Source of the DNA: Porticoccaceae bacterium
GTDB lineage: Bacteria > Pseudomonadota > Gammaproteobacteria > Pseudomonadales > Porticoccaceae
NCBI GenBank assembly: GCA_902562425.1
Contig: CACETF010000012.1
Location: forward strand, 1-64,000
Length of the DNA stretch: 64,000 bases
Direction: 5' to 3'
The position numbers were made by a program, and so were the translations under genes. The notes below the pieces were generated by a model that worked only from the letters and a program-made list of their open reading frames with translations, was not told the origin of the DNA and did no database searches. Positions 1-64,000 of this stretch are shown in pieces (the stretch's first letter is position 1; every line of letters begins with the position of its first letter).

Positions 1-87
1 CTTAGTTCAGAAACCTCCTTTAAGGACGGGATATTTAATGGAATAAGAAAGGTTTATTTCAGAGATGGGCGACTCGGAACCAATTAA
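1..87 (+). CDS. 3' end of a MORN/YwqK-repeat-like protein (partial)
   Basis: An open frame enters from the left edge and ends at TAA 85-87, giving the last 28 residues of a protein. The tail contains a motif of the form KDGIFNGIRKVYFRDGRL, which resembles the G-x-x-x-G-x-x-x-x-Y-x-x-G-x-L pattern of MORN/YwqK-type repeats. Only this fragment is visible, so the family call is tentative. Bases 88-282 after it hold no convincing gene. Confidence 0.35.
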   Translation, partial: LSSETSFKDGIFNGIRKVYFRDGRLGTN

Positions 88-282
88 TGTTACCAAAATG
101 GAGAAAGCGCGGATTTATCAGTTTGTGAATCAAAATAAGTTGAATACAAATTTTAAATCACTGATAAATTGAAACTATTTATAACCTGCAGTCATACGAG
201 AAATCTATGACTATCCTAACTTTGCATAGTAATGCAAATGTATCCAGACCACTTATAAGTGTGACTAATTACTATTTTTAAA

Positions 283-1311
283 TTAAGGGTTATCGTCGGA
301 ATCAATCCACCAGGGTCTTTTATTAGGCATTGCAGGATTTTTGTCAAAGACTCCATCAAGAAGAATGTTGGCGATAAAAGGTCTGTCTTCATTCATGGTT
401 ACCCAAACAAAGTGATCAAACTCTCCATATTGTAAACCTCTTAAATTAGAGATTCCCCCTGTAGTGGCCAGGGAAATTTTCTCATGAGTGTGATTCTCTG
501 AAGATGAATCTGAATATTCATAACTATGCAAATGCCCCGCGAACGCGGTGTAGTTTCTATCTTCGAGCATTTCCTCAACACGAATCCATTCCGGTATTGT
601 GTCTGTATGTCTCTTCCAAGGTCCTTTGGTTCCCTGCGGAATTATGGTTCGCTTCCAGTCAAAACGCCAGTATGGCCTATGCATTATTAAAAATGTCCAA
701 CGAACATCATTGTATTCTGTAAGGGTGCTCTCCAGCCATTTTAGTTGCTCTGACTGCTCTTCATTCCAATTACCTCGGCGCTGACCGTGTCCATCAATTC
801 CACTTCTATCAAAAAGACCAGAGTTAAGCACTACGAATAAAACATTTTTGTAAAGAAGGCTATAGTAATTTGCGCCATAACGCTCTCGCCATACATCTGC
901 CATGGATTGATTTGAATAATCATGATTACCTGGCGTATAGAAAAACGGGGCATCGAGTTTTTCCACGAAATTGTCGAGCTCATCCCATTCTCTCATAACC
1001 GTTTCTTTATTGTCTGTATAGCCTTCTATGAGGTCACCGACGCTCAATACAAATGCTGGCTGCATTAGTGCAACTTTCTCCATCGCTGGCCCAAATATCT
1101 CCGTTCGCTCTCTACCAGTCCGATCTGAAATAATAGCAAACTGGAATTTTGAGTCTTCATCTTCTGCTTTCAGTGATGTCCAAGGTGCAGGCGAAATTTT
1201 TTCTATTATTGGTTTGATATATACAGGACTTTCTGACAACTCGTGTGATATTGATAAATGACTTATACCTACGAAAAAACATATAAAAATTTGGATTTTT
1301 TTGACTTTCAT
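283..1311 (-). CDS. Secreted calcineurin-like metallophosphoesterase
   Basis: A 342-residue protein with an N-terminal hydrophobic signal segment (about residues 4-22), so probably exported. The binuclear-metal phosphoesterase motifs appear in order: a degenerate D-R-T-G block near residue 62, GDLIEG near 93, GNHD near 128, MHRP near 210 and GHLHSYEY near 258. These are the metal ligands of the calcineurin-like superfamily, which hydrolyses phosphomono- or diesters. It is most like the stand-alone secreted members often annotated as phosphohydrolases, and the substrate cannot be read from sequence. It stands alone on the minus strand. It could contribute to phosphorus scavenging together with the glycerophosphodiesterases further right, which is inference. 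Confidence 0.85.
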   Translation of the reverse strand: MKVKKIQIFICFFVGISHLSISHELSESPVYIKPIIEKISPAPWTSLKAEDEDSKFQFAIISDRTGRERTEIFGPAMEKVALMQPAFVLSVGDLIEGYTDNKETVMREWDELDNFVEKLDAPFFYTPGNHDYSNQSMADVWRERYGANYYSLLYKNVLFVVLNSGLFDRSGIDGHGQRRGNWNEEQSEQLKWLESTLTEYNDVRWTFLIMHRPYWRFDWKRTIIPQGTKGPWKRHTDTIPEWIRVEEMLEDRNYTAFAGHLHSYEYSDSSSENHTHEKISLATTGGISNLRGLQYGEFDHFVWVTMNEDRPFIANILLDGVFDKNPAMPNKRPWWIDSDDNP

Positions 1312-1386
1312 TAGATTCCCACATCCTGTATGTCGTCAAAGATAGTTGGACCGTTCGCGGCCTAGTTTAAGAGATAGTTTAGTTAT

Positions 1387-1755
1387 TCAGGGTGGTTGAT
1401 CATAATGGTTTTTCCGCCGTGAGGCGATGGTGTTGAGTTTAATCCGTTCCCGTAGAGTTAATATAGCCTCTCCTCTTCCATAATACACGTCAGCCGGTGT
1501 TAGGTTATCTATCGACTCGTGATAAGGATTGTGATTGAGCAAGATTTGATTTTTCATCGAACGATGCCAACGCTCGATCTTTCCTTGCGTTTGTGGGTGG
1601 TAAGGACAGCCGCGCGTATGATTCATACCATTTTCTTCAAGATAATCAGCGAGCTCACCCGAGATATAACACGGGCCATTGTCACTGAGTAAGCACGAGC
1701 GGCTGCACAAATGAATACTCAACTGAATGATCAAATGGGGAATAGGTTGCGTCAA
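1387..1755 (-). pseudogene. Decayed IS3-type transposase (integrase core fragment)
   Basis: The frame encodes the C-terminal part of an rve/DDE integrase core. It has LLSDNGPCYIS (second catalytic Asp), the block HPQTQGKIERWHRSMKN (with the catalytic Glu), and the tail NLTPADVYYGR. The first catalytic Asp and the HTH half are missing. Between MKNQILL and YHESIDNL, the roughly 25 residues normally present in this family are absent, so there is an internal deletion as well. No inverted repeats bounding an intact element were found. This is a dead insertion-sequence remnant marking a recombination scar between the metallophosphoesterase and the next gene. Confidence 0.85.
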
Positions 1756-1891
1756 TAGTTTGCAGTGTTAACCATAGGCGCTACTATCACGTAACTGTTG
1801 ATAAACTATCGATAGAGCATGAATGAGCGATTAATCAATTACTAGTTAACTATTAATCAACCATTAATTAACTGTGGTTTTTACCCCGACT

Positions 1892-2635
1892 ATGGATATT
1901 CATTTTAGCGTTCAGTTTTTTGAATCGCACCAGGCGGTTTTATGGCTTGCTACTATCGTTCTCGATCTAGGCAGCGCGTTACTGCTTTACTATTTGTTCG
2001 GCAAGCAGGGGCTTTACGCGACCATCGTTGTCAGCTTACTGCTGGCCAATGTTCAAGGCCCCAAGTTGACCGAAATATTTGGTATGCAAACCAGCATGGG
2101 TGTGATTCTGTACTCTAGCATTTACTTTGCGACCGATTTACTCAGCGAACGCTACGGCAAGCGCGAGGCGACTCGGGCGGTAATGATTGGGTTTTGTGTG
2201 AGCGTGATCATTCTGCTGATGACCAGCGTTAGCTTGCTTTATCTGCCGTCGACGGTTCCCGGCACGGCGAGTTTTGCGCAGAGCATACACGCGGCAACGG
2301 CAACGCTGTTTAATTACAGCCCGCGTTTTGTTTTGGGCTCTCTGCTGGCGTATTTGATCAGTCAACGCGTTGATGTATATGTTTTTCACTACATTAAAGA
2401 GCGCACTCAAGGGCAACACCTGTGGCTGCGCAACAACCTGTCGACGCTGATCTCTCAGGCGCTCGACACGGTTATTTACGGGTTGGTTGTGTGGTGGGGC
2501 GTGGTCGACCTTGAGGTGGCGATGGCGTTGGCGCTGTCAAAGTACTTTTTTAAAGTGCTGATCGCGCTCATCGACACGCCGTTTATTTACCTAGCGCGCA
2601 ACTGGAATGTCAAAGACCGTGACTGGGTAGGCTAA
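1892..2635 (+). CDS. yhhQ: Queuosine precursor transporter (YhhQ/VUT family)
   Basis: An integral membrane protein of about 247 residues with six or so hydrophobic segments. The blocks LLANVQGPKLTEIFG, SIYFATDLLSERYGKREA and SQALDTVIYG are characteristic of the YhhQ/QPTR family, which imports 7-cyano- or 7-aminomethyl-7-deazaguanine for queuosine tRNA modification. The frame is open from a GTG at 1874, but the ATG at 1892 fits the family N-terminus better. Its base composition is visibly more G+C-rich than the flanking genes, and it sits just right of a transposase remnant, so horizontal acquisition is possible. The 114-bp gap upstream is A+T-rich with repeated ATTAAT/TTAACT units. Confidence 0.9.
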   Translation: MDIHFSVQFFESHQAVLWLATIVLDLGSALLLYYLFGKQGLYATIVVSLLLANVQGPKLTEIFGMQTSMGVILYSSIYFATDLLSERYGKREATRAVMIGFCVSVIILLMTSVSLLYLPSTVPGTASFAQSIHAATATLFNYSPRFVLGSLLAYLISQRVDVYVFHYIKERTQGQHLWLRNNLSTLISQALDTVIYGLVVWWGVVDLEVAMALALSKYFFKVLIALIDTPFIYLARNWNVKDRDWVG

Positions 2636-2774
2636 GCCAATTATGCAGACAGCCAAACAGAGGCCCATGCTGATGGCCCGCGATGTTCTGTTGTGAGGCT
2701 TGTTAGGGGAAATCAATTATTGAATTATAAACTTCGATCATTTACGTTGTTTTACCAGTACGAGAGATTCAAAT

Positions 2775-3077
2775 ATGCACGATTGTTACAAAGGAATCGT
2801 TTTTCCTGCTGGGGTAGCTCCCCTTCCAGATGACTACTTTAGCGGAACTCGCATTATGGCTCAGAGTGTAGGTATCGAGAAAAAATTTGAGACCAAAGGG
2901 CTTTATTCATTCACTGTTTTTAAAACTGATCGCCACGCTTGGATGAAATTAAAATGCAATTTGGGCGGCGCTGCAACCAATAGAGTCGTGCCTGTTTACA
3001 TAGAGAAAGGCAAAACATCTTGCTACGCCAATTATACTGCCGATAAGACTAACGAGCTAGCTCGCGAAAACAGCTAA
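2775..3077 (+). CDS. Hypothetical protein, 100 residues
   Basis: A 100-residue open frame with ATG start after a weak purine stretch (GAGAG about 8 bases upstream). I do not recognise a family. The protein lacks a signal peptide or membrane segment and contains three cysteines. It lies between the queuosine-precursor transporter and another unrecognised gene on the same strand. Sequence character looks coding rather than random, but this is weak evidence. Confidence 0.4.
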   Translation: MHDCYKGIVFPAGVAPLPDDYFSGTRIMAQSVGIEKKFETKGLYSFTVFKTDRHAWMKLKCNLGGAATNRVVPVYIEKGKTSCYANYTADKTNELARENS

Positions 3078-3243
3078 TGCTTCGACTGATTCTCAAGAAG
3101 ATTATATTGTCTCAAGCCATCAAATCATTTAGACAGGACAGATAGGATCACCATACCTATTTATATCTGGATTGTAAGTAAAAAAGAAAATAACATTAAA
3201 TACCGTTTTGGATTAAAAAAAGCAAAATCAAAAGGAGCGCACT

Positions 3244-3981
3244 ATGAAATACATCATGACGGTAATAATTTTTTTGAGCCTTGCACAATACGCTTTCAGT
3301 GAAGACTTACCACCAGTAATTTACGCAGAGTACTATGCCTGCGAATACGATGAGGGAAAAACTGAAAGGCAAATGAGCAAATGGATCACGAGGTGGAATG
3401 CTTGGATGGATAGCACTGACCTCAATGAATATGGTGCAGTCTTGTTGAAACCCTTATTCCGATCGCCCTCCTCTGGAATCGATTTGATGTGGGTAGGACA
3501 CACCCCTTCTAACTACGAACTTGCTAGAGGTCTGAGCGCTTTCAACGCAACTAACCAAAGGCAATATTGGCCGGCGAAAAAATGTTCAATTAATATGTTA
3601 GCTCGGCAATACTCGATGGGAAATTTATCAGTATCGGATCTTGATCCAAATGAATTTGTAGTTGGATATTGGTTTTGCAAATTTAACAAAGAGGCGACTA
3701 TTAGGGACGCATATTTTGCGCAAAAAAAGATAGTGGATACGGCCAATTTTGCGGGTAGAAAAATGTCCTCTAGAATTATAGTGCCACGCCAGGGAGTCCC
3801 CGCCGATCTGAAAGAATACGATTTTGCACTAGCCTACATACACGAAAACATGGAGGAGTGGGGTGCAAATGTGGACGACCATTTTTCCAGTACACGTAAC
3901 ACTGAAAATCAGAAAAAAGCAGATGAAATTTTTTCTTGCGATAATTCCGTTGTCTACACTGGAAAAGTAATCAGAAACTGA
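3244..3981 (+). CDS. Hypothetical secreted protein, 245 residues
   Basis: A 245-residue protein with a clear signal peptide (hydrophobic residues 4-17, cleavage plausible after AFS around residue 19) and a good ribosome-binding site (AAAGGAGCG just before the ATG). The mature part has four or five cysteines, for example YYACEY, AKKCS, YWFCKF and IFSCD, which would suit disulfides in the periplasm. I do not recognise the family. It has its own 160-bp A+T-rich upstream region and no obvious operon partner. Confidence 0.65.
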   Translation: MKYIMTVIIFLSLAQYAFSEDLPPVIYAEYYACEYDEGKTERQMSKWITRWNAWMDSTDLNEYGAVLLKPLFRSPSSGIDLMWVGHTPSNYELARGLSAFNATNQRQYWPAKKCSINMLARQYSMGNLSVSDLDPNEFVVGYWFCKFNKEATIRDAYFAQKKIVDTANFAGRKMSSRIIVPRQGVPADLKEYDFALAYIHENMEEWGANVDDHFSSTRNTENQKKADEIFSCDNSVVYTGKVIRN

Positions 3982-4200
3982 ATATCTTTGGAAACGAATG
4001 ATGAACGATGATAGCGAAGATAGTTATAGAAAAAAGGAAAAATCATACTCCCTCCGGTAAATCAAAAAAAGTCCGGTTGAGAGGTTTCGATGACCAAGTC
4101 GGATCAACCATGTGACTCACAATAGGCTCTAGTTTTATGTAACTAAACATAAATAAAAGCATGCTAAGATGCAGAATGATTAAGAAAAGTATGGTGCCTT
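3982..4200. other. Intergenic region before glycerophosphodiesterase copy 1
   Basis: A+T-rich spacer of 219 bp. It contains an imperfect palindrome around 4136-4150 (TTTATGT-AACTA-AACATAAA type arms). No gene or terminator with a T-run was seen. Confidence 0.3.
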
Positions 4201-5259
4201 ATGTCTCGATCATTGCACTGGTTTTGGTCCGTCCTGACTACTGTTGTCTTTACAGAGGCTCTGAGTGATGTGTCTTCTATCGATTTATCTAAAAATCGAA
4301 TGACCAACGACAAAATCGTCATCGCTCACCGAGGTGCATCCGGCTATCTCCCCGAGCATACGATTCCTGCATATACTTTTGCTGTTGCTCAAGGCGCTGA
4401 TTTTATAGAACCTGACATCGTGATGACCAAGGATGAAGAGCTGGTCATCTTGCATGATATATACCTGCAAAGTACCACCAACGTTAATGAAGTGTTCCCG
4501 AATAGACAAAGGAGAGATAGTAACTATTATGCTGCCGACTTTACTCTAGCAGAGATAAAAAAGTTACAGGTTCACGAGCGGATTGATACGGCATCAGGCA
4601 AGACAGTTTATGAGGGACGATTTCCCCTTGATGCCAGCTATTTTATGGTTCCCACATTTAGAGAATTCCTAGAATTCGTCATGGGCTTGGAGAAATCCAC
4701 TGGAAAACTAATCGGGATCTATCCGGAGATTAAGGCTCCAGCCTTTCATAAAACCAATAACCTACCGATTGTGGAAAATACTTTAGCGTTGCTTGACAGC
4801 TTTGGATACCGAAAAAAACTGGATCATATTTTTCTTCAATGCTTCGATAAAGACGTCTTGCGCGCAATAAAAGAGGAAATGCACTCACCGTACCCGCTGA
4901 TACAGCTAATTGGTGAAAATGCGTGGGGTATATCTTCGACTGATTATGATCTATTAATGACTGCTGAGGGGGTCAAGGAGATATCTGATTACGCGGTGGG
5001 TATAGGTCCATGGATCAATCAGATCACAGATGATAAAGGCTACGCCACGCAGTTTTTCTCTCATATCCAGAGTTCCTCGTTACTAATTCATCCATACACT
5101 GCAAGGAGAGATGACTTACCGAACTTCACGAAGGATTTTGATAGCCTTCTTGAAACTCTTTTCATCGAGCTCGATGTAGATGGCTTGTTTACTGATTTTC
5201 CCGATGTTGCGTCCAAATTCCTCCAAAATAGGGTCAAGCAGGCGCATCACGGTACCTAA
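4201..5259 (+). CDS. glpQ: Glycerophosphodiester phosphodiesterase, copy 1
   Basis: A 352-residue GDPD-domain protein of the periplasmic GlpQ type. It would hydrolyse glycerophosphodiesters to sn-glycerol 3-phosphate and an alcohol. The catalytic block HRGASGYLPEHTIPAY (His and Arg), the metal ligands in FIEPDIVM and LHDIYL, and the later YPEIKAP strand are present. From residue 34 on it is identical in protein sequence to copy 2 (6949-7965), apart from one residue (MTND against MIND). The first 33 residues are unrelated to copy 2: they form a different, less typical hydrophobic leader (residues 8-20). The gene therefore looks like a duplicated catalytic domain joined to a new leader. Whether this version is exported is uncertain. 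Confidence 0.85.
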   Translation: MSRSLHWFWSVLTTVVFTEALSDVSSIDLSKNRMTNDKIVIAHRGASGYLPEHTIPAYTFAVAQGADFIEPDIVMTKDEELVILHDIYLQSTTNVNEVFPNRQRRDSNYYAADFTLAEIKKLQVHERIDTASGKTVYEGRFPLDASYFMVPTFREFLEFVMGLEKSTGKLIGIYPEIKAPAFHKTNNLPIVENTLALLDSFGYRKKLDHIFLQCFDKDVLRAIKEEMHSPYPLIQLIGENAWGISSTDYDLLMTAEGVKEISDYAVGIGPWINQITDDKGYATQFFSHIQSSSLLIHPYTARRDDLPNFTKDFDSLLETLFIELDVDGLFTDFPDVASKFLQNRVKQAHHGT

Positions 5260-5280
5260 GAGACCGATTACATTCGTTTG
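4300..5280 (+). repeat. Direct repeat, copy A (981 bp)
   Basis: Bases 4300-5280 match 7006-7986 with the same offset of 2706 throughout. The only differences I saw are three substitutions within the first 35 bases. The match ends sharply at GATTACATTCGTTTG, 21 bp beyond the stop codon, so it is a DNA-level duplication rather than protein conservation. Confidence 0.95.
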
Positions 5281-5624
5281 ATATTTTAATGAGAAGTTTC
5301 TGACTCTTATAAAAAAGGACCAAAAGGTACAACGAAAGGTACAACTTTTATGGCCCGCTTCTAAGAAGTATAAGGATAATAAATAAAATCAATAGTTTGC
5401 ATTGGCAGGGTATAATCCCTCTCTCACCGCCAAATTTTATTCTTATAACGTCTTTTAAAATCAATCGTTTTAATCTAAAGCCTCTTATTTAATAGGTTTA
5501 GTAGTAATATTTGCTTTTTAATATCTTCTAACATTTATAGCTGACTAGCCGTCAAAAGACATTAAATATTTCTATCATATTCAAGAGGTAATATTAAAAA
5601 AATTCTAATTTAAGAGTCTTTATT
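5281..5624. other. Intergenic region with possible integration scar
   Basis: A+T-rich stretch of 344 bp between copy 1 of the glycerophosphodiesterase and ugd. Near its left end one frame reads KGTTKGTTFMARF then stop (about 5319-5364), which resembles the tail of tyrosine recombinases that integrate at tRNA genes. This is followed within 45 bp by a tRNA-Ser-like 3' end. The right part holds the ugd promoter region, with no clear boxes. Confidence 0.35.
5407..5432 (+). other. tRNA-Ser 3'-end remnant, possible att site
   Basis: The 3' part CCCTCTCTCACCGCCA matches the T-stem, acceptor strand and CCA end of many bacterial tRNA-Ser genes. The T-loop position reads TATAAT instead of TTCGAAT, and no 5' half is present. 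Such fragments are commonly left as attR/attL copies of integrative elements. Confidence 0.45.
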
Positions 5625-6803
5625 TTGGTAGATACAGTCAAAATTACTGTTGTGGGTTCGGGCTATGTTGGTTTATCACTGGCAGTGCTATTGGCTCAGC
5701 ATAACGATGTAACCGTATTGGATATTGATGGCTCTCAGGTTGATAAGGTTAATTCTAAGCAGTCAACTGTGGTTGATAACGAAATAGAATCCTTCCTCAC
5801 AAAAAAAGAATTAAGCCTTTTTGCAACCTTGGATAAGCAAATCGCATACAAAGATGCCAGCTTTATCGTTGTTGCAACACCTACCAATTATGACCCTGAT
5901 ACCAATCGCTTTGATACCAGTTCCGTAGACAGCGTGGTGGATGATGCCCTTTCCATCAATACAAAGGCTTTGATTGTGATTAAATCGACTATACCGGTTG
6001 GTCATACAAAATGGTTACAACAAAAACACCAAACTAATCGGGTAATTTTCTCCCCTGAATTTCTTCGAGAGGGTCAGGCACTTAAAGATAACCTTTACCC
6101 TTCACGTATCGTTGTTGGCAGTCAGTTGGACGTGGCTAAAGAATTTGCTGGATTATTAGTTCAGAGCGCTATGAAAGATGATATAGAAACGCTATTTATT
6201 CGCTCGACCGAAGCTGAAGCGGTTAAGTTGTTTGCTAATACTTTTCTTGCCATGAGGGTTTCATTCTTTAATGAGCTCGATTCTTATGCCTTAGCCCATG
6301 ATTTAGATACCAAACATATTATTAAGGGTGTGTGCCTAGACCAACGAATAGGTGATGGCTATAACAATCCATCCTTTGGCTATGGTGGTTATTGCTTGCC
6401 AAAAGATACAAAGCAGCTATTGGCTAACTATGAGCAGGTACCACAAAATCTTATTCAGGCGATTGTCTCTTCTAATGTCACTCGCAAAGACTTTGTGGCT
6501 GAGGAAATCCTAAAATTGAAACCAAAGATTGTCGGTTTTTATCGTTTGGTGATGAAAGAGGGTAGTGATAATTTTAGGTCATCCGCCGTACAAGGGATTA
6601 TGAAGCGTGTAAAAGCTAAGGGAATCGAGGTGGTGATCTATGAGCCTTCACTGAATGAAGATACATTTTTTGGCTCAAGGATTATAGGAAATATTGATGA
6701 ATTTAAACGTTACAGCGATATCATAGTTGCTAATCGGCGAAGCGATGTTCTTGAGGATGTGCATGCTAAGTGCTTTTCTAGAGATCTTTTTGGGGATAAT
6801 TAA
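5625..6803 (+). CDS. ugd: UDP-glucose 6-dehydrogenase
   Basis: A 392-residue member of the UDP-glucose/GDP-mannose dehydrogenase family, oxidising UDP-glucose to UDP-glucuronate with NAD. The Rossmann motif VVGSGYVGL is at residues 8-16, ATPTNYD follows near 88, FSPEFLREG is near 145, and the catalytic cysteine sits in [10 protein letters not shown] near residue 257. Length matches the short (about 388-residue) enterobacterial/Vibrio-type enzymes. The start appears to be TTG at 5625, because no in-frame ATG lies near the Rossmann strand. The gene is bracketed by the 981-bp direct repeats, so recombination between them would delete it. UDP-glucuronate could feed surface polysaccharide or the Agt-like glycosyltransferase at 10271-11287 (inference). 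Confidence 0.9.
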
Positions 6804-6948
6804 ATTTGGCGATTTTCTTAATTTTAAGACTAATGATAGACCCTATGTTTACCCCTTCACCTATTACTCAAAGAGTAGACCTTTATATATATACCACTAG
6901 GTATAGGAATATTTAATCTTCTCCAAATCGCGAGGGTATTATTTAAAT

Positions 6949-7965
6949 ATGAGATTATTCATCCTTTTACTATCAGCTGTAACATCATTTAGCGCCGCTC
7001 AGACTATGATCAATGACAAAATCGTCATCGCTCATCGAGGTGCATCCGGCTATCTCCCCGAGCATACGATTCCTGCATATACTTTTGCTGTTGCTCAAGG
7101 CGCTGATTTTATAGAACCTGACATCGTGATGACCAAGGATGAAGAGCTGGTCATCTTGCATGATATATACCTGCAAAGTACCACCAACGTTAATGAAGTG
7201 TTCCCGAATAGACAAAGGAGAGATAGTAACTATTATGCTGCCGACTTTACTCTAGCAGAGATAAAAAAGTTACAGGTTCACGAGCGGATTGATACGGCAT
7301 CAGGCAAGACAGTTTATGAGGGACGATTTCCCCTTGATGCCAGCTATTTTATGGTTCCCACATTTAGAGAATTCCTAGAATTCGTCATGGGCTTGGAGAA
7401 ATCCACTGGAAAACTAATCGGGATCTATCCGGAGATTAAGGCTCCAGCCTTTCATAAAACCAATAACCTACCGATTGTGGAAAATACTTTAGCGTTGCTT
7501 GACAGCTTTGGATACCGAAAAAAACTGGATCATATTTTTCTTCAATGCTTCGATAAAGACGTCTTGCGCGCAATAAAAGAGGAAATGCACTCACCGTACC
7601 CGCTGATACAGCTAATTGGTGAAAATGCGTGGGGTATATCTTCGACTGATTATGATCTATTAATGACTGCTGAGGGGGTCAAGGAGATATCTGATTACGC
7701 GGTGGGTATAGGTCCATGGATCAATCAGATCACAGATGATAAAGGCTACGCCACGCAGTTTTTCTCTCATATCCAGAGTTCCTCGTTACTAATTCATCCA
7801 TACACTGCAAGGAGAGATGACTTACCGAACTTCACGAAGGATTTTGATAGCCTTCTTGAAACTCTTTTCATCGAGCTCGATGTAGATGGCTTGTTTACTG
7901 ATTTTCCCGATGTTGCGTCCAAATTCCTCCAAAATAGGGTCAAGCAGGCGCATCACGGTACCTAA
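6949..7965 (+). CDS. glpQ: Glycerophosphodiester phosphodiesterase, copy 2
   Basis: A 338-residue GDPD protein with a canonical signal peptide (MRLFILLLSAVTSFSAAQT, likely cleavage after SAA or AQ), so probably periplasmic. His29-Arg30 of HRGASG, the EPD ligand pair and LHD are conserved. It would release glycerol 3-phosphate from deacylated phospholipids. Because it has the normal leader, this is likely the parental copy, and the gene at 4201-5259 a derivative. Both copies keep intact catalytic residues. Confidence 0.9.
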   Translation: MRLFILLLSAVTSFSAAQTMINDKIVIAHRGASGYLPEHTIPAYTFAVAQGADFIEPDIVMTKDEELVILHDIYLQSTTNVNEVFPNRQRRDSNYYAADFTLAEIKKLQVHERIDTASGKTVYEGRFPLDASYFMVPTFREFLEFVMGLEKSTGKLIGIYPEIKAPAFHKTNNLPIVENTLALLDSFGYRKKLDHIFLQCFDKDVLRAIKEEMHSPYPLIQLIGENAWGISSTDYDLLMTAEGVKEISDYAVGIGPWINQITDDKGYATQFFSHIQSSSLLIHPYTARRDDLPNFTKDFDSLLETLFIELDVDGLFTDFPDVASKFLQNRVKQAHHGT

Positions 7966-7986
7966 GAGACCGATTACATTCGTTTG
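7006..7986 (+). repeat. Direct repeat, copy B (981 bp)
   Basis: Second copy of the duplication described at 4300-5280. It starts at the ATG of the ATGATCAATGAC segment and ends at CATTCGTTTG. Beyond 7986 the sequence is unrelated to that after copy A. Confidence 0.95.
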
Positions 7987-8127
7987 CATCTGATGCTGAA
8001 CTCGCGCTAGAACCAGCGCGCTGGGCTCACATAAATTACGTGGCTGGATTAACTCCCCGCAAAGCTTGTCTTACCGAGACGCAAATAATTAGTGCGTCGT
8101 CCGGAATAACGCGACGTTGATATATAA

Positions 8128-8155
8128 TTGACATAAATGTCTGTTAACTTATAAA
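8128..8155 (+). promoter_or_regulatory. Candidate sigma-70 promoter and operator for the aquaporin-arsC pair
   Basis: TTGACA (8128-8133), a 16-base spacer and TATAAA (8150-8155) form a good sigma-70 promoter. A perfect inverted repeat GACAT-AA-ATGTC (8130-8141) overlaps the -35 box, which is where a repressor such as an ArsR-type protein could bind. No regulator gene adjoins it. The same stretch also partly resembles a PHO box (TTGACATAAAT then CTGTTA), but the half-site spacing is off. Confidence 0.5.
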
Positions 8156-8186
8156 TGTAATCGGCTTCTTGTTGGTATATTTAATT

Positions 8187-8852
8187 ATGCGTTCGATTCT
8201 GAGTCCTAAAATTTTGGGAGAGTTTTTGGGGACCTGCTTTCTGGTGATGGTTGTTATTGGTTCAGGCATAATGGCGAGCAAACTTTCCGATGACGAGCTT
8301 ACTGTACTGCTAGCGAATACCATCGCAACTGGAGCTGGCTTAACAGCTCTGATCTGGGTTTTCATATCTATTTCGGGCGCGCATTTCAATCCGGCCGTCA
8401 CGCTCGTAATGTTTATGAAAAATGAAATTCAAGTCTTGTTGATGTTATTATTCATTGGTGCACAAATATCTGGAGGCCTGTTGGGTGTGCTCCTTGCTCA
8501 TGCCATGTTTGGGCTTGATGTTTTTCAAATCTCAGAAAACTACAGGGGCGACATACATACCTATCTAGCCGAGTTTATTGCAACCTTCGGCTTATTAATG
8601 GTCATACTTGGCGTTCGACAGTTCAGTATTTTTGCGGTCGCTCCTGCCGTAGGCCTATATATTTCTGCAGGGTATTGGTTTACATCATCCACCTCTTTTG
8701 CCAATCCTGCCGTTACGATCGCCAGAGCATTTACCGATACATTTACAGGAATTGATCCTGAATTCGTTGGTCCGTTCTTGGTTGCGCAGTTTTCAGGAGC
8801 CGTTGTAGCTTCTCTCATTATGGGAAAAATTCAAAGTGAGACTTCGCAATAA
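8187..8852 (+). CDS. aqpS: Aquaglyceroporin, AqpS-like
   Basis: A 221-residue MIP-family channel with six membrane segments and both NPA boxes (HFNPAVTL at residues 67-74 and FANPAVTIAR at 171-180). It overlaps the arsenate reductase gene by 17 bases. The pairing matches the AqpS-ArsC type of arsenic resistance known from Sinorhizobium, where reduced arsenite leaves the cell through the channel. The frame is open from a TTG at 8169. The ATG at 8187 is preferred because it begins directly before the conserved first helix and lies about 25 bases past the predicted transcription start. A role in glycerol or water passage is the alternative. Confidence 0.8.
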   Translation: MRSILSPKILGEFLGTCFLVMVVIGSGIMASKLSDDELTVLLANTIATGAGLTALIWVFISISGAHFNPAVTLVMFMKNEIQVLLMLLFIGAQISGGLLGVLLAHAMFGLDVFQISENYRGDIHTYLAEFIATFGLLMVILGVRQFSIFAVAPAVGLYISAGYWFTSSTSFANPAVTIARAFTDTFTGIDPEFVGPFLVAQFSGAVVASLIMGKIQSETSQ

Positions 8853-9249
8853 GCCAGTAATAGTATTTTTGTGCGTTGAGAACTCTTGCAGAAGTCAGAT
8901 AGCAGAGGCTTTTGGACGAGCGTTTTTTGCAGATCAATATGAGGTGGCCAGCGCGGGCTCTGAGCCATCTGCCAGTGTTAATGCCACCGCTATCGAATTG
9001 ATGCAGGAATTAGGTTACGACATGACATGTCATAGGTCGAAAGGAGTAGATGAGCTAGAGACTAAAGAAATTTTGGCGTTGATAACCATGGGATGCGGTG
9101 ATCCATGCCCCAAAATAGCGGCAAAGCAAAGGCTGGACTGGCAAATTCCCGATCCAAAAACTATGTCGCGATGCGACTTTAGAGCGGTAATAAATTTAAT
9201 TAAAAAACAGGTGTTAGGCCTGGTTAACGAGTTATCCTCCCCAATTTAG
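8836..9249 (+). CDS. arsC: Thioredoxin-type arsenate reductase (LMW-phosphatase fold)
   Basis: A 137-residue low-molecular-weight phosphatase-like protein. The phosphate-binding loop is C13-V-E-N-S-C-R19-S (CX5R). Further cysteines at 87 and 91 (MGCGDPCP) fit the disulfide relay of thioredoxin-coupled ArsC, and an Asp-Pro near 106 fits the general acid. It reduces arsenate to arsenite. Translation is likely coupled to the aquaporin gene through the 17-base overlap. A protein-tyrosine phosphatase function is less likely given the extra cysteines and the neighbour. Confidence 0.8.
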   Translation: MRLRNKPVIVFLCVENSCRSQIAEAFGRAFFADQYEVASAGSEPSASVNATAIELMQELGYDMTCHRSKGVDELETKEILALITMGCGDPCPKIAAKQRLDWQIPDPKTMSRCDFRAVINLIKKQVLGLVNELSSPI

Positions 9250-9350
9250 ATAACCCGTCAATCCTAATGCTATTCCTAGCGATGAAAACATTGAAATGAC
9301 ACCGCACATGTTTCCAACATCGCAAAAATTCGACTTATTTCCGCAACATA

Positions 9351-9369
9351 ATGGTCATAAAAACACCAT
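9351..9369 (+). promoter_or_regulatory. Inverted repeat upstream of plcP-like gene, weak PHO-box resemblance
   Basis: ATGGT-N9-ACCAT, 46 bases before the GTG start. One half (GTCATAAAA) matches the PhoB box consensus half-site well, the other only in its final CAT. It is offered as a low-confidence regulatory site because the gene family downstream is classically PhoB-regulated. Confidence 0.25.
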
Positions 9370-9415
9370 ATTTTTGACGCATTATTCTCGTGTACATTTT
9401 TGTAAAAGGTGATCT

Positions 9416-10258
9416 GTGAGCTCCGAAAATGCGCACAAAGACGTCGATATTCAGAAATCAGAGGAAACTGGGCGTCATGCCCATCCAACTTTCTATCAAA
9501 GCATTTGGATATCAGATGCTCATCTGGGGACTTCTGGTTGTAAAGCTGAATTCTTGCTCGATTTTTTAAAGAATCACGAATCCAAAAACCTTTATTTAGT
9601 CGGGGATATCATCGATGGATGGCAATTGACTAAAAAGTGGTATTGGAACCAACTTCACAATGACGTGATACAAAAAGTGCTGCGTAAAGCTCGCAAAGGC
9701 ACTCGGGTTGTCTACATTGTGGGCAACCACGACGAGGGACTCCGAAATTTCCTTGGAATATCATTGGGCAATATTCAAATTGTCAACGAAGCGGAGCACA
9801 CGCTGCTGGATGGCCGAAGGTTTTTAATTCTTCATGGCGATCTCTTCGATGGCATTATAAGAAATGTGAAATGGATTGCACATCTTGGAGACTTTCTTTA
9901 TGTAAGGATGATTACAATTAATAACACTTTCAACCGTGTTAGGAGGAAACTCGGATTCCCCTACTGGTCGTTATCACAATACCTCAAGCAGCGTGTGAAG
10001 AAAGCCGTAAACTTTGTGACTGACTTCGAAAATGCTATTGCCAATGAAGCAAAACGAAGGGGTTTTGATGGGGTGGTTTGCGGACACATTCACAAAGCGG
10101 AAATTCGGGACATTGGTGGTGTCCTTTACTGCAACGACGGAGATTGGGTCGAAAGTCTGAGTGCGCTTGTAGAGACCAAAGCCGGCGAATTAAAGCTTAT
10201 CCATTGGCCGTTCTATGACGATCAAGTTTATCACAGCAGTCCGCAAGCAAAGATTTAA
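9416..10258 (+). CDS. plcP: PlcP/LpxH-like metallophosphoesterase
   Basis: A 280-residue cytoplasmic calcineurin-like phosphoesterase. Motifs in order are SDAHLGTSG near 32, GDIIDGW near 63, GNHDEGLR near 103, HGDLFDG near 140 and CGHIHKAE near 220. This is the family annotated as UDP-2,3-diacylglucosamine diphosphatase that includes PlcP, the phospholipase C used to strip headgroups from phosphatidylcholine or phosphatidylglycerol during phosphate starvation. The family's usual partner, a GT4 glycosyltransferase, follows after 12 bases, which favours PlcP over a housekeeping LpxH. Start is GTG at 9416, with an AAAGGTGA ribosome-binding site close before it. Confidence 0.75.
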   Translation: MSSENAHKDVDIQKSEETGRHAHPTFYQSIWISDAHLGTSGCKAEFLLDFLKNHESKNLYLVGDIIDGWQLTKKWYWNQLHNDVIQKVLRKARKGTRVVYIVGNHDEGLRNFLGISLGNIQIVNEAEHTLLDGRRFLILHGDLFDGIIRNVKWIAHLGDFLYVRMITINNTFNRVRRKLGFPYWSLSQYLKQRVKKAVNFVTDFENAIANEAKRRGFDGVVCGHIHKAEIRDIGGVLYCNDGDWVESLSALVETKAGELKLIHWPFYDDQVYHSSPQAKI

Positions 10259-10270
10259 TCCTAAAAGCCT

Positions 10271-11287
10271 ATGAGAATCGATCGATTAGTAATTGTAACA
10301 GATGCTTGGGAGCCACAGATTAACGGTGTTGTAAACACTTTGCGGAACACAAAAATCGAGCTCGAACGGATGGGAATTGAGGTGAGAATGATTACACCTC
10401 AAGGATTCAAAACTATGCCGCTTCCAACCTATCCAGAGATTAAAATCGCTTTAGTGAGGACCCGGACAATCCGTGGACTTATTGAGGGCATTAAACCTGA
10501 TGCCCTCCACATAGCGACGGAAGGTCCCTTGGGATGGGCCGCCCGAGCAGCGGCAATAAAAAATAATTGGCCTTATACCACTGCTTACCACACGCGTTTT
10601 CCTGAGTACTTTTCATCCAGAACTAGAATCCCGGCCTCCTGGATATATCCTCTGATTCGGTTCTTCCATCGGTCGTCATCAGCTATATTTGTGCCAACAC
10701 CAAAAATGATTAAGTTTCTTGAAGGGAAACAACTTGTAAATCTTAAACTTTGGACTCGAGGGGTTGATCACAGTATTTTTAAAGTTAGGGTTAACCAACC
10801 AAAATCTGAGGAACCAATCTTTATTTTTGTGGGCAGAGTTTCATTGGAAAAAAACATTGAAGCTTTCCTAGAATTGGACTTGCCGGGCAAAAAGATTGTC
10901 GTAGGTGATGGTCCATCAATGACGTCGTTAAGTGCTTCATACCCGGGTACCTGCTTTTTGGGTTATAAAACTCATTCAGAAATTGCCGCATTACTTAATC
11001 AGGCAGATGTTTTCGTATTCCCAAGCCGCACTGACACTTTCGGGTTGGTGATGGTTGAAGCCATGGCATGCGGCCTGCCCGTTGCGGCTTTCCCCGTGGA
11101 GGGGCCAATTGATGTTATTGGCGATAGCGGTGCGGGTGTGCTTGACGAAGATCTCGGGAGAGCTTGTATCAGAGCACTGAAAATACCAAAGCATCTGCCC
11201 GTCGAGCGGGCTCACGATTTTACTTGGGAGAAAGCTACCAAACAGTTTTATGAATGTCTTACACCAATTGAGTATTCTCGGGATTAA
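10271..11287 (+). CDS. agt: GT4 glycosyltransferase, Agt/MgtA-like (glycolipid synthesis)
   Basis: A 338-residue GT-B fold transferase. The N-terminal half has VTDAWEPQINGVVNTL and TAYHTRFPEYF. The C-terminal donor-binding half has FVGRVSLEKNIEAFL and the E-x7-E type block FPSRTDTFGLVMVEAMACGLPVAAF. It lies 12 bases downstream of the PlcP-like gene. In Agrobacterium and marine bacteria this pair makes diacylglycerol and glycosylates it to glucosyl- or glucuronosyl-diacylglycerol to replace phospholipids. The nearby ugd would supply UDP-glucuronate. A role as alpha-mannosyltransferase is the alternative annotation. Confidence 0.75.
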   Translation: MRIDRLVIVTDAWEPQINGVVNTLRNTKIELERMGIEVRMITPQGFKTMPLPTYPEIKIALVRTRTIRGLIEGIKPDALHIATEGPLGWAARAAAIKNNWPYTTAYHTRFPEYFSSRTRIPASWIYPLIRFFHRSSSAIFVPTPKMIKFLEGKQLVNLKLWTRGVDHSIFKVRVNQPKSEEPIFIFVGRVSLEKNIEAFLELDLPGKKIVVGDGPSMTSLSASYPGTCFLGYKTHSEIAALLNQADVFVFPSRTDTFGLVMVEAMACGLPVAAFPVEGPIDVIGDSGAGVLDEDLGRACIRALKIPKHLPVERAHDFTWEKATKQFYECLTPIEYSRD

Positions 11288-11593
11288 ACTGGTGGGTCCG
11301 ATTGAACCCGCTAACGGCTCATTAATAGCGACCAGATACCCAGGTTTCCCGAGGCTATATTTGGAATAATCCACGACAGAATCTGGAGCAATGTAGTCAT
11401 CCACTATTACGCATATCTCTGGTCTTTGCAAAGTTTTATCCAACACATACTGTAAAACGGTATCACCATACCCTGGTCTAAAATCTTGGTCATGCGCCGA
11501 ACACGCGTTCATCAAAGCATCGTATTCAACCCTTTCCAAACGTCTGTTGCGTCTATGACTAAACGTAATGACTTTTGCTACAGTAAAACGCCG
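11288..11593 (-). pseudogene. Coding-like remnant of unknown protein
   Basis: Minus-strand frame with protein-like composition (for example RPEICVIVDDYIAPDS and GKPGYLVAINEPL). It is in the same frame as the upstream HTH gene, separated from it only by the TGA at 11594-11596. The frame runs on to 10991 antisense to agt, where it is unlikely to be real, so the original gene has probably been cut by a rearrangement at about 11290. No start codon with a good ribosome-binding site is visible and no family was recognised. Confidence 0.3.
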
Positions 11594-12013
11594 TCAGTCG
11601 TCAAATCCGCTTGATCTTTTGAGATCAGCCAACTTATCAAGCTCTGAAATTACAGTTTGAAACAAAACGATATCATCTGCAGTGTCGTTGGACTCTTCAT
11701 AGCAAGCAGAAGACAAAGAATTAAGCTTTGAAAAGATTTTGACTTTTACATTAGCATTACCACTAATGTCGTTAATGTAATTGAGTGCCCAACTCAAGCT
11801 GGCAATTGAAAGCTCATCAAGAAGCTTACTGATTAACACCGACCGATTGTTATTTAATCGAGTTATCTCTGCATTAAATTCGGGATTCTTCTTCCAGCGA
11901 CGTATGGTTCTTTCTGTAACCTTAAACCGACCAGCAACGTCCCTTGTGGTAAAACCAGCGGACATTAATTGTGCTGCTTTGTATAAATTGTTGGCTTCCA
12001 TAAATGTCCACAT
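11594..12013 (-). CDS. Small helix-turn-helix protein (terminase-small-subunit-like)
   Basis: A 139-residue protein. Residues 8-45 form a clear HTH of the Trp-repressor/homeodomain-like type (AGFTTRDVAGRFKVTERTIRRWKKN would be the second and third helices; key residues are the T-T-R-D-V-A and R-T-I-R-R-W). The remainder is helical without a recognised domain. Such HTH segments occur in phage terminase small subunits and in IS/phage regulators. The gene starts 86 bases beyond the 3' end of selC, and selC 3' ends are well-known integration sites, so a mobile-element origin is plausible. The ATG at 12001 is an alternative start. Confidence 0.55.
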   Translation of the reverse strand: MWTFMEANNLYKAAQLMSAGFTTRDVAGRFKVTERTIRRWKKNPEFNAEITRLNNNRSVLISKLLDELSIASLSWALNYINDISGNANVKVKIFSKLNSLSSACYEESNDTADDIVLFQTVISELDKLADLKRSSGFDD

Positions 12014-12098
12014 CTTTACGAAAACGGGAACTATTTCGGGAATTTTATCAGCAAATATTTAATTTTTCTATATAAATCAATATTTTATGTAGTAATAG

Positions 12099-12191
12099 TG
12101 GCGGAAGAGGTAGGAGTCGAACCCACCAGGCGCAGTTAAACGCCTCACTGGTTTTGAAGACCAGGCGCTCCACCAGGAACGTTGCTCTTCC
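12099..12191 (-). tRNA. selC: tRNA-Sec (anticodon TCA)
   Basis: Read on the minus strand the gene starts GGAAGAGC and ends CTCTTCCGCCA, giving an eight-base-pair acceptor stem with the CCA encoded. The anticodon arm is CTGGT-CTTCAAA-ACCAG with TCA as anticodon, so it reads UGA. A long extra arm (GCGTTTAACTGCGC region) and the T-arm GGGTTCGACTCC follow. Length 93 bases, close to the 95 of E. coli selC. It lies 18 bases downstream of selB on the same strand, so it is probably transcribed with selAB and processed from that transcript. Confidence 0.95.
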
Positions 12192-12209
12192 GATATTTAA
12201 ATAAGAATC

Positions 12210-14132
12210 CTACAATAATCTATCTACATATCTTGGTCTTAAAACAGAACGGCGATCTTTAGACCGCCGAGTGAAGCCAATCGAATCAAAATACTCCATC
12301 AAGTCGATACATGAGTTTCGTCCCAAACCTAATTGCTCTTTTATTTGCGTAATCGAAAAGGTGGGCTCTCGCTCTGCAAAATCTCGAGTCGCTGCCATCA
12401 GTGCGCGTAGCCTTTCTCTCAGAATATAACGCTGTCCTCCTAGTTGGTAGACCCTTTTCTCCTTTACCGCCTTTCCGAGGACATCCGAAATAGTATCATT
12501 AGCAATGTTAATTTCTAAACATAAATCATGAAACGCCAAAATCTGAGAGGAAGACACAGACAACGCGTTCTCGATTAGTGACCAGTTGCTATTTCGCGAT
12601 GTGTCTAACTTAAAACGAAATGATTGTAGATTCATATATCCATCAGATCGTTCGATAAGGTTTGTTTTTACAAGCTGCGATACGACTGACTCAAACAAAG
12701 CGTTATCAAATCTGTCTTGAAATTGTCCTCGAAGATCACACTCCTTTATTCCAGGACCTACGTGATTGTTTTTATGCCAAAGATAGAGCGAATCTTGAAT
12801 AAACTTCTCAAAACATTCCCATTGCCTTTTTAGAACTATATATTCCTCATCAATCCAGCTGAATTGGAAAAGGCGCTTTTTTTTCGAAAACGAATGCAAA
12901 ATTCTCTCGAACTCCTCAGTCTGTAAATTAAACATATTTTTAAACCATTTGACAGAAACGACTTGCTTATAATTTAAAATCAAAACTGAGAACAATGTCT
13001 CAGGAGGGTGATCATCTTTTTCAGACAAAAAAGCTCGATGAGATTCGGTTAAATTTTTTGTCGAATCAACCGCCGGATCCAGCACAACGCCACCTCCCAA
13101 AGTAAACGACTCACTGTCATCTCGGACAATAAATTTATCTCCCCTGCAACATGCCAGATCCGATTGAGTAATAATTTCAACAAGCGCAGTGCTTCCTGGA
13201 GACAACTTAAGCCCATGCTTTTCCCTATCGTGAAAGATTAACAGAGCACGTTGTTGTTTCGCACCAATGTATAGTTTTATGTGGGTGCGATGCTTCAGAG
13301 AAAAGGGTGCCGAAGACAATAGTGTAAATCGGGCATCGAATCGAGGAGTACCTTTTGCAAATAATTTGCTTACAAGCCAGTCCCCGCGAGTAATCTGAGA
13401 TTTTTTTATTCCCGAAATATTCAAAGCGCAGCGTTGACCGACGTGAGCGCAATTGACTTTTTTGTCAAATGCATGAATTTGCTTGACTCTGACTCGGTGG
13501 CTACCGGGCAAAATCCGCAACTCCTCACCGACAGTGACAATACCAGAAATTACCGTGCCAGTGACAATAAGACCAATTCCTTTTATCAAAAATGAGCGAT
13601 CAATCGACAAACGAAAGTGCCCTTGCTTTGATTTGTCAGGTAGTGTTTTTGCCTTAGCACTTAAATATTTCCATAGATTTAAACCGGAATTCGGTTTCAA
13701 ACTATTTATCAAGAATAAATTTACGAAATTTGGCATGGTTGATTTAACAAGGCGCAACACGTCCCGTTGATGAAAACCATCCGCTTTATCAATCTTGGTA
13801 AGCACAATTACAAAATCCTTCACACCAAGCAGCCTGAGAATATCAAAGTGCTCAATAGTTTGGGGCATAGGTCCGTCATCTGCCGCTATCACGATTAGTG
13901 CTAGATCAATACTGCTGACTCCAGCAATCATCGTATTTATAAAGTTTTTATGTCCAGGCACATCAACGAACCCAACACTCACACCCGCACACAGTTCTCG
14001 ATGTGCAAACCCGAGTGATATCGACAACCCTCGACGCTTTTCTTCCTCTAATTTGTCGGTATCAACTCCGGTCAACTGTTTAACCAGCATTGTCTTTCCG
14101 TGATCCACATGTCCTGCAATGGCCACGATCAC
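12210..14132 (-). CDS. selB: Selenocysteine-specific elongation factor SelB
   Basis: A 640-residue GTPase. G1 GHVDHGKT is at residues 7-14, G3 DVPGH at 57-61 and G4 TKID at 112-115. EF-Tu-like beta-barrel domains follow, then a C-terminal region of winged helices that bind the SECIS hairpin. It delivers Sec-tRNA-Sec to UGA codons. Length is close to E. coli SelB (614). The start is GTG overlapping the selA stop (GTGA), implying translational coupling. The region before the final winged helices (about 350-520) is divergent but has no gap. Confidence 0.95.
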   Translation of the reverse strand: MIVAIAGHVDHGKTMLVKQLTGVDTDKLEEEKRRGLSISLGFAHRELCAGVSVGFVDVPGHKNFINTMIAGVSSIDLALIVIAADDGPMPQTIEHFDILRLLGVKDFVIVLTKIDKADGFHQRDVLRLVKSTMPNFVNLFLINSLKPNSGLNLWKYLSAKAKTLPDKSKQGHFRLSIDRSFLIKGIGLIVTGTVISGIVTVGEELRILPGSHRVRVKQIHAFDKKVNCAHVGQRCALNISGIKKSQITRGDWLVSKLFAKGTPRFDARFTLLSSAPFSLKHRTHIKLYIGAKQQRALLIFHDREKHGLKLSPGSTALVEIITQSDLACCRGDKFIVRDDSESFTLGGGVVLDPAVDSTKNLTESHRAFLSEKDDHPPETLFSVLILNYKQVVSVKWFKNMFNLQTEEFERILHSFSKKKRLFQFSWIDEEYIVLKRQWECFEKFIQDSLYLWHKNNHVGPGIKECDLRGQFQDRFDNALFESVVSQLVKTNLIERSDGYMNLQSFRFKLDTSRNSNWSLIENALSVSSSQILAFHDLCLEINIANDTISDVLGKAVKEKRVYQLGGQRYILRERLRALMAATRDFAEREPTFSITQIKEQLGLGRNSCIDLMEYFDSIGFTRRSKDRRSVLRPRYVDRLL

Positions 14133-15532
14133 TTGAGTAGATCCGCCAATTTACTTAACTGGGTAGAAAACTGTGCCTCTAACTCCATGCATCTGATGTC
14201 TAAAATTAATTTCCCCTTGCTCAAACGACCTACCACAGGGTAAGGCAATTTGCGAAACGCATTTAACAACTGTTTTAACCGAGCATCATTCACGGCAGAG
14301 ACAATCAATCCATAACTGGGAATATTTTCAACGGGCAGCGCACCACTCCCGATTTGACTATTGCAGATATCTGCCCGTACAAAATAATCGTTTGGCAAAA
14401 CAGCAGAGAGTTGCGGCACTAATCTTTTCGCTTGAGCCTCGATCTCCACCACGCTCCGCTTGAGAAAACGGATGGTAGGCAGCTCTTTCTCGAGTTCACA
14501 GGGATTTCGGTATAGTTTCAACACTTCCGCGAGAGCAGCATAGATCATCTTGTCAGGTCTTAGTGCTCGTTTAAGAGGATTCTTTCGAATGCAATTAATT
14601 AAATCCCTTCGACCAGAGATAATGCCACACTGAGGACCACCAAGAAGTTTATCGCCGCTAAAAGTTATGATATCAGCACCATCAGTTACAGCTTTTGAAA
14701 CGATTGGCTCCCTCGGCAGACCAAGTTTGTCCATATCAATCAGATTTCCGCTCCCAAGATCGACAACTAATGGGATTCCATTTTGTTTCGCTAAAACCGA
14801 TAACTCATTTTCCTCCACAGCCGCGGTAAAACCCTCCACACGGAAATTGCATGTATGAACCTTTAAAAGAAGTGCAGTTCGATGATTTATCGCACACTCA
14901 TAGTCACGGAGATGAGTCCTATTAGTAGTGCCAATTTCTACCAACTTACATCCAGAGCGTAACATTATATCCGGAATTCGAAAGGCTCCCCCTATTTCTA
15001 CTAATTCTCCCCGAGAAACGGGCACCTCCTTCTGATCTGCCAAGGTATTCAAGACTAAGAGTAAAGCAGCAGCATTATTATTTACGACCGTTGCAGCCTC
15101 CACTCCAGTTAACTCACAAATTAACTGCTCTACATGATGATCCCGCTCTCCTCTTCCCCCCGATTTCAAATCATATTCAAGATTGGTTGGGCACGAGGCA
15201 ACGCTAACAACTGCCTCGATCGCTTTTTTTGGCAGTATAGCGCGGCCCAAATTTGTATGCAGGACGATCCCCGATAAGTTAATAATACGGCGAAAACTCG
15301 ATTCATCCGACATAAGCAAACGATTTTCCACAATCTTAATTATTTCGTCGAGTGTCACCTCCTGCCCAAAGTCATCAATAGGCAAGGCTCTTATTCTGAT
15401 TAATTCATTCCTAAGACAATCAGTGACCCTAATACGCCCCCATTTCTGGATTAACAAACCGGAATGTCTCAGCACTTTATCGACTGAGGGTAGCAATCGA
15501 CGTCTGTCAAAATCCTTTTCTTTTATTGTCAT
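14129..15532 (-). CDS. selA: L-seryl-tRNA(Sec) selenium transferase SelA
   Basis: A 467-residue PLP enzyme converting Ser-tRNA-Sec to Sec-tRNA-Sec with selenophosphate. The Schiff-base lysine is Lys295 in TFSGDKLLGGPQCG, the same number as in E. coli SelA. Other family blocks are INLSGIVLHTNLGRA, NNNAAALLLVL and EIGGAFRIPDIM. It is the first gene of a selA-selB-selC unit. selD (selenophosphate synthetase) is not in the window and must be elsewhere. Confidence 0.97.
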   Translation of the reverse strand: MTIKEKDFDRRRLLPSVDKVLRHSGLLIQKWGRIRVTDCLRNELIRIRALPIDDFGQEVTLDEIIKIVENRLLMSDESSFRRIINLSGIVLHTNLGRAILPKKAIEAVVSVASCPTNLEYDLKSGGRGERDHHVEQLICELTGVEAATVVNNNAAALLLVLNTLADQKEVPVSRGELVEIGGAFRIPDIMLRSGCKLVEIGTTNRTHLRDYECAINHRTALLLKVHTCNFRVEGFTAAVEENELSVLAKQNGIPLVVDLGSGNLIDMDKLGLPREPIVSKAVTDGADIITFSGDKLLGGPQCGIISGRRDLINCIRKNPLKRALRPDKMIYAALAEVLKLYRNPCELEKELPTIRFLKRSVVEIEAQAKRLVPQLSAVLPNDYFVRADICNSQIGSGALPVENIPSYGLIVSAVNDARLKQLLNAFRKLPYPVVGRLSKGKLILDIRCMELEAQFSTQLSKLADLLK

Positions 15533-15909
15533 TCAATCACTCATTAGACACAGTTTATACAGATAAAAAATAATAGAACGACTAAGTGAGAAAAACTAGC
15601 CACCAAGGTCCTAGCTAATTTAATGAACTTCAGCAGAGAGATATCAATAATTATCTGTAAAAGCGAAAAAATAAGAAGCAAAACCTAGTGAATGCTTGCA
15701 TTGACAGTCCCGCCAATGACTTTGATCTCGAGCAAAAAACAACTAGTTACAGCTCCCCTTTAACATCCGAAGTATTCCAAAATTAACGGCAATTCCAAAG
15801 TATTTCCATATTACTAATTTGAGATTAAATAATCATGCTGAGTTCCTTCGATTTAATATAGAAAGATTTTCAGCTGCTTACTTCTTCTCATTAATGATTT
15901 CAACCCTAA
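15533..15909. other. Intergenic region between acyl-CoA carboxylase and selA
   Basis: A+T-rich stretch of 377 bp that should hold the 3' end signals of the carboxylase operon and the selA promoter on the minus strand. No hairpin with T-run and no strong -35/-10 pair was evident. It contains no convincing gene; a short plus-strand frame overlapping the carboxylase end was rejected. Confidence 0.4.
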
Positions 15910-18900
15910 CTACCATGGGTCCATATGAGGATATTTCCTTGATGTCCTCTTTTGCACCACCGGAATCCGTTTTAAACCTGCTACAATCCATCCCCGAGTC
16001 TCTGCTGGATCAATAACGTCGTCCACACCGCCCCCAACAGCCGATGTTACTGCCTTTGCAGCTTGATATTCCTTTGCAACCCATTCATCAAAAGTTCTTA
16101 ACCTTTCTTCAGTATCTTCTATTGCCGCCAATTCTGATCTATAACCAAGCTTTACTGCTCCTTCTATATTCATTGCTGCAAACTCTGCAGTAGGCCAAGC
16201 AACAGAGAAAAAGCCAACCATAGAGCCCCCACCATGCATCGCCTGGATGCCTAAACCATAGGCTTTGCGCACAACTACACCGAACAGCGGCACCGTTAAA
16301 TTTGCACCAACATTAAATAATCGCGCAGCATGCCTGACGAGGCCAGTTGCCTCTACCTCCGGTCCAACCATTAAGCCAGGACAATCCATAAGACTCAGTA
16401 CCGGAAGATCAAATGCATCACAAAGCTTTAAGAACCGAGCGCCTTTATCAGCAGCATCAGAGTCGATGGCTCCTGAAAGATGATGTGGATTATTGGCAAT
16501 TACCCCTATTGGTCTGCCCTCGACCCTAACAAGGGCCGTTATTATCCCAATGCCAAACTTTTCTCTAATCTCTAGGACAGAATGCTTATCAGCCAATACT
16601 TCAATAACTTTACGCATGTCATACAATCGTAATCGATTTTCAGGGATAATATGTCTCAATATAAGCTGTTCATGCGATGTCCAATCAGATTTGTTTCCTT
16701 GGAAATAGGACAGGTATCGTTGTGCTTTTTCAACAGCCTCTATTTCATCCTCAACGAGAATATCCACCACACCGTTAGGCACTTGAAAGGACATCGGACC
16801 CACTTCTTCTGGAGTGTAAACGCCCAACCCACCGCCCTCGATCATTGCAGGTCCACCCATTCCAATCGTAGAATTTTTTGTTGCAATAATCACATCACAG
16901 CAAGCAAGTAAAACGGTATTACCAGCAAAACAACGCCCGTGATTTATACCAACCAAAGGAACTGCACCGGAGAGTTTTGAAAATTGTGTGAAGGTTGGCG
17001 TGTCATAAGCAACCCATGGGCCAATATTATCCTCACCAGGCCGACCGCCGCCGCCCTCCGAAAATAAAACTACAGGCAAACTAAACCGAAGTGCTAGCTC
17101 AAAAATACGATCTTGTTTGTAATGCCCCCTCCCCCCTTGCGTTCCTGCGAGCACAGTGTAGTCATAATGAACAATTATCGCTGCTGACGCCTCATCACCA
17201 AAGTCATCGGCATTTATCGTTCCTGTACCCACGACTACCCCATCAGCTGGAGTACGTGTTCGCAATGTCTCCATATCATGTCTTTGGTGCTGACGCGCGA
17301 CTACAAGCGGCCAATATTCTTTGAATGAACCCTCATCTAAAAGATGAGCAATATTTTCTCGAGGCATCCTCCCACCGCGAATACGCCTTTTTTCGACTGC
17401 AGAATGCCGGTGCTCATCAAGAGTATAGGCATGCAAGTCAAAGTTTTCCTGCAGATCTTGCCTAACAATATTGAAATCAGGTTCCTCCACAACTGATTCT
17501 TTGTCGATTGAAACTTCCGACTTCTCCAAAAGAATTACAGGAGATCCCTCACCGATAATTTGACCCACACTTGCTCTTACCTCATAGATGATCCCATCAC
17601 TGTCAGAAACAAGCTCATGCTCCATCTTCATTGCTTCCATCACGGCAAGCACCTGTCCTGCACAAATTTCTTGGTTTACTTGGACATTTACAGAAACAAT
17701 TGTCCCTTGCATTGGCGCGGAAATAGGTATCATATCGTTGGGCACATCGGCCTCAGCTAATACTTCGTTTTGATCCGTTTTGACTTTGCCGATGGCCATT
17801 TTTTTGTCATAACTAAATAATGCCAAGGGATCATAAGTTGTAGCCATCGTCACTGGTAAATCAGTTTCTTCAAAAGTTTCTTCAGCATTGACAAATCTTA
17901 GTTTTCCATCCCAATCCTTGGCAAGTTCAATGCTTTTTTCTTCGACCCACCGCGTGTGGATACCACTATGCATAAAATCCTGATGAGATATTATATTTTT
18001 AAGAAGCGGAATATTAGTTTTCACACCCTCAAATCGAAACTCTGAAAGCGCCCTCACTGCCTTTTTTGCCAATTCATCTAGTTTGTTAGTATTTGAATGA
18101 ACAATAACCTTTGCAATTAGCGAGTCAAAATTTGTATTAGTAATGTAACCTGCATAACCAAATCCATCCGTCCGTATTCCAGGGCCACTGGGAGGCTCAT
18201 AAGTTTGAATGACACCCGATGAGGGTGCAATCGACCCATTCGAGAGTATACGCTCCATATTTACCCTCGCTTGCAAGGAAAATCCCCGAGGGGCATATTT
18301 ATCCTCAATAATATTAAGATCGCTGAGAGATTTTCCGGAGGCCACCTCAATCTGGCTTACGACTAAATCAACACCGGTAACCTCTTCGGTAACAGTGTGT
18401 TCGACTTGAAGACGCGCATTTGCTTCAATAAATACAAAATGATTCTCTTCACTGTCCAGATCTAAAAGATACTCGAATGTTCCAAGACTTGAGTATTTTT
18501 GACTTCGGGCAAACTTTAAAGCTGATCCAAGAATTTCATCTCTGAGTTGATCTGGTAGATTAGGCGCGGGAGCGATCTCCACGAGTTTTTGATTTCTGCG
18601 TTGAACCGAGCACTCTCGATCACCTAGATGCGCCACATTGCCATACTTATCACCAATAATCTGAACTTCAATATGTCTGGCATGCTCTACAAACTTTTCC
18701 AAATAAACATCTGAAATACCAAACGCCTTTCTAGCCTCCGACTGACAAGCTCTGAATGCTTCTTTCAAATCCTTTTTGTGACTCACCAAACGCGTTCCTC
18801 GACCTCCACCGCCCGAAAGCGCTTTTATTATCACCGATCCATTGGCAGAATCGAAAAATTCTTCCGCTTGCTCAAGACATACCGCTCCAAAAGTTCCCTT

Positions 18901-19293
18901 TGAAACCGGAACGCCAGCAGAATGTGCGGCAGAGCGAGCGGCCGCCTTGTCCCCAAAAAGTCGCAAATGATGGCTCTCAGGCCCAATGAACGTAATACCT
19001 GCGGCATTACACTGTTCTGCGAAATCTGGCCGCTCAGATAGGAATCCATATCCTGGATGTATAGCATCACAGCCAGTATCCTTTGCAACTTGCAACAAAG
19101 CATCAATGTCAAGATATGACGAAGTACCTACTCCTGAGATCGAAACTGCATCATCTGCCATCTTGACATGCAAACTATTTTTATCATCCTCTGAGAAAAT
19201 TGCCACAGAAGGCACCCCTAAATCGGCACAAGCCCTCGAGATTCGAATAGCAACCTCTCCACGATTAGCAATTAAGATCCCACGAAAACGCAT
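15910..19293 (-). CDS. Single-chain acyl-CoA carboxylase (BC-BCCP-CT)
   Basis: A 1127-residue biotin-dependent carboxylase with all three parts in one chain. Biotin carboxylase occupies about residues 1-450 (ANRGEVAIRI at the start, the ATP-grasp glycine loop SGGGGRGTRLV near 160, FIEANARLQVEHTVTE near 290). The biotinyl domain has EAMKMEH, with the modified lysine near 556. The carboxyltransferase half runs from about 640 to the end (GRGHYKQDR, GGGGRPGEDN, HGRCFAGN, GGPAMIEGGGLG). Size and order match the homohexameric long-chain acyl-CoA carboxylases known from Mycobacterium and Rhodopseudomonas. It is the last gene of the selenoprotein-containing operon, 20 bases after the CoA-transferase. 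The natural acyl-CoA substrate is not predictable from sequence. Confidence 0.93.
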   Translation of the reverse strand: MRFRGILIANRGEVAIRISRACADLGVPSVAIFSEDDKNSLHVKMADDAVSISGVGTSSYLDIDALLQVAKDTGCDAIHPGYGFLSERPDFAEQCNAAGITFIGPESHHLRLFGDKAAARSAAHSAGVPVSKGTFGAVCLEQAEEFFDSANGSVIIKALSGGGGRGTRLVSHKKDLKEAFRACQSEARKAFGISDVYLEKFVEHARHIEVQIIGDKYGNVAHLGDRECSVQRRNQKLVEIAPAPNLPDQLRDEILGSALKFARSQKYSSLGTFEYLLDLDSEENHFVFIEANARLQVEHTVTEEVTGVDLVVSQIEVASGKSLSDLNIIEDKYAPRGFSLQARVNMERILSNGSIAPSSGVIQTYEPPSGPGIRTDGFGYAGYITNTNFDSLIAKVIVHSNTNKLDELAKKAVRALSEFRFEGVKTNIPLLKNIISHQDFMHSGIHTRWVEEKSIELAKDWDGKLRFVNAEETFEETDLPVTMATTYDPLALFSYDKKMAIGKVKTDQNEVLAEADVPNDMIPISAPMQGTIVSVNVQVNQEICAGQVLAVMEAMKMEHELVSDSDGIIYEVRASVGQIIGEGSPVILLEKSEVSIDKESVVEEPDFNIVRQDLQENFDLHAYTLDEHRHSAVEKRRIRGGRMPRENIAHLLDEGSFKEYWPLVVARQHQRHDMETLRTRTPADGVVVGTGTINADDFGDEASAAIIVHYDYTVLAGTQGGRGHYKQDRIFELALRFSLPVVLFSEGGGGRPGEDNIGPWVAYDTPTFTQFSKLSGAVPLVGINHGRCFAGNTVLLACCDVIIATKNSTIGMGGPAMIEGGGLGVYTPEEVGPMSFQVPNGVVDILVEDEIEAVEKAQRYLSYFQGNKSDWTSHEQLILRHIIPENRLRLYDMRKVIEVLADKHSVLEIREKFGIGIITALVRVEGRPIGVIANNPHHLSGAIDSDAADKGARFLKLCDAFDLPVLSLMDCPGLMVGPEVEATGLVRHAARLFNVGANLTVPLFGVVVRKAYGLGIQAMHGGGSMVGFFSVAWPTAEFAAMNIEGAVKLGYRSELAAIEDTEERLRTFDEWVAKEYQAAKAVTSAVGGGVDDVIDPAETRGWIVAGLKRIPVVQKRTSRKYPHMDPW

Positions 19294-19313
19294 AAAATTT
19301 CCTCTTATAAAGA

Positions 19314-21741
19314 CTAAGCCAACCGCGGCTTGGTGCCAATAATCCCATCTCGCTCCAAAGACGAATAATCTGCTGCAGAAAGACCAAGCATCTCTTTAAA
19401 AACGAAATCGTTGTGTTGACCCATAGTGGGCGCAGAATGACGAACTGGTATTGGCGATTCTCCTACACGCCATGGAGGGCTGGGATGAATTTGTGTCCCA
19501 ACAAAAGGTCTTTCTAGGAGCTGCATATAACCTCTGGCTACTAAATGCGGGTCATTCAATAATCCATCGCCGTCGTTCAAAACGGCAGCAGTGACGCCCA
19601 AATCCTGAAGCTCATTCATCAGTAATTTAGCATCTTTGCACTTTGTCCACTCCCCAACACAGGCATTGATTTCATTGTGCAACCCCGAAAATAATTCAGC
19701 TGAATACTTATCATAAAGCTTCCTCAAGGGAGGAACATTGTTAATGACACTCTCTTCAACATCGTTAACAATTTGAATAAGTATCCAATTTTCGTCACCT
19801 TTACAAGGAAAAACACCAAAAACCAGATAATCTGGATGAATATTCCCCGATCGTTTGAGAACAATACCGTCCACACTGTAGTGGAGAATACCAAGAAGTG
19901 AATGTGGCAAAATACACTCTGCGTGACTCAAGTCAACGAACTGACCCTTGCCGGTATGAGATTTGTGGTAAAGAGCTGTCAACAGCGCTGCGGTACCATT
20001 TACCGCGGCAATTGCATCACCAAAGGCCACATGCTGCATTGTAGGAGATTGATGCTTGTCTCCGAGCAGGTGCGGTAATCCTGCAGCCTGTTCCGCGGTC
20101 GAACCATAAGCTCGGAATTTAGCCCAAGGTCCCGTGCTCCCAAATGCGGGTAGGGATACAACCACAAGCTCGGGGTTAATTTCCACTAACTGGTGATATC
20201 CAAGATTTAACTTGGACATCACTCCTCCCGAATAGTTTTCAAGCACGGCATCTGCCTCCTTCAAGAGACGCACCAGAAGTTCGTAGCCAGCCTTCTTTTC
20301 ATACTCGATGGTAACGCCCAGTTTGTTTCGATTAAAGTGGACGAAATTCAAAGCTTTTTCTGCTCCATTATTATCAATCCATTCTTGCGTAGCTTCCCAA
20401 CTTCGGAACCAGTCAAATCTGACGCACCCCTCAACTTTTATGACTGTGGCTCCAAGATCCGCTGCGTTTTTTGTAGCTACTGGGCCTGCCCAACCCATGG
20501 ATAGGTCAATGATTATAATACCCTCGAGAGGTGTTTTTGATATCTCTTCACAATATGGTATTTTGTCTTCATTGCGCTCAGATAAATCCTTGACCTCCCC
20601 ATTTCCATCGGACGGACTAGTCCACATATCATCACTTCCACCCAGCATGGTCACTTGCCCACCCAAATTAGGTGGCGTCTTAAACAAGCGAAAAGGCGTC
20701 GAGGGTGCCCTAAAAGTCTCAGTTCCATCTGATATATCGCAAAAAGCTTGCCTATACTCAAATTGATCGACTGAAAATAATTCATCCATCGTCGGAACTC
20801 TGGCCAGAGGAATACGCATCGCCTGTCCTTTTTGGAATATATCCTCCACGTTATGCTTTGCTAGGCTCTCCAAGATCAGTGGCTCTAAAATATCAATAGC
20901 ATTTAAACGACTAATACTGCTTTGGTATAAGGGCTCGTCTGCAATATCGCCAAGATCCAATAACTTACAAAAAAGCTTTCCACTGACCCGGACTAAGCAC
21001 TGTTACGCCAATCCACCCGTCCTTGCATGGCCATATACCAAGAGGGTAAGTAGGAGAAAATCGATTTATCCCTAAGCGTAACGGGGTTGACTCACCGTTA
21101 TAACTTCCCAAAGCTCCCATGTCGGTGAGGTATAAATTCGCTTCAAAAATACTGGCATCTAGTTTAAAACGAGGTGCACTACGATCTGTTCTACCCTCAG
21201 ATAACCTGTGCGTTAAAAAACCTACACATCCATTAAACGCGCTCAATCCGCCTAATATTTGCGCTTGATATCCTTTTGGTATTAACGGTGGTCCCTCAGG
21301 CTCACCTATGCCTATCATAAGACCCGTGAGCGCATGAATCACAGCATCTGAACCATTGAATTTAGTATATGGGCCAGTCAAACCGAACCAACTTATTGCA
21401 CACATATTAGTGTCAAAATCTTCTATGGATAGTTCACTGGGAAGCTGATGGGGATCCATCAAAACTAAGTCAGCCATTAGTACTGATGCATGTTTATGAG
21501 GACAAGAGGTGACTACGCTCTCTTTATTTACATTAAGGTATCCATGGAGAGCGCTGGACCCATTTTTTAATAATGGCGCCACATTTCTAGTCGGAAATCC
21601 ATCTGGTGGCTCTACATTTACAACCCTTGCGCCATAGTCAGAAAACAATTTTCCCGTGTATGCCGTAGCAACGGTACCACTAACATCAGCAATCAATAAG
21701 CCATCGAAAGGCCTGACTATTTTTTCCAAGTTCTTTTCCAT
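19314..21741 (-). CDS. Two-lobed family III (CaiB/BaiF) CoA-transferase, interrupted by a one-base frameshift
   Basis: Two adjacent frames (21741-20965, 258 residues; 20960-19314, 548 residues) together make one tandem CaiB/BaiF protein. Each half starts with the family fold: LIADVSGTVATAYTGKLFSDYGA and LEGIIIIDLSMGWAGP. The second half has the likely catalytic Asp in FVDLSHAE. At about 20969-20975 a run of six T (minus strand GCTTTTTTGTAAG) causes the stop. With five T the frame reads AFCKLLDLGDIAD and continues smoothly. This suggests a recent single-base insertion, an assembly error, or (less likely) programmed +1 shifting. The enzyme would move CoA between carboxylic acids. It lies 19 bases after the SDR and 20 before the carboxylase. 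Confidence 0.85.
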
Positions 21742-21760
21742 AATGTCCGTGGCTTCTCCA

Positions 21761-22549
21761 TTAAATAGTGATCGTCTGACCTGTCATACCATCAGATTCA
21801 GAGCTCGCTAAAAAGACGGCAATGTGCGCTATCTCAGACGGCTGCAGCATCCTTCCCATGGGATTTTGACTTTCTACTGATGTCCAAAATTCCTCAGAAC
21901 TCCCACCGGTACTTACCACTTTTTTTTCAAAATTTCGGATGATATCTGTTTCTACAATACCCGGACACACTGCATTAACCTGAATGTTTTTTTTTGCTGT
22001 TTCCAATGCGATACACTTTGTTAGGCCAATCATGGCATGTTTTGAAGTATTGTATGCTGACGAATTCACACTACCCTTAAGTCCTGCCACCGATGAAATA
22101 TTGACAATCTTTCCCCGGCCTAATCGAATCATATGGCAGACTGCTAACTGACTCAGACGAAACACGGAGGACACATTAATACGCATTACTCGATTAAAAT
22201 CTTCCATGGTATGTTCTGTAAAGGGTTTGCCAACATGAATACCTGCATTATTTACTAGGATATCTAATTCCGGCTCTGCGCCTACCGCAAATGAAAATAG
22301 GCTAACAATTTCCTTATCTGACGCTAGATCAGCTGCAAAGGTTTTTACCCCGACACCATAACGCTTTAACCTATCTTCAACTTTCGGTAGCCCATTCACT
22401 GACGAAGCTGTCAACACCAAATCTGCTCCATGGCGAGCATATTCCTCGGCTATAGCTAACCCTATACCCCTTGTGGCTCCTGTGATAAGAGCTTTGCGTC
22501 CTCTAAGTCGATGCGTCTGCCCCTTAAAATTCTCAACAATCACAACCAT
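21761..22549 (-). CDS. Short-chain dehydrogenase/reductase
   Basis: A 262-residue classical SDR. The cofactor motif TGATRGIG is near residues 20-27, NNAG near 97, and the catalytic set is Ser in NISSVAGLKG (near 150) with Y-N-T-S-K (near 167). It contains ILVNNAGIHVG and the C-terminal GMTGQTITI typical of FabG-like enzymes. It overlaps the upstream GST-like gene by 10 bases and precedes the CoA-transferase, an arrangement like IsoI-IsoH-IsoG of isoprene metabolism, where the SDR oxidises a glutathione-conjugated alcohol to the acid. The actual substrate is unknown. Confidence 0.88.
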   Translation of the reverse strand: MVVIVENFKGQTHRLRGRKALITGATRGIGLAIAEEYARHGADLVLTASSVNGLPKVEDRLKRYGVGVKTFAADLASDKEIVSLFSFAVGAEPELDILVNNAGIHVGKPFTEHTMEDFNRVMRINVSSVFRLSQLAVCHMIRLGRGKIVNISSVAGLKGSVNSSAYNTSKHAMIGLTKCIALETAKKNIQVNAVCPGIVETDIIRNFEKKVVSTGGSSEEFWTSVESQNPMGRMLQPSEIAHIAVFLASSESDGMTGQTITI

Positions 22550-23658
22550 ACTTCCAAGTTATTTGCACGACCAATATTTCTTGATAATTTAAAATCTAAA
22601 ATCTCCTCCATATCGCAATCTATCAGCAGTTTTCTTATCGAAAGTTTTGACTCATCGGTGAGCGAATCAAATTCATCTTGTAATCGTTTTAACACATAAA
22701 AGCGAAACGGTTGTGCCTCTGCGGATACATTAACTCCCCTTACTTCAAAGGTGGCCATTCCGACGCCTCTGGGTACCTGCGTCCCCGGAGGGATATCATC
22801 ATTTTCTGCAAGCCAAGTGTTTATGCAATCACATGCACTACGAGTTTCGGGGACAAAATCGACGGCAAAATGTTTAAGCACATTCACCAATGACTCGGGA
22901 ATCAAATCATTTGCAAGATAATCCTCGCTCCTGTCGACGAACTCTCCAATATCCGGTTCTGGCCTGTTCATTCTCTCAACCCACCTAAAAACGCGCACGG
23001 CATGCTTATGCATCAAAGCAAGAGGCTTCGGATCTCGTCCCAAATGCCCATAGAGAGGGCAAATCATGCCAAAATCACCTATGCAGGGTCTGCCACCCAG
23101 GAAATATGGGTAATTCGAAAAATGCGTATTGAGTCTCTTTAACATCTCTAAGTGAAGATTTTCTATCAACTCATGAGTTTCTGGGACTACTCCCCATGCT
23201 GGTAAGACAAACTCCTTAATCTCTGACATGCGCTCTAAAGCCATTTGCTCACGATTCTGTCCCTCAAAAATCATTGAGAAATGAAATGGCAAAAATTGTC
23301 CATGCTCTTCACCGAAGTTAAATCGATAGTGCATACAAGGTCTGTTCAACCCTTCACTTCCGATTACTTGGAGTAAAAGGCTAATCATGCGCTGTGCAGG
23401 AGTAAAAGGAGAAAAAACATGTCCGTTTAATTTCTCAAAGTGATCGACAATGGCAACTCCGTCGCGGATAACGCGGCCATCGGGAAATTCAATTGTTGGG
23501 ATACCCCGACGTCCGCCGGCCTTTGGCAATACACTTTCATAGAAATGCGCAGACGCGTGAGGCTCCTCACGGTAATCAATTCCAGACTTGATGAGGTAAC
23601 TTCTTGCCCTGCCCGTCCACAACGAGAAAGGAACACCGTAAAGGGTTATCGGTTCCAT
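22540..23658 (-). CDS. Glutathione S-transferase-like protein with C-terminal extension
   Basis: A 372-residue protein. Residues 1-85 form a thioredoxin-like GST N-domain (ITLYGVPFSLWTGRARSYL, then GIPTIEFPDGRVIRDGVAIVDHFE with the cis-Pro). Residues of about 100-260 are the helical GST C-domain (FLGGRPCIGDFGMICPLYGHL). About 110 further residues have no recognised domain. The much longer chain sets it apart from ordinary GSTs of about 210 residues. A related long GST lies at 31342-32382. It overlaps the SDR gene by 10 bases. A role in conjugating or de-conjugating glutathione on the operon's substrate is inferred. Confidence 0.8.
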   Translation of the reverse strand: MEPITLYGVPFSLWTGRARSYLIKSGIDYREEPHASAHFYESVLPKAGGRRGIPTIEFPDGRVIRDGVAIVDHFEKLNGHVFSPFTPAQRMISLLLQVIGSEGLNRPCMHYRFNFGEEHGQFLPFHFSMIFEGQNREQMALERMSEIKEFVLPAWGVVPETHELIENLHLEMLKRLNTHFSNYPYFLGGRPCIGDFGMICPLYGHLGRDPKPLALMHKHAVRVFRWVERMNRPEPDIGEFVDRSEDYLANDLIPESLVNVLKHFAVDFVPETRSACDCINTWLAENDDIPPGTQVPRGVGMATFEVRGVNVSAEAQPFRFYVLKRLQDEFDSLTDESKLSIRKLLIDCDMEEILDFKLSRNIGRANNLEVWL

Positions 23659-23716
23659 AATTTAATTCCAAAAAATCACAAAACGCATGGCAATTCGGTC
23701 TGGTAGCTTTTTAAGC

Positions 23717-24790
23717 TCAGGATTTACTGAGTCCAGGAATCTCACAGAAAAAGTTTTCCTCTATTTTTACGCTGACAGCCCGATTCTGATGGCCGGCTCC
23801 ACCCCAATTAGGCATCACCATAGAGTAAAGTCCAACACCACCAGATACCATTACCAATATATCCTCTGGTTTCTCGAAAGCGCAATAAGTATCTCCATCA
23901 AATCGCGACCCAAATTCGTTCCCATAATAGTCATGATCAGCAGTAGGAAAGTGAGTTAATTCCCAAAGTTTGAGCGCGATCTTTTCACGCGAATAGCTTG
24001 ATCTTGACAAAACATTTGCATGCTTGGGTCCCAGCACTACAAGGGCAACGCCACTGCAAAATATAGCGTTATTCGTGGCTATATTCGCAAGCCCAACTGA
24101 TAAGACATATAGAAGTTTCTCTGCATCTTCCGGATCATCCGCATTATCCGCATAAAGAACTGAATGAGGCGCCTCACAGCCTAATAATGTGACCACACTA
24201 TCGGACGCCTCAAAACCCAAGCTGGTATGAAGGGGGGGGAACGGAGAGGCTTCCTCTGCCTCCGAAAGGCAATATGTAAACTTACCCGGGTGTCCCAGTA
24301 ACGCCATATCGGATATCCCTGGCCGCCCGCCACCTATATTAATCATACACAGACGAAGCGCCCTTCCGATACTCGCGTTCGCTCGATGACCAGGACCGAG
24401 CGCGCCGTAGCTTGAAGATATTGGCCCACAAGTCTTGCGAGCGGGTCCATTCACGATAATTAATGGCGCGGTGCAGTGCGTTGTTGCCTGAAGCTCCGCC
24501 AGATCGAATTCTGGCCTCGCAGCAGCCTTTACAGCGGCAATCACCACCGGCATATAATCTGGAAGACACCCTGCCATCACGGCAGCTGTGGCTACTTTTT
24601 CAACTGACGCAACACCGCCTGCAGGACCCAACTCACCGAGGACCAGCTCGGAGTCAAGGCCACTTGCCAGTACCATCCGCGCAACTCGTTCACGCGTGGG
24701 AATAACGACAGGTAAACCATCGGTGCACTGCAATTCATGCAGCAATTCCAATGCGGATTCTTCGTTTTCTGCCTTTAAAACCTCATTCAT
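23717..24790 (-). CDS. Unrecognised partner protein of the UGSC selenoprotein
   Basis: A 357-residue soluble protein that I cannot assign to a named family. It starts inside the last codons of the UGSC selenoprotein gene (8-base overlap), so the two are almost certainly translated together. Conserved-looking, glycine-rich segments include LGELGPAGGVASVEKVATAAVM (about 51-72, key residues the GPAGG and EK) and NGPARKTCGPISSSYG (about 114-129, with Cys121). GPGHRANASIGRALRL and INIGGGRPGISDM follow. Several cysteines (22, 75, 106, 121, 148, 174) could act as resolving thiols for the selenocysteine. No signal peptide or membrane span. An 8-G run lies within it but does not break the frame. Confidence 0.6.
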   Translation of the reverse strand: MNEVLKAENEESALELLHELQCTDGLPVVIPTRERVARMVLASGLDSELVLGELGPAGGVASVEKVATAAVMAGCLPDYMPVVIAAVKAAARPEFDLAELQATTHCTAPLIIVNGPARKTCGPISSSYGALGPGHRANASIGRALRLCMINIGGGRPGISDMALLGHPGKFTYCLSEAEEASPFPPLHTSLGFEASDSVVTLLGCEAPHSVLYADNADDPEDAEKLLYVLSVGLANIATNNAIFCSGVALVVLGPKHANVLSRSSYSREKIALKLWELTHFPTADHDYYGNEFGSRFDGDTYCAFEKPEDILVMVSGGVGLYSMVMPNWGGAGHQNRAVSVKIEENFFCEIPGLSKS

Positions 24791-25319
24791 GTGAAAAGCG
24801 ATCCAAAATCTTATCTACGATGCTATATGCTATGGACTCTATTCGATCCTCACCAGTACCAGCCACAGGATGCGGTAGTTGCAACCTCGGTAGGTCGGGC
24901 ATTCCAATGGATTCAGCCATAAACTGACCTTGCTCCCAAAAGTCATCGGTAATGAGAGCAACAATGGGAAGTCCATGTTTGGCTATGCAATATCCGTCAC
25001 GCACGGTGCCGGTAGTACAACTGCCTCAATGACCATACGCCGTAATAACGACATTGCAATCGGTTACAATAGCCTGCAACATATTTTCTGGCACCGTAAT
25101 GCCAGGGTTACCCTTGTTCCAAATTCTCGTGCTAATTTGTGGTAAGCGTTTTTGGATAACCAATCCCATTTTACGTAGAAATAACTCGGAATCTGGGAAC
25201 CCGTTCGCCAAAAGACCAACAGTGATGCCTGCTCCACCCTTTTTTTGAATATCTAATGAATTGCAATAAGGCTCAATTACTCGCTTCACAAGACCCCGAG
25301 GATCAACAAATGTCAGCAT
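24783..25319 (-). CDS. UGSC-family selenoprotein (in-frame UGA read as selenocysteine)
   Basis: The frame begins with ATG at 25319 and meets TGA at 25026-25028, then stays open in the same frame to the TAG/TGA region at 24783. Read through, it is 178 residues with Sec98 in YGH-U-GSCTTGTVRDGYC. The U-G-S-C motif is the hallmark of the UGSC family, reported as a selenoprotein family in marine metagenomes, with Sec and Cys forming a likely redox pair. A second cysteine (DGYC) lies 11 residues further. A SECIS-like hairpin starts 13 bases after the UGA, and selA-selB-selC are encoded 10 kb downstream on the same strand. Conventional gene callers would report two short proteins instead. The catalysed reaction is unknown. 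Confidence 0.9.
24994..25012 (-). promoter_or_regulatory. Candidate bacterial SECIS hairpin
   Basis: On the mRNA the segment CCGGCACCGUGCGUGACGG lies 14-32 bases after the UGA. It folds as CCG/CGG, a G-A mismatch, CAC/GUG and a five-base loop CGUGC containing G and U. Bacterial SECIS elements bound by SelB sit at this distance with a small apical loop, so position and shape fit. Stability was judged by eye only. Confidence 0.65.
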
Positions 25320-25450
25320 TGTGTAATACCTCTCTCCTTTAAAAAAATATCTTCCTTTGATAAGTATAGCTTACTACATCTATATATCTAGTCTTATTAA
25401 CTGCTTTAAACTCATCTTGAGTAAATTTGAACCAAGCGCAACCGAATCAG

Positions 25451-26674
25451 TCAGAGGCCCTTAATGAAAGATGCAAGAGATGCAAGAGACTCCCTAACCA
25501 TTTCGGGAACAGCATCGGGCATCGCAATTTCTGGAACATGATGTGCACCATTAACAACCCGTGAACTTGCACTAACACCTGCCGTCTGCAATCGCTGAGC
25601 AAAAACCACACCATCATCACGTATCAGGTCGAGTTCATAATTTAAAATGACATGTGGTGGAAGCCCTTTTAAAACAGACTTTCCTGCACAAAAAGGCCAT
25701 GCTCTCGGATCATTTTTAAACCTCGAGGTCGGGTCATACACTTTCGTCATCGCCCGGTACATCGGCATGGTACCCTGATAACCCATATTTTCTCGCCAAG
25801 AACTGAGCGTCGGAACATCTGCATCATAGACACCCGACACCATCGGAGCCATCGCGAAAACACCATCGATATTATCGACCCATCCCTCTAATTTGGCTTT
25901 GATACCAAGGGCTATAGCCAAATTACCACCACCAGATTCGCCGGCCACCGTCAAGGAGGAAACTCCCAATCTGGATTTATTTTCAAATACCCAGCGCACG
26001 GCAGATGCACAATCATTTAGCCCATGAGGAAAGGGGTGGTGTCCTGGACTTAAGGCCTCACTACGAAATTCGACACCAATTACAAGCAGCCCCATCTTTG
26101 CTAGTTCCGTTCGCCATAGAACAGTTTCCGGAGTCTCTGCCGAAGAAAATGTCATACCCCCACCGTGGATATGAACTACGCAAGGTATTACTGTATCAAT
26201 AATTTTGGGACGCTCGACAAAAAGGAGAATATCATTTCCCTCATCTCCCTTAATAATCTCTGTGCTAGCGACGACATCCGGATTGTCTTGTCGGATGGAG
26301 GAAACTTCCACGTCGCTATTTAAAATAACGTCATGCATGTACTCCACAAACTTAACACAATCATCATAAGAGGAATCCATTGTAAGAGTTGGCGGAAAGA
26401 CTCCCGGCTTTGCTCCGGAGCTTGCCATTAAGGCGCTGCGTATTGCAGGATGTAATCTCGGGTCCTGAAGTAAAGTTAATTCAGGGTCCCCGAGTTTACC
26501 AGGAAGTTTTAATGGAGAGCCGGACGTACAAATAGAATAATAATCGTTATTTTGCTTAGTCTCAGCAGCTCTTACAAAGCGAGGTAAAAAAATTGCTGCT
26601 AAAAACGCATTGAATCCAGCAGCCTTGAGGAATGCGCGGCGCCCCAAAACGGAGCGCCTAATTTTAGCAAACAC
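25451..26674 (-). CDS. Tat-exported alpha/beta hydrolase (HSL-like esterase)
   Basis: A 407-residue alpha/beta hydrolase. The N-terminus has a twin-arginine signal, GRRAFLKAAGF followed by a hydrophobic stretch and an AA site near residue 37, so it should be exported folded. Active-site features are HIHGGGMTF (oxyanion HGGG, hormone-sensitive lipase group), GESGGGNLA (nucleophile Ser), a likely acid in LDLIRDDG and His in NGAHHVPE. It would hydrolyse an ester or lactone in the periplasm. It lies between the TonB receptor (38 bases upstream) and the selenoprotein gene (131 bases downstream), suggesting that it processes the imported substrate. Confidence 0.88.
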   Translation of the reverse strand: MFAKIRRSVLGRRAFLKAAGFNAFLAAIFLPRFVRAAETKQNNDYYSICTSGSPLKLPGKLGDPELTLLQDPRLHPAIRSALMASSGAKPGVFPPTLTMDSSYDDCVKFVEYMHDVILNSDVEVSSIRQDNPDVVASTEIIKGDEGNDILLFVERPKIIDTVIPCVVHIHGGGMTFSSAETPETVLWRTELAKMGLLVIGVEFRSEALSPGHHPFPHGLNDCASAVRWVFENKSRLGVSSLTVAGESGGGNLAIALGIKAKLEGWVDNIDGVFAMAPMVSGVYDADVPTLSSWRENMGYQGTMPMYRAMTKVYDPTSRFKNDPRAWPFCAGKSVLKGLPPHVILNYELDLIRDDGVVFAQRLQTAGVSASSRVVNGAHHVPEIAMPDAVPEMVRESLASLASFIKGL

Positions 26675-26712
26675 CTTGATAATTCCTCTATTTTAGACTA
26701 CCGAGGAACCGT

Positions 26713-28914
26713 TTAACGTGCTCCAAAATAACGTGTAACCTCTACACCTATTTGGCGAGGCATGCCCCATGTGCCATGTCGTCCATATTGAGTGTTGCCG
26801 GTGGACATCGCGAGAACATAGGCTTGATTAGTGGCGTTATTAATGAAAAAACGTACCCCATATAATCCGTCGGCACTCTCATAATTCGCATTGGCATTCA
26901 CAACCACATAACCCTCCTGCGAATCCTCTGGCTGATTAAATTCTCGATAAAAAGTGCGAGATCTGTAGCTTGTGTTCAGCGTGAGCCCGAGATTTCCTCC
27001 TGAGTTAAGTGCAACATTATAGTTGACTCCAATGTTTAAGCTATTTTCAGGAGCATTATTTAAGACATTTCCACCAACATCTATCGTACCAAGCGATAAG
27101 CGCATCGAATCGTTGTTAAAGAAACTTCCATAAGCAGAATCTAGGTATGTATACCCTAGGGATACAGTTAGCTCGTCACTCACATTTGATAGATACTCAA
27201 TCTCTAATCCATCTATCACTGTGTCTCCAGAATTCGCGATGATTCCATTAATACCGATTACCTGAGCTACTTGGAAGTCGTCATAATTGTAGTGGAATGC
27301 AGCCACGCTTAAACTTGCCGCTCCGTCACTTAGCGACCCTTTGTATCCAATTTCGTATGATTGGACGGTCTCTGGCAACCATGGATCATTGCAATCAGAC
27401 ATATTAATGCCACCAGCTTTAAATCCCTCTGAGAAGGAGGCGTATATCATGCTAGAATCTGAAGTATCAACCTCCATCGAGGCTCGCATTGTGTTCGCTG
27501 AGTCCTCCCAACTGGTGGTTTTGACTCCTTGACAAAAATCTAAAAATAGAGGAGTCTGAACTAGACCATCAGATGGGTTTTCATAATTAAAACCATTCGG
27601 GCCAAGCGTGTAGATCCTCCGAGAGTGTCCCTCTGTGATTTCCTCATCTGTCTTTCGGAATCCAAGTCCAATACGTAATGAATCACTCAATGAATATGTT
27701 CCATCCACAAAGTATCCTGTCGATTTTGTATCCATTTGGGGCTGCAGTTGCTCAAAAGCTCCGGGAACTGGAAAAAATGCAGGCAAGGGGAGACCAATGT
27801 AATTTGCGCGACTACGCTGGTCGTCCATGTAATAAAAACCTGCTATCCAATCGAGGCGCCCTGACTTGCCAGAGATATTAAGCTCTTGCGTGAAGGTCTC
27901 AGTCTGATTTTCGTCTGTCCTCTGGAACAAACCAACGCTCGATGAGTCCGCGGGGCCCTCAAAGTAATCATAAAAATCTTGTTGAGCCGTTATTGATGTG
28001 ATCGTGAAGTTGTCCATTTCCCAAGTTAGAGTCAGACTTGCGACGTCATAGTCGCGCTCGGCGTCCCAAAACCCATTGCTATAGACACTCCAAGGAGCCT
28101 CTGATACCAAAGTCCCATCTATCGGCAAGTTTGCGGTCGCGTTAGCATACGCAGCATGCTCCTTGACAATCGTATGATGATCCCATGGACCATCCATTGT
28201 GCTCTTTCCATACATTATTTCCGCATTCAAAGTATCGCTTAACTCAGCTGTCAGCAATAACCTGAAATTAGACTTCTCACCCTGCATTTGGTCATTAAAG
28301 CCGTCCATTAAATTTTTAATCCATCCTTCTCCCGCATCGAGGTGATTAAATGCTAATCTCACCCCAACGGAGTCTGAAATAGGCGCGCTGTACACACCCT
28401 CTAATGAGGTATGGTCGTACTCCGCAAATCCAAGCTTTAATTTTCCGTAAACTTCCTCAGTGGGCTTTGCAGGGATAAAATTTACAGCCCCGCCATTGGA
28501 ATTTCTCCCATAGAGCGTGCCCTGAGGCCCCCGCAATACCTCGATTCTTTCTAAATCTAGGCTGGATAATTGCGAGCTGGTGCCATTCGACTGCACAACT
28601 CCACCAACGGTCACCAACACTCCCGGTTGGTAATTAAACTCTCCCACACCTCTTATTGCTATTCGCTTATTGCCCAGGGTTTCGCCGTAGTGCAGGCTAG
28701 GAACGGCAAATTGAAGCTCGGTAATTTCATCAATCCCGCGAGCTGCTAACTCTTCTGCCGTCACTGCTGTGATTGCTCCTGGAGTTGTCATCACAGTACC
28801 TACCCTTTTCGATCCTGTGACTAATATCTCCTCTAACTCTGTCGCCAGAGCTGTGATGGGAAACAAAAAAACCATCGAATGAAAAATTAAACACAAATTT
28901 TTAAACTTAAGCAT
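26713..28914 (-). CDS. TonB-dependent outer-membrane receptor
   Basis: A receptor of about 734 residues. After a signal peptide (FSMVFLFPITALA-like segment) comes the TonB-box-like EEILVTGSKR, then a plug domain (GVGEFNYQPGVLV, LERIEVLRGPQGTLYGRNSNGGAVN) and a 22-strand barrel ending in an aromatic residue near the C-terminus. The ORF is open further upstream to 29088, but ATG 28914 is chosen: it directly precedes the signal peptide and has a strong GGGGGT ribosome-binding site (TTTGGGGGTGTAAGATA). The plug resembles receptors of the sphingomonad/marine 'pesticin/other' type, so the ligand is more likely an organic substrate than a siderophore, but this cannot be settled. It precedes the Tat hydrolase by 38 bases. 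Confidence 0.92.
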   Translation of the reverse strand: MLKFKNLCLIFHSMVFLFPITALATELEEILVTGSKRVGTVMTTPGAITAVTAEELAARGIDEITELQFAVPSLHYGETLGNKRIAIRGVGEFNYQPGVLVTVGGVVQSNGTSSQLSSLDLERIEVLRGPQGTLYGRNSNGGAVNFIPAKPTEEVYGKLKLGFAEYDHTSLEGVYSAPISDSVGVRLAFNHLDAGEGWIKNLMDGFNDQMQGEKSNFRLLLTAELSDTLNAEIMYGKSTMDGPWDHHTIVKEHAAYANATANLPIDGTLVSEAPWSVYSNGFWDAERDYDVASLTLTWEMDNFTITSITAQQDFYDYFEGPADSSSVGLFQRTDENQTETFTQELNISGKSGRLDWIAGFYYMDDQRSRANYIGLPLPAFFPVPGAFEQLQPQMDTKSTGYFVDGTYSLSDSLRIGLGFRKTDEEITEGHSRRIYTLGPNGFNYENPSDGLVQTPLFLDFCQGVKTTSWEDSANTMRASMEVDTSDSSMIYASFSEGFKAGGINMSDCNDPWLPETVQSYEIGYKGSLSDGAASLSVAAFHYNYDDFQVAQVIGINGIIANSGDTVIDGLEIEYLSNVSDELTVSLGYTYLDSAYGSFFNNDSMRLSLGTIDVGGNVLNNAPENSLNIGVNYNVALNSGGNLGLTLNTSYRSRTFYREFNQPEDSQEGYVVVNANANYESADGLYGVRFFINNATNQAYVLAMSTGNTQYGRHGTWGMPRQIGVEVTRYFGAR

Positions 28915-29011
28915 TATCTTACACCCCCAAATAGTTGATTTTTTTATATTAAGATTGAGTAAAAAATCTAGCAGTAATGGAAACTTTGTATTTGTTATGC
29001 CGTCAAGTATA

Positions 29012-29025
29012 TATAGTGAACTATA
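29012..29025. promoter_or_regulatory. Palindrome TATAGTGAACTATA upstream of the TonB receptor
   Basis: A perfect 14-base palindrome about 98 bases before the receptor start, in the gap after the MFS gene. Related half-sites (TGTGAACTAT near 30531 and TATAGTGTGCT near 30582) occur between the MFS gene and the divergent TetR gene. This makes it a candidate operator of that regulator. Confidence 0.4.
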
Positions 29026-29056
29026 ATTAATGCAACCGAGATTTTCACTGGAACTA

Positions 29057-30340
29057 CTATTCATCATTTGCAACTCTCTCTCGCTCACCCTTTAGATACC
29101 AACCTGCCATTGCAAATAATGGTATGGCGGCAAAAGAAATACAGGTGTATGCAGTCAAAACTATTGTGTATGGATTGTTGTACCCCTGAGATGAAAACCA
29201 ATCAATTAGAATCCCACCAGACGTGACGCCAATGGCGACACCCGCAACCTGGATCATCAAGACGACAAAACCGAATGTCAAACCTCGCTGACTTGCAGGA
29301 ACAATTTCCTGAACAGTGGCGAATGCAGGAGCATAGAAACACGCCATTTGGAAGAATGTAGTGAAAATGCCCAATGAAAACCAGATGCTGCTTGGTTCAA
29401 CGAGCCTGTAGGTCAGAAGAAAAGGCGCAAGCAGTAACATAACTAAAGCGAGGAAGAGTGGTCTTCCCATATTAGTTTTTCGCTTAAAAACATCACCCCC
29501 CAAACCACCAAAGAAATTCCCTACCAATCCTCCAGAAATAGCCATCCATGCAGTAACGGCAGCAATTTCGTTCCTATCAAAGCCTCGTTCCTCCACAAAC
29601 CACAGCTGCTCAAACGTAAAAGCACCCATCATTAAACCAAATACCATAGAGCCCGCCAACGTAAGAGAAAGGACTTTAGACCCCCTCAACAATCCAACGA
29701 TCGTTGTAAAAAGCTTCAAAATGGAGATATTAAGGTCTGCAGTATGCCCAATGCCTCTCCTAGGTGTCTCAGGAATAAAGTACGCAATTATCGCTAAAAG
29801 AACTCCAATAAACCCCATCAAATAGAAGCATCCTCGCCAACCAAACAACGGCTCAAGGTAAGCGACGATAAACAAGCTTCCCCCAACCCCCAAAGGTACA
29901 CCCATACCGAATACACCAACAGCGAAACCTTGCCACTGGCTAGGAAAGCGATCACCAATTGTTGATAATGCAGAGGGTGCCAATACTGATTCACCAACAC
30001 CAACAAACATTCGGGGGATAGCGAGACTATAAAATCCCCTCGCGGCGCCGGATACCGCAGTTAAGGCGCTCCAAACGCCGACTCCAAGTGCTATGAATCT
30101 CATGCGATTAACACGATCAGCAATGGTGCCCATAAAAACTCCACCCACCGCATACACAAATATAAAAAGTAGGCCGCTGATAAGTCCGAATTCTGTGTTG
30201 CTAAGCTCCAACTCAGGGACAATCCAATTGGCAAAACTCGGAATCAAATTACGGTCAACGTAATTGATACAATTTAGTAAGGTTAGAAATATAAGCAGTA
30301 AGAAATCATTAGAGTCCACCGCGTTATTTTTATTCGTCAA
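29057..30340 (-). CDS. Major facilitator superfamily transporter (spinster-like)
   Basis: A 427-residue protein with about 12 hydrophobic segments. LLNCINYVDRNLIPSF in the first helix, the loop motif GTIADRVNRMRFI (MFS signature between helices 2 and 3) and PRMFVGVGESVLAPSALSTIGDRFP are typical of the spinster/anion-symporter-like subfamily. Such carriers move organic anions, sugars or lipids. It is the first gene of the minus-strand series that goes on to the TonB receptor and selenoprotein, and is divergent from the TetR gene. It probably carries the substrate or a breakdown product across the inner membrane. Confidence 0.87.
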   Translation of the reverse strand: MTNKNNAVDSNDFLLLIFLTLLNCINYVDRNLIPSFANWIVPELELSNTEFGLISGLLFIFVYAVGGVFMGTIADRVNRMRFIALGVGVWSALTAVSGAARGFYSLAIPRMFVGVGESVLAPSALSTIGDRFPSQWQGFAVGVFGMGVPLGVGGSLFIVAYLEPLFGWRGCFYLMGFIGVLLAIIAYFIPETPRRGIGHTADLNISILKLFTTIVGLLRGSKVLSLTLAGSMVFGLMMGAFTFEQLWFVEERGFDRNEIAAVTAWMAISGGLVGNFFGGLGGDVFKRKTNMGRPLFLALVMLLLAPFLLTYRLVEPSSIWFSLGIFTTFFQMACFYAPAFATVQEIVPASQRGLTFGFVVLMIQVAGVAIGVTSGGILIDWFSSQGYNNPYTIVLTAYTCISFAAIPLFAMAGWYLKGERERVANDE

Positions 30341-30611
30341 CGCTTACTCCTTACGAGCGGGTATTAACTAGATCTGGGGAGAGTAAATAATAAGTTTAAT
30401 TTTTATATTTAACTTTACATTATCACCGGATAAGTTTTTTGACAACTATTAAAAAACACAGAGAGTTCAATCATAATCTATGCTTCTAGCAGTTTTGCAG
30501 AACGCCTCTGTGCATAAAATGGTCTATTACTGTGAACTATTGCCCATCCAAAAAGGATTGCGATAAAAACCCAGATGTCTATAGTGTGCTTTCAATTAAA
30601 GCGCTGATTAG
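30341..30611. other. Divergent promoter region between MFS and TetR genes
   Basis: 271 bp. It holds TGTGAACTAT (near 30531) and TATAGTGTGCT (near 30582), both related to the palindrome at 29012. The left half is A+T-rich (TTTAATTTTTATATTTAACTT). These are reasonable places for TetR autoregulation, but no site was proven. Confidence 0.4.
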
Positions 30612-30620
30612 GTGACATAC

Positions 30621-31280
30621 ATGGGTACGAAATATCCCAAGCGAGCCCATAAAAAAGATCAAAACCGACATAAATTAGAAACCGCGGCATGTATTCTTTT
30701 TTCGACAAAAGGGCACCAATATACGACTCTATCAAATATCGCGGACAAAGCGAATCTGCATGTTCAGACTCTATATCGGCACTTCAAAAACAAAGAAGAA
30801 ATTACAATTGCCGCTGCTAATTTAGTTGTCCACGATTGTCGAGTACATTTTGAATGCACATCGGCAAGTGATTCTGTCTTCGAAAAGTGGCGGGGTTGGG
30901 TATCTAAAACTGTTCCATTCCTTTTCTCAGAGGGAATTAGCAAGCACAAAATCAACCAATGGCAATCCTCCTATTCTCTCCTGAATGATCGCTTCCTACT
31001 ATTTTTGAATTCTGGTTATGAAAATCTGTTGACCGAACATCTTGCGGCAGAATTTAAAGTAGATATGAATAATGAAGTTCTCCCGAGGCTAATAGCAAGT
31101 ATGCTTTTAAGTGGCAACGAAATGGCACTCAAAACTTGCGCAAAACAAATAAACTCGATCGATGACAAAAGTGATTATACCGAATTGATTCTTAACAAAA
31201 GTGATGAATTGATCGATAAAATTGAAAAGATTGCGCAAAGTTATCATGAAAAATATAAACTCACCTCAATCAAAAACTGA
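30621..31280 (+). CDS. TetR/AcrR-family transcriptional regulator
   Basis: A regulator of about 219 residues. The N-terminal HTH covers roughly residues 14-60 (AACILFSTKGHQYTTLSNIADKANLHVQTLYRHFKNKEEI, with the usual Y-R-H-F-K-N-K-E tail). The C-terminal ligand domain is not classifiable. The frame is open from GTG 30612; ATG 30621 is preferred. Its position, divergent from the nine-gene minus-strand series, makes it the likely repressor of that series, with the substrate or an intermediate as inducer. Confidence 0.85.
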   Translation: MGTKYPKRAHKKDQNRHKLETAACILFSTKGHQYTTLSNIADKANLHVQTLYRHFKNKEEITIAAANLVVHDCRVHFECTSASDSVFEKWRGWVSKTVPFLFSEGISKHKINQWQSSYSLLNDRFLLFLNSGYENLLTEHLAAEFKVDMNNEVLPRLIASMLLSGNEMALKTCAKQINSIDDKSDYTELILNKSDELIDKIEKIAQSYHEKYKLTSIKN

Positions 31281-31341
31281 TAGTCGTATCTACAACTAGT
31301 TAAACAGGCAAGTGTGTTACCAGCTTAGAATCGATGAAATT

Positions 31342-32382
31342 TCAGTCAAAGATGCTAGGTTGCAAGTAGAAAGATAATACTCCAGTGTCAATTAGGGTTG
31401 ACTTCTCAGCGCCAACCCGAAGTAACTCATCTTGCACATGAAGACGAGCCTTCTCTAGCCTCTTCATAGAACGAGCAACAAAAGCTCCATCACCAAGGTC
31501 CAACGTAAAGTATTTTTTTCCTTGAGCTGCAGCTGAGATACTAGAAGACGCAAAAACCTGATAGTGGTCACGGGCATAATCAAGGATTGGGTGGATCGAA
31601 GTTGCGAGTGCATCATCCTCAAGCCACTGCGAACCGTCATTGGCACCGTCCCAAATTCGATGGACATAAGACTCCATCACCTCTAAATGATCTCCAAGCC
31701 AGGTGCGCGGTTCTGGATCAAGCAAAAAATGAGCTTTAAACGGGCCTGCCAACGCAAAGTCTGCGAGACAGGCCCGGGGACCCAGGAGAAAATCGTGATT
31801 TGACAAATGCTGCCCCAACAGTTTTAGTAATCTTGAAAAATCGCGCTGAATCGCCTCTTTATGCTCAGGACCCGCTCCCTGCACTTCACATGCCCCAACT
31901 CCAAATGCTTTATGAATATGCTCTCCGAAATTAGCGACCTCGGTCCTCTCCAAATCATCCAACTTCTCGTCAATAAATTTTCCCAGAAGAGTATTCATCC
32001 CAAAACGAACTCCAGTAACTTTCACGTTATCTGGATAGCACCACCTCGAATGAAGGGCGTGTCTGGGATACCAATGATTGAAAAAATCCTCAAGTACAAA
32101 ACAGGTTCCTTTTTGGACTGGAGTTTCTGGCAAAACTGGAATTTTAGAAAACCTTGAATTTAGCATCGGCCCCAAACTTATTGTATCGCTAATCATCCAT
32201 CCATCTGGAGTACTTAAAGCTGGGATAAAACGAGTACCGGTTCTCGACTCTATAAACTCTCGGTTATCATTAGTTTTAAGCATCCATTCGTATGGGATTT
32301 TCTGATATCGCAACTGTGCTTCCAACTTACGGGTAAACATACTCATCTCTTGTCCGATCAATTTATATTTGCCTTGATACAT
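31342..32382 (-). CDS. Glutathione S-transferase-like protein, long form
   Basis: A 346-residue protein with a GST N-domain (YKLIGQEMSMFTRKLEAQLRY, RFIPALSTPDGWMISDTISL) and helical C-domain (LLGPRACLADFALAGPF). About 90 extra residues follow. It shares this layout with the protein at 22540-23658, so the two are probably paralogues acting on related substrates. The gene begins 106 bases after the acyl-CoA synthetase on the same strand and is probably the last gene of that unit. Confidence 0.72.
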   Translation of the reverse strand: MYQGKYKLIGQEMSMFTRKLEAQLRYQKIPYEWMLKTNDNREFIESRTGTRFIPALSTPDGWMISDTISLGPMLNSRFSKIPVLPETPVQKGTCFVLEDFFNHWYPRHALHSRWCYPDNVKVTGVRFGMNTLLGKFIDEKLDDLERTEVANFGEHIHKAFGVGACEVQGAGPEHKEAIQRDFSRLLKLLGQHLSNHDFLLGPRACLADFALAGPFKAHFLLDPEPRTWLGDHLEVMESYVHRIWDGANDGSQWLEDDALATSIHPILDYARDHYQVFASSSISAAAQGKKYFTLDLGDGAFVARSMKRLEKARLHVQDELLRVGAEKSTLIDTGVLSFYLQPSIFD

Positions 32383-32488
32383 TTCTCAATCCCTCTTATC
32401 CAAATTTTGATCACAAAATAACTAGCAAATTAAGTGTTTTAGCACTTTGTCTGAACAACGCAGATAATGCTCTTAACAACGCAAAAGC

Positions 32489-34078
32489 TCACACCTCTAT
32501 CTTGGGAAGTCGCTCTCTAAGCTCGTTTTTAGCTACCTTTTCTATAGTCGAGCGGGGTAAAGATTCAACGACGTGCACATCACGTACCACCTTAAAATCG
32601 GCTAAATTTTCAGAACAGACTGAAATTATTCTGGATTTAAGCTCATATACATTGGTATCTTTGAGGGGAATTACAAATGCAACCGGAACCTCTTCGAGCA
32701 TGCTGTGCGGTTGCCCCACCACGGCACATTCCTCCACTAAACCAGAAGACTGAATAACGCTTTCTATCTCAGAACTCGCAACATTTTCAGCACCGACCCT
32801 CAACATATCCTTCGCACGATTAACAAAAAATAACCACCCATCCGCGTCCATACGAATGATATCACCTGTCTCAAACCACCCATCCACGTCAAATGAATCC
32901 TCTGTAGCCTTCGAATTTTTATAGTACTCCTTGAACATGGAAACTCCGCGCACACCTCGAATAAATAACAAACCGCTCTCTCCCGGGCGTATCGATGAGC
33001 CATCATCACTACGAATTTGTATCTCGTATTCATTAGCAGCACGGCCGATAGTGCCTGTTGGACCCAAATGATGAACATCCGCAACAATACCTTGCGTCAG
33101 GGTCTCAGTCATACCCCACCAACCAAGCATCGGGACATTAAATTTAGGGAAATACTCCGTAAAGTTACCTCCTGGACCCCAAAACCGATAAGAATGCTGA
33201 GGCACCGGATGCTTTGATAGCGCCTGCAGAACAAAAGGTATCGACGAGGCCCATGTAACTTTGTATTTCAAGGATAGCGGCCAGAATCTTGACGCCGAAA
33301 ACTTGGGTTGCAGAACCATTGTGCCGCCAGACCAATGAGTGGCCAACATTGAATAGCCCTGTGCGTTGACATGAAATAGTGGCATAAAAACAAGAGTTAC
33401 ATCGTCAAACCTCAAGCCTAGATGACTTGCTGAAAGCTTACCCGCCCAAACTCCATTAGCATGAGTCCAAAGCACTGCCTTCGGCCTTGAGGTAGTGCCA
33501 GAAGTAAATTGCACACTTAAGTCCCGCTGAGGATTTCTTGAGAGAGCAGGAAGGGTGTGCTCGGTGTCATAGACTTCATCGAAAGGAATACATTCAACAT
33601 GTTCAGGAACGGCGGCAGCCTGACCCGCATCATTATCGGTGACTATCAGGAGTGAAATATCTTCGCAGCTGTTATAAATGAGTTCAGAGAAAGATGGCTG
33701 CGTTATCGCACACACGGCTTCCGTGTGCCGAGAAAAATATTTAAGGTCCCTAGCTACGGATCGCGTGTTTGTCGAGACAGCTACAGCCCCAAGTTCAGCA
33801 CATGCGTACCAACTAATCACAAATTCCGGTGAGTTAACCATATGAAGGATGACAAAATTGCCTTCCCGTACACCTAAATTAAATAACCCTCGTCCTAATT
33901 GACGAGCTTTCAACTGTAGCTCTCGGTAGCTGAGGGTACTTGAATCTCCCTCAAATGGCTCCCAGATCAAACAAGGCTTATCAGGCGAACGACACACGGC
34001 CTGCTCCAACATCCAAGGTATATCCATACCCTCCATCGCCTGCAGCCTCGTTTCATCTAATTGTTGTTTTAAATCCAT
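32489..34078 (-). CDS. Acyl-CoA synthetase (AMP-forming)
   Basis: A 529-residue ANL-superfamily ligase activating a carboxylic acid to its CoA thioester through an acyl-adenylate. The P-loop is FTSGTTSRPKAVLWTH (near 190), the A5 motif is GWWGMTET (near 312), the A7/A8 region is GWFETGDIIRMDADGWLFFVNRAKDM (key residues TGD and R), and the catalytic lysine lies in TIEKVAKNELR near the C-terminus. The P-loop has SRPK instead of the usual GxPK. Length is normal. Substrate range is not predictable; neighbours suggest an acid made by the thiamine enzyme or hydrolase. Confidence 0.9.
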   Translation of the reverse strand: MDLKQQLDETRLQAMEGMDIPWMLEQAVCRSPDKPCLIWEPFEGDSSTLSYRELQLKARQLGRGLFNLGVREGNFVILHMVNSPEFVISWYACAELGAVAVSTNTRSVARDLKYFSRHTEAVCAITQPSFSELIYNSCEDISLLIVTDNDAGQAAAVPEHVECIPFDEVYDTEHTLPALSRNPQRDLSVQFTSGTTSRPKAVLWTHANGVWAGKLSASHLGLRFDDVTLVFMPLFHVNAQGYSMLATHWSGGTMVLQPKFSASRFWPLSLKYKVTWASSIPFVLQALSKHPVPQHSYRFWGPGGNFTEYFPKFNVPMLGWWGMTETLTQGIVADVHHLGPTGTIGRAANEYEIQIRSDDGSSIRPGESGLLFIRGVRGVSMFKEYYKNSKATEDSFDVDGWFETGDIIRMDADGWLFFVNRAKDMLRVGAENVASSEIESVIQSSGLVEECAVVGQPHSMLEEVPVAFVIPLKDTNVYELKSRIISVCSENLADFKVVRDVHVVESLPRSTIEKVAKNELRERLPKIEV

Positions 34079-34140
34079 TTCGTCAAAGTCCTTTTGAACA
34101 TTAATGGAGGGACATTTTCACTGTCAACTTGCCAAGAAAA

Positions 34141-35211
34141 CTAATCATTGAACTGCTTGACCAAAAATTCTCTCAATTCGTTGTGCACTTGATGGAATTC
34201 GGGAGATTCTCCTGCAATAAGATAACCGCCATGAAACATTCCGTCATAAACATTTAATGATGCCTCAATACCGGCTTCTCTTAACTTCCTGTGCAATCGC
34301 ACCGTATCACTCAACAATAAGTCTCTGGTTCCAGTAACTAAATAGACGGGCGGAAACTTGTCAAATTCACCAAAAATTGGCGATATTAAAGGATCATCCA
34401 ATCGCGTTGCACCAGCATTCAATCGTGCTAGGGCATCCATAAACCCGTCATACGTGGGAAGTACTGGATCGATTCCCTTGAGAATGTTCAACGAATCACT
34501 CATGTTGGTTGCATCGGTGCGGGGAGTCCCAGCATAGAGCGCGTCTGGAATGGGGTAATTCATCTCCTTAAAATAATGAATCGAGGCGACTGCTAGCTCA
34601 CCCCCTGCTGAGGTTCCTCCTATCGCATATTTACGACTTGGCTCTTCGGCAAACAGTGCCCCATAGACACGGGCTATATCCTCAATTGCAGCGGGATGTG
34701 GGTTCTCAGGCGGCACCCGATAATCAATCGAGATTACTTCAATACCGACTTTGGACGCAATAATGATTCCCTCCTGCGCTGTCAAGTCCCCACCCCCGAA
34801 AAATCTTCCTCCCCCATGAAGGTGTATGAATAGTCCTTCGGTATTAATACTCTCGGGCATAAGCCTAAAGATGGGTACCCCAAGAATTTCATCTCGCTCC
34901 ACGGTAACAACAAAACGGGACGATAATGCCTCCAGGGACGATCCCACTACCCCTGCCCTAGCTTTATTTACTCGCTCTCTAAGGTCAATCCACGCCTCGT
35001 CAGTGGTGGGTATTTCTCTTGGAATGGGGAGTTGATTATCAAGAATATAATTTCTTATTTCCTGACTAGCAGCCATTGGAGGCGGTAATGGGCTCTCTTT
35101 TTTAAGTACTGCCGAAGCAAAAAAACCAAGAATAATGCCGAGAAAAATCAGCATGATACTTACCAACATCATACTTTGATTCCTATGCTCTAGTAATAAT
35201 TTAACTTCCAT
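34141..35211 (-). CDS. Membrane-anchored alpha/beta hydrolase
   Basis: A 356-residue protein with one N-terminal membrane segment (about residues 14-34, SMMLVSIMLIFLGIILGFFA-like) that likely anchors it facing the periplasm. The hydrolase part has HLHGGGRFFGGG (HGGG), GGTSAGGELA (nucleophile Ser in GTSAG), TGTRDLLLSD (acid) and DGMFHGGYL (His). This is the hormone-sensitive lipase group. It overlaps the upstream thiamine-enzyme gene by 11 bases, indicating a common transcript. Confidence 0.87.
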   Translation of the reverse strand: MEVKLLLEHRNQSMMLVSIMLIFLGIILGFFASAVLKKESPLPPPMAASQEIRNYILDNQLPIPREIPTTDEAWIDLRERVNKARAGVVGSSLEALSSRFVVTVERDEILGVPIFRLMPESINTEGLFIHLHGGGRFFGGGDLTAQEGIIIASKVGIEVISIDYRVPPENPHPAAIEDIARVYGALFAEEPSRKYAIGGTSAGGELAVASIHYFKEMNYPIPDALYAGTPRTDATNMSDSLNILKGIDPVLPTYDGFMDALARLNAGATRLDDPLISPIFGEFDKFPPVYLVTGTRDLLLSDTVRLHRKLREAGIEASLNVYDGMFHGGYLIAGESPEFHQVHNELREFLVKQFND

Positions 35212-36904
35212 AACCCCCTTTTTGTTGTATATCCCTCAAGCTTTGCAAATCCTCGCCCCCATACGAGATAAACGGTTGATTACCGCAGATAATATCCAAA
35301 AGTACCGGCTCTCCTCGCTTCACTGCCTCGATTGCCCGGTGAAAAGCTGGAATTATCTCTGCGGGTTTTTCAATACGCTCAGCAAAGGCGCCAAGTGCTG
35401 TAGCAACAGCGGCATAATTTCCGCTCAGCTCATCACTCTTGAATAATTTTGCTGCTTTGGGAATGATGCGAGAATAATTGTTCATTAGCGAATTATGATA
35501 AATAATCGTGATAATAGGGATTTTCTCTCTGACAGCCGTCTCGAGATCTCCCATAACCATCCCAATCGCAGCCTCACCCATAAAATTAACGACCATTTTT
35601 TCAGGCGCAGCGAGCTTAGCACCCAGACAAGCACCTAGTGAGAACCCAAGCTGGGTAGAATGTCCCCAACCTAGGTAACTTCGAGGCTTAGTGGCAATAT
35701 AATGTGGCACCAAGACATCGCGTGTGACTCCAGGCTCATGAGAAACAATAGTTTCATCAGGATCAAACGTTTTCATAAAATCTCCAATGACCCTGTAAAA
35801 ATTAATTGGTTCATCATCACTGGATATCAGTTCTTCAAATGAATCCCTCCATGCACGTTTTTGGAAAGCAACACTCTCCTTCAAAGCACCGACGTGCTGC
35901 TCAGATCTCTGAATTCCTTTTTCTCTTATGTAAGTAATCATCTGACGCAAGACTAGTTTTGCATCACCTATCAAAACCGATTCGGAAGAAAAATAAAGAT
36001 TCACATCTGAGACTTCAACATTAGAGTGAATAAATCGTTTCGGATTTCCATCGAGATCATCAGTAGGTATATGCGCCGCGGTAAAATCTCTGGCGAGACT
36101 TGCGCCGATAGCGAAGATCACATCAGCTTCAGCCAGTGCCTTCACCACCAAGGCATTTTTAGAAAAAGATGCTGCACCAATGGCCAGCGGGCCACTCTCA
36201 TCAATCGCACTTTTTCCCATTAGAGAGGTTGTGACACGGGCACCGACCAACTCGGCCAACTCCACTAATTCTTTTGAGGCTTCCGCATATAAGCAACCTT
36301 GCCCTGCCCATATTAGAGGATGCTTGGCCCCAATAAGCATATCAACCGCTTTTTTAACTTCTGAGGGATCCGCTTGAGAGCAGTATTGAACCACAGGGGC
36401 ATAAGAAAAATCGGATATCTCCTGCGAAGCAACGTCAAGAGGAAGCTCAAGGATGACAGGTCGCAAACGGCCATTTCTCAGTAGCGTATATGCCCGTCTC
36501 ATGCGAGGTAAAAAGCCATCTTTACTGGTAATGCGGTCAGCCCATTTCGAAATGTGCTCAAAGTTTTTCACAGTATCAAAATTAGGTGGCAGAGAAGCGT
36601 AATCGATAGACCAGTTTCCGGGAATTACGAGCATGGCACTGGAATCAGTAAAAGCCTGAGTAATCCCGGAGAACGAGTTTTCAGCCCCCGCTCCTTGCTG
36701 CACACTCACCACACCCACACGCTTTCCATTAGTTTGTCGGGAATAACCATCAGCCATATTACCAGCGACTCGCTCTTGCCGCACAACAATCGGCCGTATA
36801 CCTATTTCTGCACAAGCATCCATAATAGGCGTGGTTGGAAAACAGAACAGGTATTCGGTTCCCTCTCTCCGGAGTATTTCCGCTATAGCCTCTGCTACAT
36901 TCAT
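35201..36904 (-). CDS. Thiamine-diphosphate-dependent enzyme (acetolactate synthase-like)
   Basis: A 567-residue protein with the three-domain ThDP fold. The cofactor-activating Glu sits in VVRQERVAGNMADGYSR (near residue 42). The central FAD/nucleotide-like domain covers about 190-340. The ThDP-Mg motif near 440 reads MGEAAIGM with the later Asn in YHNSLMNN, so the usual Asp of G-D-G or G-D-A is replaced by Glu. Relatives decarboxylate 2-keto acids or make acyloins. The downstream hydrolase and CoA ligase suggest that it breaks or makes a C-C bond in a catabolic route. The Asp to Glu change may be tolerated, because both ligate magnesium. Confidence 0.85.
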   Translation of the reverse strand: MNVAEAIAEILRREGTEYLFCFPTTPIMDACAEIGIRPIVVRQERVAGNMADGYSRQTNGKRVGVVSVQQGAGAENSFSGITQAFTDSSAMLVIPGNWSIDYASLPPNFDTVKNFEHISKWADRITSKDGFLPRMRRAYTLLRNGRLRPVILELPLDVASQEISDFSYAPVVQYCSQADPSEVKKAVDMLIGAKHPLIWAGQGCLYAEASKELVELAELVGARVTTSLMGKSAIDESGPLAIGAASFSKNALVVKALAEADVIFAIGASLARDFTAAHIPTDDLDGNPKRFIHSNVEVSDVNLYFSSESVLIGDAKLVLRQMITYIREKGIQRSEQHVGALKESVAFQKRAWRDSFEELISSDDEPINFYRVIGDFMKTFDPDETIVSHEPGVTRDVLVPHYIATKPRSYLGWGHSTQLGFSLGACLGAKLAAPEKMVVNFMGEAAIGMVMGDLETAVREKIPIITIIYHNSLMNNYSRIIPKAAKLFKSDELSGNYAAVATALGAFAERIEKPAEIIPAFHRAIEAVKRGEPVLLDIICGNQPFISYGGEDLQSLRDIQQKGGYGS

Positions 36905-37106
36905 AAGAACTCTCGCTGTGATAATGGAGCTTTGTTAATAATTAAGAGCCATTGTTATTTGTTAGATGCTCAAGCATAACTTGCTATGTCACACAGTCTA
37001 TTGACAATGACATATCGATTAATAAATGGATGTTATATGCCGTCGAGCCATAAGGCTCCAAGTGATCCATTATTTGCAAAAGTTCCTCAAAATTTGACAA
37101 TATCCT

Positions 37107-38012
37107 TTAATCCAAATGCATAGCGGTGTTCTCAAAATATTTATCCACCACACTAAATAAGTGATCGAGCGTGGAAGAATACATGTCTTTGTGTCTTAAA
37201 GCCGCGATAGTGACATTGTAAATTCGAATTGGTAAATCAAGTTTCTTGACTCGACCGCGGGATAGCTCTACCGCCATTGCGAGCTCAGGACAATGACAAA
37301 GGCAATGCGAGTTTACCAATAGTTCCTTTCCCATGTGCAACGAATCAACACAAATGAATTTTGCTTCATCTCTGGAAATAGGTCCAACTCCTTCGATTTG
37401 AGGTAAAAATGGGGTGTTGTCTGGAGCTTTTGTATTTTGCATCCAAGGGTAATCCAGAAGATCCTTTATCTCGATAGCCCGCTCAATCTTGGTTAAGGGA
37501 TGATCTGCACTGCCAAAAACGGCGAATTGCGTTCTAGTAAGTGTCTTCACCAACAGTTTAGGGGGACTGAAATCCACCGGAATACCAACAATAGCAGCAT
37601 CAATGTCTCCCTTTTCCATGCTGCTAAACAAAGCCTGATAATGAGACTCATAGAACTCGATTTGGATTTGGGGAAAATGTTCCTGCATTTCCTTGGTCAT
37701 CGCAGCAATAAAATTGCTCGCGCGAATATCACCCAAGCCAATAATTAAACGAGATTCAGTGTCCGCTAATTCCGCCCTTGCAAGACGCAAGTTCCCAAGA
37801 ATTCGTTTCGCATGTGGATAAAAATCATTTCCTCGAGCATTAGGACTCATACCTCGCCCCTCACGCTCGAAAAGTGGAGTTCCTAGTTCATTTTCAAGTC
37901 GTTTAATACTGCTGCTTAACCCAGGCTGCGATATATGCTGATCCTCAGCAGCTGCGTGCTCTGTCCCGGTCTCAATCAGAGCCACAAAATGTTTAAGCTG
38001 TCTAATGTCCAT
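37107..38012 (-). CDS. LysR-family transcriptional regulator
   Basis: A 301-residue LysR regulator. The winged HTH is at residues 1-60 (MDIRQLKHFVALIETGTEHAAAE, SQPGLSSSIKRLENELGTPLFEREGRG). The effector-binding domain runs from about 88 (IIGLGDIRASN) to 295. It is encoded on the same strand as the surrounding enzymes, not divergently. It likely controls the 31-41 kb unit, but no T-N11-A site was demonstrated. Confidence 0.92.
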   Translation of the reverse strand: MDIRQLKHFVALIETGTEHAAAEDQHISQPGLSSSIKRLENELGTPLFEREGRGMSPNARGNDFYPHAKRILGNLRLARAELADTESRLIIGLGDIRASNFIAAMTKEMQEHFPQIQIEFYESHYQALFSSMEKGDIDAAIVGIPVDFSPPKLLVKTLTRTQFAVFGSADHPLTKIERAIEIKDLLDYPWMQNTKAPDNTPFLPQIEGVGPISRDEAKFICVDSLHMGKELLVNSHCLCHCPELAMAVELSRGRVKKLDLPIRIYNVTIAALRHKDMYSSTLDHLFSVVDKYFENTAMHLD

Positions 38013-38156
38013 TGGTGGCCTCTTGTCAACACCTAGCAGGAAAAGGATATAACAACTGATAGATGATTTGCGTTACAACAAAAAATTTTAGAATGAGTAT
38101 GGATATTTTTTTATCCTATGGCAATCGTAAGCAGGGACTGGAGCAAAATTCAAAAC

Positions 38157-38828
38157 TTAAGTAATCCACCCACCCGACAGGGGAATGATCTGCCCAACGA
38201 TGTGTCTGCGATCTTCATGAGCTAAATAAGCGGCTAGTTCCGCAGTCTCTTCAGCTGAGCCCACCGCTTGAGTGGGGACATTCCGCTTGACATGATTGCG
38301 AAACTTCTCAGTGTTTATAAAATCATCAGGATAATATGTAGAGTTTTTAATGTAGTTTTGTGCTATTGCATTCGCTTGTATGTTTTCCCTTGCGAGTTCC
38401 AACCCTACCGCCTTTACGAAAGAATTTTGGGCACCCCTCGCAGAACAATATGCTGAATTGTTGGGAATACCCCTTAACGGTGCTGCACTTGTTATTGCGA
38501 TTATCTTTCCAGATTTACGCTCTAGCATTTGCGGTGCAACGGCTCGAACAAAATACATGAGTGGATGGACAAGCGAATTAAATAACTGCCGCCAATCTTC
38601 GGTATCTATATCCGAAACGGAACTTGGCATCGGTAATTCTGCAAAGTTAGCAATTAAAACATGAATTGGATTGGCAGAAAACACTAGACTATGTATCTTC
38701 TCCTCTGATAGCTCAGTCGACTTGTGGCAAATCACATGAAATCCCAAGTCCATAAATTTTTTCACAAGGACCGGGCCCATGTAAAGCTCGGAGCAAGTTA
38801 TAAGTGCAGTACGTTGTTCCATAGACAA
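38157..38828 (-). CDS. Halohydrin dehalogenase-like SDR-fold protein
   Basis: A 223-residue SDR-fold protein that lacks the nucleotide-binding TGxxxGxG. Instead it has T11-x4-Y16-x-G18 (TCSELYMG) and S114-x12-Y127-x3-R131 (ITSAAP, then AYCSAR). These are the two signatures used to define halohydrin dehalogenases, where a Ser-Tyr-Arg triad replaces Ser-Tyr-Lys and a halide pocket replaces NAD(P). The C-terminal part (QNYIKNSTYYP, later GQIIPLSGGW) lines up with the HheC pattern P-N-Y ... Y-x-Y-P and G-Q-V-F-W-L-A-G-G. Predicted reaction: reversible epoxide formation from vicinal haloalcohols, or epoxide ring-opening by small anions. Transcribed downstream of the second TonB receptor. Confidence 0.75.
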   Translation of the reverse strand: MSMEQRTALITCSELYMGPVLVKKFMDLGFHVICHKSTELSEEKIHSLVFSANPIHVLIANFAELPMPSSVSDIDTEDWRQLFNSLVHPLMYFVRAVAPQMLERKSGKIIAITSAAPLRGIPNNSAYCSARGAQNSFVKAVGLELARENIQANAIAQNYIKNSTYYPDDFINTEKFRNHVKRNVPTQAVGSAEETAELAAYLAHEDRRHIVGQIIPLSGGWIT

Positions 38829-38979
38829 ACCGTGCCCACCCCGGGAGAGCGTTTACCCCAAAAAAGGCAATAGCAGCTGGGCCATCACGAAGGATACACA
38901 ATTGAGAACGGTTCCTACACCTTAAAAGATCACGACTGTTGAGGCCCCAAGCCCAATTATGGCTCTAGCATTTTCTTAC

Positions 38980-39007
38980 AAAAGGAGCACGCCTCTTGAC
39001 GTGCTCC
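38980..39007 (-). terminator. Rho-independent terminator after the second TonB receptor gene
   Basis: Perfect eight-base stem GGAGCACG / CGTGCTCC with an eight-base loop (38984-39007), followed on the minus strand by TTTTGT. It lies 16 bases past the receptor stop. It separates the receptor from the halohydrin dehalogenase-like gene, at least partly. Confidence 0.85.
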
Positions 39008-39022
39008 CCCGCAAAAACATCC

Positions 39023-41329
39023 TTATCTTAAAGTAACCCTGACACCAAACGTTCGAGGCGTAAGGCTTTTGAAGCGATTGTTTTGGAACGTAGTTGGACC
39101 AACGAATGTCCAGTCATCATTATCTAGTATATTTTCAGCATACAAAGATACAGACCAATTTTCCGTAAAATATCCCACACTTGCATTTAAGTTAGTGTAT
39201 GAGGGAATCATCTGATAGTTCCTCGATGGCGTGTCGGGGTCACCGACGGTATTTGGAAAAGTGTTGGGCATTTCACCAACATACTGCATGTCAGTTCTCA
39301 CAACGACCTCATTACCGTCGTCCATAGGACGATTATACTGTGCAAAAGCTGAAAATTTCTGCTCTGGCCCCACCAAAGGAGAACCCATTTCGGCTCCAGA
39401 GAATCCCATTTGATACTGGGTAATAGCTGATATGTCCTGGCTGGAGAGATTCATATTCAATCCCATCATGAACTCATCGCTGAAGTTATTGATAAGCTCG
39501 AACTCTATTCCATTCAGCTCGGCACCGTCGACATTAGATGTAAACTGCTGAGCATCTGAAACACGGTTTCCAACCATCTGAATGTCTTCCCAATCAATCT
39601 GATACAATGCAGCGTTTGCGGTCAAGGCACCGTCATTCCAGAGACCTTTCATACCGACCTCATACATCCACAAGCTATCCGATGCAGCAAGGCAAGGAAT
39701 CACGATATCGTTTGCATCTATGGTGCTTACACCTCCATTGTTTTGGCAGCCACCATTGACCACCGGTCCACGGAATCCCTCTGATGCAGAGATATATAAA
39801 TTTGTCTCATCCGAAACTTGCCATGCCAGGCTAAACTTCATTGTGTCGGCGTCTTGCTGACCTGTTGCGAAAGGATCCGATGCATAAGGCGCCGGCGTGA
39901 AGGAGGTTGCGCCTTGAAAGACTACGGGTCCGATAAAGGCTCCCAAGCTTGACGACCCTCCAGCTCGCGAATCATCATATTGCTCTACCTCTCCAGAACG
40001 CAGACCGATTGTTCCTTTGAGAGTGGTAGATAATTGGTAGCTCATTTCAGCAAAAATCGCTGATTCCTTATCCATGTTCTTTCGGAGATTTACATAGCCT
40101 TTATCGGCAGCTCCATAAATGAACGCATTATCCATGTATCCAGGAACATCTACCAAACCTCCTATGGTTCCTCCTTTAGAATCAACGAAGGCCTGAGTAA
40201 CGCCGAAATGCCGATTGAAATCAGTCTCCCGCTCCAGATCGAAATATCCGAGTACCCACTGAAATCTTCCGTCCCCGTTAGACACAACTCGAAGCTCGTT
40301 TACCGTATTGTCCTCTTGATCTCTTCGATTTTGTAAAAAAGGAAAGGCGCCACCGAAGAAATCTGATAGGTCATTAACCAACCTTGAATCTGTTTCAGAT
40401 TTGCTCGAGGAGAAAACAAAGTCAGCAAACTCCGTTTCATAATTAATGGTCATATTGTATAGCTTTACCTCAGTCTGCTGAGACTCTGGCACCAGAGTGG
40501 TTCTTGAAAAACGTCCACCGAGTGCTGGGTTGACTGCCGATGCATCGTCATTATCAGTTTCCTGCGACATCATCATAAAACTGGCCGACAGATTTTCATT
40601 TATATCCCACGCCAAAGATGCTCTTATTCCATGGTCATTCTGGCCATTGGCAGGATCTGTTTCAAGACCAGTGTTTTGCACATAGCCCGCACCGTCCCGC
40701 ATGAACCCAGCGAAACGAAATGCTATATTATCGCTAAGTGGTATGTTGACCATACCGTCTACCCGCGTCGATCGTTCTCCGTCAGTCATGCCCACATCTA
40801 ATCCAAGGGAAGAATCGAAACCAGAAGGATCTGGCTTATTTGTCACCACTCTGACAACACCGCCGAGTGTTCCTGAGCCAAATAGCGTACCTTGCGGACC
40901 TTTAAGCACCTCCACGCGGGATACGTCCATAAGCCCTATTTCCGGGTTTATTGCACTATTTGAGCTTGTTAGCGGCAACTCGTCTATGTACAAAGAAACT
41001 GTCTTATTCACCTGGTTCTGATCATCTACAGCTGTGGCAATCCCTCTAACAATGAAACTTGCATTCGCTCCTCTATTTGGAGTTTGATAGTCAAGACCGG
41101 GAACTCCTACAGCGAGTTGCTGGGCGCTTCTTATTCCTTGTATCTCAATACTCTCCTGACTCACAACATTCACGGTCATCGGAACGTCCTGAAGCCTCTC
41201 CTCCCTCTTGGTTGCCGTAACAATTATTTCATCTAATGCGTCTTCGCTTTTGGCGAAAGTCGGTCCTGAAATAATATAGGCAAACAATAAACCTACCGCT
41301 AGAAATCCGCGACCTAAGTAAATCGACAT
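39023..41329 (-). CDS. TonB-dependent outer-membrane receptor
   Basis: A receptor of about 768 residues. Signal peptide (AVGLLFAYIISGPTFAKS), TonB-box-like DEIIVTATKREERLQDVP, plug (VSRVEVLKGPQGTLFGSGTLGGVVRVVTNKP) and barrel, ending GVRVTLR. The DALDEIIVTATKR start and 'LQDVPMTVNV' are typical of the large group of substrate-type receptors in marine and sphingomonad bacteria. The frame is open to 41374, but ATG 41329 is chosen. It starts the signal peptide and follows TTTGGGGGTATAACTATC, the same G5 ribosome-binding context as the receptor at 26713-28914. It ends at a strong terminator. Confidence 0.93.
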   Translation of the reverse strand: MSIYLGRGFLAVGLLFAYIISGPTFAKSEDALDEIIVTATKREERLQDVPMTVNVVSQESIEIQGIRSAQQLAVGVPGLDYQTPNRGANASFIVRGIATAVDDQNQVNKTVSLYIDELPLTSSNSAINPEIGLMDVSRVEVLKGPQGTLFGSGTLGGVVRVVTNKPDPSGFDSSLGLDVGMTDGERSTRVDGMVNIPLSDNIAFRFAGFMRDGAGYVQNTGLETDPANGQNDHGIRASLAWDINENLSASFMMMSQETDNDDASAVNPALGGRFSRTTLVPESQQTEVKLYNMTINYETEFADFVFSSSKSETDSRLVNDLSDFFGGAFPFLQNRRDQEDNTVNELRVVSNGDGRFQWVLGYFDLERETDFNRHFGVTQAFVDSKGGTIGGLVDVPGYMDNAFIYGAADKGYVNLRKNMDKESAIFAEMSYQLSTTLKGTIGLRSGEVEQYDDSRAGGSSSLGAFIGPVVFQGATSFTPAPYASDPFATGQQDADTMKFSLAWQVSDETNLYISASEGFRGPVVNGGCQNNGGVSTIDANDIVIPCLAASDSLWMYEVGMKGLWNDGALTANAALYQIDWEDIQMVGNRVSDAQQFTSNVDGAELNGIEFELINNFSDEFMMGLNMNLSSQDISAITQYQMGFSGAEMGSPLVGPEQKFSAFAQYNRPMDDGNEVVVRTDMQYVGEMPNTFPNTVGDPDTPSRNYQMIPSYTNLNASVGYFTENWSVSLYAENILDNDDWTFVGPTTFQNNRFKSLTPRTFGVRVTLR

Positions 41330-41374
41330 GATAGTTATACCCCCAAAAATGTTATCGGATAATTTTTTTGTCAT

Positions 41375-41638
41375 GATAGCACGCTTTCTTTAAGTTCACG
41401 CGCCACTCTAAGTTTATATCACTTTTTATATGGTACCCATACTGACAGCATATAGTAAGCTGGTATAGACTTAAATCAACTGTTTCTGCAAATTAATTTC
41501 TAATATAGTGATAACTAATCGATATCAAACCGGGAAGTTTTGATAAGATAGTATTGTATGTAATGAATGCAAACGGTGTACAAATGTAAATTTAAAACCA
41601 ATTGCAAAGGTAAGCAGTAGCAAAAAAACTGCAAAAAG
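41375..41638. other. Upstream region of the second TonB receptor
   Basis: 264 bp, A+T-rich, between the DUF3604 gene end and the receptor start (both minus strand). It includes TATAGTAAGCTGGTATAG (near 41451), loosely like the palindrome at 29012. No gene seen. Confidence 0.35.
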
Positions 41639-43597
41639 CTACTTTGGATATTTTTGGCTAACATGACTGACTGATGTTAGAGGGTTCGGCTTGTACCATA
41701 TCGGGGATGACCAAGCGCGCTCTTGAATGGTTGTTGGTGCACCTCGGACGGGTTCCACCCCTGCCCGTATCGCGTCCCATGTAGACCAACGACAACTGGG
41801 ATTCTCAAGCACCCGCAAATAATAAAATGCCGATTGACCTGGATCAAAATGTGGATCTGACCACAACGCTTTTAACTCGGTAGCTCCCTCACTGCTGGAT
41901 GCCGAACAGTCAGCCAAATCGACTGTGGTACCATCGTTGACACACCTAAATGTTTCTGGATCAGGTTGAATGCCATCGGAGCAAGAAACATCGTAAACAA
42001 ACTCTTTCGATTCGTGCCCTTCCATCCAGCCTTTTACAATTTGGGCTCGCTGGAGAAATCCAGAGCTGGGGTCACTAGTCACCCACACAAAAAATTTCGG
42101 CACTTTTTTTCCATCGGCTTGAAACTCTCCTCCCATATGCACTCCACTTTGATAGGCTTGATGTATTGCATTTTGTTCGGTCAAAATTTCATCAGTAAAG
42201 TCATATCCCGCAAAAAAACGTGGCTTTATCCGAGGCCCAGAAGTCGCAAAAGTTTCTTTTCGACGAAGTGCTGAATAGATCGACTCCCTAGTATTTTGCT
42301 CAGCCCAAACTCCCACTAATCCAGACGCTCCCCACTCAACAGAAGTTAGAGGAGAGGCCATTTCATTTGAGTCATGTGGTACACTACCGCGTAACTGAGG
42401 CGTTCCATCCAGACGTCCCAGTTTTCCGAAGTATTGTTTCTCCTCAAAAGGACTCGCCCCATTATGTCCATCAGTGGAGCCGATGAAACCAAATTTGTAA
42501 GGATTTTCTCCCGTTATTCGCTGCAACTCCAAACCTGTTCTAAGAGCATCTCTAACATATGCTCCATTTGTGGATCCTTCAGCCATGAACATGTTTCCAT
42601 CCTCACCACGGGTCGGAGTACTTTTAGTCCAAAGCTCAAAGTCGGCCCATTCATCAGTTGGCGATAAAGCAGGGTGCGTCTCGGACGTCCCTTTAATTTG
42701 CGTAATTTCCACTATCGGCTCGTTACGCATGCGTTTAGCTACATAATCTCCATCGATAGCTTTACCATCAAATTTTATCCGCTGAAACATGAGCCCTTGA
42801 CTCCAGTTGGAATTGTGTGGAATTGCTAATGATTCTACCCCCCTACTTCGCAGATCATCCATCCAATCCCACAGATCTTCCGGGTTCCTCGAATCACTAG
42901 TCCCAAAAGGCATCTCAGGCACATTTGAGCTTGCAAATATCACATTTCGGTGAAGATTTGCATAGTTGGGCGCCGAGGTATATTCATATGCGATAAAAGT
43001 CGTGAAACGACCTGGATCATAATTTCTTTCTGCTGCTTTAATATTGTCAAGCCAACTCGAGGTAATTGTTGGTTCAGGATCTAAACCTGGCGAAATCGGC
43101 TTGTTGAGAGCGTTAGCATGACCAATCGCGCGCATTACTACTCGGTTTTCATCCAATTCAGCACCTCGTGCATACTTGACTAAAGGATGATTCGAAAACA
43201 CAGTGCTGCTTTTGATCATGTCAGCTGGCACTCCCATAAATTCAGCGTGATCTGTGACGGCATAAAAATCTAGTGGGTCTCCAGAAATCCTCAAATCATA
43301 ACCAAGTGTATGCTTAATTGATTCGCCTCTAGCAAAGCGGTAGGCATCGTCTGGCGTAGCGCGTACACGCGCAACAGTAAAGGCATCATAGGAATTAAGG
43401 GTGTGTACATGTAAATCACCGAAATAAACGTTACGATCGGGATTCACAGTAATTTTGCTAGTAGCTTTATGGTTTAGTGAGGAACTTAGCGGCGCAGGGG
43501 AAGGATCGAGATTTTTGTCGACCGAGCAACCCGTCACAGTAAAAGAGATCAACATAATCCACTTCATTTTATTTAAGGTTGTTTGCTGATTCCTCAC
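41639..43597 (-). CDS. DUF3604 (PHP-like) lipoprotein
   Basis: A 652-residue protein. The signal peptide ends in a lipobox (FTVTG-C near residue 24), so it is probably a lipoprotein. The N-terminal metal-binding motifs of the PHP-like fold are visible: GDLHVHTLNSYDA (HxH) and DFYAVTDHAEF. HNSNWSQG, GFIGSTDGHNG and SGLVGVWAEQNTR follow, which are typical of DUF3604. Function is not established; a metal-dependent hydrolase of an environmental substrate is a fair inference from the fold. A second copy lies at 47619-49580. It sits between a TonB receptor and an SDR on the same strand. Confidence 0.87.
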   Translation of the reverse strand: MRNQQTTLNKMKWIMLISFTVTGCSVDKNLDPSPAPLSSSLNHKATSKITVNPDRNVYFGDLHVHTLNSYDAFTVARVRATPDDAYRFARGESIKHTLGYDLRISGDPLDFYAVTDHAEFMGVPADMIKSSTVFSNHPLVKYARGAELDENRVVMRAIGHANALNKPISPGLDPEPTITSSWLDNIKAAERNYDPGRFTTFIAYEYTSAPNYANLHRNVIFASSNVPEMPFGTSDSRNPEDLWDWMDDLRSRGVESLAIPHNSNWSQGLMFQRIKFDGKAIDGDYVAKRMRNEPIVEITQIKGTSETHPALSPTDEWADFELWTKSTPTRGEDGNMFMAEGSTNGAYVRDALRTGLELQRITGENPYKFGFIGSTDGHNGASPFEEKQYFGKLGRLDGTPQLRGSVPHDSNEMASPLTSVEWGASGLVGVWAEQNTRESIYSALRRKETFATSGPRIKPRFFAGYDFTDEILTEQNAIHQAYQSGVHMGGEFQADGKKVPKFFVWVTSDPSSGFLQRAQIVKGWMEGHESKEFVYDVSCSDGIQPDPETFRCVNDGTTVDLADCSASSSEGATELKALWSDPHFDPGQSAFYYLRVLENPSCRWSTWDAIRAGVEPVRGAPTTIQERAWSSPIWYKPNPLTSVSHVSQKYPK

Positions 43598-43660
43598 TCG
43601 GCACCTGCACGTACTGGTATTTTCAAAATTCTTAGCTTTGTATGTAATATATTTAGGTTA

Positions 43661-44506
43661 TTACTTGAATTGCTGAGCCGCAATTTTTTCCAGCCCTCTA
43701 AATACAGCTTGGGGGTCCTTACGTTTCATAATTGCCATTTGCACTTCCTGGCCGTCTCCCACGAAGAATTCATCCTCCTGACGAGCGAGGTGGGGCAAAA
43801 TAATTTCTGCAGCTTCAAACATGGTAAGGCCCTCATCCATGATGCCCTCCTCAGGACCTATAACCTCACCATCACCTTTGAGCGCAGTTGCTACAGCATT
43901 CGTACGAACTAAGCCTGGCACGATTGTGCTCACTTTAATACCATGGTGTGCTGTCTCCGCCCTGAGTGCATCTGCAAAACCGATGATAGCAAACTTTGCT
44001 GCGCTGTAGGCAGTACGGAGTGGCACACCAACCTTTCCCGCAACACTCGACGTTACTGTAATGTGTCCAGAACCCTGCTTTATCATAGCGGGTAGGACAA
44101 GCTTTGTAAGTGCAATGGCTCCAAAGAGATTGACTTCCATCACTCGTCGATATACTTCCATCGAAGTCTCAAGACAGAAAGCGCGAGCTCCAAGTCCTGC
44201 ATTATTCATGAGGATGTCAATACGTCCAAACTTGGAGAGCACTCGCTCAACAGTCTGCGGCATCGAATTATAATCTGTAACATCCAGAGGTAGGATCAAT
44301 AAATTTTTACCAACCGCTCCATCCGCCTGACATGCACCATGAACTCTATTTAATTGATTTTTATCCCTGCCGGACAAGACCACTTTTGCACCGCATCTGG
44401 CAAATGCGAGTGCCAACCCTTCTCCTATTCCCGACGAGGCTCCGGTAATCCAAATCACCTTATTACCAAATTCCTCGACTTCTATTTGATTTTGCTCAAC
44501 ACTCAT
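43661..44506 (-). CDS. Short-chain dehydrogenase/reductase
   Basis: A 281-residue classical SDR. TGASSGIGEG is near residue 20, NNAG near 98, VTSSVAGKVG with the catalytic Ser near 150 and Y-S-A-A-K near 164. The C-terminal extension resembles DHRS7/YbbO-type enzymes that act on bulky or lipid alcohols. It lies 63 bases upstream of the DUF3604 gene and follows the interrupted haloalkane dehalogenase gene on the same strand, so it may oxidise the alcohol made by dehalogenation (inference). Confidence 0.87.
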   Translation of the reverse strand: MSVEQNQIEVEEFGNKVIWITGASSGIGEGLALAFARCGAKVVLSGRDKNQLNRVHGACQADGAVGKNLLILPLDVTDYNSMPQTVERVLSKFGRIDILMNNAGLGARAFCLETSMEVYRRVMEVNLFGAIALTKLVLPAMIKQGSGHITVTSSVAGKVGVPLRTAYSAAKFAIIGFADALRAETAHHGIKVSTIVPGLVRTNAVATALKGDGEVIGPEEGIMDEGLTMFEAAEIILPHLARQEDEFFVGDGQEVQMAIMKRKDPQAVFRGLEKIAAQQFK

Positions 44507-44579
44507 ACCCTCCTCCTAAATCTATGAGAATACTTATAATATTCAAGCCTTTTTGGTTTAGATTGTTAAATCTAACACC

Positions 44580-45573
44580 TCAAGTATTCCTTATAAAGTC
44601 AATTAAAATATCCGTCAGGCGATCAGCCGCGTCGTCTTGAGGGTAGTGGCCTGAGTCTTTTATAGTAACATGACTCAGACCGTGTGCTCCCGGAATCTCC
44701 CTCTGAAATCTTTCTGCGGCGGCAGTGTTATCTGTCTCACTAAATGCCGTCAAAAAGGGCCGATCAAAATTCCTTAGCACTTCCCATGCCTTCAGATTGT
44801 CGGGTATAGCTGGATCATCTGGAATGAGTGGCACTAGGGAGGGGAATTGCCGAGCACCCTGCAGATATGCTTCAGATGGAAATGGAGCGGAAAAAGCGCG
44901 TGATTCCTCGTCTGTGCAGCCGTTGATCCATAACTTTGCAACTTCGCCCGGATCAAATTTAGGATGAGCATCGCAGTGGCGCACCCAGTACATAAACGCA
45001 GGTCTAACGCCCCCCCCCAGCTTTCATCATCGCAGTAACTTCATATAACGAGAGTACTGGTGTTTCATTCAAGAGTTGACGAAGTACCGATATTTTTTCT
45101 GCGGGAATGCCTGTTCCGTCACCTAGGCCCGTATTTGTCGCCACAATTCGAGAAAATTTCGAGGGGTCCCTCGCAACCACTCTAAGGCTAATTGGCCCCC
45201 CCCAATCCTGGCACAGAAGATTGATATCGCTTAGGTTAAGCTTTATTACAAAGTCATCAAACCAGTCCACATGGCTTGCGAAGGTATAATCACTGCGTTC
45301 TGAAGGCTTGTCTGATCGTCCAAACCCGACGAGGTCAGGCACAACCACCCTAAAACCAGCTTCCGCTAAGGGTCGCACCATTTTTCTGAAGGAATAGCTC
45401 CAAACTGGCTGGCCATGCACACAAAGGATTATTTCGCCGTCAGGATCGCCCTCGTCAATATAATGCATACGCATGTTTGTTCCGTTGGAGTCTATGATGT
45501 TTAAGTAATTTGGAACAAATGGGAAATCATCTAGGTTTTCAAAACAAATTTCGGGTGTCCTCAATACTTTCAT
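44580..45573 (-). pseudogene. DhlA-like haloalkane dehalogenase interrupted by a frameshift in a G9 tract
   Basis: Two frames join into one alpha/beta hydrolase of about 330 residues. From ATG 45573 it reads MKVLRTPEI, close to the Xanthobacter DhlA start. HGQPVWSY (oxyanion region), CQDWGG with nucleophile Asp123 and halide-binding Trp124, and DSGHYPQDD with the catalytic His are all present, which is the haloalkane dehalogenase I pattern. At 45009-45017 (nine C on the plus strand) one G too many forces a stop. With eight G the frame continues KAGGGVRPAFMYWVR. This may be a real null allele, a phase-variable tract, or a sequencing error. The enzyme would turn haloalkanes into alcohols. Confidence 0.8.
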
Positions 45574-45597
45574 TTTGCCTTTTAACCTCAGATACAA

Positions 45598-45922
45598 CTA
45601 CATGGAGTCTCCATTAAGCGCAACTTTCTGTAAAAAATAACCGTTCAGCTAGTACGCAATCCTCGTCTTTTAATCGAAAACGCACAGGAAGGTATCACCT
45701 TTTCGTAATGAATTTGCATAACAAAATCCTATTGATTGATATATCACTGCGTTTCTATTTGCCGATTTTTCAAACTACCGTCTGCTTTTTTATACTTAAG
45801 TCTTAAAAAGACTGGTAATATTGAAATTGTAAAATATTTTTCAGATATAATAAGCTTAGCTTGAAGGTAAGCTAAGGTGAATTGAAACACTTAGCAAAAA
45901 ATCTCAAGGATTAAATTTAAGC
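45598..45922. other. Divergent regulatory region
   Basis: About 325 bp between the dehalogenase gene (minus) and the hydratase pair (plus). A+T-rich in its right half, with ATTGTAAAAT near 45826, the same ten-mer as near 55640. No gene, clear promoter pair or terminator was identified. Confidence 0.35.
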
Positions 45923-46420
45923 ATGAGCGGACATAAATTTCCTGTCGAAGCCTCCCACATTAAAATGTTTGCACATGCAATTGGTGATGGTAACCCAATA
46001 TATCACGATGCGGATTACGCGGGTCAAAGCGAACAACGTGCGATAATTGCCCCTCCTACATTTTTAAAGGCAAACCATCATTTTGATCCCGAGAGTAATC
46101 TGCGTCCAAAGCCAGACCAAGCGTGGCGGGGTTCGGGAAAATATGCAACCACCCAAGCCCAACAAGGTGGAGAGGATGGATTAGCACCTAAGCCTGAACT
46201 ATTACACGCAGAGCAACATTTCGAATATCACCGACATCTGCGCGTTGGTGACGTGCTCACACCAACAACTAGAGAGGGAAAGACTTGGGAAAAACAAGGG
46301 AAACGCTCTGGAAAATTGATTTTTAGCGAAACAATCACGGAACATCGAGATCAGAATGGCCAACTCGTTGTAACGGAGACTTCGGTCGGTGTGATAACTG
46401 AACACGTAATAGAGCAATAG
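45923..46420 (+). CDS. MaoC-like dehydratase, FAS1-type N-domain subunit
   Basis: A 165-residue hotdog-fold protein of the FAS1-like dehydratase group: VEASHIKMFAHAIGDGNPIYHDADYA, AIIAPPTFL and the later LHAEQHFEYHRHLRVGDVLTPTT. It normally pairs with a MaoC-domain protein (encoded 9 bases downstream) to form a hydratase/dehydratase of enoyl- or hydroxyacyl-thioesters, as in HadAB or mesaconyl-CoA hydratases. The start ATG follows an A+T-rich leader with CAAGGATTAAA. Confidence 0.83.
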   Translation: MSGHKFPVEASHIKMFAHAIGDGNPIYHDADYAGQSEQRAIIAPPTFLKANHHFDPESNLRPKPDQAWRGSGKYATTQAQQGGEDGLAPKPELLHAEQHFEYHRHLRVGDVLTPTTREGKTWEKQGKRSGKLIFSETITEHRDQNGQLVVTETSVGVITEHVIEQ

Positions 46421-46429
46421 GTATCGACA

Positions 46430-46849
46430 ATGGCGCTATCTGCATCCAAGTTGAATAGGGGCCTATCTCACACTGTTGACCTTGTACACGATCTTAAAAG
46501 AACCCAATTAGTTCAGTACGCAGGAGCCTCTGGCGATTTTAATCCCTTTCACACTGATGAAATCTATGCCACCCAGGTGTCTGGTTACCAAACCGTATTC
46601 GCACACGGGATGCTGGTGATGGGAATTACCGGGAAAATGCTCACCGATTATGTCGGGGATGGGCGACTAACAAAGTACGGAGTAAGGTTCACGCGGCAAG
46701 TTTGGCCGGGAGATGACCTAAAAGCTACTGCCACAGTAACCGGGTTGTTTGAGACCAATGAAAGGAAGCTAGCAGATTTTGACATAGTCACAATAAATCA
46801 AAAGGGTGAAATCGTCCTCACAGGATATGCCCAAGCCGAAGTCGATTAA
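46430..46849 (+). CDS. MaoC-like dehydratase, catalytic-type subunit
   Basis: A 139-residue hotdog protein with the MaoC active-site pattern ASGDFNPFHTDE (the Asp and His of D-x4-H) and FAHGMLVMG. It would hydrate an enoyl-CoA, or dehydrate a 3-hydroxyacyl-CoA, together with the preceding subunit. Its stop overlaps the ATG of the following GST gene (TAATG), so the three genes form one plus-strand operon. Confidence 0.88.
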   Translation: MALSASKLNRGLSHTVDLVHDLKRTQLVQYAGASGDFNPFHTDEIYATQVSGYQTVFAHGMLVMGITGKMLTDYVGDGRLTKYGVRFTRQVWPGDDLKATATVTGLFETNERKLADFDIVTINQKGEIVLTGYAQAEVD

Positions 46850-47616
46850 TGGCACATATAATGTCTCCTGATGACCCTCTAATTCTTTATGGCACCCCGC
46901 TGTCGCAACCAGTTCGGGCGGTAATTTGGCTGCTGCTCAATAAACGTAAAGTTTTCAAGCTAGTTCTAACCAATCCGGGATCGAAGGGAGATAATGGTAG
47001 TCGGAATGCAGATTTTTTAATGAAAAATCCCGGAGGTACAATTCCACTTCTGGAGGAGCCAAAGTCGGGTTTCGTCCTGGCCGAGGCGCATGCGATACTT
47101 GCATATCTTTGTCAAAAATATCATTGGTTTGATCTCTACCCTAATGAGCACCGAAGCCGAGCAAAAGTTGACTGGTACCTCCACTCTCACCACCGAGGCG
47201 CGCGGGACGCATCTTTAGCGTTTTTCGCGACGAATGTCAGAAAAGACTTAACGTTCCCAGAGGACGTGGTAACCATGTCGAAGGCGGTTTTTAACCGACA
47301 TTTAAAAGCTATGGAAGACGGTTGGTTAAAAAACTCTGACTATCTTGCAGGAGATCAAGTCTCTTTAGCAGACCTAGCCGCATATGTAGACATCGCACAA
47401 TTGAAACCAAAATTTACAAATCTGTTTGATTTTGATCCGTTTCCCAATGTATCGAGGTGGATGCGTTCTTTGGAGCACTTTGGGATGCATGATGAAGCTC
47501 ATGCAGGACTTGCCCACCTTGGAGATATAAGCCAAAAGTCCCCTGATAGGCAGGCCATTAAAGCAGCGAATAAATATGGATATGATGTGGTTAAAGTTAT
47601 AAATTCAAATTTATAA
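46849..47616 (+). CDS. Glutathione S-transferase (theta-like)
   Basis: A 255-residue GST. N-domain LYGTPLSQPVRAVIWLL (catalytic Ser candidate in LSQP), NPGGTIPLLEE with cis-Pro and EAHAILAYL; C-domain ending YLAGDQVSLADLAAYVDI. The form is close to theta-class enzymes, some of which dehalogenate small halocarbons. It is the third gene of the hydratase operon and converges with the DUF3604 gene after only 2 bases. A later ATG at 46861 is a possible start. Confidence 0.86.
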   Translation: MAHIMSPDDPLILYGTPLSQPVRAVIWLLLNKRKVFKLVLTNPGSKGDNGSRNADFLMKNPGGTIPLLEEPKSGFVLAEAHAILAYLCQKYHWFDLYPNEHRSRAKVDWYLHSHHRGARDASLAFFATNVRKDLTFPEDVVTMSKAVFNRHLKAMEDGWLKNSDYLAGDQVSLADLAAYVDIAQLKPKFTNLFDFDPFPNVSRWMRSLEHFGMHDEAHAGLAHLGDISQKSPDRQAIKAANKYGYDVVKVINSNL

Positions 47617-47618
47617 TA

Positions 47619-49580
47619 TCAGCCATGCTTAGGCGCATACCATATTGGCGATGACCAGGCGCGATCCTGAATCGTCTCAGGGATCCCCACTCTGGGTTTT
47701 ACATTTGATCGAATGGCATCCCACGTACTCCATCGACATTTGGGATGCTCTAAGACTCGGACGTAATAAAATGCCCGTTGGCTCTCATCAAATTCTGGGT
47801 CCTGCCAAAGTGTCTTAAGCTCAGTTGAATCACTCGCTTCAGAAGCACCACAGTTCTTAGGATCGACAGAAAAATCGTAGTCAGGACAACGTCTAGACGA
47901 GGGGTCTGGCTTATGTCCCCCCGCACATGCTACATCAAACACTTTTTCTCTGAATTCACCAAGATCAATCCAGCCCTTGATGACTTGGAGACGTTGTAAC
48001 ATTGAAGAATTAGGATCAGCAGTGCTCCACACCAAAAATGAGGGTATTTGACCATCTTGGGTCATTGTGTCACCCATTGGAACTCCGTCTGTATAAGCCC
48101 TCGCAATAGCATTGCTGCTCTCTAAAAGGTCATCTTTAAATTTGAAAGATCCAAAAAAACGGATCTTTATTCTCGGGCCACTCGTGCTAAAAACTTCCTT
48201 CCGAAGCATCGCATCAAAAAGATCAGACCGCGTATTCGATTCTGCCCAAATCCCTGCTAGCCCGGACGCGCTCCATGTTTTAAATGCCGTATTTGAATAG
48301 ATACGATCGTCAGCGGCCACAGTTACTTCCGGTCCAATATCAAATAATCTCGTTTTTAAACCCTCTCATTCGTCTGCATCTTTCACAGGAACTGATCCAC
48401 GAGATCTTGAGGAGCCATCCACTATACCAATCTTACCCATGAAATCATCTTCATCGTTTGAACCGCCGCCATTATGAGAATCAGACGAGCCAATAAATCC
48501 AAACTTAAACGGATTAAACCCTAACTCATTATCTTGCCTGAGTCCCCTTCCAAGTGCATGTCGCACATAACTCCCACGAATTTCGCTCAAACCTTGTCTT
48601 CCAACGAGGTAAGGCATTATCTCAAAATCAGCCCAATCATCATGGGGAGACAAGCTTGGGTGAGTGTCCGACGTCCCTTTTATTTGCGTGTTTTCAACAA
48701 TTGGTTCGTTTCTCATACGCAGCTTTGCATATTCAGCATTCTGGGGAGAACCATCATATTGCGTCATTTGAAACATCCATCCATCCGACCCATTGGAATT
48801 ATGAGGTATAGCAAGTGAATCCATGCCCGACTCTCTCAAACTGTCCATCCAATGCCAAAGATCCTCAGGATTCTGAGAGTCAAACATGCTAAATGGTAGT
48901 TCCGGAACAGCACTTGATCGAAATAAGACATTTCGGTGCAAATTCCCTTTGGTCGGACTTATTGCGGTGTACTCATAGCCAATAAAAGTAGTGAAATTAT
49001 TAGGATCATTGTGACGCTCCGAGGCCTCAATTATACTTTGCCAAGAGTTACCTAACACCTGACGATTATCTAGAACGCCTCTACCAACTCGGGAAGCTTG
49101 CAGGGCCCTCGAAAAATTTCGTAGAGCATCCCAAGCATTAGCTGACAATGAGGGGCTAGATATTGGCGAAAAATCACATCCGTCCTCCCAACACTTGGAA
49201 ACCTCTTTAGTCAGAGAAATAATCTCATTTCCCTTTTTTGGATCCATTTCCGAAAAACTAATCACCCCTCCCAATAGCCCTGCATGGTCAGTCACGCTGA
49301 AAAAATCAAGGGGCTGACTCAGGATCATAGTCTGTCCAGATGCATGACTGAGAGGTGAACCTTGAGCAAACCTGTAAGCTTCATCTGGAGTTACAAGCAC
49401 GCCAAAAAGAGAAGCATCAAATGAGTTCCGAGAATGTACATGCACATCGCCAAAGTAAGCATTTCGTAACGGATTTCTTACTGAATCTTGGACAAATTTG
49501 TTTTGTCCCTTATCCTCAGATACTCGAAAAATGTCATCTCGATCAGCGCAACCCACCAAGAGAGTATGAGCGCACATCAA
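47619..49580 (-). pseudogene. Second DUF3604 lipoprotein, split by an in-frame TGA
   Basis: The frame 49580-48366 (404 residues) ends at TGA 48366-48368, and the same frame continues open to 47619 (233 residues counted from 48320). Together they align with the 652-residue DUF3604 protein at 41639-43597. Shared features are a lipobox (LLVG-C near residue 11), GDVHVHSRNSFDA, DFFSVTDHAGL, HNSNGSDG, SSDSHNGG and SGLAGIWAESNTR. The TGA falls in a variable loop (KDADE before it, EGLKTR after), where the paralogue has no cysteine. No stable hairpin is evident after it. A nonsense mutation is therefore the main reading; selenocysteine insertion is the alternative, as the genome has Sec machinery. Confidence 0.75.
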
Positions 49581-49664
49581 ACAAAATTAGTGAACAATTA
49601 AGATGAAGTGTTTGTCCAATTTCATTAATCACTGGTTTCTTTGATCCATCACACTACAGCAACA

Positions 49665-50825
49665 TTAGGATTTCCTAAATCTCATCATCGAAGGATTGAG
49701 CTCTTTTATGGTTTTGACCCCCATAAGCTTCATATCTCTCTCAATCTCTGTTCTAAAATTATTCAACGCTTTTTCAACACCCAATCTGCCTGCTGCCCCA
49801 AGGGCATATAGATACATCCGACCGCCAGAGCATGCAGTGGCTCCGAGTGCCAGTGCCTTGAGAACATGGGTGCCCCGCTGTATTCCACCATCAAGAATAA
49901 TTTCAATCTGACCCCCAACGGTCTGCACAATTTCATCTAGCTGGTCAAAGGGACTCCTGCCACCATCAAGCTGTCGGCCACCATGATTAGAAACCATAAT
50001 CGCATCTGCCCCCAGGTCAACCGCCTTTATCGCATCACTGGAGCTCATAATCCCCTTCAAACAAAATTTCCCCCTCCAATCCTGCCTTAAATTCGCCACA
50101 TCGTCCCAGTTCAGATCCTGATCCAACATTGAAGAGAAATATTCGCCGACCGAGATGGCAGTACTTGTACCTTCATCTACGTGGTTTTGGAGTTGTGGTA
50201 ACGAAAATTTCTCACGAAAAAAATAATTGAGGGCCCATGCTGGCTTCATCATAAATTCAAAAATACTATTGAGATTGAGGGTCGGCGGAGATGTAAAACC
50301 CGTCCGAATGTCTCTCTCCCTGTTTCCACCTGTGATCGTATCTACAGTGAGTGCTAATATATCAAAATTCGCTTCTCTCGCTTTTTCAAGCATAAAAGCA
50401 TTCAGGGCGCGATCTTTGTGGAAATACAGCTGAAAGAGCTTAGGACTATGGATTAAATCGTCGATCTCCTTTAAAGACACGGTTCCCAAAGAGGATACTC
50501 CAAAAAGGGTCCCATATTTCTGTGCAGCAAGCGCTACCGCGCGCTCGCCCTCATAATGAAAAAGTCTCTGCAGTGCCGTAGGAGAACAAAAAATAGGCAT
50601 TTTAAGTCGGCACCCCAGGACCTCAACCGACATATCAATTTCCGCCACACCCGACAAAACATTTGGAACCAAGTCACAATCGTCAAAGGAAGATGTATTT
50701 CGTTTATATGTAATCTCGTCATCTGCCGCCCCGTCAATATAATGAAAAACAGGGCCCGGCAACCTTCTCTTTGCTAGTTTTCTTAACTCAGAAAAGTTAT
50801 AACAATGATCTAGTGACTTATACAT
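49665..50825 (-). CDS. FMN-dependent alpha-hydroxyacid dehydrogenase
   Basis: A protein of about 386 residues with the (S)-2-hydroxyacid oxidase TIM barrel. Family blocks are FHYIDGAADDEITY near the start, LFGVSSLGTVS, LALTVDTITGGNRERDIR, and the FMN-site signature MVSNHGGRQLDGG with the catalytic His and Arg, then IILDGGIQRGTHVLKALALGA. It oxidises L-lactate, glycolate, mandelate or a related acid. The frame is open to 50840 through TTG codons; ATG 50825 is preferred. It lies 85 bases upstream of the second DUF3604 gene and 95 after the HupE-like gene on the same strand. Confidence 0.9.
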   Translation of the reverse strand: MYKSLDHCYNFSELRKLAKRRLPGPVFHYIDGAADDEITYKRNTSSFDDCDLVPNVLSGVAEIDMSVEVLGCRLKMPIFCSPTALQRLFHYEGERAVALAAQKYGTLFGVSSLGTVSLKEIDDLIHSPKLFQLYFHKDRALNAFMLEKAREANFDILALTVDTITGGNRERDIRTGFTSPPTLNLNSIFEFMMKPAWALNYFFREKFSLPQLQNHVDEGTSTAISVGEYFSSMLDQDLNWDDVANLRQDWRGKFCLKGIMSSSDAIKAVDLGADAIMVSNHGGRQLDGGRSPFDQLDEIVQTVGGQIEIILDGGIQRGTHVLKALALGATACSGGRMYLYALGAAGRLGVEKALNNFRTEIERDMKLMGVKTIKELNPSMMRFRKS

Positions 50826-50919
50826 CCAATTACCCAACAAAACTCATTCCCGATGTTTGGAATAAAATGAAATTTTGTAAGCATGATATCCCTCCCAGAA
50901 CAACTTAACAGCAGCAAGA

Positions 50920-51945
50920 TTACTGAAAAGGTATAAAATGAAACCATTCCTCTCCCCTCTCTATGCACCACATCATTGAAAGACCACCTACAGCGTAAAC
51001 AGCGGCGGTACGCCAAGGCTCATGATGCAGCCCAATATTTGTTTTTGCGATTTTCCAAATTGAAAGCGCAAAGACTACAAAAATTATTTGTCCTAACTCT
51101 ATACCTACATTGAATGAGAGCAGAGAGAAAAAAATGTTTTCTTGGGGAAGTCCTATCTCCAAAAGTGCGCCCGCAAACCCCATTCCATGGAGCAAGCCAA
51201 ACGCTCCAGCGAGCCACCATGGATTTTGCCACAGAGTGCCTCCGCCATCTCGCCGAGCAAGCTCTATCGCGAGTAAAAACAAGCTGAACGCTATTAAAAA
51301 CTCGACCAAAGCGACCGGATAGTCAAAGAAACCCAAAGCTACAAAAGACAACGTTACACTGTGTCCAAAGGTGAAAGCGGTGATCGTCCCAATTAGCCTA
51401 GCCTTTGTAGTGAGCAGAAGGAGTAAACCAAAGACAAATAATAAATGATCCGGACCAGTCAAAATGTGCTCTACACCCAATGAGAGATAATCAACCGAAA
51501 CACTGAACACCTCAGACTTCAATGGGACCACAAAACTCGCCCGCTCTGATGACAGCACTTGTTGGTAGCTTCGTCCATCGCGCAAATTGACGAGTGCTAC
51601 GGCCGACACTTGATTTTCAGTTAAACCACTTATACCAATTCTCTGACCCGACAATGACAAGTTTTCAACCCCACAGTCCAAATCCCAAATTATGACTGTA
51701 GCAGTACCTTCGACCTGAGGTGAAGATTGGCGCTTGACATTACAAGTTTCTGGCCAATAGGGTCGTAGCATAGTTGAGCTGATACTCTCTATTGGTGTTT
51801 TCCACATTACATTTAGCAGTTGTCTTCCCCCAGCAGAGGGCAATTCAATAATTTTCAAAAGTGATGGCGCGAATTTATGTGCCGTCGCGATTGAGCTACC
51901 CAATATGGTCAAACAACATGTTAAGAGTAACATGGATCTTTTCAT
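50920..51945 (-). CDS. HupE/UreJ-like membrane protein
   Basis: A 341-residue protein with signal peptide (LLTCCLTILGSSIATA), a periplasmic beta-rich part (about 25-155), then a membrane domain with the HupE/UreJ_2 motifs LGVEHILTGPDHLLFVFGLLLLL, TFGHSVTLS and LHGMGFAGAL. The His/Asp residues of G-x-x-H-x-x-x-G-x-D-H are metal-ligand candidates. The family is linked to nickel/cobalt or other metal handling, but the experimental basis is thin. Its ATG overlaps the stop of the PpiC-like gene (ATGA), so the two are translationally coupled. Confidence 0.83.
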   Translation of the reverse strand: MKRSMLLLTCCLTILGSSIATAHKFAPSLLKIIELPSAGGRQLLNVMWKTPIESISSTMLRPYWPETCNVKRQSSPQVEGTATVIIWDLDCGVENLSLSGQRIGISGLTENQVSAVALVNLRDGRSYQQVLSSERASFVVPLKSEVFSVSVDYLSLGVEHILTGPDHLLFVFGLLLLLTTKARLIGTITAFTFGHSVTLSFVALGFFDYPVALVEFLIAFSLFLLAIELARRDGGGTLWQNPWWLAGAFGLLHGMGFAGALLEIGLPQENIFFSLLSFNVGIELGQIIFVVFALSIWKIAKTNIGLHHEPWRTAAVYAVGGLSMMWCIERGEEWFHFIPFQ

Positions 51946-52877
51946 AATCTTATTTCATAATCCTTTCGCATTTCCCTTACAGCCGCCTTAAGCGCGGCCT
52001 CACGAGCATCTCGCCTTAAATCATACAAGAGGGAATCTCTTACCTCATCCAACTCTGCATCACGAGCATCCTCAAAAGCATGCAACCAGACGAAATGTAG
52101 ACCGTAGGTCGAACTCAAAGGTGGCAACCAACTCCCTTCAACAGGCTCACTGGCAATGAGTTGAGACACAAATTCAGATCCAAAATACTTCTTAAGTTGG
52201 GCTGGAGTTTGACTAAAAAAACGATATCCCGATAAAAATGGAAAACTATATTCTCTCGCAGAAGAGGGTGATAAGTCGGTGAGATCCACTTCTTCTTGAA
52301 AACGTTGAGCCTCCGCTGGATAGTCTCGTGGGAAGTAAAGGTGTTCAATACTGTACAACGGTGGATTTTTTAGCTCGAGCCTTCTTGTGTTAAACTCGTT
52401 AAGTAGATTTTCATCCGATATTCTTGATGGGGGATTGGCTGAGAGTAGAAGTCTTTCCATAAGCTGAATTAATCTACGTTTGATGAGCTCATCGTTAAGA
52501 TACAGCCTCAGGTCCATTGCCTTGCCTATGGTTTCTACATCAGAGAGCCCCTCATAAAGCCCGAGGAATCGCATGTTTTGTAAAAGCCGTTGATGCACTA
52601 CTGGATCATTATCAAAAAGTTCAAGGGCGATTGCTCGGGCAAATAGCATTTCGCGATCTAGCTCTGCCCTGATGCCGAGAATTTGCTGTTCGGCGGTCGG
52701 CAGTCTTCCAGTATTAAAAATCCATTTTTTCTTAAGCAAGCCTATCCGCTCTTGTGTGAGAGGGCCAAGAATCGGCTTCGGTTGGGGGAGAAAAATATTT
52801 TGCAACTGGAATAAAATAAGACCAATCACCACAAAATGGAGAGCTGGTCTATAGAAAAGTCCTTTATATTCGCTCAT
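51942..52877 (-). CDS. Membrane-anchored PpiC-type peptidyl-prolyl isomerase
   Basis: A protein of about 311 residues. One N-terminal membrane segment (ALHFVVIGLILFQL) is followed by a helical SurA/PrsA-like region and a parvulin-like domain near residues 180-290 (YSIEHLYFP, FVSQLIASEPVEGSWLPPLSSTYGLHFVWL; the G-S-W-L-P and Y-G-L-H-F-V-W strands are the recognisable parts). It would act as a periplasmic folding catalyst. The frame is open to 52931, but ATG 52877 begins just before the membrane anchor and is preferred. Coupled by ATGA overlap to the HupE-like gene. Confidence 0.82.
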   Translation of the reverse strand: MSEYKGLFYRPALHFVVIGLILFQLQNIFLPQPKPILGPLTQERIGLLKKKWIFNTGRLPTAEQQILGIRAELDREMLFARAIALELFDNDPVVHQRLLQNMRFLGLYEGLSDVETIGKAMDLRLYLNDELIKRRLIQLMERLLLSANPPSRISDENLLNEFNTRRLELKNPPLYSIEHLYFPRDYPAEAQRFQEEVDLTDLSPSSAREYSFPFLSGYRFFSQTPAQLKKYFGSEFVSQLIASEPVEGSWLPPLSSTYGLHFVWLHAFEDARDAELDEVRDSLLYDLRRDAREAALKAAVREMRKDYEIRL

Positions 52878-53030
52878 TAATTTAGCTTGACATGACGAGA
52901 TATGGTAGCAACAGAATTTCTTGCTCCACACACCATATTTACAATCAGCAAAATCTCTTCGAAAACTCCACTTATTCGGTTCAAAATTAAGCTATGCTGA
53001 TCCATAAAAATAAGCAAACACACAATCATG

Positions 53031-53453
53031 TTAGTCTGCGGATTTACTGATTAGACCGCTTCTTATGAAAGACATCACTAAAGCATTTGGCGGAGATGTC
53101 ACACGTCTCCTCTTTAAATCAAAAAACGCACCATTGCTTACCACGGCTACGGCCTCTGAAGAGTCAGCACTAAAAAATTTTATCGTTCTTTGGAACTTTC
53201 TCATATCTGGAGAGGATGGGAGTATGTCCATATGGAGTTCAACATTCTCTCCTACAAAAATTTCTCGCTTAAATTGAATTTCAGTGTTAAAAATTATAGG
53301 CGCAACGTTAACCTCAAAAAAGAGTTTCAATATCCCATGTCCATTTAATGTCTCTTGAAAGCAGTCTATCGCGATCGAATAGAATGCATCCTCCGACACG
53401 TGCTGATTAAAATCAATGTGGGCCTCTGTGATTAGCTTTTTCTTCACTAACAT
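53031..53453 (-). CDS. Hotdog-fold thioesterase-like protein
   Basis: A 140-residue protein with the 4HBT pattern: IDFNQHVSEDAFYSIAIDCF (the D-x-N-x-H-V of the thioesterase family), followed by IQFKREIFVGENVELHMDIL. It probably hydrolyses an acyl-CoA thioester. It starts 61 bases downstream of an acyl-CoA synthetase on the same strand, which suggests that they belong to one unit, with the thioesterase releasing CoA or editing products. Confidence 0.7.
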   Translation of the reverse strand: MLVKKKLITEAHIDFNQHVSEDAFYSIAIDCFQETLNGHGILKLFFEVNVAPIIFNTEIQFKREIFVGENVELHMDILPSSPDMRKFQRTIKFFSADSSEAVAVVSNGAFFDLKRRRVTSPPNALVMSFIRSGLISKSAD

Positions 53454-53514
53454 CTAATCTATAACCCTCTTTGTCAGCATAGGTAAAACTATTTTTAACC
53501 CCAATTACATGCTT

Positions 53515-55491
53515 TTATGAAATTATTTCCCAAATATATGGTAAACGATTCAAAACACCCTCTAGTCTTAGTAATGTGGATTCTGCACCGTTGGTAAGGG
53601 GAGCTAAAATCTTCAGTAAAACCTTTCTGCCGGCTAACTTATCCTCAGTAACCCACACCTTAAATTGTAAACCGGGACAAATATTTTTTACGGCCTGAGT
53701 ATAACCAAGAGATATGGCGTCATTACGGAGGACTGGTTTGAAAATTTTTCCGACGGCGGTAACAACTATTTCCGAGCGTATTATTACCTCAACTGGCGCA
53801 GCGGCACGCTCAGAGACATTCTTTCTCGCATACCTAAGAAGCTCCTCCTCAGAAACATCACTACCCTCAACGAGTTTGACATATGCTACTGGCAATTCAC
53901 CAGCATAGGCGTCTGGTTTTCCAACCGCCGCTGCAATTTCTACACTCGGATGAGACGCTAAAGCGTCTTCAGTTATTAGGGGATCGATATTATGTCCTCC
54001 ACGAATAATCGTATCTTTAGCGCGACCTGCCAACCAAAGATAACCATCTTCATCAAATCGTGCCAAATCACCGCTGTTGAACCAGCCAGTTTCGGGCCAA
54101 GCTCCCAAGTTGTTATCTGGCAATTTATATCCGGGAGTTACGTTCGGACCAGAATGCAGTAAAACACCGATTTCATTAGTATCGCATTCTCTTAATATTT
54201 GACCCTCATCGTCGATAATTACAACTCGAACCTGATGATATGGAACCCTAAGCCCTATGGATCCGACAAGCCGCTGCCCATAATAATAGTGTCCTACTGC
54301 GCCGGCGGTAGTCTCAGTCATTCCATACCCTTCCATAATGTCCACCCCGGTGCGAGAATGAAACTCATTTATCAAACTGGACGGAGCAGGCGCAGCACCA
54401 CAGCCACAGTTTATCAGACTTGAAAGGTCATATGAATCACTCGATTGCTCCAGTAGTGCTGCATAAATTGTGGGCACCGCCGCAAACATTGTGACACCAT
54501 ACCGCTCCACTAAGCCCCAGAAATCCGCCATCATTGACTTATTTCTGAATCCTTGCGGACCTGCCAAAATCAACTCTCCTCCATTCACTATACAATTTAG
54601 GGCAGATACACATACTGCGTTTACGTGGAAGAGGGGAAGTCCGCATAGCACCTTCATTCGAGATTTAACGACTGGATCTTTGCTGGGATCTGGCCCCAGC
54701 AAAGTCATTTGGCCGATATTCACCATCTCCCCATAATGAGTATGTTGGGCAAGTTTCGGCATACCTGTCGTTCCTCCGGTATGAAATAATGCCGCAACAT
54801 CGGTTGGATTAATGCTGCGTTCAAATACAAGTTGATCCGATCGCTGCGAAACCATTCCAACAGACCAATCCAGGATATCCTCTTGCTCTTCAAAAACTGT
54901 ATTTAATCCAGCTACTTGTGACGAGACCGAAAGTTCAGAAACGACAACAATCGTGCGAATAGACAGACTAGCTGAGCGAACCTTGAGGGCCTTTTGATAG
55001 AGCTCTTGACCACCATGTTCGCGAGGGCCGAGCGTTACAAGAATTTTTGCATTTGCTTGATCAGATATCGACGTAATCTGATCGATATCCAGAAATGGAT
55101 TTATAGGAGTAGCAACTGCTGCGATCTGGCTTCCCCAAAGAGCAAATAACATTTGAGGTACATTGGGCAACAAAATGGCTACAGAGTGCTCTTGACTTAC
55201 CCCCAAAGAATGAAATAAGTTGGCTGTTCGGACTACTTCAGCACAGTATTCCGAATAAGTCCAACACAACGAATCATCTTTCAGTAAGCCATTTGGAAGG
55301 TATCGTACAGCGACCTCATCAGGTGCAATTTCGCTTACAAGCGAAAGCGCCTCCGAAGGTGATTGACATGGGAAACGATCTTTATAACCGATCCTTTCGA
55401 TCGCTTCAATATCACTGATGTCACGAATGTAATCAGGATCAGATGCAAATCGACGAACAAAATTTTCCAGCACTTTTGCCCAAACTTTCAA
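53515..55491 (-). CDS. Acyl-CoA synthetase (AMP-forming)
   Basis: A 658-residue ANL ligase. P-loop FHTGGTTGMPKLAQHTH near 240, A5 EGYGMTETTAG near 395, and GWFNSGDLARFDEDGYLWLAGRAKDTIIRGGHNIDP near 480-515 (key residues GD, R and the G-G-H-N hinge). The catalytic lysine is in AVGKIFKPVLR. About 80 residues beyond the usual C-terminus have no recognised domain. The size and the RGGHNIDP variant resemble the long FadK/cyclohexanecarboxylate-CoA-ligase type. The substrate acid is unknown. Confidence 0.9.
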   Translation of the reverse strand: MKVWAKVLENFVRRFASDPDYIRDISDIEAIERIGYKDRFPCQSPSEALSLVSEIAPDEVAVRYLPNGLLKDDSLCWTYSEYCAEVVRTANLFHSLGVSQEHSVAILLPNVPQMLFALWGSQIAAVATPINPFLDIDQITSISDQANAKILVTLGPREHGGQELYQKALKVRSASLSIRTIVVVSELSVSSQVAGLNTVFEEQEDILDWSVGMVSQRSDQLVFERSINPTDVAALFHTGGTTGMPKLAQHTHYGEMVNIGQMTLLGPDPSKDPVVKSRMKVLCGLPLFHVNAVCVSALNCIVNGGELILAGPQGFRNKSMMADFWGLVERYGVTMFAAVPTIYAALLEQSSDSYDLSSLINCGCGAAPAPSSLINEFHSRTGVDIMEGYGMTETTAGAVGHYYYGQRLVGSIGLRVPYHQVRVVIIDDEGQILRECDTNEIGVLLHSGPNVTPGYKLPDNNLGAWPETGWFNSGDLARFDEDGYLWLAGRAKDTIIRGGHNIDPLITEDALASHPSVEIAAAVGKPDAYAGELPVAYVKLVEGSDVSEEELLRYARKNVSERAAAPVEVIIRSEIVVTAVGKIFKPVLRNDAISLGYTQAVKNICPGLQFKVWVTEDKLAGRKVLLKILAPLTNGAESTLLRLEGVLNRLPYIWEIIS

Positions 55492-55812
55492 ATTATGATT
55501 ATCTCCGCATTGTTAGTCAATTCACTCTTAATTGAAAATATGCATACCCAAAATTAGTATCAAACTTAAGGTTTAGTTAGTCTACCGACAATTTTTTATT
55601 AGTAGATAGCGACTTGTTATGAATACCACCAAGATGACAATTGTAAAATAAAGTTACAATGATAATGATAGCTTATGTTCCAATATCACATTGTAAATGG
55701 ACAAATTTATGGACTTCTCTGATACTAAAGTTTAACTAAAAGCTATGGTTTTTTCTTTTCAAAGAGATTACACAAACTGAAACTAAATGTAACTAATTTT
55801 TGTCAAAAAAAT
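55492..55812. other. Divergent regulatory region
   Basis: About 320 bp of A+T-rich DNA between the acyl-CoA synthetase (minus) and the FAD-linked dehydrogenase (plus). It holds the palindrome listed at 55640-55660 and another ATTGTAA half-site at 55690. No gene was found. Confidence 0.45.
55640..55660. promoter_or_regulatory. Inverted repeat ATTGTAA-N7-TTACAAT
   Basis: Perfect seven-base arms with a seven-base spacer, centred in a divergent intergenic region, with an extra ATTGTAA half-site 30 bases on (55690-55696). The geometry fits a dimeric repressor site. No regulator gene adjoins, so the binding protein is unknown. Confidence 0.45.
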
Positions 55813-57192
55813 ATGGCTCCCAAAGCAACGCAGCTCCTACAATCCATAGAAGTTATAGTAGGCGAAAATGGTATCTTCGAGGACGATGCGAGAGGCGTTG
55901 GTGCTATTGTGCGCCCCGCATCCCCAGATCAGGTCTCTAGGGTCTTAAAATTGTGCAATGATGCCGGACAAAGTATCGTGCCCATTGGCGGGAACAGCAC
56001 CATGGTTCAGGGTACTCATCGGGGCCGAGGAGAACTAGCTTTATCACTCGAGCGCATGAGTATGATTGAAGAGATTGATACCGAATCTCGCACAATGACT
56101 GTTCAAGCAGGTGCAAAACTGCAAGATGTGCAAGAGGCTGCAGAAAAAAACGGTTTTTTTTACCCCTTGGATATCGGAGCGCGAGGTAGTGCGACTGTCG
56201 GAGGAAACATAGCTACAAATGCCGGTGGTAATAGGGTGATCCGATATGGCATGACCAGGGAACAGATTGTGGCTCTAGAAGTAGTCCTCGCCGACGGAAC
56301 CATTATCCCCATGCAAGGAAAAGCGTTAAAAAACAACACCGGATATGATCTTAAACACCTTTTTATATCCTCAGAGGGTACATTAGGAATTGTTACGAGG
56401 GCAATTTTACGTTTGCGAACCCTTCCAACAAGTCAGTGCTGCGGATGGGTATCGGTACCGAGTTTTGAGGCGCTAACCAAACTGTTAACTTTTGTCGAGG
56501 GCTCCTCGCAGGGTATGCTCTCGTCATTCGAGGTTCTCTGGGCTGAATATTATGAGTTCATCACTGGCCCCTCCTGTCCCCACTCGCCTCCGATTCCTTA
56601 CGGTGATCCATATACGGTTCTCATTGAAACACAGGGCATGGATCAGAAGGAGAATATCTCAAGCTTCGAAGTGATGCTTAGCGAAGCTTTTTCTGAGGGT
56701 TTGATTAGTGATGCGGTTATAGCAAAAAATATGGCCGAACGTGACAGATTATGGGCAATACGCGACGATGTAAACCAAGCCATTCAACTCGCGCCTATTT
56801 GGGCGTTCGACGTATCACTGGCAATCAATGATATGGAAGCTTACGTTGATGAGGTAAAAACTGCTTTAAATGAGCGCTGGTCAAAAAATAGTTTATTTAC
56901 TTATGGGCATTTAGGAGATGGGAACCTCCATCTTTTACCAGCTGTCGGAGATGGCTCAAATGAAACGAGAATAGCGATAGAAAGAATTATTTACGAGGGT
57001 ATTCGAAAGAGAAACGGTTCAATATCAGCGGAGCATGGAATTGGCCACCACAAAACTGCTTGGTTAAGTTACACAAGAACGCCTGTTGAAATAGCTCTAA
57101 TGAGAAAAATAAAGCAAACATTGGACCCCGGCGACATACTGAATCCCGGAAAAATTTTTGGAGAGGACCCGTGTACTATTTTGACAGAATGA
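55813..57192 (+). CDS. FAD-linked D-2-hydroxyacid dehydrogenase (GlcD-like)
   Basis: A 459-residue VAO-family flavoprotein. FAD-binding half: IVRPASPDQVSRVLKLC, VPIGGNSTMVQGTHRG, GGNIATNAGGNRVIRYGMTREQI. C-terminal half with FTYGHLGDGNLHLLP and SAEHGIGHHKTAWL, whose histidines and glutamate form the metal/substrate site in D-lactate, glycolate and D-2-hydroxyglutarate dehydrogenases. It would oxidise a D-2-hydroxyacid to the keto acid. First gene of a plus-strand unit; its stop overlaps the start of the DUF1330 gene (ATGA). Confidence 0.9.
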   Translation: MAPKATQLLQSIEVIVGENGIFEDDARGVGAIVRPASPDQVSRVLKLCNDAGQSIVPIGGNSTMVQGTHRGRGELALSLERMSMIEEIDTESRTMTVQAGAKLQDVQEAAEKNGFFYPLDIGARGSATVGGNIATNAGGNRVIRYGMTREQIVALEVVLADGTIIPMQGKALKNNTGYDLKHLFISSEGTLGIVTRAILRLRTLPTSQCCGWVSVPSFEALTKLLTFVEGSSQGMLSSFEVLWAEYYEFITGPSCPHSPPIPYGDPYTVLIETQGMDQKENISSFEVMLSEAFSEGLISDAVIAKNMAERDRLWAIRDDVNQAIQLAPIWAFDVSLAINDMEAYVDEVKTALNERWSKNSLFTYGHLGDGNLHLLPAVGDGSNETRIAIERIIYEGIRKRNGSISAEHGIGHHKTAWLSYTRTPVEIALMRKIKQTLDPGDILNPGKIFGEDPCTILTE

Positions 57193-57578
57193 AAAATACA
57201 CCAGAACAAATCGCCGCGCTGAAAGTCGAAGATGATGGGAAACCGGTGCACATGTTAAACTTGTTGAGCTTCAGAGAAAAAGCGGAATATGAGGATGGCC
57301 GAAAAACTTCACTGACCGGATATGAGGCATACGGACTATACGGAGAGGTTGTATCGAAGTTAATCACCGAACGTGGAGGACATATACTGTTCACAGCTGC
57401 GGTGGCTGGGATGGTTGTCGGAGAAGTCGAGGATGTCTGGGATGCTGTGGCGATTGCCGAATATCCATCATTCGATACTTTCCTGAATATGATCTCCTCT
57501 CAAGAGTGGTTAGAAGCTGAAGTGCATCGAACAGCCGGACTAAAAGGACAGCTAAATATTGCAACCAAGAGATCCTAA
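57189..57578 (+). CDS. DUF1330-family small protein
   Basis: A protein of about 129 residues, ferredoxin-like (dimeric alpha-beta barrel) by pattern: GKPVHMLNLLSFREKAEY, TGYEAYGLYGEVVSKLI and DAVAIAEYPSFDTFLNMISSQEW. DUF1330 proteins have no firm function. The ATG at 57189 overlaps the previous stop and is preferred to the in-frame GTG at 57171. It lies between the flavin dehydrogenase and a GST, all on one strand. Confidence 0.8.
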   Translation: MKNTPEQIAALKVEDDGKPVHMLNLLSFREKAEYEDGRKTSLTGYEAYGLYGEVVSKLITERGGHILFTAAVAGMVVGEVEDVWDAVAIAEYPSFDTFLNMISSQEWLEAEVHRTAGLKGQLNIATKRS

Positions 57579-57602
57579 ATTTAACATCTAAGGACCGAAT
57601 AA

Positions 57603-58214
57603 ATGCTAAAACTTCACTTCGCACCACACTCAAGAGCGGGACGAGTCGTCTGGCTGCTGGAGGAATTAGAAATCCCTTATGAGATAAACAAAATGAATTT
57701 CCATCCTAGTGACTTAAAATCAGATGAGCATAGGTCTCGACACCCTTTAGGACGAGTGCCAGTGCTGGACGATGACGACGTTCGCCTTTTTGAATCTGGA
57801 GCTATTATCGAGTATATTCTTGAACGCCATAAAAATGGAGGGCTTAAACCGCCTCCCTCGAGTGAAAAATTCCCCCAATATCTGCAATGGTTCCATTACT
57901 GTGAGGGTATGGTAATGCCTCCTGCAAACATCATAGTAGTAAATACAATTTTACTCCCCCCAGAGCGGAGAGATAAAAATGCTCTCGCACAAGCTCAACG
58001 ACTTATCAAAAAAGCACTTGCACCAATTAATCAAGTACTCTCTAATAAAAGCTACCTTATCGGGGATTTTTCTGCCGCAGATGTTATGCTGGGGCATGCC
58101 TGTTACATGAGTAACCATTTAGGCTGTGTCAAAGAAGATATGCCAAATCTAAAAGCGTATGTTAATCGAATAGGGGAACGTCCGGCATTCAAAACAGCCA
58201 TTAATATGGTATAA
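57603..58214 (+). CDS. Glutathione S-transferase
   Basis: A 203-residue GST of normal bacterial length. N-domain LHFAPHSRAGRVVWLLEEL (catalytic Ser in PHSR), HPLGRVPVLDDDDVRLFESGAIIEYI; C-domain LIGDFSAADVMLGHACYM. It follows the DUF1330 gene after 24 bases and precedes a second GST by 53. The neighbouring dehydrogenase suggests detoxification or processing of an electrophilic intermediate, which is inference. Confidence 0.88.
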   Translation: MLKLHFAPHSRAGRVVWLLEELEIPYEINKMNFHPSDLKSDEHRSRHPLGRVPVLDDDDVRLFESGAIIEYILERHKNGGLKPPPSSEKFPQYLQWFHYCEGMVMPPANIIVVNTILLPPERRDKNALAQAQRLIKKALAPINQVLSNKSYLIGDFSAADVMLGHACYMSNHLGCVKEDMPNLKAYVNRIGERPAFKTAINMV

Positions 58215-58267
58215 AGAGTATACATAAAAGTCTTGATACAACCAAAATCAAAACTGAGCAAATTACT

Positions 58268-59104
58268 ATGATCGATACCTACAAACCTTCTTTGGTCTGG
58301 CAATGGGACAAACCAAGTGGTGGAAAGTTTGCCTCAATTAATCGTCCAGTATCCGGCTCAACACATGAGAGGGAGCTCCCGATTGGCGATCATCCCCACC
58401 AGCTATATTCAGTGGCGACACCAAATGGAGTGAAGGTAACAATAATGTTCGAGGAGTTACTCTCGCTAGGTTATGAGGAAGCCGAATATGATGCGTGGTT
58501 GATAAAGATTGGAGATGGTGACCAATTTTCTAGCGGGTTTGTTAAAGCAAACCCCAACTCGAAAATTCCTGCATTATTGGATTACAGCGCAGCTGAGCCA
58601 ATCAGAATCTTTGAATCAGGTGCAATCTTACTCTACCTTGCCGAAAAATTTTCCGCTTTCATTCCATCGATCCCCAGCGAGCGCGCCGAATGTTTGTCTT
58701 GGCTCTTTTGGCAGATGGCCAGCACTCCTTACCTTGGAGGTGGTTTTGGACATTTTTACGCCTACGCACCTGAAAAATATGAGTACCCGATTAACCGATA
58801 TGCCATGGAAGTAAAACGACAGCTAGATGTTTTAGACAAGGCACTCTCAAAAAGTGAGTACCTCGCGGGAAATGAATATTCCATTGCAGATATGGCCACT
58901 CAGCCATGGTATGGAACTTTAGTATCTGGGAAACTTTACAATGCGCAACAATTTTTGGAAGTCGATCAATACACGCATGTAAAACGCTGGTCAAACTCGA
59001 TACAAAAAAGAAGCGCGGTTCAGCGCGGTATCAGGGTAAATCGCGTCTGGGGTAACAAATCGAAGCAAGTTTCAGAACGTCACCAAAAATCTGACCTAGA
59101 TTAA
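58268..59104 (+). CDS. yghU: YghU-like glutathione S-transferase (Nu class)
   Basis: A 278-residue GST with the N-terminal extension typical of YghU (KPSLVWQWDKPSGGKFASINRP). Then LYSVATPNGVKVTIMFEEL with the Thr-Pro-Asn site, NPNSKIPALLDY and FESGAILLYLAEKF, and the C-domain LAGNEYSIADMATQPW. Nu-class enzymes bind two glutathiones and show disulfide-bond reductase activity. Plus strand, last of the unit; it converges with the nitroreductase gene after 8 bases. Confidence 0.92.
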   Translation: MIDTYKPSLVWQWDKPSGGKFASINRPVSGSTHERELPIGDHPHQLYSVATPNGVKVTIMFEELLSLGYEEAEYDAWLIKIGDGDQFSSGFVKANPNSKIPALLDYSAAEPIRIFESGAILLYLAEKFSAFIPSIPSERAECLSWLFWQMASTPYLGGGFGHFYAYAPEKYEYPINRYAMEVKRQLDVLDKALSKSEYLAGNEYSIADMATQPWYGTLVSGKLYNAQQFLEVDQYTHVKRWSNSIQKRSAVQRGIRVNRVWGNKSKQVSERHQKSDLD

Positions 59105-59112
59105 AATTTGCC

Positions 59113-59790
59113 TTACTGAAATCCTACATATTTCACGAAATCAGCATTGTCGGCACGCCTTGACTTTACATCATTAGCAACAAAATCATAATCGGGATAA
59201 CCCATCGCAATAGTGATCATTATTACTTCATCGTCGGGAATATTTGCATGCTCTCTAACGACATCTGGCTGCTGAATTCCCTGTCCATTGATTATGCACC
59301 CCACGCCTAACTCCCATGCTGCCAGCACGATACCGTAGGCAAGCGATCCGCACGCAAAGTGCGTCATAGCAGCTGGTTCAAGATATTTATCGTAGGTGAG
59401 CACGACCGAAACAGGAGCATCGAATTGCCTAAAACCTCTCAACCCCCATTCCATACGTTTTTCCTTGTCCTCCCTCGCAATGCCCATTGCCTCAAAAAGC
59501 TGGACTGCTACATCGATCTGATTTCGCCGATGAACACCCTGATATTCTTCTATGTAAGCAAATTCACGCTTGGGCGGTACCCCAGCCAGTATTTGCTTTG
59601 TATTACCCTCACGGATCCTATTAAGCGGTTCTCCCGACACCACGTGGGCCTTCCAAGTCTGTGAATTGAACGACGACGGGGCCCATTTCGCAGTTTCTAT
59701 GATCTCATCAACTATATGCATTGGTAAGGGGTCTTTTTTGAACCCTCTTATACTTTTGCGCTCCCGTGCGAATTCTGAAAATTTCATCAT
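59113..59790 (-). CDS. Nitroreductase-family FMN protein
   Basis: A 225-residue protein with the family start FARERKSIRGFKKDPLP (R-S-I-R/x-F-x-x FMN contacts), AKWAPSSFNSQTWKAHVV, YGIVLAAWELGVGCIINGQG and the C-terminal VIMITIAMGYPD. Such enzymes reduce nitro groups, quinones or, in some branches, dehalogenate or dehydrogenate. The exact role is open. It is probably transcribed with the upstream acyl-CoA dehydrogenase gene (60 bases). Confidence 0.9.
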   Translation of the reverse strand: MMKFSEFARERKSIRGFKKDPLPMHIVDEIIETAKWAPSSFNSQTWKAHVVSGEPLNRIREGNTKQILAGVPPKREFAYIEEYQGVHRRNQIDVAVQLFEAMGIAREDKEKRMEWGLRGFRQFDAPVSVVLTYDKYLEPAAMTHFACGSLAYGIVLAAWELGVGCIINGQGIQQPDVVREHANIPDDEVIMITIAMGYPDYDFVANDVKSRRADNADFVKYVGFQ

Positions 59791-59850
59791 GCTCTCCTTT
59801 TTGGGTATTGCAAATCATATCACCTATGCTTCCTTTGGATTAAGGGATTA

Positions 59851-61665
59851 TCAAAAAAATGTTTCTTGCATGTCAAAGCAAATACTGTCGTTCTCTTCTA
59901 AAATTTTCGCCTCATGAGATGTCTTTGGGAGCTCTCGTTTTATAAAATAGCTAGCTGTTTGTAATTTTCCATGATAAAAATTGGCATCTATTTCAGAACA
60001 CTCATCAACATCACAACTAAGTTTTTTTGCCGCTACTACGGCTTGTCGAAACCAAATCCAAGCCACAACCAGATGACCAAACATATCGAGGTAAAGCGAA
60101 GCATTTGACAAACCTCGGTCGGGATCTGCGGTGATCCTCTCAAGAAGACTTGCAGTCACATGTTCCACACGTTCAAGTGCCTCGTTAATTGGCGAAATAA
60201 GATGCTCAACGCTTCGAATGTCAGCTCCATCAACCAGTGAAGCGCGAATCTCGGACATTAAAAGTTGAAAGTTATCCCCTCGACGGGCGAAAACTTTCCG
60301 TCCCAACAGATCAATGCCATGTATCCCATCAGTGCCCTCATGAATTGGGTTTAGCCGCTGATCCCTGTAAAGCTGCTCAACAGGATAATCACGTATGTAT
60401 CCAGAACCACCCAGAACCTGGATAGCTAGATCGTTACTAACACAGCCATACCTTGCCGGAAAACTCTTGACCACTGGCGTGAGTAGATCAAGAAGCGAAT
60501 GCGCACGCTCCTTGTCTGACGCATGCGGCAAAGTTTGTGAATCCTCGAATAGTGAAGCAGCATACAACGTCAATGCCATGCTACCCTCTGCGATCGCCTT
60601 TTGCGCTACGAGCATTCTCCGAACATCCGCATGCTGGATAATTTTTACCTGTGGCGTCAAAGGGTTTTTGTTAGAGGGTAAGCGACCTTGAGGCCTCTCG
60701 CGTGCGTATTGGAGTGAATGTTGATACCCTCGGTATGCAATAGCAGCTGCACCTAGACCGACGCCCACACGCAATTCATTCATCATCTGGAACATATATC
60801 TGAGTCCCTGATGTGGTTCACCTACCAGATAACCTACTGCTCCCTCTCTCTCCCCAAAATGTAAAACAGTAGAGGTCGCAGTTCGATTACCCATCTTATG
60901 AAGCAAACCTGCAAGAGCAACATCGTTACGCCGTCCGAGGCTTCCGTCCTCATTGATCAGCACTTTTGGAACAATAAAAAGAGAAATTCCTCTCACTCCC
61001 GGGGGTGCACCCTCTATCTTTGCTAAGACCATGTGAATTATGTTTTCAGTCAGATTATGATCGCCGTTCGTGATATAGATCTTTTGTCCTCGAATACGAT
61101 AACTTCCGTCACTCTGAAGCTTTGCTGAAGTCGTAATATCCGCCAACGCAGAGCCTTGAGCTGGCTCTGACAAAGCCATAGTGCCGGCAAATCTCCCATC
61201 CATCATGGGATGCAGGAAGTGTTCTTTTTGTCTTTTACTGCCAAAATTTCGCACTAGGTTTCCCGCGGATGCGGTAACAATATAATAGCCGGAACTTGCG
61301 CAATTTGCGGCTTGAATATATGCACCTGCTGCTTTGCAAATTATCTCCGGTAGCTGCAATCCGCCCTCACTGGCATCATGGTGTGCTGCCATTAATCCAA
61401 ATTCAGCTGCCACATTCCAAGCTACTTGGGTCTCAGGTATCATTGTCACACTTACACCATCAAATGTAGGCTCATTATCATCACCTTTGGCGTAGTGGTT
61501 CGCGAAATATTTCTTTGCAATATCCTGAGCTCCATTTAAGGTAGCATCAAATATCTCCTTAGAGTGGTCCGCATATCTCGGCCTTTCCAGTAAAGCCTCA
61601 GTATCAAGAAACTCATAAAGATAAAAATCAATATCTCTAGGATTCAGGTAGTTACCGTTCACCAT
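59851..61665 (-). CDS. Acyl-CoA dehydrogenase (long form)
   Basis: A 604-residue flavoprotein. It contains ASSGYYIVTASAGNLVRNFGS and ALSEPAQGSALADITTSA, the FAD/CoA loop KIYITNGDHN, and the catalytic-Glu block RDQRLNPIHEGTDGIHGIDLLGRKV near 430. A C-terminal helical domain of about 130 residues identifies the long FadE/DMSP-type subfamily (relatives include DmdC and phenylpropanoyl-CoA enzymes). It introduces a 2,3-double bond into an acyl-CoA. Start ATG 61665 with GAGGAATT upstream. Confidence 0.9.
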   Translation of the reverse strand: MVNGNYLNPRDIDFYLYEFLDTEALLERPRYADHSKEIFDATLNGAQDIAKKYFANHYAKGDDNEPTFDGVSVTMIPETQVAWNVAAEFGLMAAHHDASEGGLQLPEIICKAAGAYIQAANCASSGYYIVTASAGNLVRNFGSKRQKEHFLHPMMDGRFAGTMALSEPAQGSALADITTSAKLQSDGSYRIRGQKIYITNGDHNLTENIIHMVLAKIEGAPPGVRGISLFIVPKVLINEDGSLGRRNDVALAGLLHKMGNRTATSTVLHFGEREGAVGYLVGEPHQGLRYMFQMMNELRVGVGLGAAAIAYRGYQHSLQYARERPQGRLPSNKNPLTPQVKIIQHADVRRMLVAQKAIAEGSMALTLYAASLFEDSQTLPHASDKERAHSLLDLLTPVVKSFPARYGCVSNDLAIQVLGGSGYIRDYPVEQLYRDQRLNPIHEGTDGIHGIDLLGRKVFARRGDNFQLLMSEIRASLVDGADIRSVEHLISPINEALERVEHVTASLLERITADPDRGLSNASLYLDMFGHLVVAWIWFRQAVVAAKKLSCDVDECSEIDANFYHGKLQTASYFIKRELPKTSHEAKILEENDSICFDMQETFF

Positions 61666-61925
61666 TCAAACAATTCCTCTATAATGTATAATTTCAAGTG
61701 GTCCACACACCAAATATTAAGCGCGATTTTAATACAAGGGTCTAACAATTTTTCACTATCAACTGATAACCTGAATCTATACTCTGATAAACATCACGCC
61801 CTTTACAATAATAAAGTTCAAAACAATTCAGACCACTACTGCCATGACCTCAACAAGGGTATGTTTGGGCGGAATAATTCAAAATTTACTCGTTAAAATA
61901 CCTCTACTTGCATTCTTTGCGTAAA
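61666..61925. other. Intergenic region before the iron transporter
   Basis: 260 bp of A+T-rich DNA. A likely promoter for the iron operon is TTGCAT (61908-61913), 16 bases, AATAAT (61930-61935). Otherwise nothing was seen; a 70-residue plus-strand frame here lacks coding character. Confidence 0.45.
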
Positions 61926-61946
61926 TGAGAATAATTACCGTTCTCA
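61926..61946 (+). promoter_or_regulatory. Fur-type box of the ferric-iron transporter
   Basis: A near-palindrome with arms TGAGAAT and GTTCTCA around AATTACC, overlapping the -10 element, 20 bases before the preferred start at 61967. Arms and A+T-rich centre fit the Fur consensus, and the gene it precedes is an iron-binding protein, so iron repression is likely. Confidence 0.6.
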
Positions 61947-61966
61947 ACCAGTTGGTAAAGCGCACC

Positions 61967-63001
61967 ATGAAAAGTATTTGGATTTTTCTATCGTTTTTAT
62001 GCACTATGAATTCAGCATATGGTATGGGTTACAATTCCGACACCTTTGACGAGGAACTAAACATTTACTCAGCTAGAAAAGAGGCTCTCATAAAACCTCT
62101 TTTGGATCAATTCAGTAAAAAAACGGGAACCAAAATAAATCTTATCACCGGCACGGGAGATTCTCTTATCGCTCGCCTCAAAAGCGAAGGGATTTACTCG
62201 CCTGCTGATCTTTTGTTGACCGTAGATGCCGGACGCCTTTATAGAGCACAGCGCGCTGGACTTTTTCAGCCAATGATTTCAAAAGCTCTGAGTGAAAATA
62301 TCCCTCCGCATTTGCGAAGTATAGACGATCAATGGTTCGGACTAAGTATTCGTGCTCGCGTAATTGTATACTCTCGAGAACGAGTCACTCCAGATCAATT
62401 AGCTACTTACGAAGCCCTAGCAGACCCAAGGTGGCGTAAAAAGATTTGCGTCCGTTCATCAAGTAATATTTACAACCAATCATTGGTAGCTGGCATGTTA
62501 ACGTCTAAAGGAATTGAATTCACTTCAGCTTGGCTTGAAGGTTTAGTAAAAAACTTTGCCCGCAATCCATCGGGTGGTGATAGAGATCAAATTAAAGCCG
62601 TAGCAGCAGGCGAGTGTGACATCGCTCTCGTGAACAGTTATTACTTGGCAGGTATGCTTAGCTCCGGAGATCCCGTCGAGGCGACAGCAGCATCAAAGGT
62701 GGCTCTATTTTGGCCAGATCAAAACCAGCAAGGGACGCATATTAATATTACAGGAGTAGGGATCACCAAATCGTCCTCTAACCCAGGCCTTGCAACTAAC
62801 CTCATCGTTTTTTTAACAAGTGACGAAAGTCAAAAGTGGTATGCTCAAGTCAATAATGAATTTCCCCTTCGTGAGGACATAGAGTTAAATGATATCCTGA
62901 AGTCTTGGGGCGCTTACAAAGCCAGCCAAGTAAACGTTTCTGAACTCGGGCGCCAAAATGTGGCCGCTATCAAGGCAATGGATCGAGCTGGTTGGAAATA
63001 A
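61967..63001 (+). CDS. fbpA: Ferric-iron ABC transporter substrate-binding protein
   Basis: A protein of about 344 residues with signal peptide (SIWIFLSFLCTMNSAYG), then LNIYSARKEALIKPLLDQFSKKTGTKINLITG, the usual FbpA/FutA start, plus PADLLLTVDAGRLYRA, VNSYYLAGML (Tyr pair that ligates Fe3+) and HINITGVGITKSS. It binds ferric iron in the periplasm. The frame is open from 61925, but the Fur box and promoter overlap that stretch, so the ATG at 61967 is the better start. Its end overlaps the permease gene. Confidence 0.92.
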   Translation: MKSIWIFLSFLCTMNSAYGMGYNSDTFDEELNIYSARKEALIKPLLDQFSKKTGTKINLITGTGDSLIARLKSEGIYSPADLLLTVDAGRLYRAQRAGLFQPMISKALSENIPPHLRSIDDQWFGLSIRARVIVYSRERVTPDQLATYEALADPRWRKKICVRSSSNIYNQSLVAGMLTSKGIEFTSAWLEGLVKNFARNPSGGDRDQIKAVAAGECDIALVNSYYLAGMLSSGDPVEATAASKVALFWPDQNQQGTHINITGVGITKSSSNPGLATNLIVFLTSDESQKWYAQVNNEFPLREDIELNDILKSWGAYKASQVNVSELGRQNVAAIKAMDRAGWK

Positions 63002-64000
63002 CACCTACTACCGTCTCTGCGGCCCATAGATCTCACTGGCTGACCTTGCGTAACATGGCCACCTGCCTTACTGCGATATTAGCAATGCCACTATTTCTAA
63101 TAATGGCGAGCTTACTACAACCTTTCAGTGACACATGGCAGCACCTAAGTGACACTCTATTAACAGAGTATGTTATTAACACATCGTTGCTAGTTTTTGG
63201 AGTCGGGATCGGGACCTTGTTGTTGGGGGTAAGTTCCGCATGGCTTAGTGCATTATGTGAGTTCCCAGGTCGAAAGTTGTTAAGTTGGGCTCTACTGCTT
63301 CCAATGGCTATGCCGGCTTACATAATAGCTTATACCTATTCCGGCATTTTTGATTCCTTTGGAATACTGCAGATTTTGATTCGATCTACATTTGGGTGGG
63401 AATATGGAGATTATTATTTTCCCCAAATTCGGTCGCTAGGGGGCGCTATTTGCATGTTAACACTGGTTCTTTACCCGTATGTTTACCTTTTGGCACGAGT
63501 AGCATTCTCAGGCCAATCGCTCACCACCTTTGAATCCAGTCGAAATTTAGGTCGCGGCCCATGGAATTCATTTTTTTGCGTTTCTCTCCCTCTCGCTCGA
63601 CCTGCAATTATTGCCGGACTCAGCCTTGCCCTAATGGAAACGCTAGCAGACTATGGAGCAGTGTCATACTTTGGAGTTAATACGTTCACTACAGGAATAT
63701 TCAGGACTTGGCAGGGTTTGGGAGAGCTTCTCACTGCTGCCCAATTATGTGCATTCCTACTCGTTTTTGTTCTCTCTTTGATACTTTTTGAGAGGGAATC
63801 GAGGAAAAGGTTGAGATATTATCAGAATTTTGCGCATGCAAAAACTAAATTAATCCCATTAAAAAAGTGGCACGCGGCCAGCGTAATAATTCTCCTCAGT
63901 TTTCCAATAATCATGGGATTTCTTCTTCCTGCAACACAACTTACATTGTGGGCAATAAATTATTGGCAAAAAGTTGAAAAAGTGGATTTCTTTCATCTTC
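62992..64000 (+). CDS. fbpB: Ferric-iron ABC transporter permease (partial, runs off the edge)
   Basis: An open frame to the end of the window. Several membrane segments are visible (LTAILAMPLFLIMASLL, TSLLVFGVGIGTLLLGVSSAWL, LLPMAMPAYIIAYTYSG), and the ABC-permease coupling loop near SRNLGRGPWNSFFCVSLPLARPAIIAGL has the E-A/S-x3-G pattern. It is the FbpB/FutB type with fused permease halves, of which only the first half plus the start of the second is present. The frame can start at TTG 62992, overlapping fbpA by 10 bases, or at ATG 63055. The ATPase gene should follow outside the window. Confidence 0.88.
   Translation, partial: MEITPTTVSAAHRSHWLTLRNMATCLTAILAMPLFLIMASLLQPFSDTWQHLSDTLLTEYVINTSLLVFGVGIGTLLLGVSSAWLSALCEFPGRKLLSWALLLPMAMPAYIIAYTYSGIFDSFGILQILIRSTFGWEYGDYYFPQIRSLGGAICMLTLVLYPYVYLLARVAFSGQSLTTFESSRNLGRGPWNSFFCVSLPLARPAIIAGLSLALMETLADYGAVSYFGVNTFTTGIFRTWQGLGELLTAAQLCAFLLVFVLSLILFERESRKRLRYYQNFAHAKTKLIPLKKWHAASVIILLSFPIIMGFLLPATQLTLWAINYWQKVEKVDFFHL

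Follow-up and report, generated by a model that had tools for sequence, protein, structure and literature searches.

This locus raises two questions: does a gene that seems to lie in two broken pieces encode one selenoprotein, and if so, what does the protein do? The gene is on the minus strand of a 64,000-nucleotide stretch of Porticoccaceae DNA (the whole stretch that we analyzed, hereafter the window). On sequence comparison, it is well supported that the two pieces form one selenoprotein of the UGSC family, which is known and functionally unsolved. A preliminary description of this DNA had remarked that UGSC proteins are known from marine metagenomes and that their reaction is not established. 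The literature bears out both remarks: 255 Sec and 21 Cys sequences of the family were reported from the GOS metagenome data (PMC2398784), the family is tabulated in a 2022 review, and a source from 2026 names UGSC among selenoproteins that are largely uncharacterized in function. A literature search, with subscription papers and supplements outside its reach, turned up neither a function for UGSC nor an obligate pair.

The preliminary description did not include the gene that overlaps the UGSC gene, the operon that runs on into selA-selB, or the wider pairing of the two genes, and the pairing is the more informative. What is new here is a near-obligate partner, of no named family, beside the known UGSC family.

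One reading frame across the TGA

The features of the gene are as follows (coordinates are those of the window).

24783..25319, minus strand: gene for a predicted selenoprotein of the UGSC family, 178 aa, Sec at residue 98 (from the frame, the PF24696 match, and relatives)
25026..25028, minus strand: in-frame TGA, predicted selenocysteine (the U of UGSC), with Cys in homologues (from the frame and comparison)
25331..25340, minus strand: putative ribosome-binding site AAAGGAGAGA, GGAG-type, ahead of the ATG (read from the sequence)
24994..25012, minus strand: SECIS-like hairpin CCGGCAC-CGUGC-GUGACGG, loop at 25001-25005 (from synonymous invariance and pairing in Sec members)

Translation with TGA read as U confirmed the claim that a single frame, from the ATG at 25319 to the terminal TGA at 24783, is interrupted only by the TGA at 25026-25028. 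The product has 178 residues, with U98 in the sequence GHUGSC, and so the U-G-S-C seen in the preliminary description is there. Residues 6-175 match Pfam's UGSC family (PF24696) at 136.4 bits (the cut-off is 25), and the protein does not reach the cut-off of the NCBIfam equivalog NF041046 (100.4 vs. 125 bits). When the window was compared with its relatives, dN was much lower than dS on either side of the TGA wherever dS could be estimated, which for the part before the TGA was against four of the seven relatives and not against the other three (against L009, dN/dS values were 0.098/0.75 before the TGA and 0.052/0.33 after). Relatives do not end at the UGA, as they might if it were a natural stop; they continue past it with both sides conserved. 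Alignment to UGSC-domain proteins, which had been suggested as a check, found homologues with Cys at the Sec site.

Automatic annotation had been expected to turn this kind of gene into two small proteins, and we met such a case in plasmid pFER4 of Paracoccus ferrooxidans, where annotation has split the homologous Sec gene into a pair of hypothetical proteins, WGR63593.1, which stops at the TGA, and WGR63594.1. In the window, a mechanical list of ORFs of at least 80 aa has the 97 residues that precede the TGA and nothing of the remainder. Judging from these sequences, the TGA is almost certainly decoded as selenocysteine at position 98.

Selenocysteine and cysteine forms among relatives

The family is held by 20 of 144 genomes (the window's own genome and its relatives). 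The 22 matches over the cut-off divide into 19 with an in-frame TGA, of which one has a TAG as well, and 3 without. An order-wide search of 390 genomes, a set that overlaps the 144, gave a match in 42 genomes, 38 of them over the cut-off, and 51/52 of the over-cut-off matches have one TGA. We also assembled 127 loci, which include the window itself (L001) and two pairs of identical sequences (L013/L043 and L015/L085). The motif was scored for 126 of these: 44 have UGSC and 82 have CGSC, so that the site holds TGA or Cys in 126/126. The locus left unscored, L022, holds a degraded UGSC gene that reads UGFC. The 79 loci that came from a scan of genome contigs over-represent Cys forms because that scan used a Cys pattern. 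The second Cys of the UGSC motif is invariant in our alignment A6 (33/33 rows).

In a tree of 124 rows (a quick build, with several long branches flagged), at least three changes between Sec and Cys are needed, two of them on account of branches with good support. The window belongs to a set of four Sec rows (support 97) and to a larger set (support 99) in which 13 rows are Sec and 3 are Cys.

Some individual homologues deserve mention. In a divergent Sec clade (L018, L019, and L020), the UGSC protein has an N-terminal CGDxxC, which is like a motif that is found on the partner in other lineages. A homologue on a Neorhizobium plasmid (L178:7350-7826) has CSTC where others have CGSC. The IncP conjugative plasmid of Acidovorax sp. 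T1 carries an unannotated Sec-type UGSC pair (L175:7443-7934), with IS1071 and IS91 transposase genes flanking the pair on one side; we found no match to selB on this plasmid. Finally, the window's own genome has a second selenoprotein candidate, a PrdB-like protein of the GRDB family with a UPLC motif and an in-frame TGA (L107:1474-2646, on G000:C8). A relative (L113) has Cys.

Selenocysteine insertion genes

The genes for inserting selenocysteine are in the window.

14129..15532, minus strand: selA (TIGR00474, 555 bits)
12210..14132, minus strand: selB (TIGR00475, 348 bits)
12100..12192, minus strand: selC, tRNA-Sec

As had been described, all three are about 10 kb downstream of the UGSC gene and on its strand. 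The absence of selD would have counted against a selenoprotein, and selD is present in the same genome, outside the window (G000:C2:170617-171540, 407 bits). Across the 144 genomes, selB is over its cut-off in 22: in 14 of the 17 genomes with TGA-type UGSC, versus 8 of the 127 others (P = 1.8e-11, Fisher exact test, uncorrected for kinship). It is over the cut-off in none of the three genomes with only a Cys form of UGSC. The TGA-form genomes without selB are G004, whose UGSC copy looks truncated, and G006 and G042, which are 78% and 64% complete.

Sec-insertion genes are near the UGSC pair in other lineages as well. Three loci with the window's type of operon (L124, L125, and L131) have selA after it, and two loci from other UGSC clades (L132 and L138) have selA, selB, and tRNA-Sec near the pair. 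Plasmid pBEN of Paracoccus versutus has both selB and tRNA-Sec no more than about 8 kb from the pair. On pFER4, selB is about 3.3 kb past the partner, and the gene ahead of selB encodes a TRAP-type binding protein and not SelA.

A SECIS-like hairpin after the TGA

The preliminary description placed a hairpin with a 5-base loop 14-32 bases downstream of the TGA and called it SECIS-like. The hairpin is exactly there, with a G.A mismatch and 20 nt from the UGA to the loop. Its SECIS-like role is supported by the comparison of relatives but not by folding energy, which shows no excess over shuffled sequences: of four stretches folded, none stands out (z = 0.86, 1.14, 1.30, and −0.51). Rfam covariance models of any family, SECIS included, gave nothing in 24940-25060 up to an E-value of 10.

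The comparative evidence is of two kinds. First, each position from +5 through +9 past the TGA (encoding T G T V R) uses a single codon in all 13 sequences of the window's clade, versus a mean codon entropy of 1.71 bits for 35 other degenerate conserved columns (P = 1.2e-4, Mann-Whitney test, for +4 to +10, a span that was chosen after an earlier pass with 10 sequences was seen). The earlier pass gave the same picture. The Gly at +1, which is among the 35 comparison columns, is likewise codon-invariant. A set of 30 Cys homologues has a weaker dip in entropy (0.93 vs. 1.49 bits, P = 0.0045), and the synonymous effect may therefore be general in part. In a second Sec clade (27 rows), no codon column near the TGA was conserved enough to score.

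Second, the pairing is kept. Among the 44 Sec members tested (L014, which contains an N, was excluded, and L172 was added), all have at least five of the seven pairs and a loop of the form N-G-U-N-N. At least six pairs are formed in 32/44 Sec members versus 10/82 Cys homologues at either register, where the register (16 or 14 nt) was assigned clade by clade after inspection of the data. The GU of the loop discriminates less, as 33/82 Cys homologues have it at register 16 and 3/82 at register 14. Pairs 3, 5, 6, and 7 are standard in 44/44 Sec members and differ in type between clades (G-C or C-G at pair 3; C-G, U-A, or G-U at pair 5; A-U or G-C at pair 6; and C-G or G-C at pair 7). Of the outer pairs, pair 1 is standard in 27 of the 44, and pairs 2 and 4 in 31 each. 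A further Sec copy, from an Acidovorax plasmid, which was not used in choosing the registers, has 7/7 pairs and the loop AGUGU at register 14. Comparison supports a SECIS-type hairpin just after the UGA that is weak as a thermodynamic signal alone.

A near-obligate partner gene

The UGSC gene is overlapped by the next gene of its operon.

23717..24790, minus strand: partner gene, 357 aa, with an 8-nt overlap at the UGSC stop (nothing notable in Pfam, NCBIfam, or the PDB)

No family in Pfam or NCBIfam was over its cut-off for the partner, Pfam scans of 15 members included, and PDB sequence searches with both proteins and with profiles of 12, 15, 33, and 35 members found nothing convincing. Annotated relatives of the partner on plasmids are labeled as hypothetical proteins. 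Residues that are invariant in 35 partner sequences include D24, G25, L26, P27, T103, T104, R143, and E177.

In 122 of the 127 loci, from bacteria and archaea, UGSC has a homologue of the partner next to it or fused with it, on the same strand in 121. (For this count, the gap between the genes was up to about 1.5 kb, and not all of the loci flagged as fused are real fusions because stops were read through.) The partner is downstream of UGSC in 94 loci and upstream in 28. As for the five loci that lack it, L009 and L152 are at contig ends, the UGSC genes of L017 and L022 look truncated or degraded, and L040 is from Methanobrevibacter. The reverse search, from the partner, matched 24 plasmid records, of which we examined 16 (one of these, L167, is the same stretch as L034). 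In 15 of the 16 regions, a UGSC-type domain is beside or fused to the partner, with two of these matches being weak (20 and 22 bits); L181 is the only one with no UGSC-type domain within 6 kb. As the two genes are nearly always encoded adjacently, their products are probably subunits of one enzyme, and we consider it very likely that they are an obligate functional pair.

The arrangement of the pair varies. L016 is a UGSC-partner fusion. Two haloarchaeal plasmids (L173 and L176) have one UGSC gene between two partner genes, so the partner is perhaps heterodimeric there. Fused genes in Vibrio europaeus (L170:7383-9068) and Sporomusa termitida (L171:7320-9044) have MGTS in place of CGSC and stand close to genes for aconitase X and DUF126. 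As these MGTS homologues keep the partner, the scaffold can persist without its redox residues.

Operon and genome neighborhoods

The other genes of the operon between the pair and selA, and the gene upstream, are as follows.

25451..26674, minus strand: alpha/beta hydrolase, conserved upstream gene
22540..23658, minus strand: GST-like protein, whose gene is the conserved follower of the pair in operons of this type
21761..22549, minus strand: short-chain dehydrogenase (SDR)
19314..21741, minus strand: CoA-transferase family III, double length, split by a frameshift into two ORFs
15910..19293, minus strand: single-chain carboxylase-like protein, by eye a putative biotin carboxylase plus carboxyltransferase

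The order esterase - UGSC - partner - GST-like - SDR - CoA-transferase III - carboxylase is found in the window and in L123, L124, L125, and L131. (The gene caller missed the UGSC row of L124, which is the same as L004, and the partner of L131 is shown as two ORFs.) The CoA-transferase is a single ORF of about 808 aa in L131 and two ORFs in the window, with the split near a run of T at 20960-20967; this split is either a sequencing error or real.

Among 98 neighborhoods, which count two contigs twice (L043/L133 and L085/L137), the gene clusters include SDRs (41), acyl-CoA ligases (31), CaiB-type CoA-transferases of family III (29), and acyl-CoA dehydrogenases (16). The clusters were named from the window's Pfam hits or by eye, and genes in GC-rich loci were called with a filter on GC by codon position. 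TRAP or tricarboxylate transporter genes are in 9 of 14 annotated plasmid regions. In some loci, genes for lyases, PEP-mutase-type proteins, or aconitase X are neighbors of the pair. The neighborhoods in methanogens gave no functional lead.

Candidate thiol donors

In Roseovarius, trxB adjoins UGSC; in Variovorax, trxB is two genes away from the pair; and in Arthrobacter, the gene order is trxB-trxA-partner-UGSC. Across the 109 loci searched, only 4 have a true trxB or trxA, and the window is not among them; no one donor therefore serves the family as a whole. (At L126, one of these four loci, a fumarase gene and a distance of about 1.6 kb separate the partner from the trx gene, which is on the opposite strand.) TrxB-like genes (about 28-37% identity) adjoin the pair or are within about 6 kb of it in L177, L178, L179, and L182.

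Other lineages have Cys motifs on the partner itself. The partners of one Sec clade have an N-terminal CPTC stretch. Of three N-terminally extended partners tested, one matches Pfam's Thioredoxin family below the cut-off (E = 0.0024) and two have no Pfam domain. A loose pattern placed CGxxxC-type or GCGS motifs ahead of the core of the partner in half (50) of the 100 loci scored, a figure that excludes the 27 of 127 loci where the pattern detected no core. In the window's clade, neither subunit has an extra Cys motif or a thioredoxin domain. GST genes are present in this clade, and, from their position, our guess is that GST is the thiol donor.

Predicted folds

The predicted model of the UGSC protein (pLDDT 91.7) has a core of five beta-alpha units in a Rossmann-like order, with the UGSC motif at the start of the helix that follows the third core strand. 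Its best structural matches, by Foldseek and VIA-align, are generic Rossmann-like and CheY-like proteins. None of the best 50 VIA-align rows is called a thioredoxin, in a list that excludes no fold. The best natural row is 8s7v_H, from the methyl-coenzyme M reductase activation complex (Z = 11.0, rmsd 3.4, 134 aligned). We rejected this likeness as a lead, as a designed protein scores higher (Z = 11.8) and CheY-like rows are only slightly lower, and a literature search on this complex found nothing. The model of the partner has a pLDDT of 77.6 and no PDB match with Z of at least 8; weak matches to class-I fumarase and cyclic-amide-hydrolase folds were not used.

A proposed mechanism and its alternatives

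In our best reading of the locus, the UGSC protein is the selenocysteine-containing redox component of a reductase that has two subunits, is recycled by thiol, and serves the CoA-linked catabolism of organic acids (we put the probability at roughly 0.6). For the pair, we infer complex formation, a reductive reaction, the substrate, and the electron donor. We propose that the UGA at 25026-25028 is read as Sec, with the SECIS-like hairpin directly downstream. UGSC would be the redox subunit, and the 357-aa product of the overlapping gene would be the other subunit, which would bind a substrate of organic-acid or acyl type (likely either the free acid or the CoA ester) from a catabolic pathway linked to CoA. 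The selenolate of Sec98, at the N-terminus of a helix, would attack the substrate, and Cys101 would resolve the resulting bond by forming a selenenylsulfide. Reducing the selenenylsulfide would then fall to a thiol donor: GST/glutathione here, and thioredoxin or Cys motifs in other lineages. The MGTS homologues in Vibrio and Sporomusa, the scarcity of true trxB or trxA, the two extended partners that match no Pfam domain, the partner model with no confident relative, and the window's clade, where extra Cys motifs and thioredoxin domains are missing from both subunits, count against this mechanism. As for the reaction itself, thiol-recycled reduction of an organic-acid-type substrate comes a little short of an even bet.

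One alternative is that Sec or Cys forms a covalent adduct with an unsaturated acid in a non-reductive step (isomerization, addition, or a lyase reaction), as in Cys-based isomerases. This would fit with the lyase, PEP-mutase-type, and aconitase X genes near some loci and with the MGTS homologues, which retain the scaffold without the Cys. However, the invariant second Cys and the recurring thiol-redox genes and motifs favor a disulfide or selenenylsulfide step, and we consider a non-reductive reaction unlikely.

A second possibility is that UGSC is a distant member of the GrdB/PrdB family (glycine/D-proline reductase), in which case the partner would stand in for the substrate-binding subunits. 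Profile alignment by itself sets Sec on Sec, with the next stretch in register. Also, grd operons contain thioredoxin and thioredoxin reductase genes, as do the neighborhoods of some UGSC pairs. However, hhalign gave E-values of 0.12-0.13 for this match, versus values down to 0.018 for unrelated families and 0.026 for a column shuffle (the controls were 12 unrelated families, 10 column shuffles, and one reversal, and several scored better). Furthermore, Pfam scans of 33 UGSC and 15 partner members list no GRDB or component-B family, and the one PrdB-like query run against the PDB found no relative. As the profile similarity is not significant and the partner is not a recognized component-B subunit, kinship with GrdB/PrdB (PF07355) is not supported and seems improbable.

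Third, UGSC could be a stand-alone oxidoreductase with a thioredoxin fold, for antioxidant defense or repair, with its neighboring gene being incidental. The 2008 GOS paper (PMC2398784) supposed a thioredoxin fold for UGSC, and the UxxC motif would fit. This seems very improbable given the Rossmann-like order of the five predicted beta-alpha units, the lack of any row called a thioredoxin among the best 50 structural matches (a list that excludes no fold), and the partner in 122/127 loci.

Finally, that the TGA is a real stop, leaving a pseudogene or two short proteins, would fit with the 97-aa ORF of the mechanical list and with the non-significant folding energy of the hairpin, but it is hardly credible given purifying selection on either side of the TGA, TGA or Cys at the site in 126/126 scored relatives, invariant synonymous codons after the TGA, and the conserved operon with sel genes.

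Returning to a thiol-recycled reductase, its wider form is more tentative. The UGSC-partner pair may represent an undescribed two-subunit class of selenol/thiol reductase, not kin to glycine or proline reductase, that acts in organic-acid catabolism in bacteria and archaea, and whose Sec form is a transferable module with the Sec-insertion genes; we think of this as possible rather than probable. The idea of a transferable module arises because the pair adjoins selA-selB in several lineages and, on a Paracoccus megaplasmid, adjoins selB and tRNA-Sec. With a partner, probable thiol donors, and a pathway context, an orphan UGSC protein becomes a defined enzyme for co-expression and assay, and the Cys forms in cultured strains spare the need for Sec.

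Comparison to known systems

The protein in the window resembles the known UGSC family (PF24696/NF041046) in its near full-length match, its UGSC motif, the occurrence of Sec and Cys forms, and the UGA with a hairpin downstream. In contrast to that family, it scores below the NF041046 cut-off, its hairpin has the register of its own clade, and its operon includes a CoA-transferase, a carboxylase, and selA-selB. As for the partner, the 2008 GOS paper mentions a fusion of UGSC to a domain termed Unknown_1 (PMC2398784). Unknown_1 is an unnamed conserved domain fused to UGSC, as is the partner in the L016 fusion, so Unknown_1 is perhaps the partner. Finally, a likeness in working between the UGSC pair and GrdB/PrdB is possible. 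UGSC and PrdB/GrdB (PF07355) share a UxxC motif with Sec, and some UGSC pairs have genes for thioredoxin-type reductants nearby.
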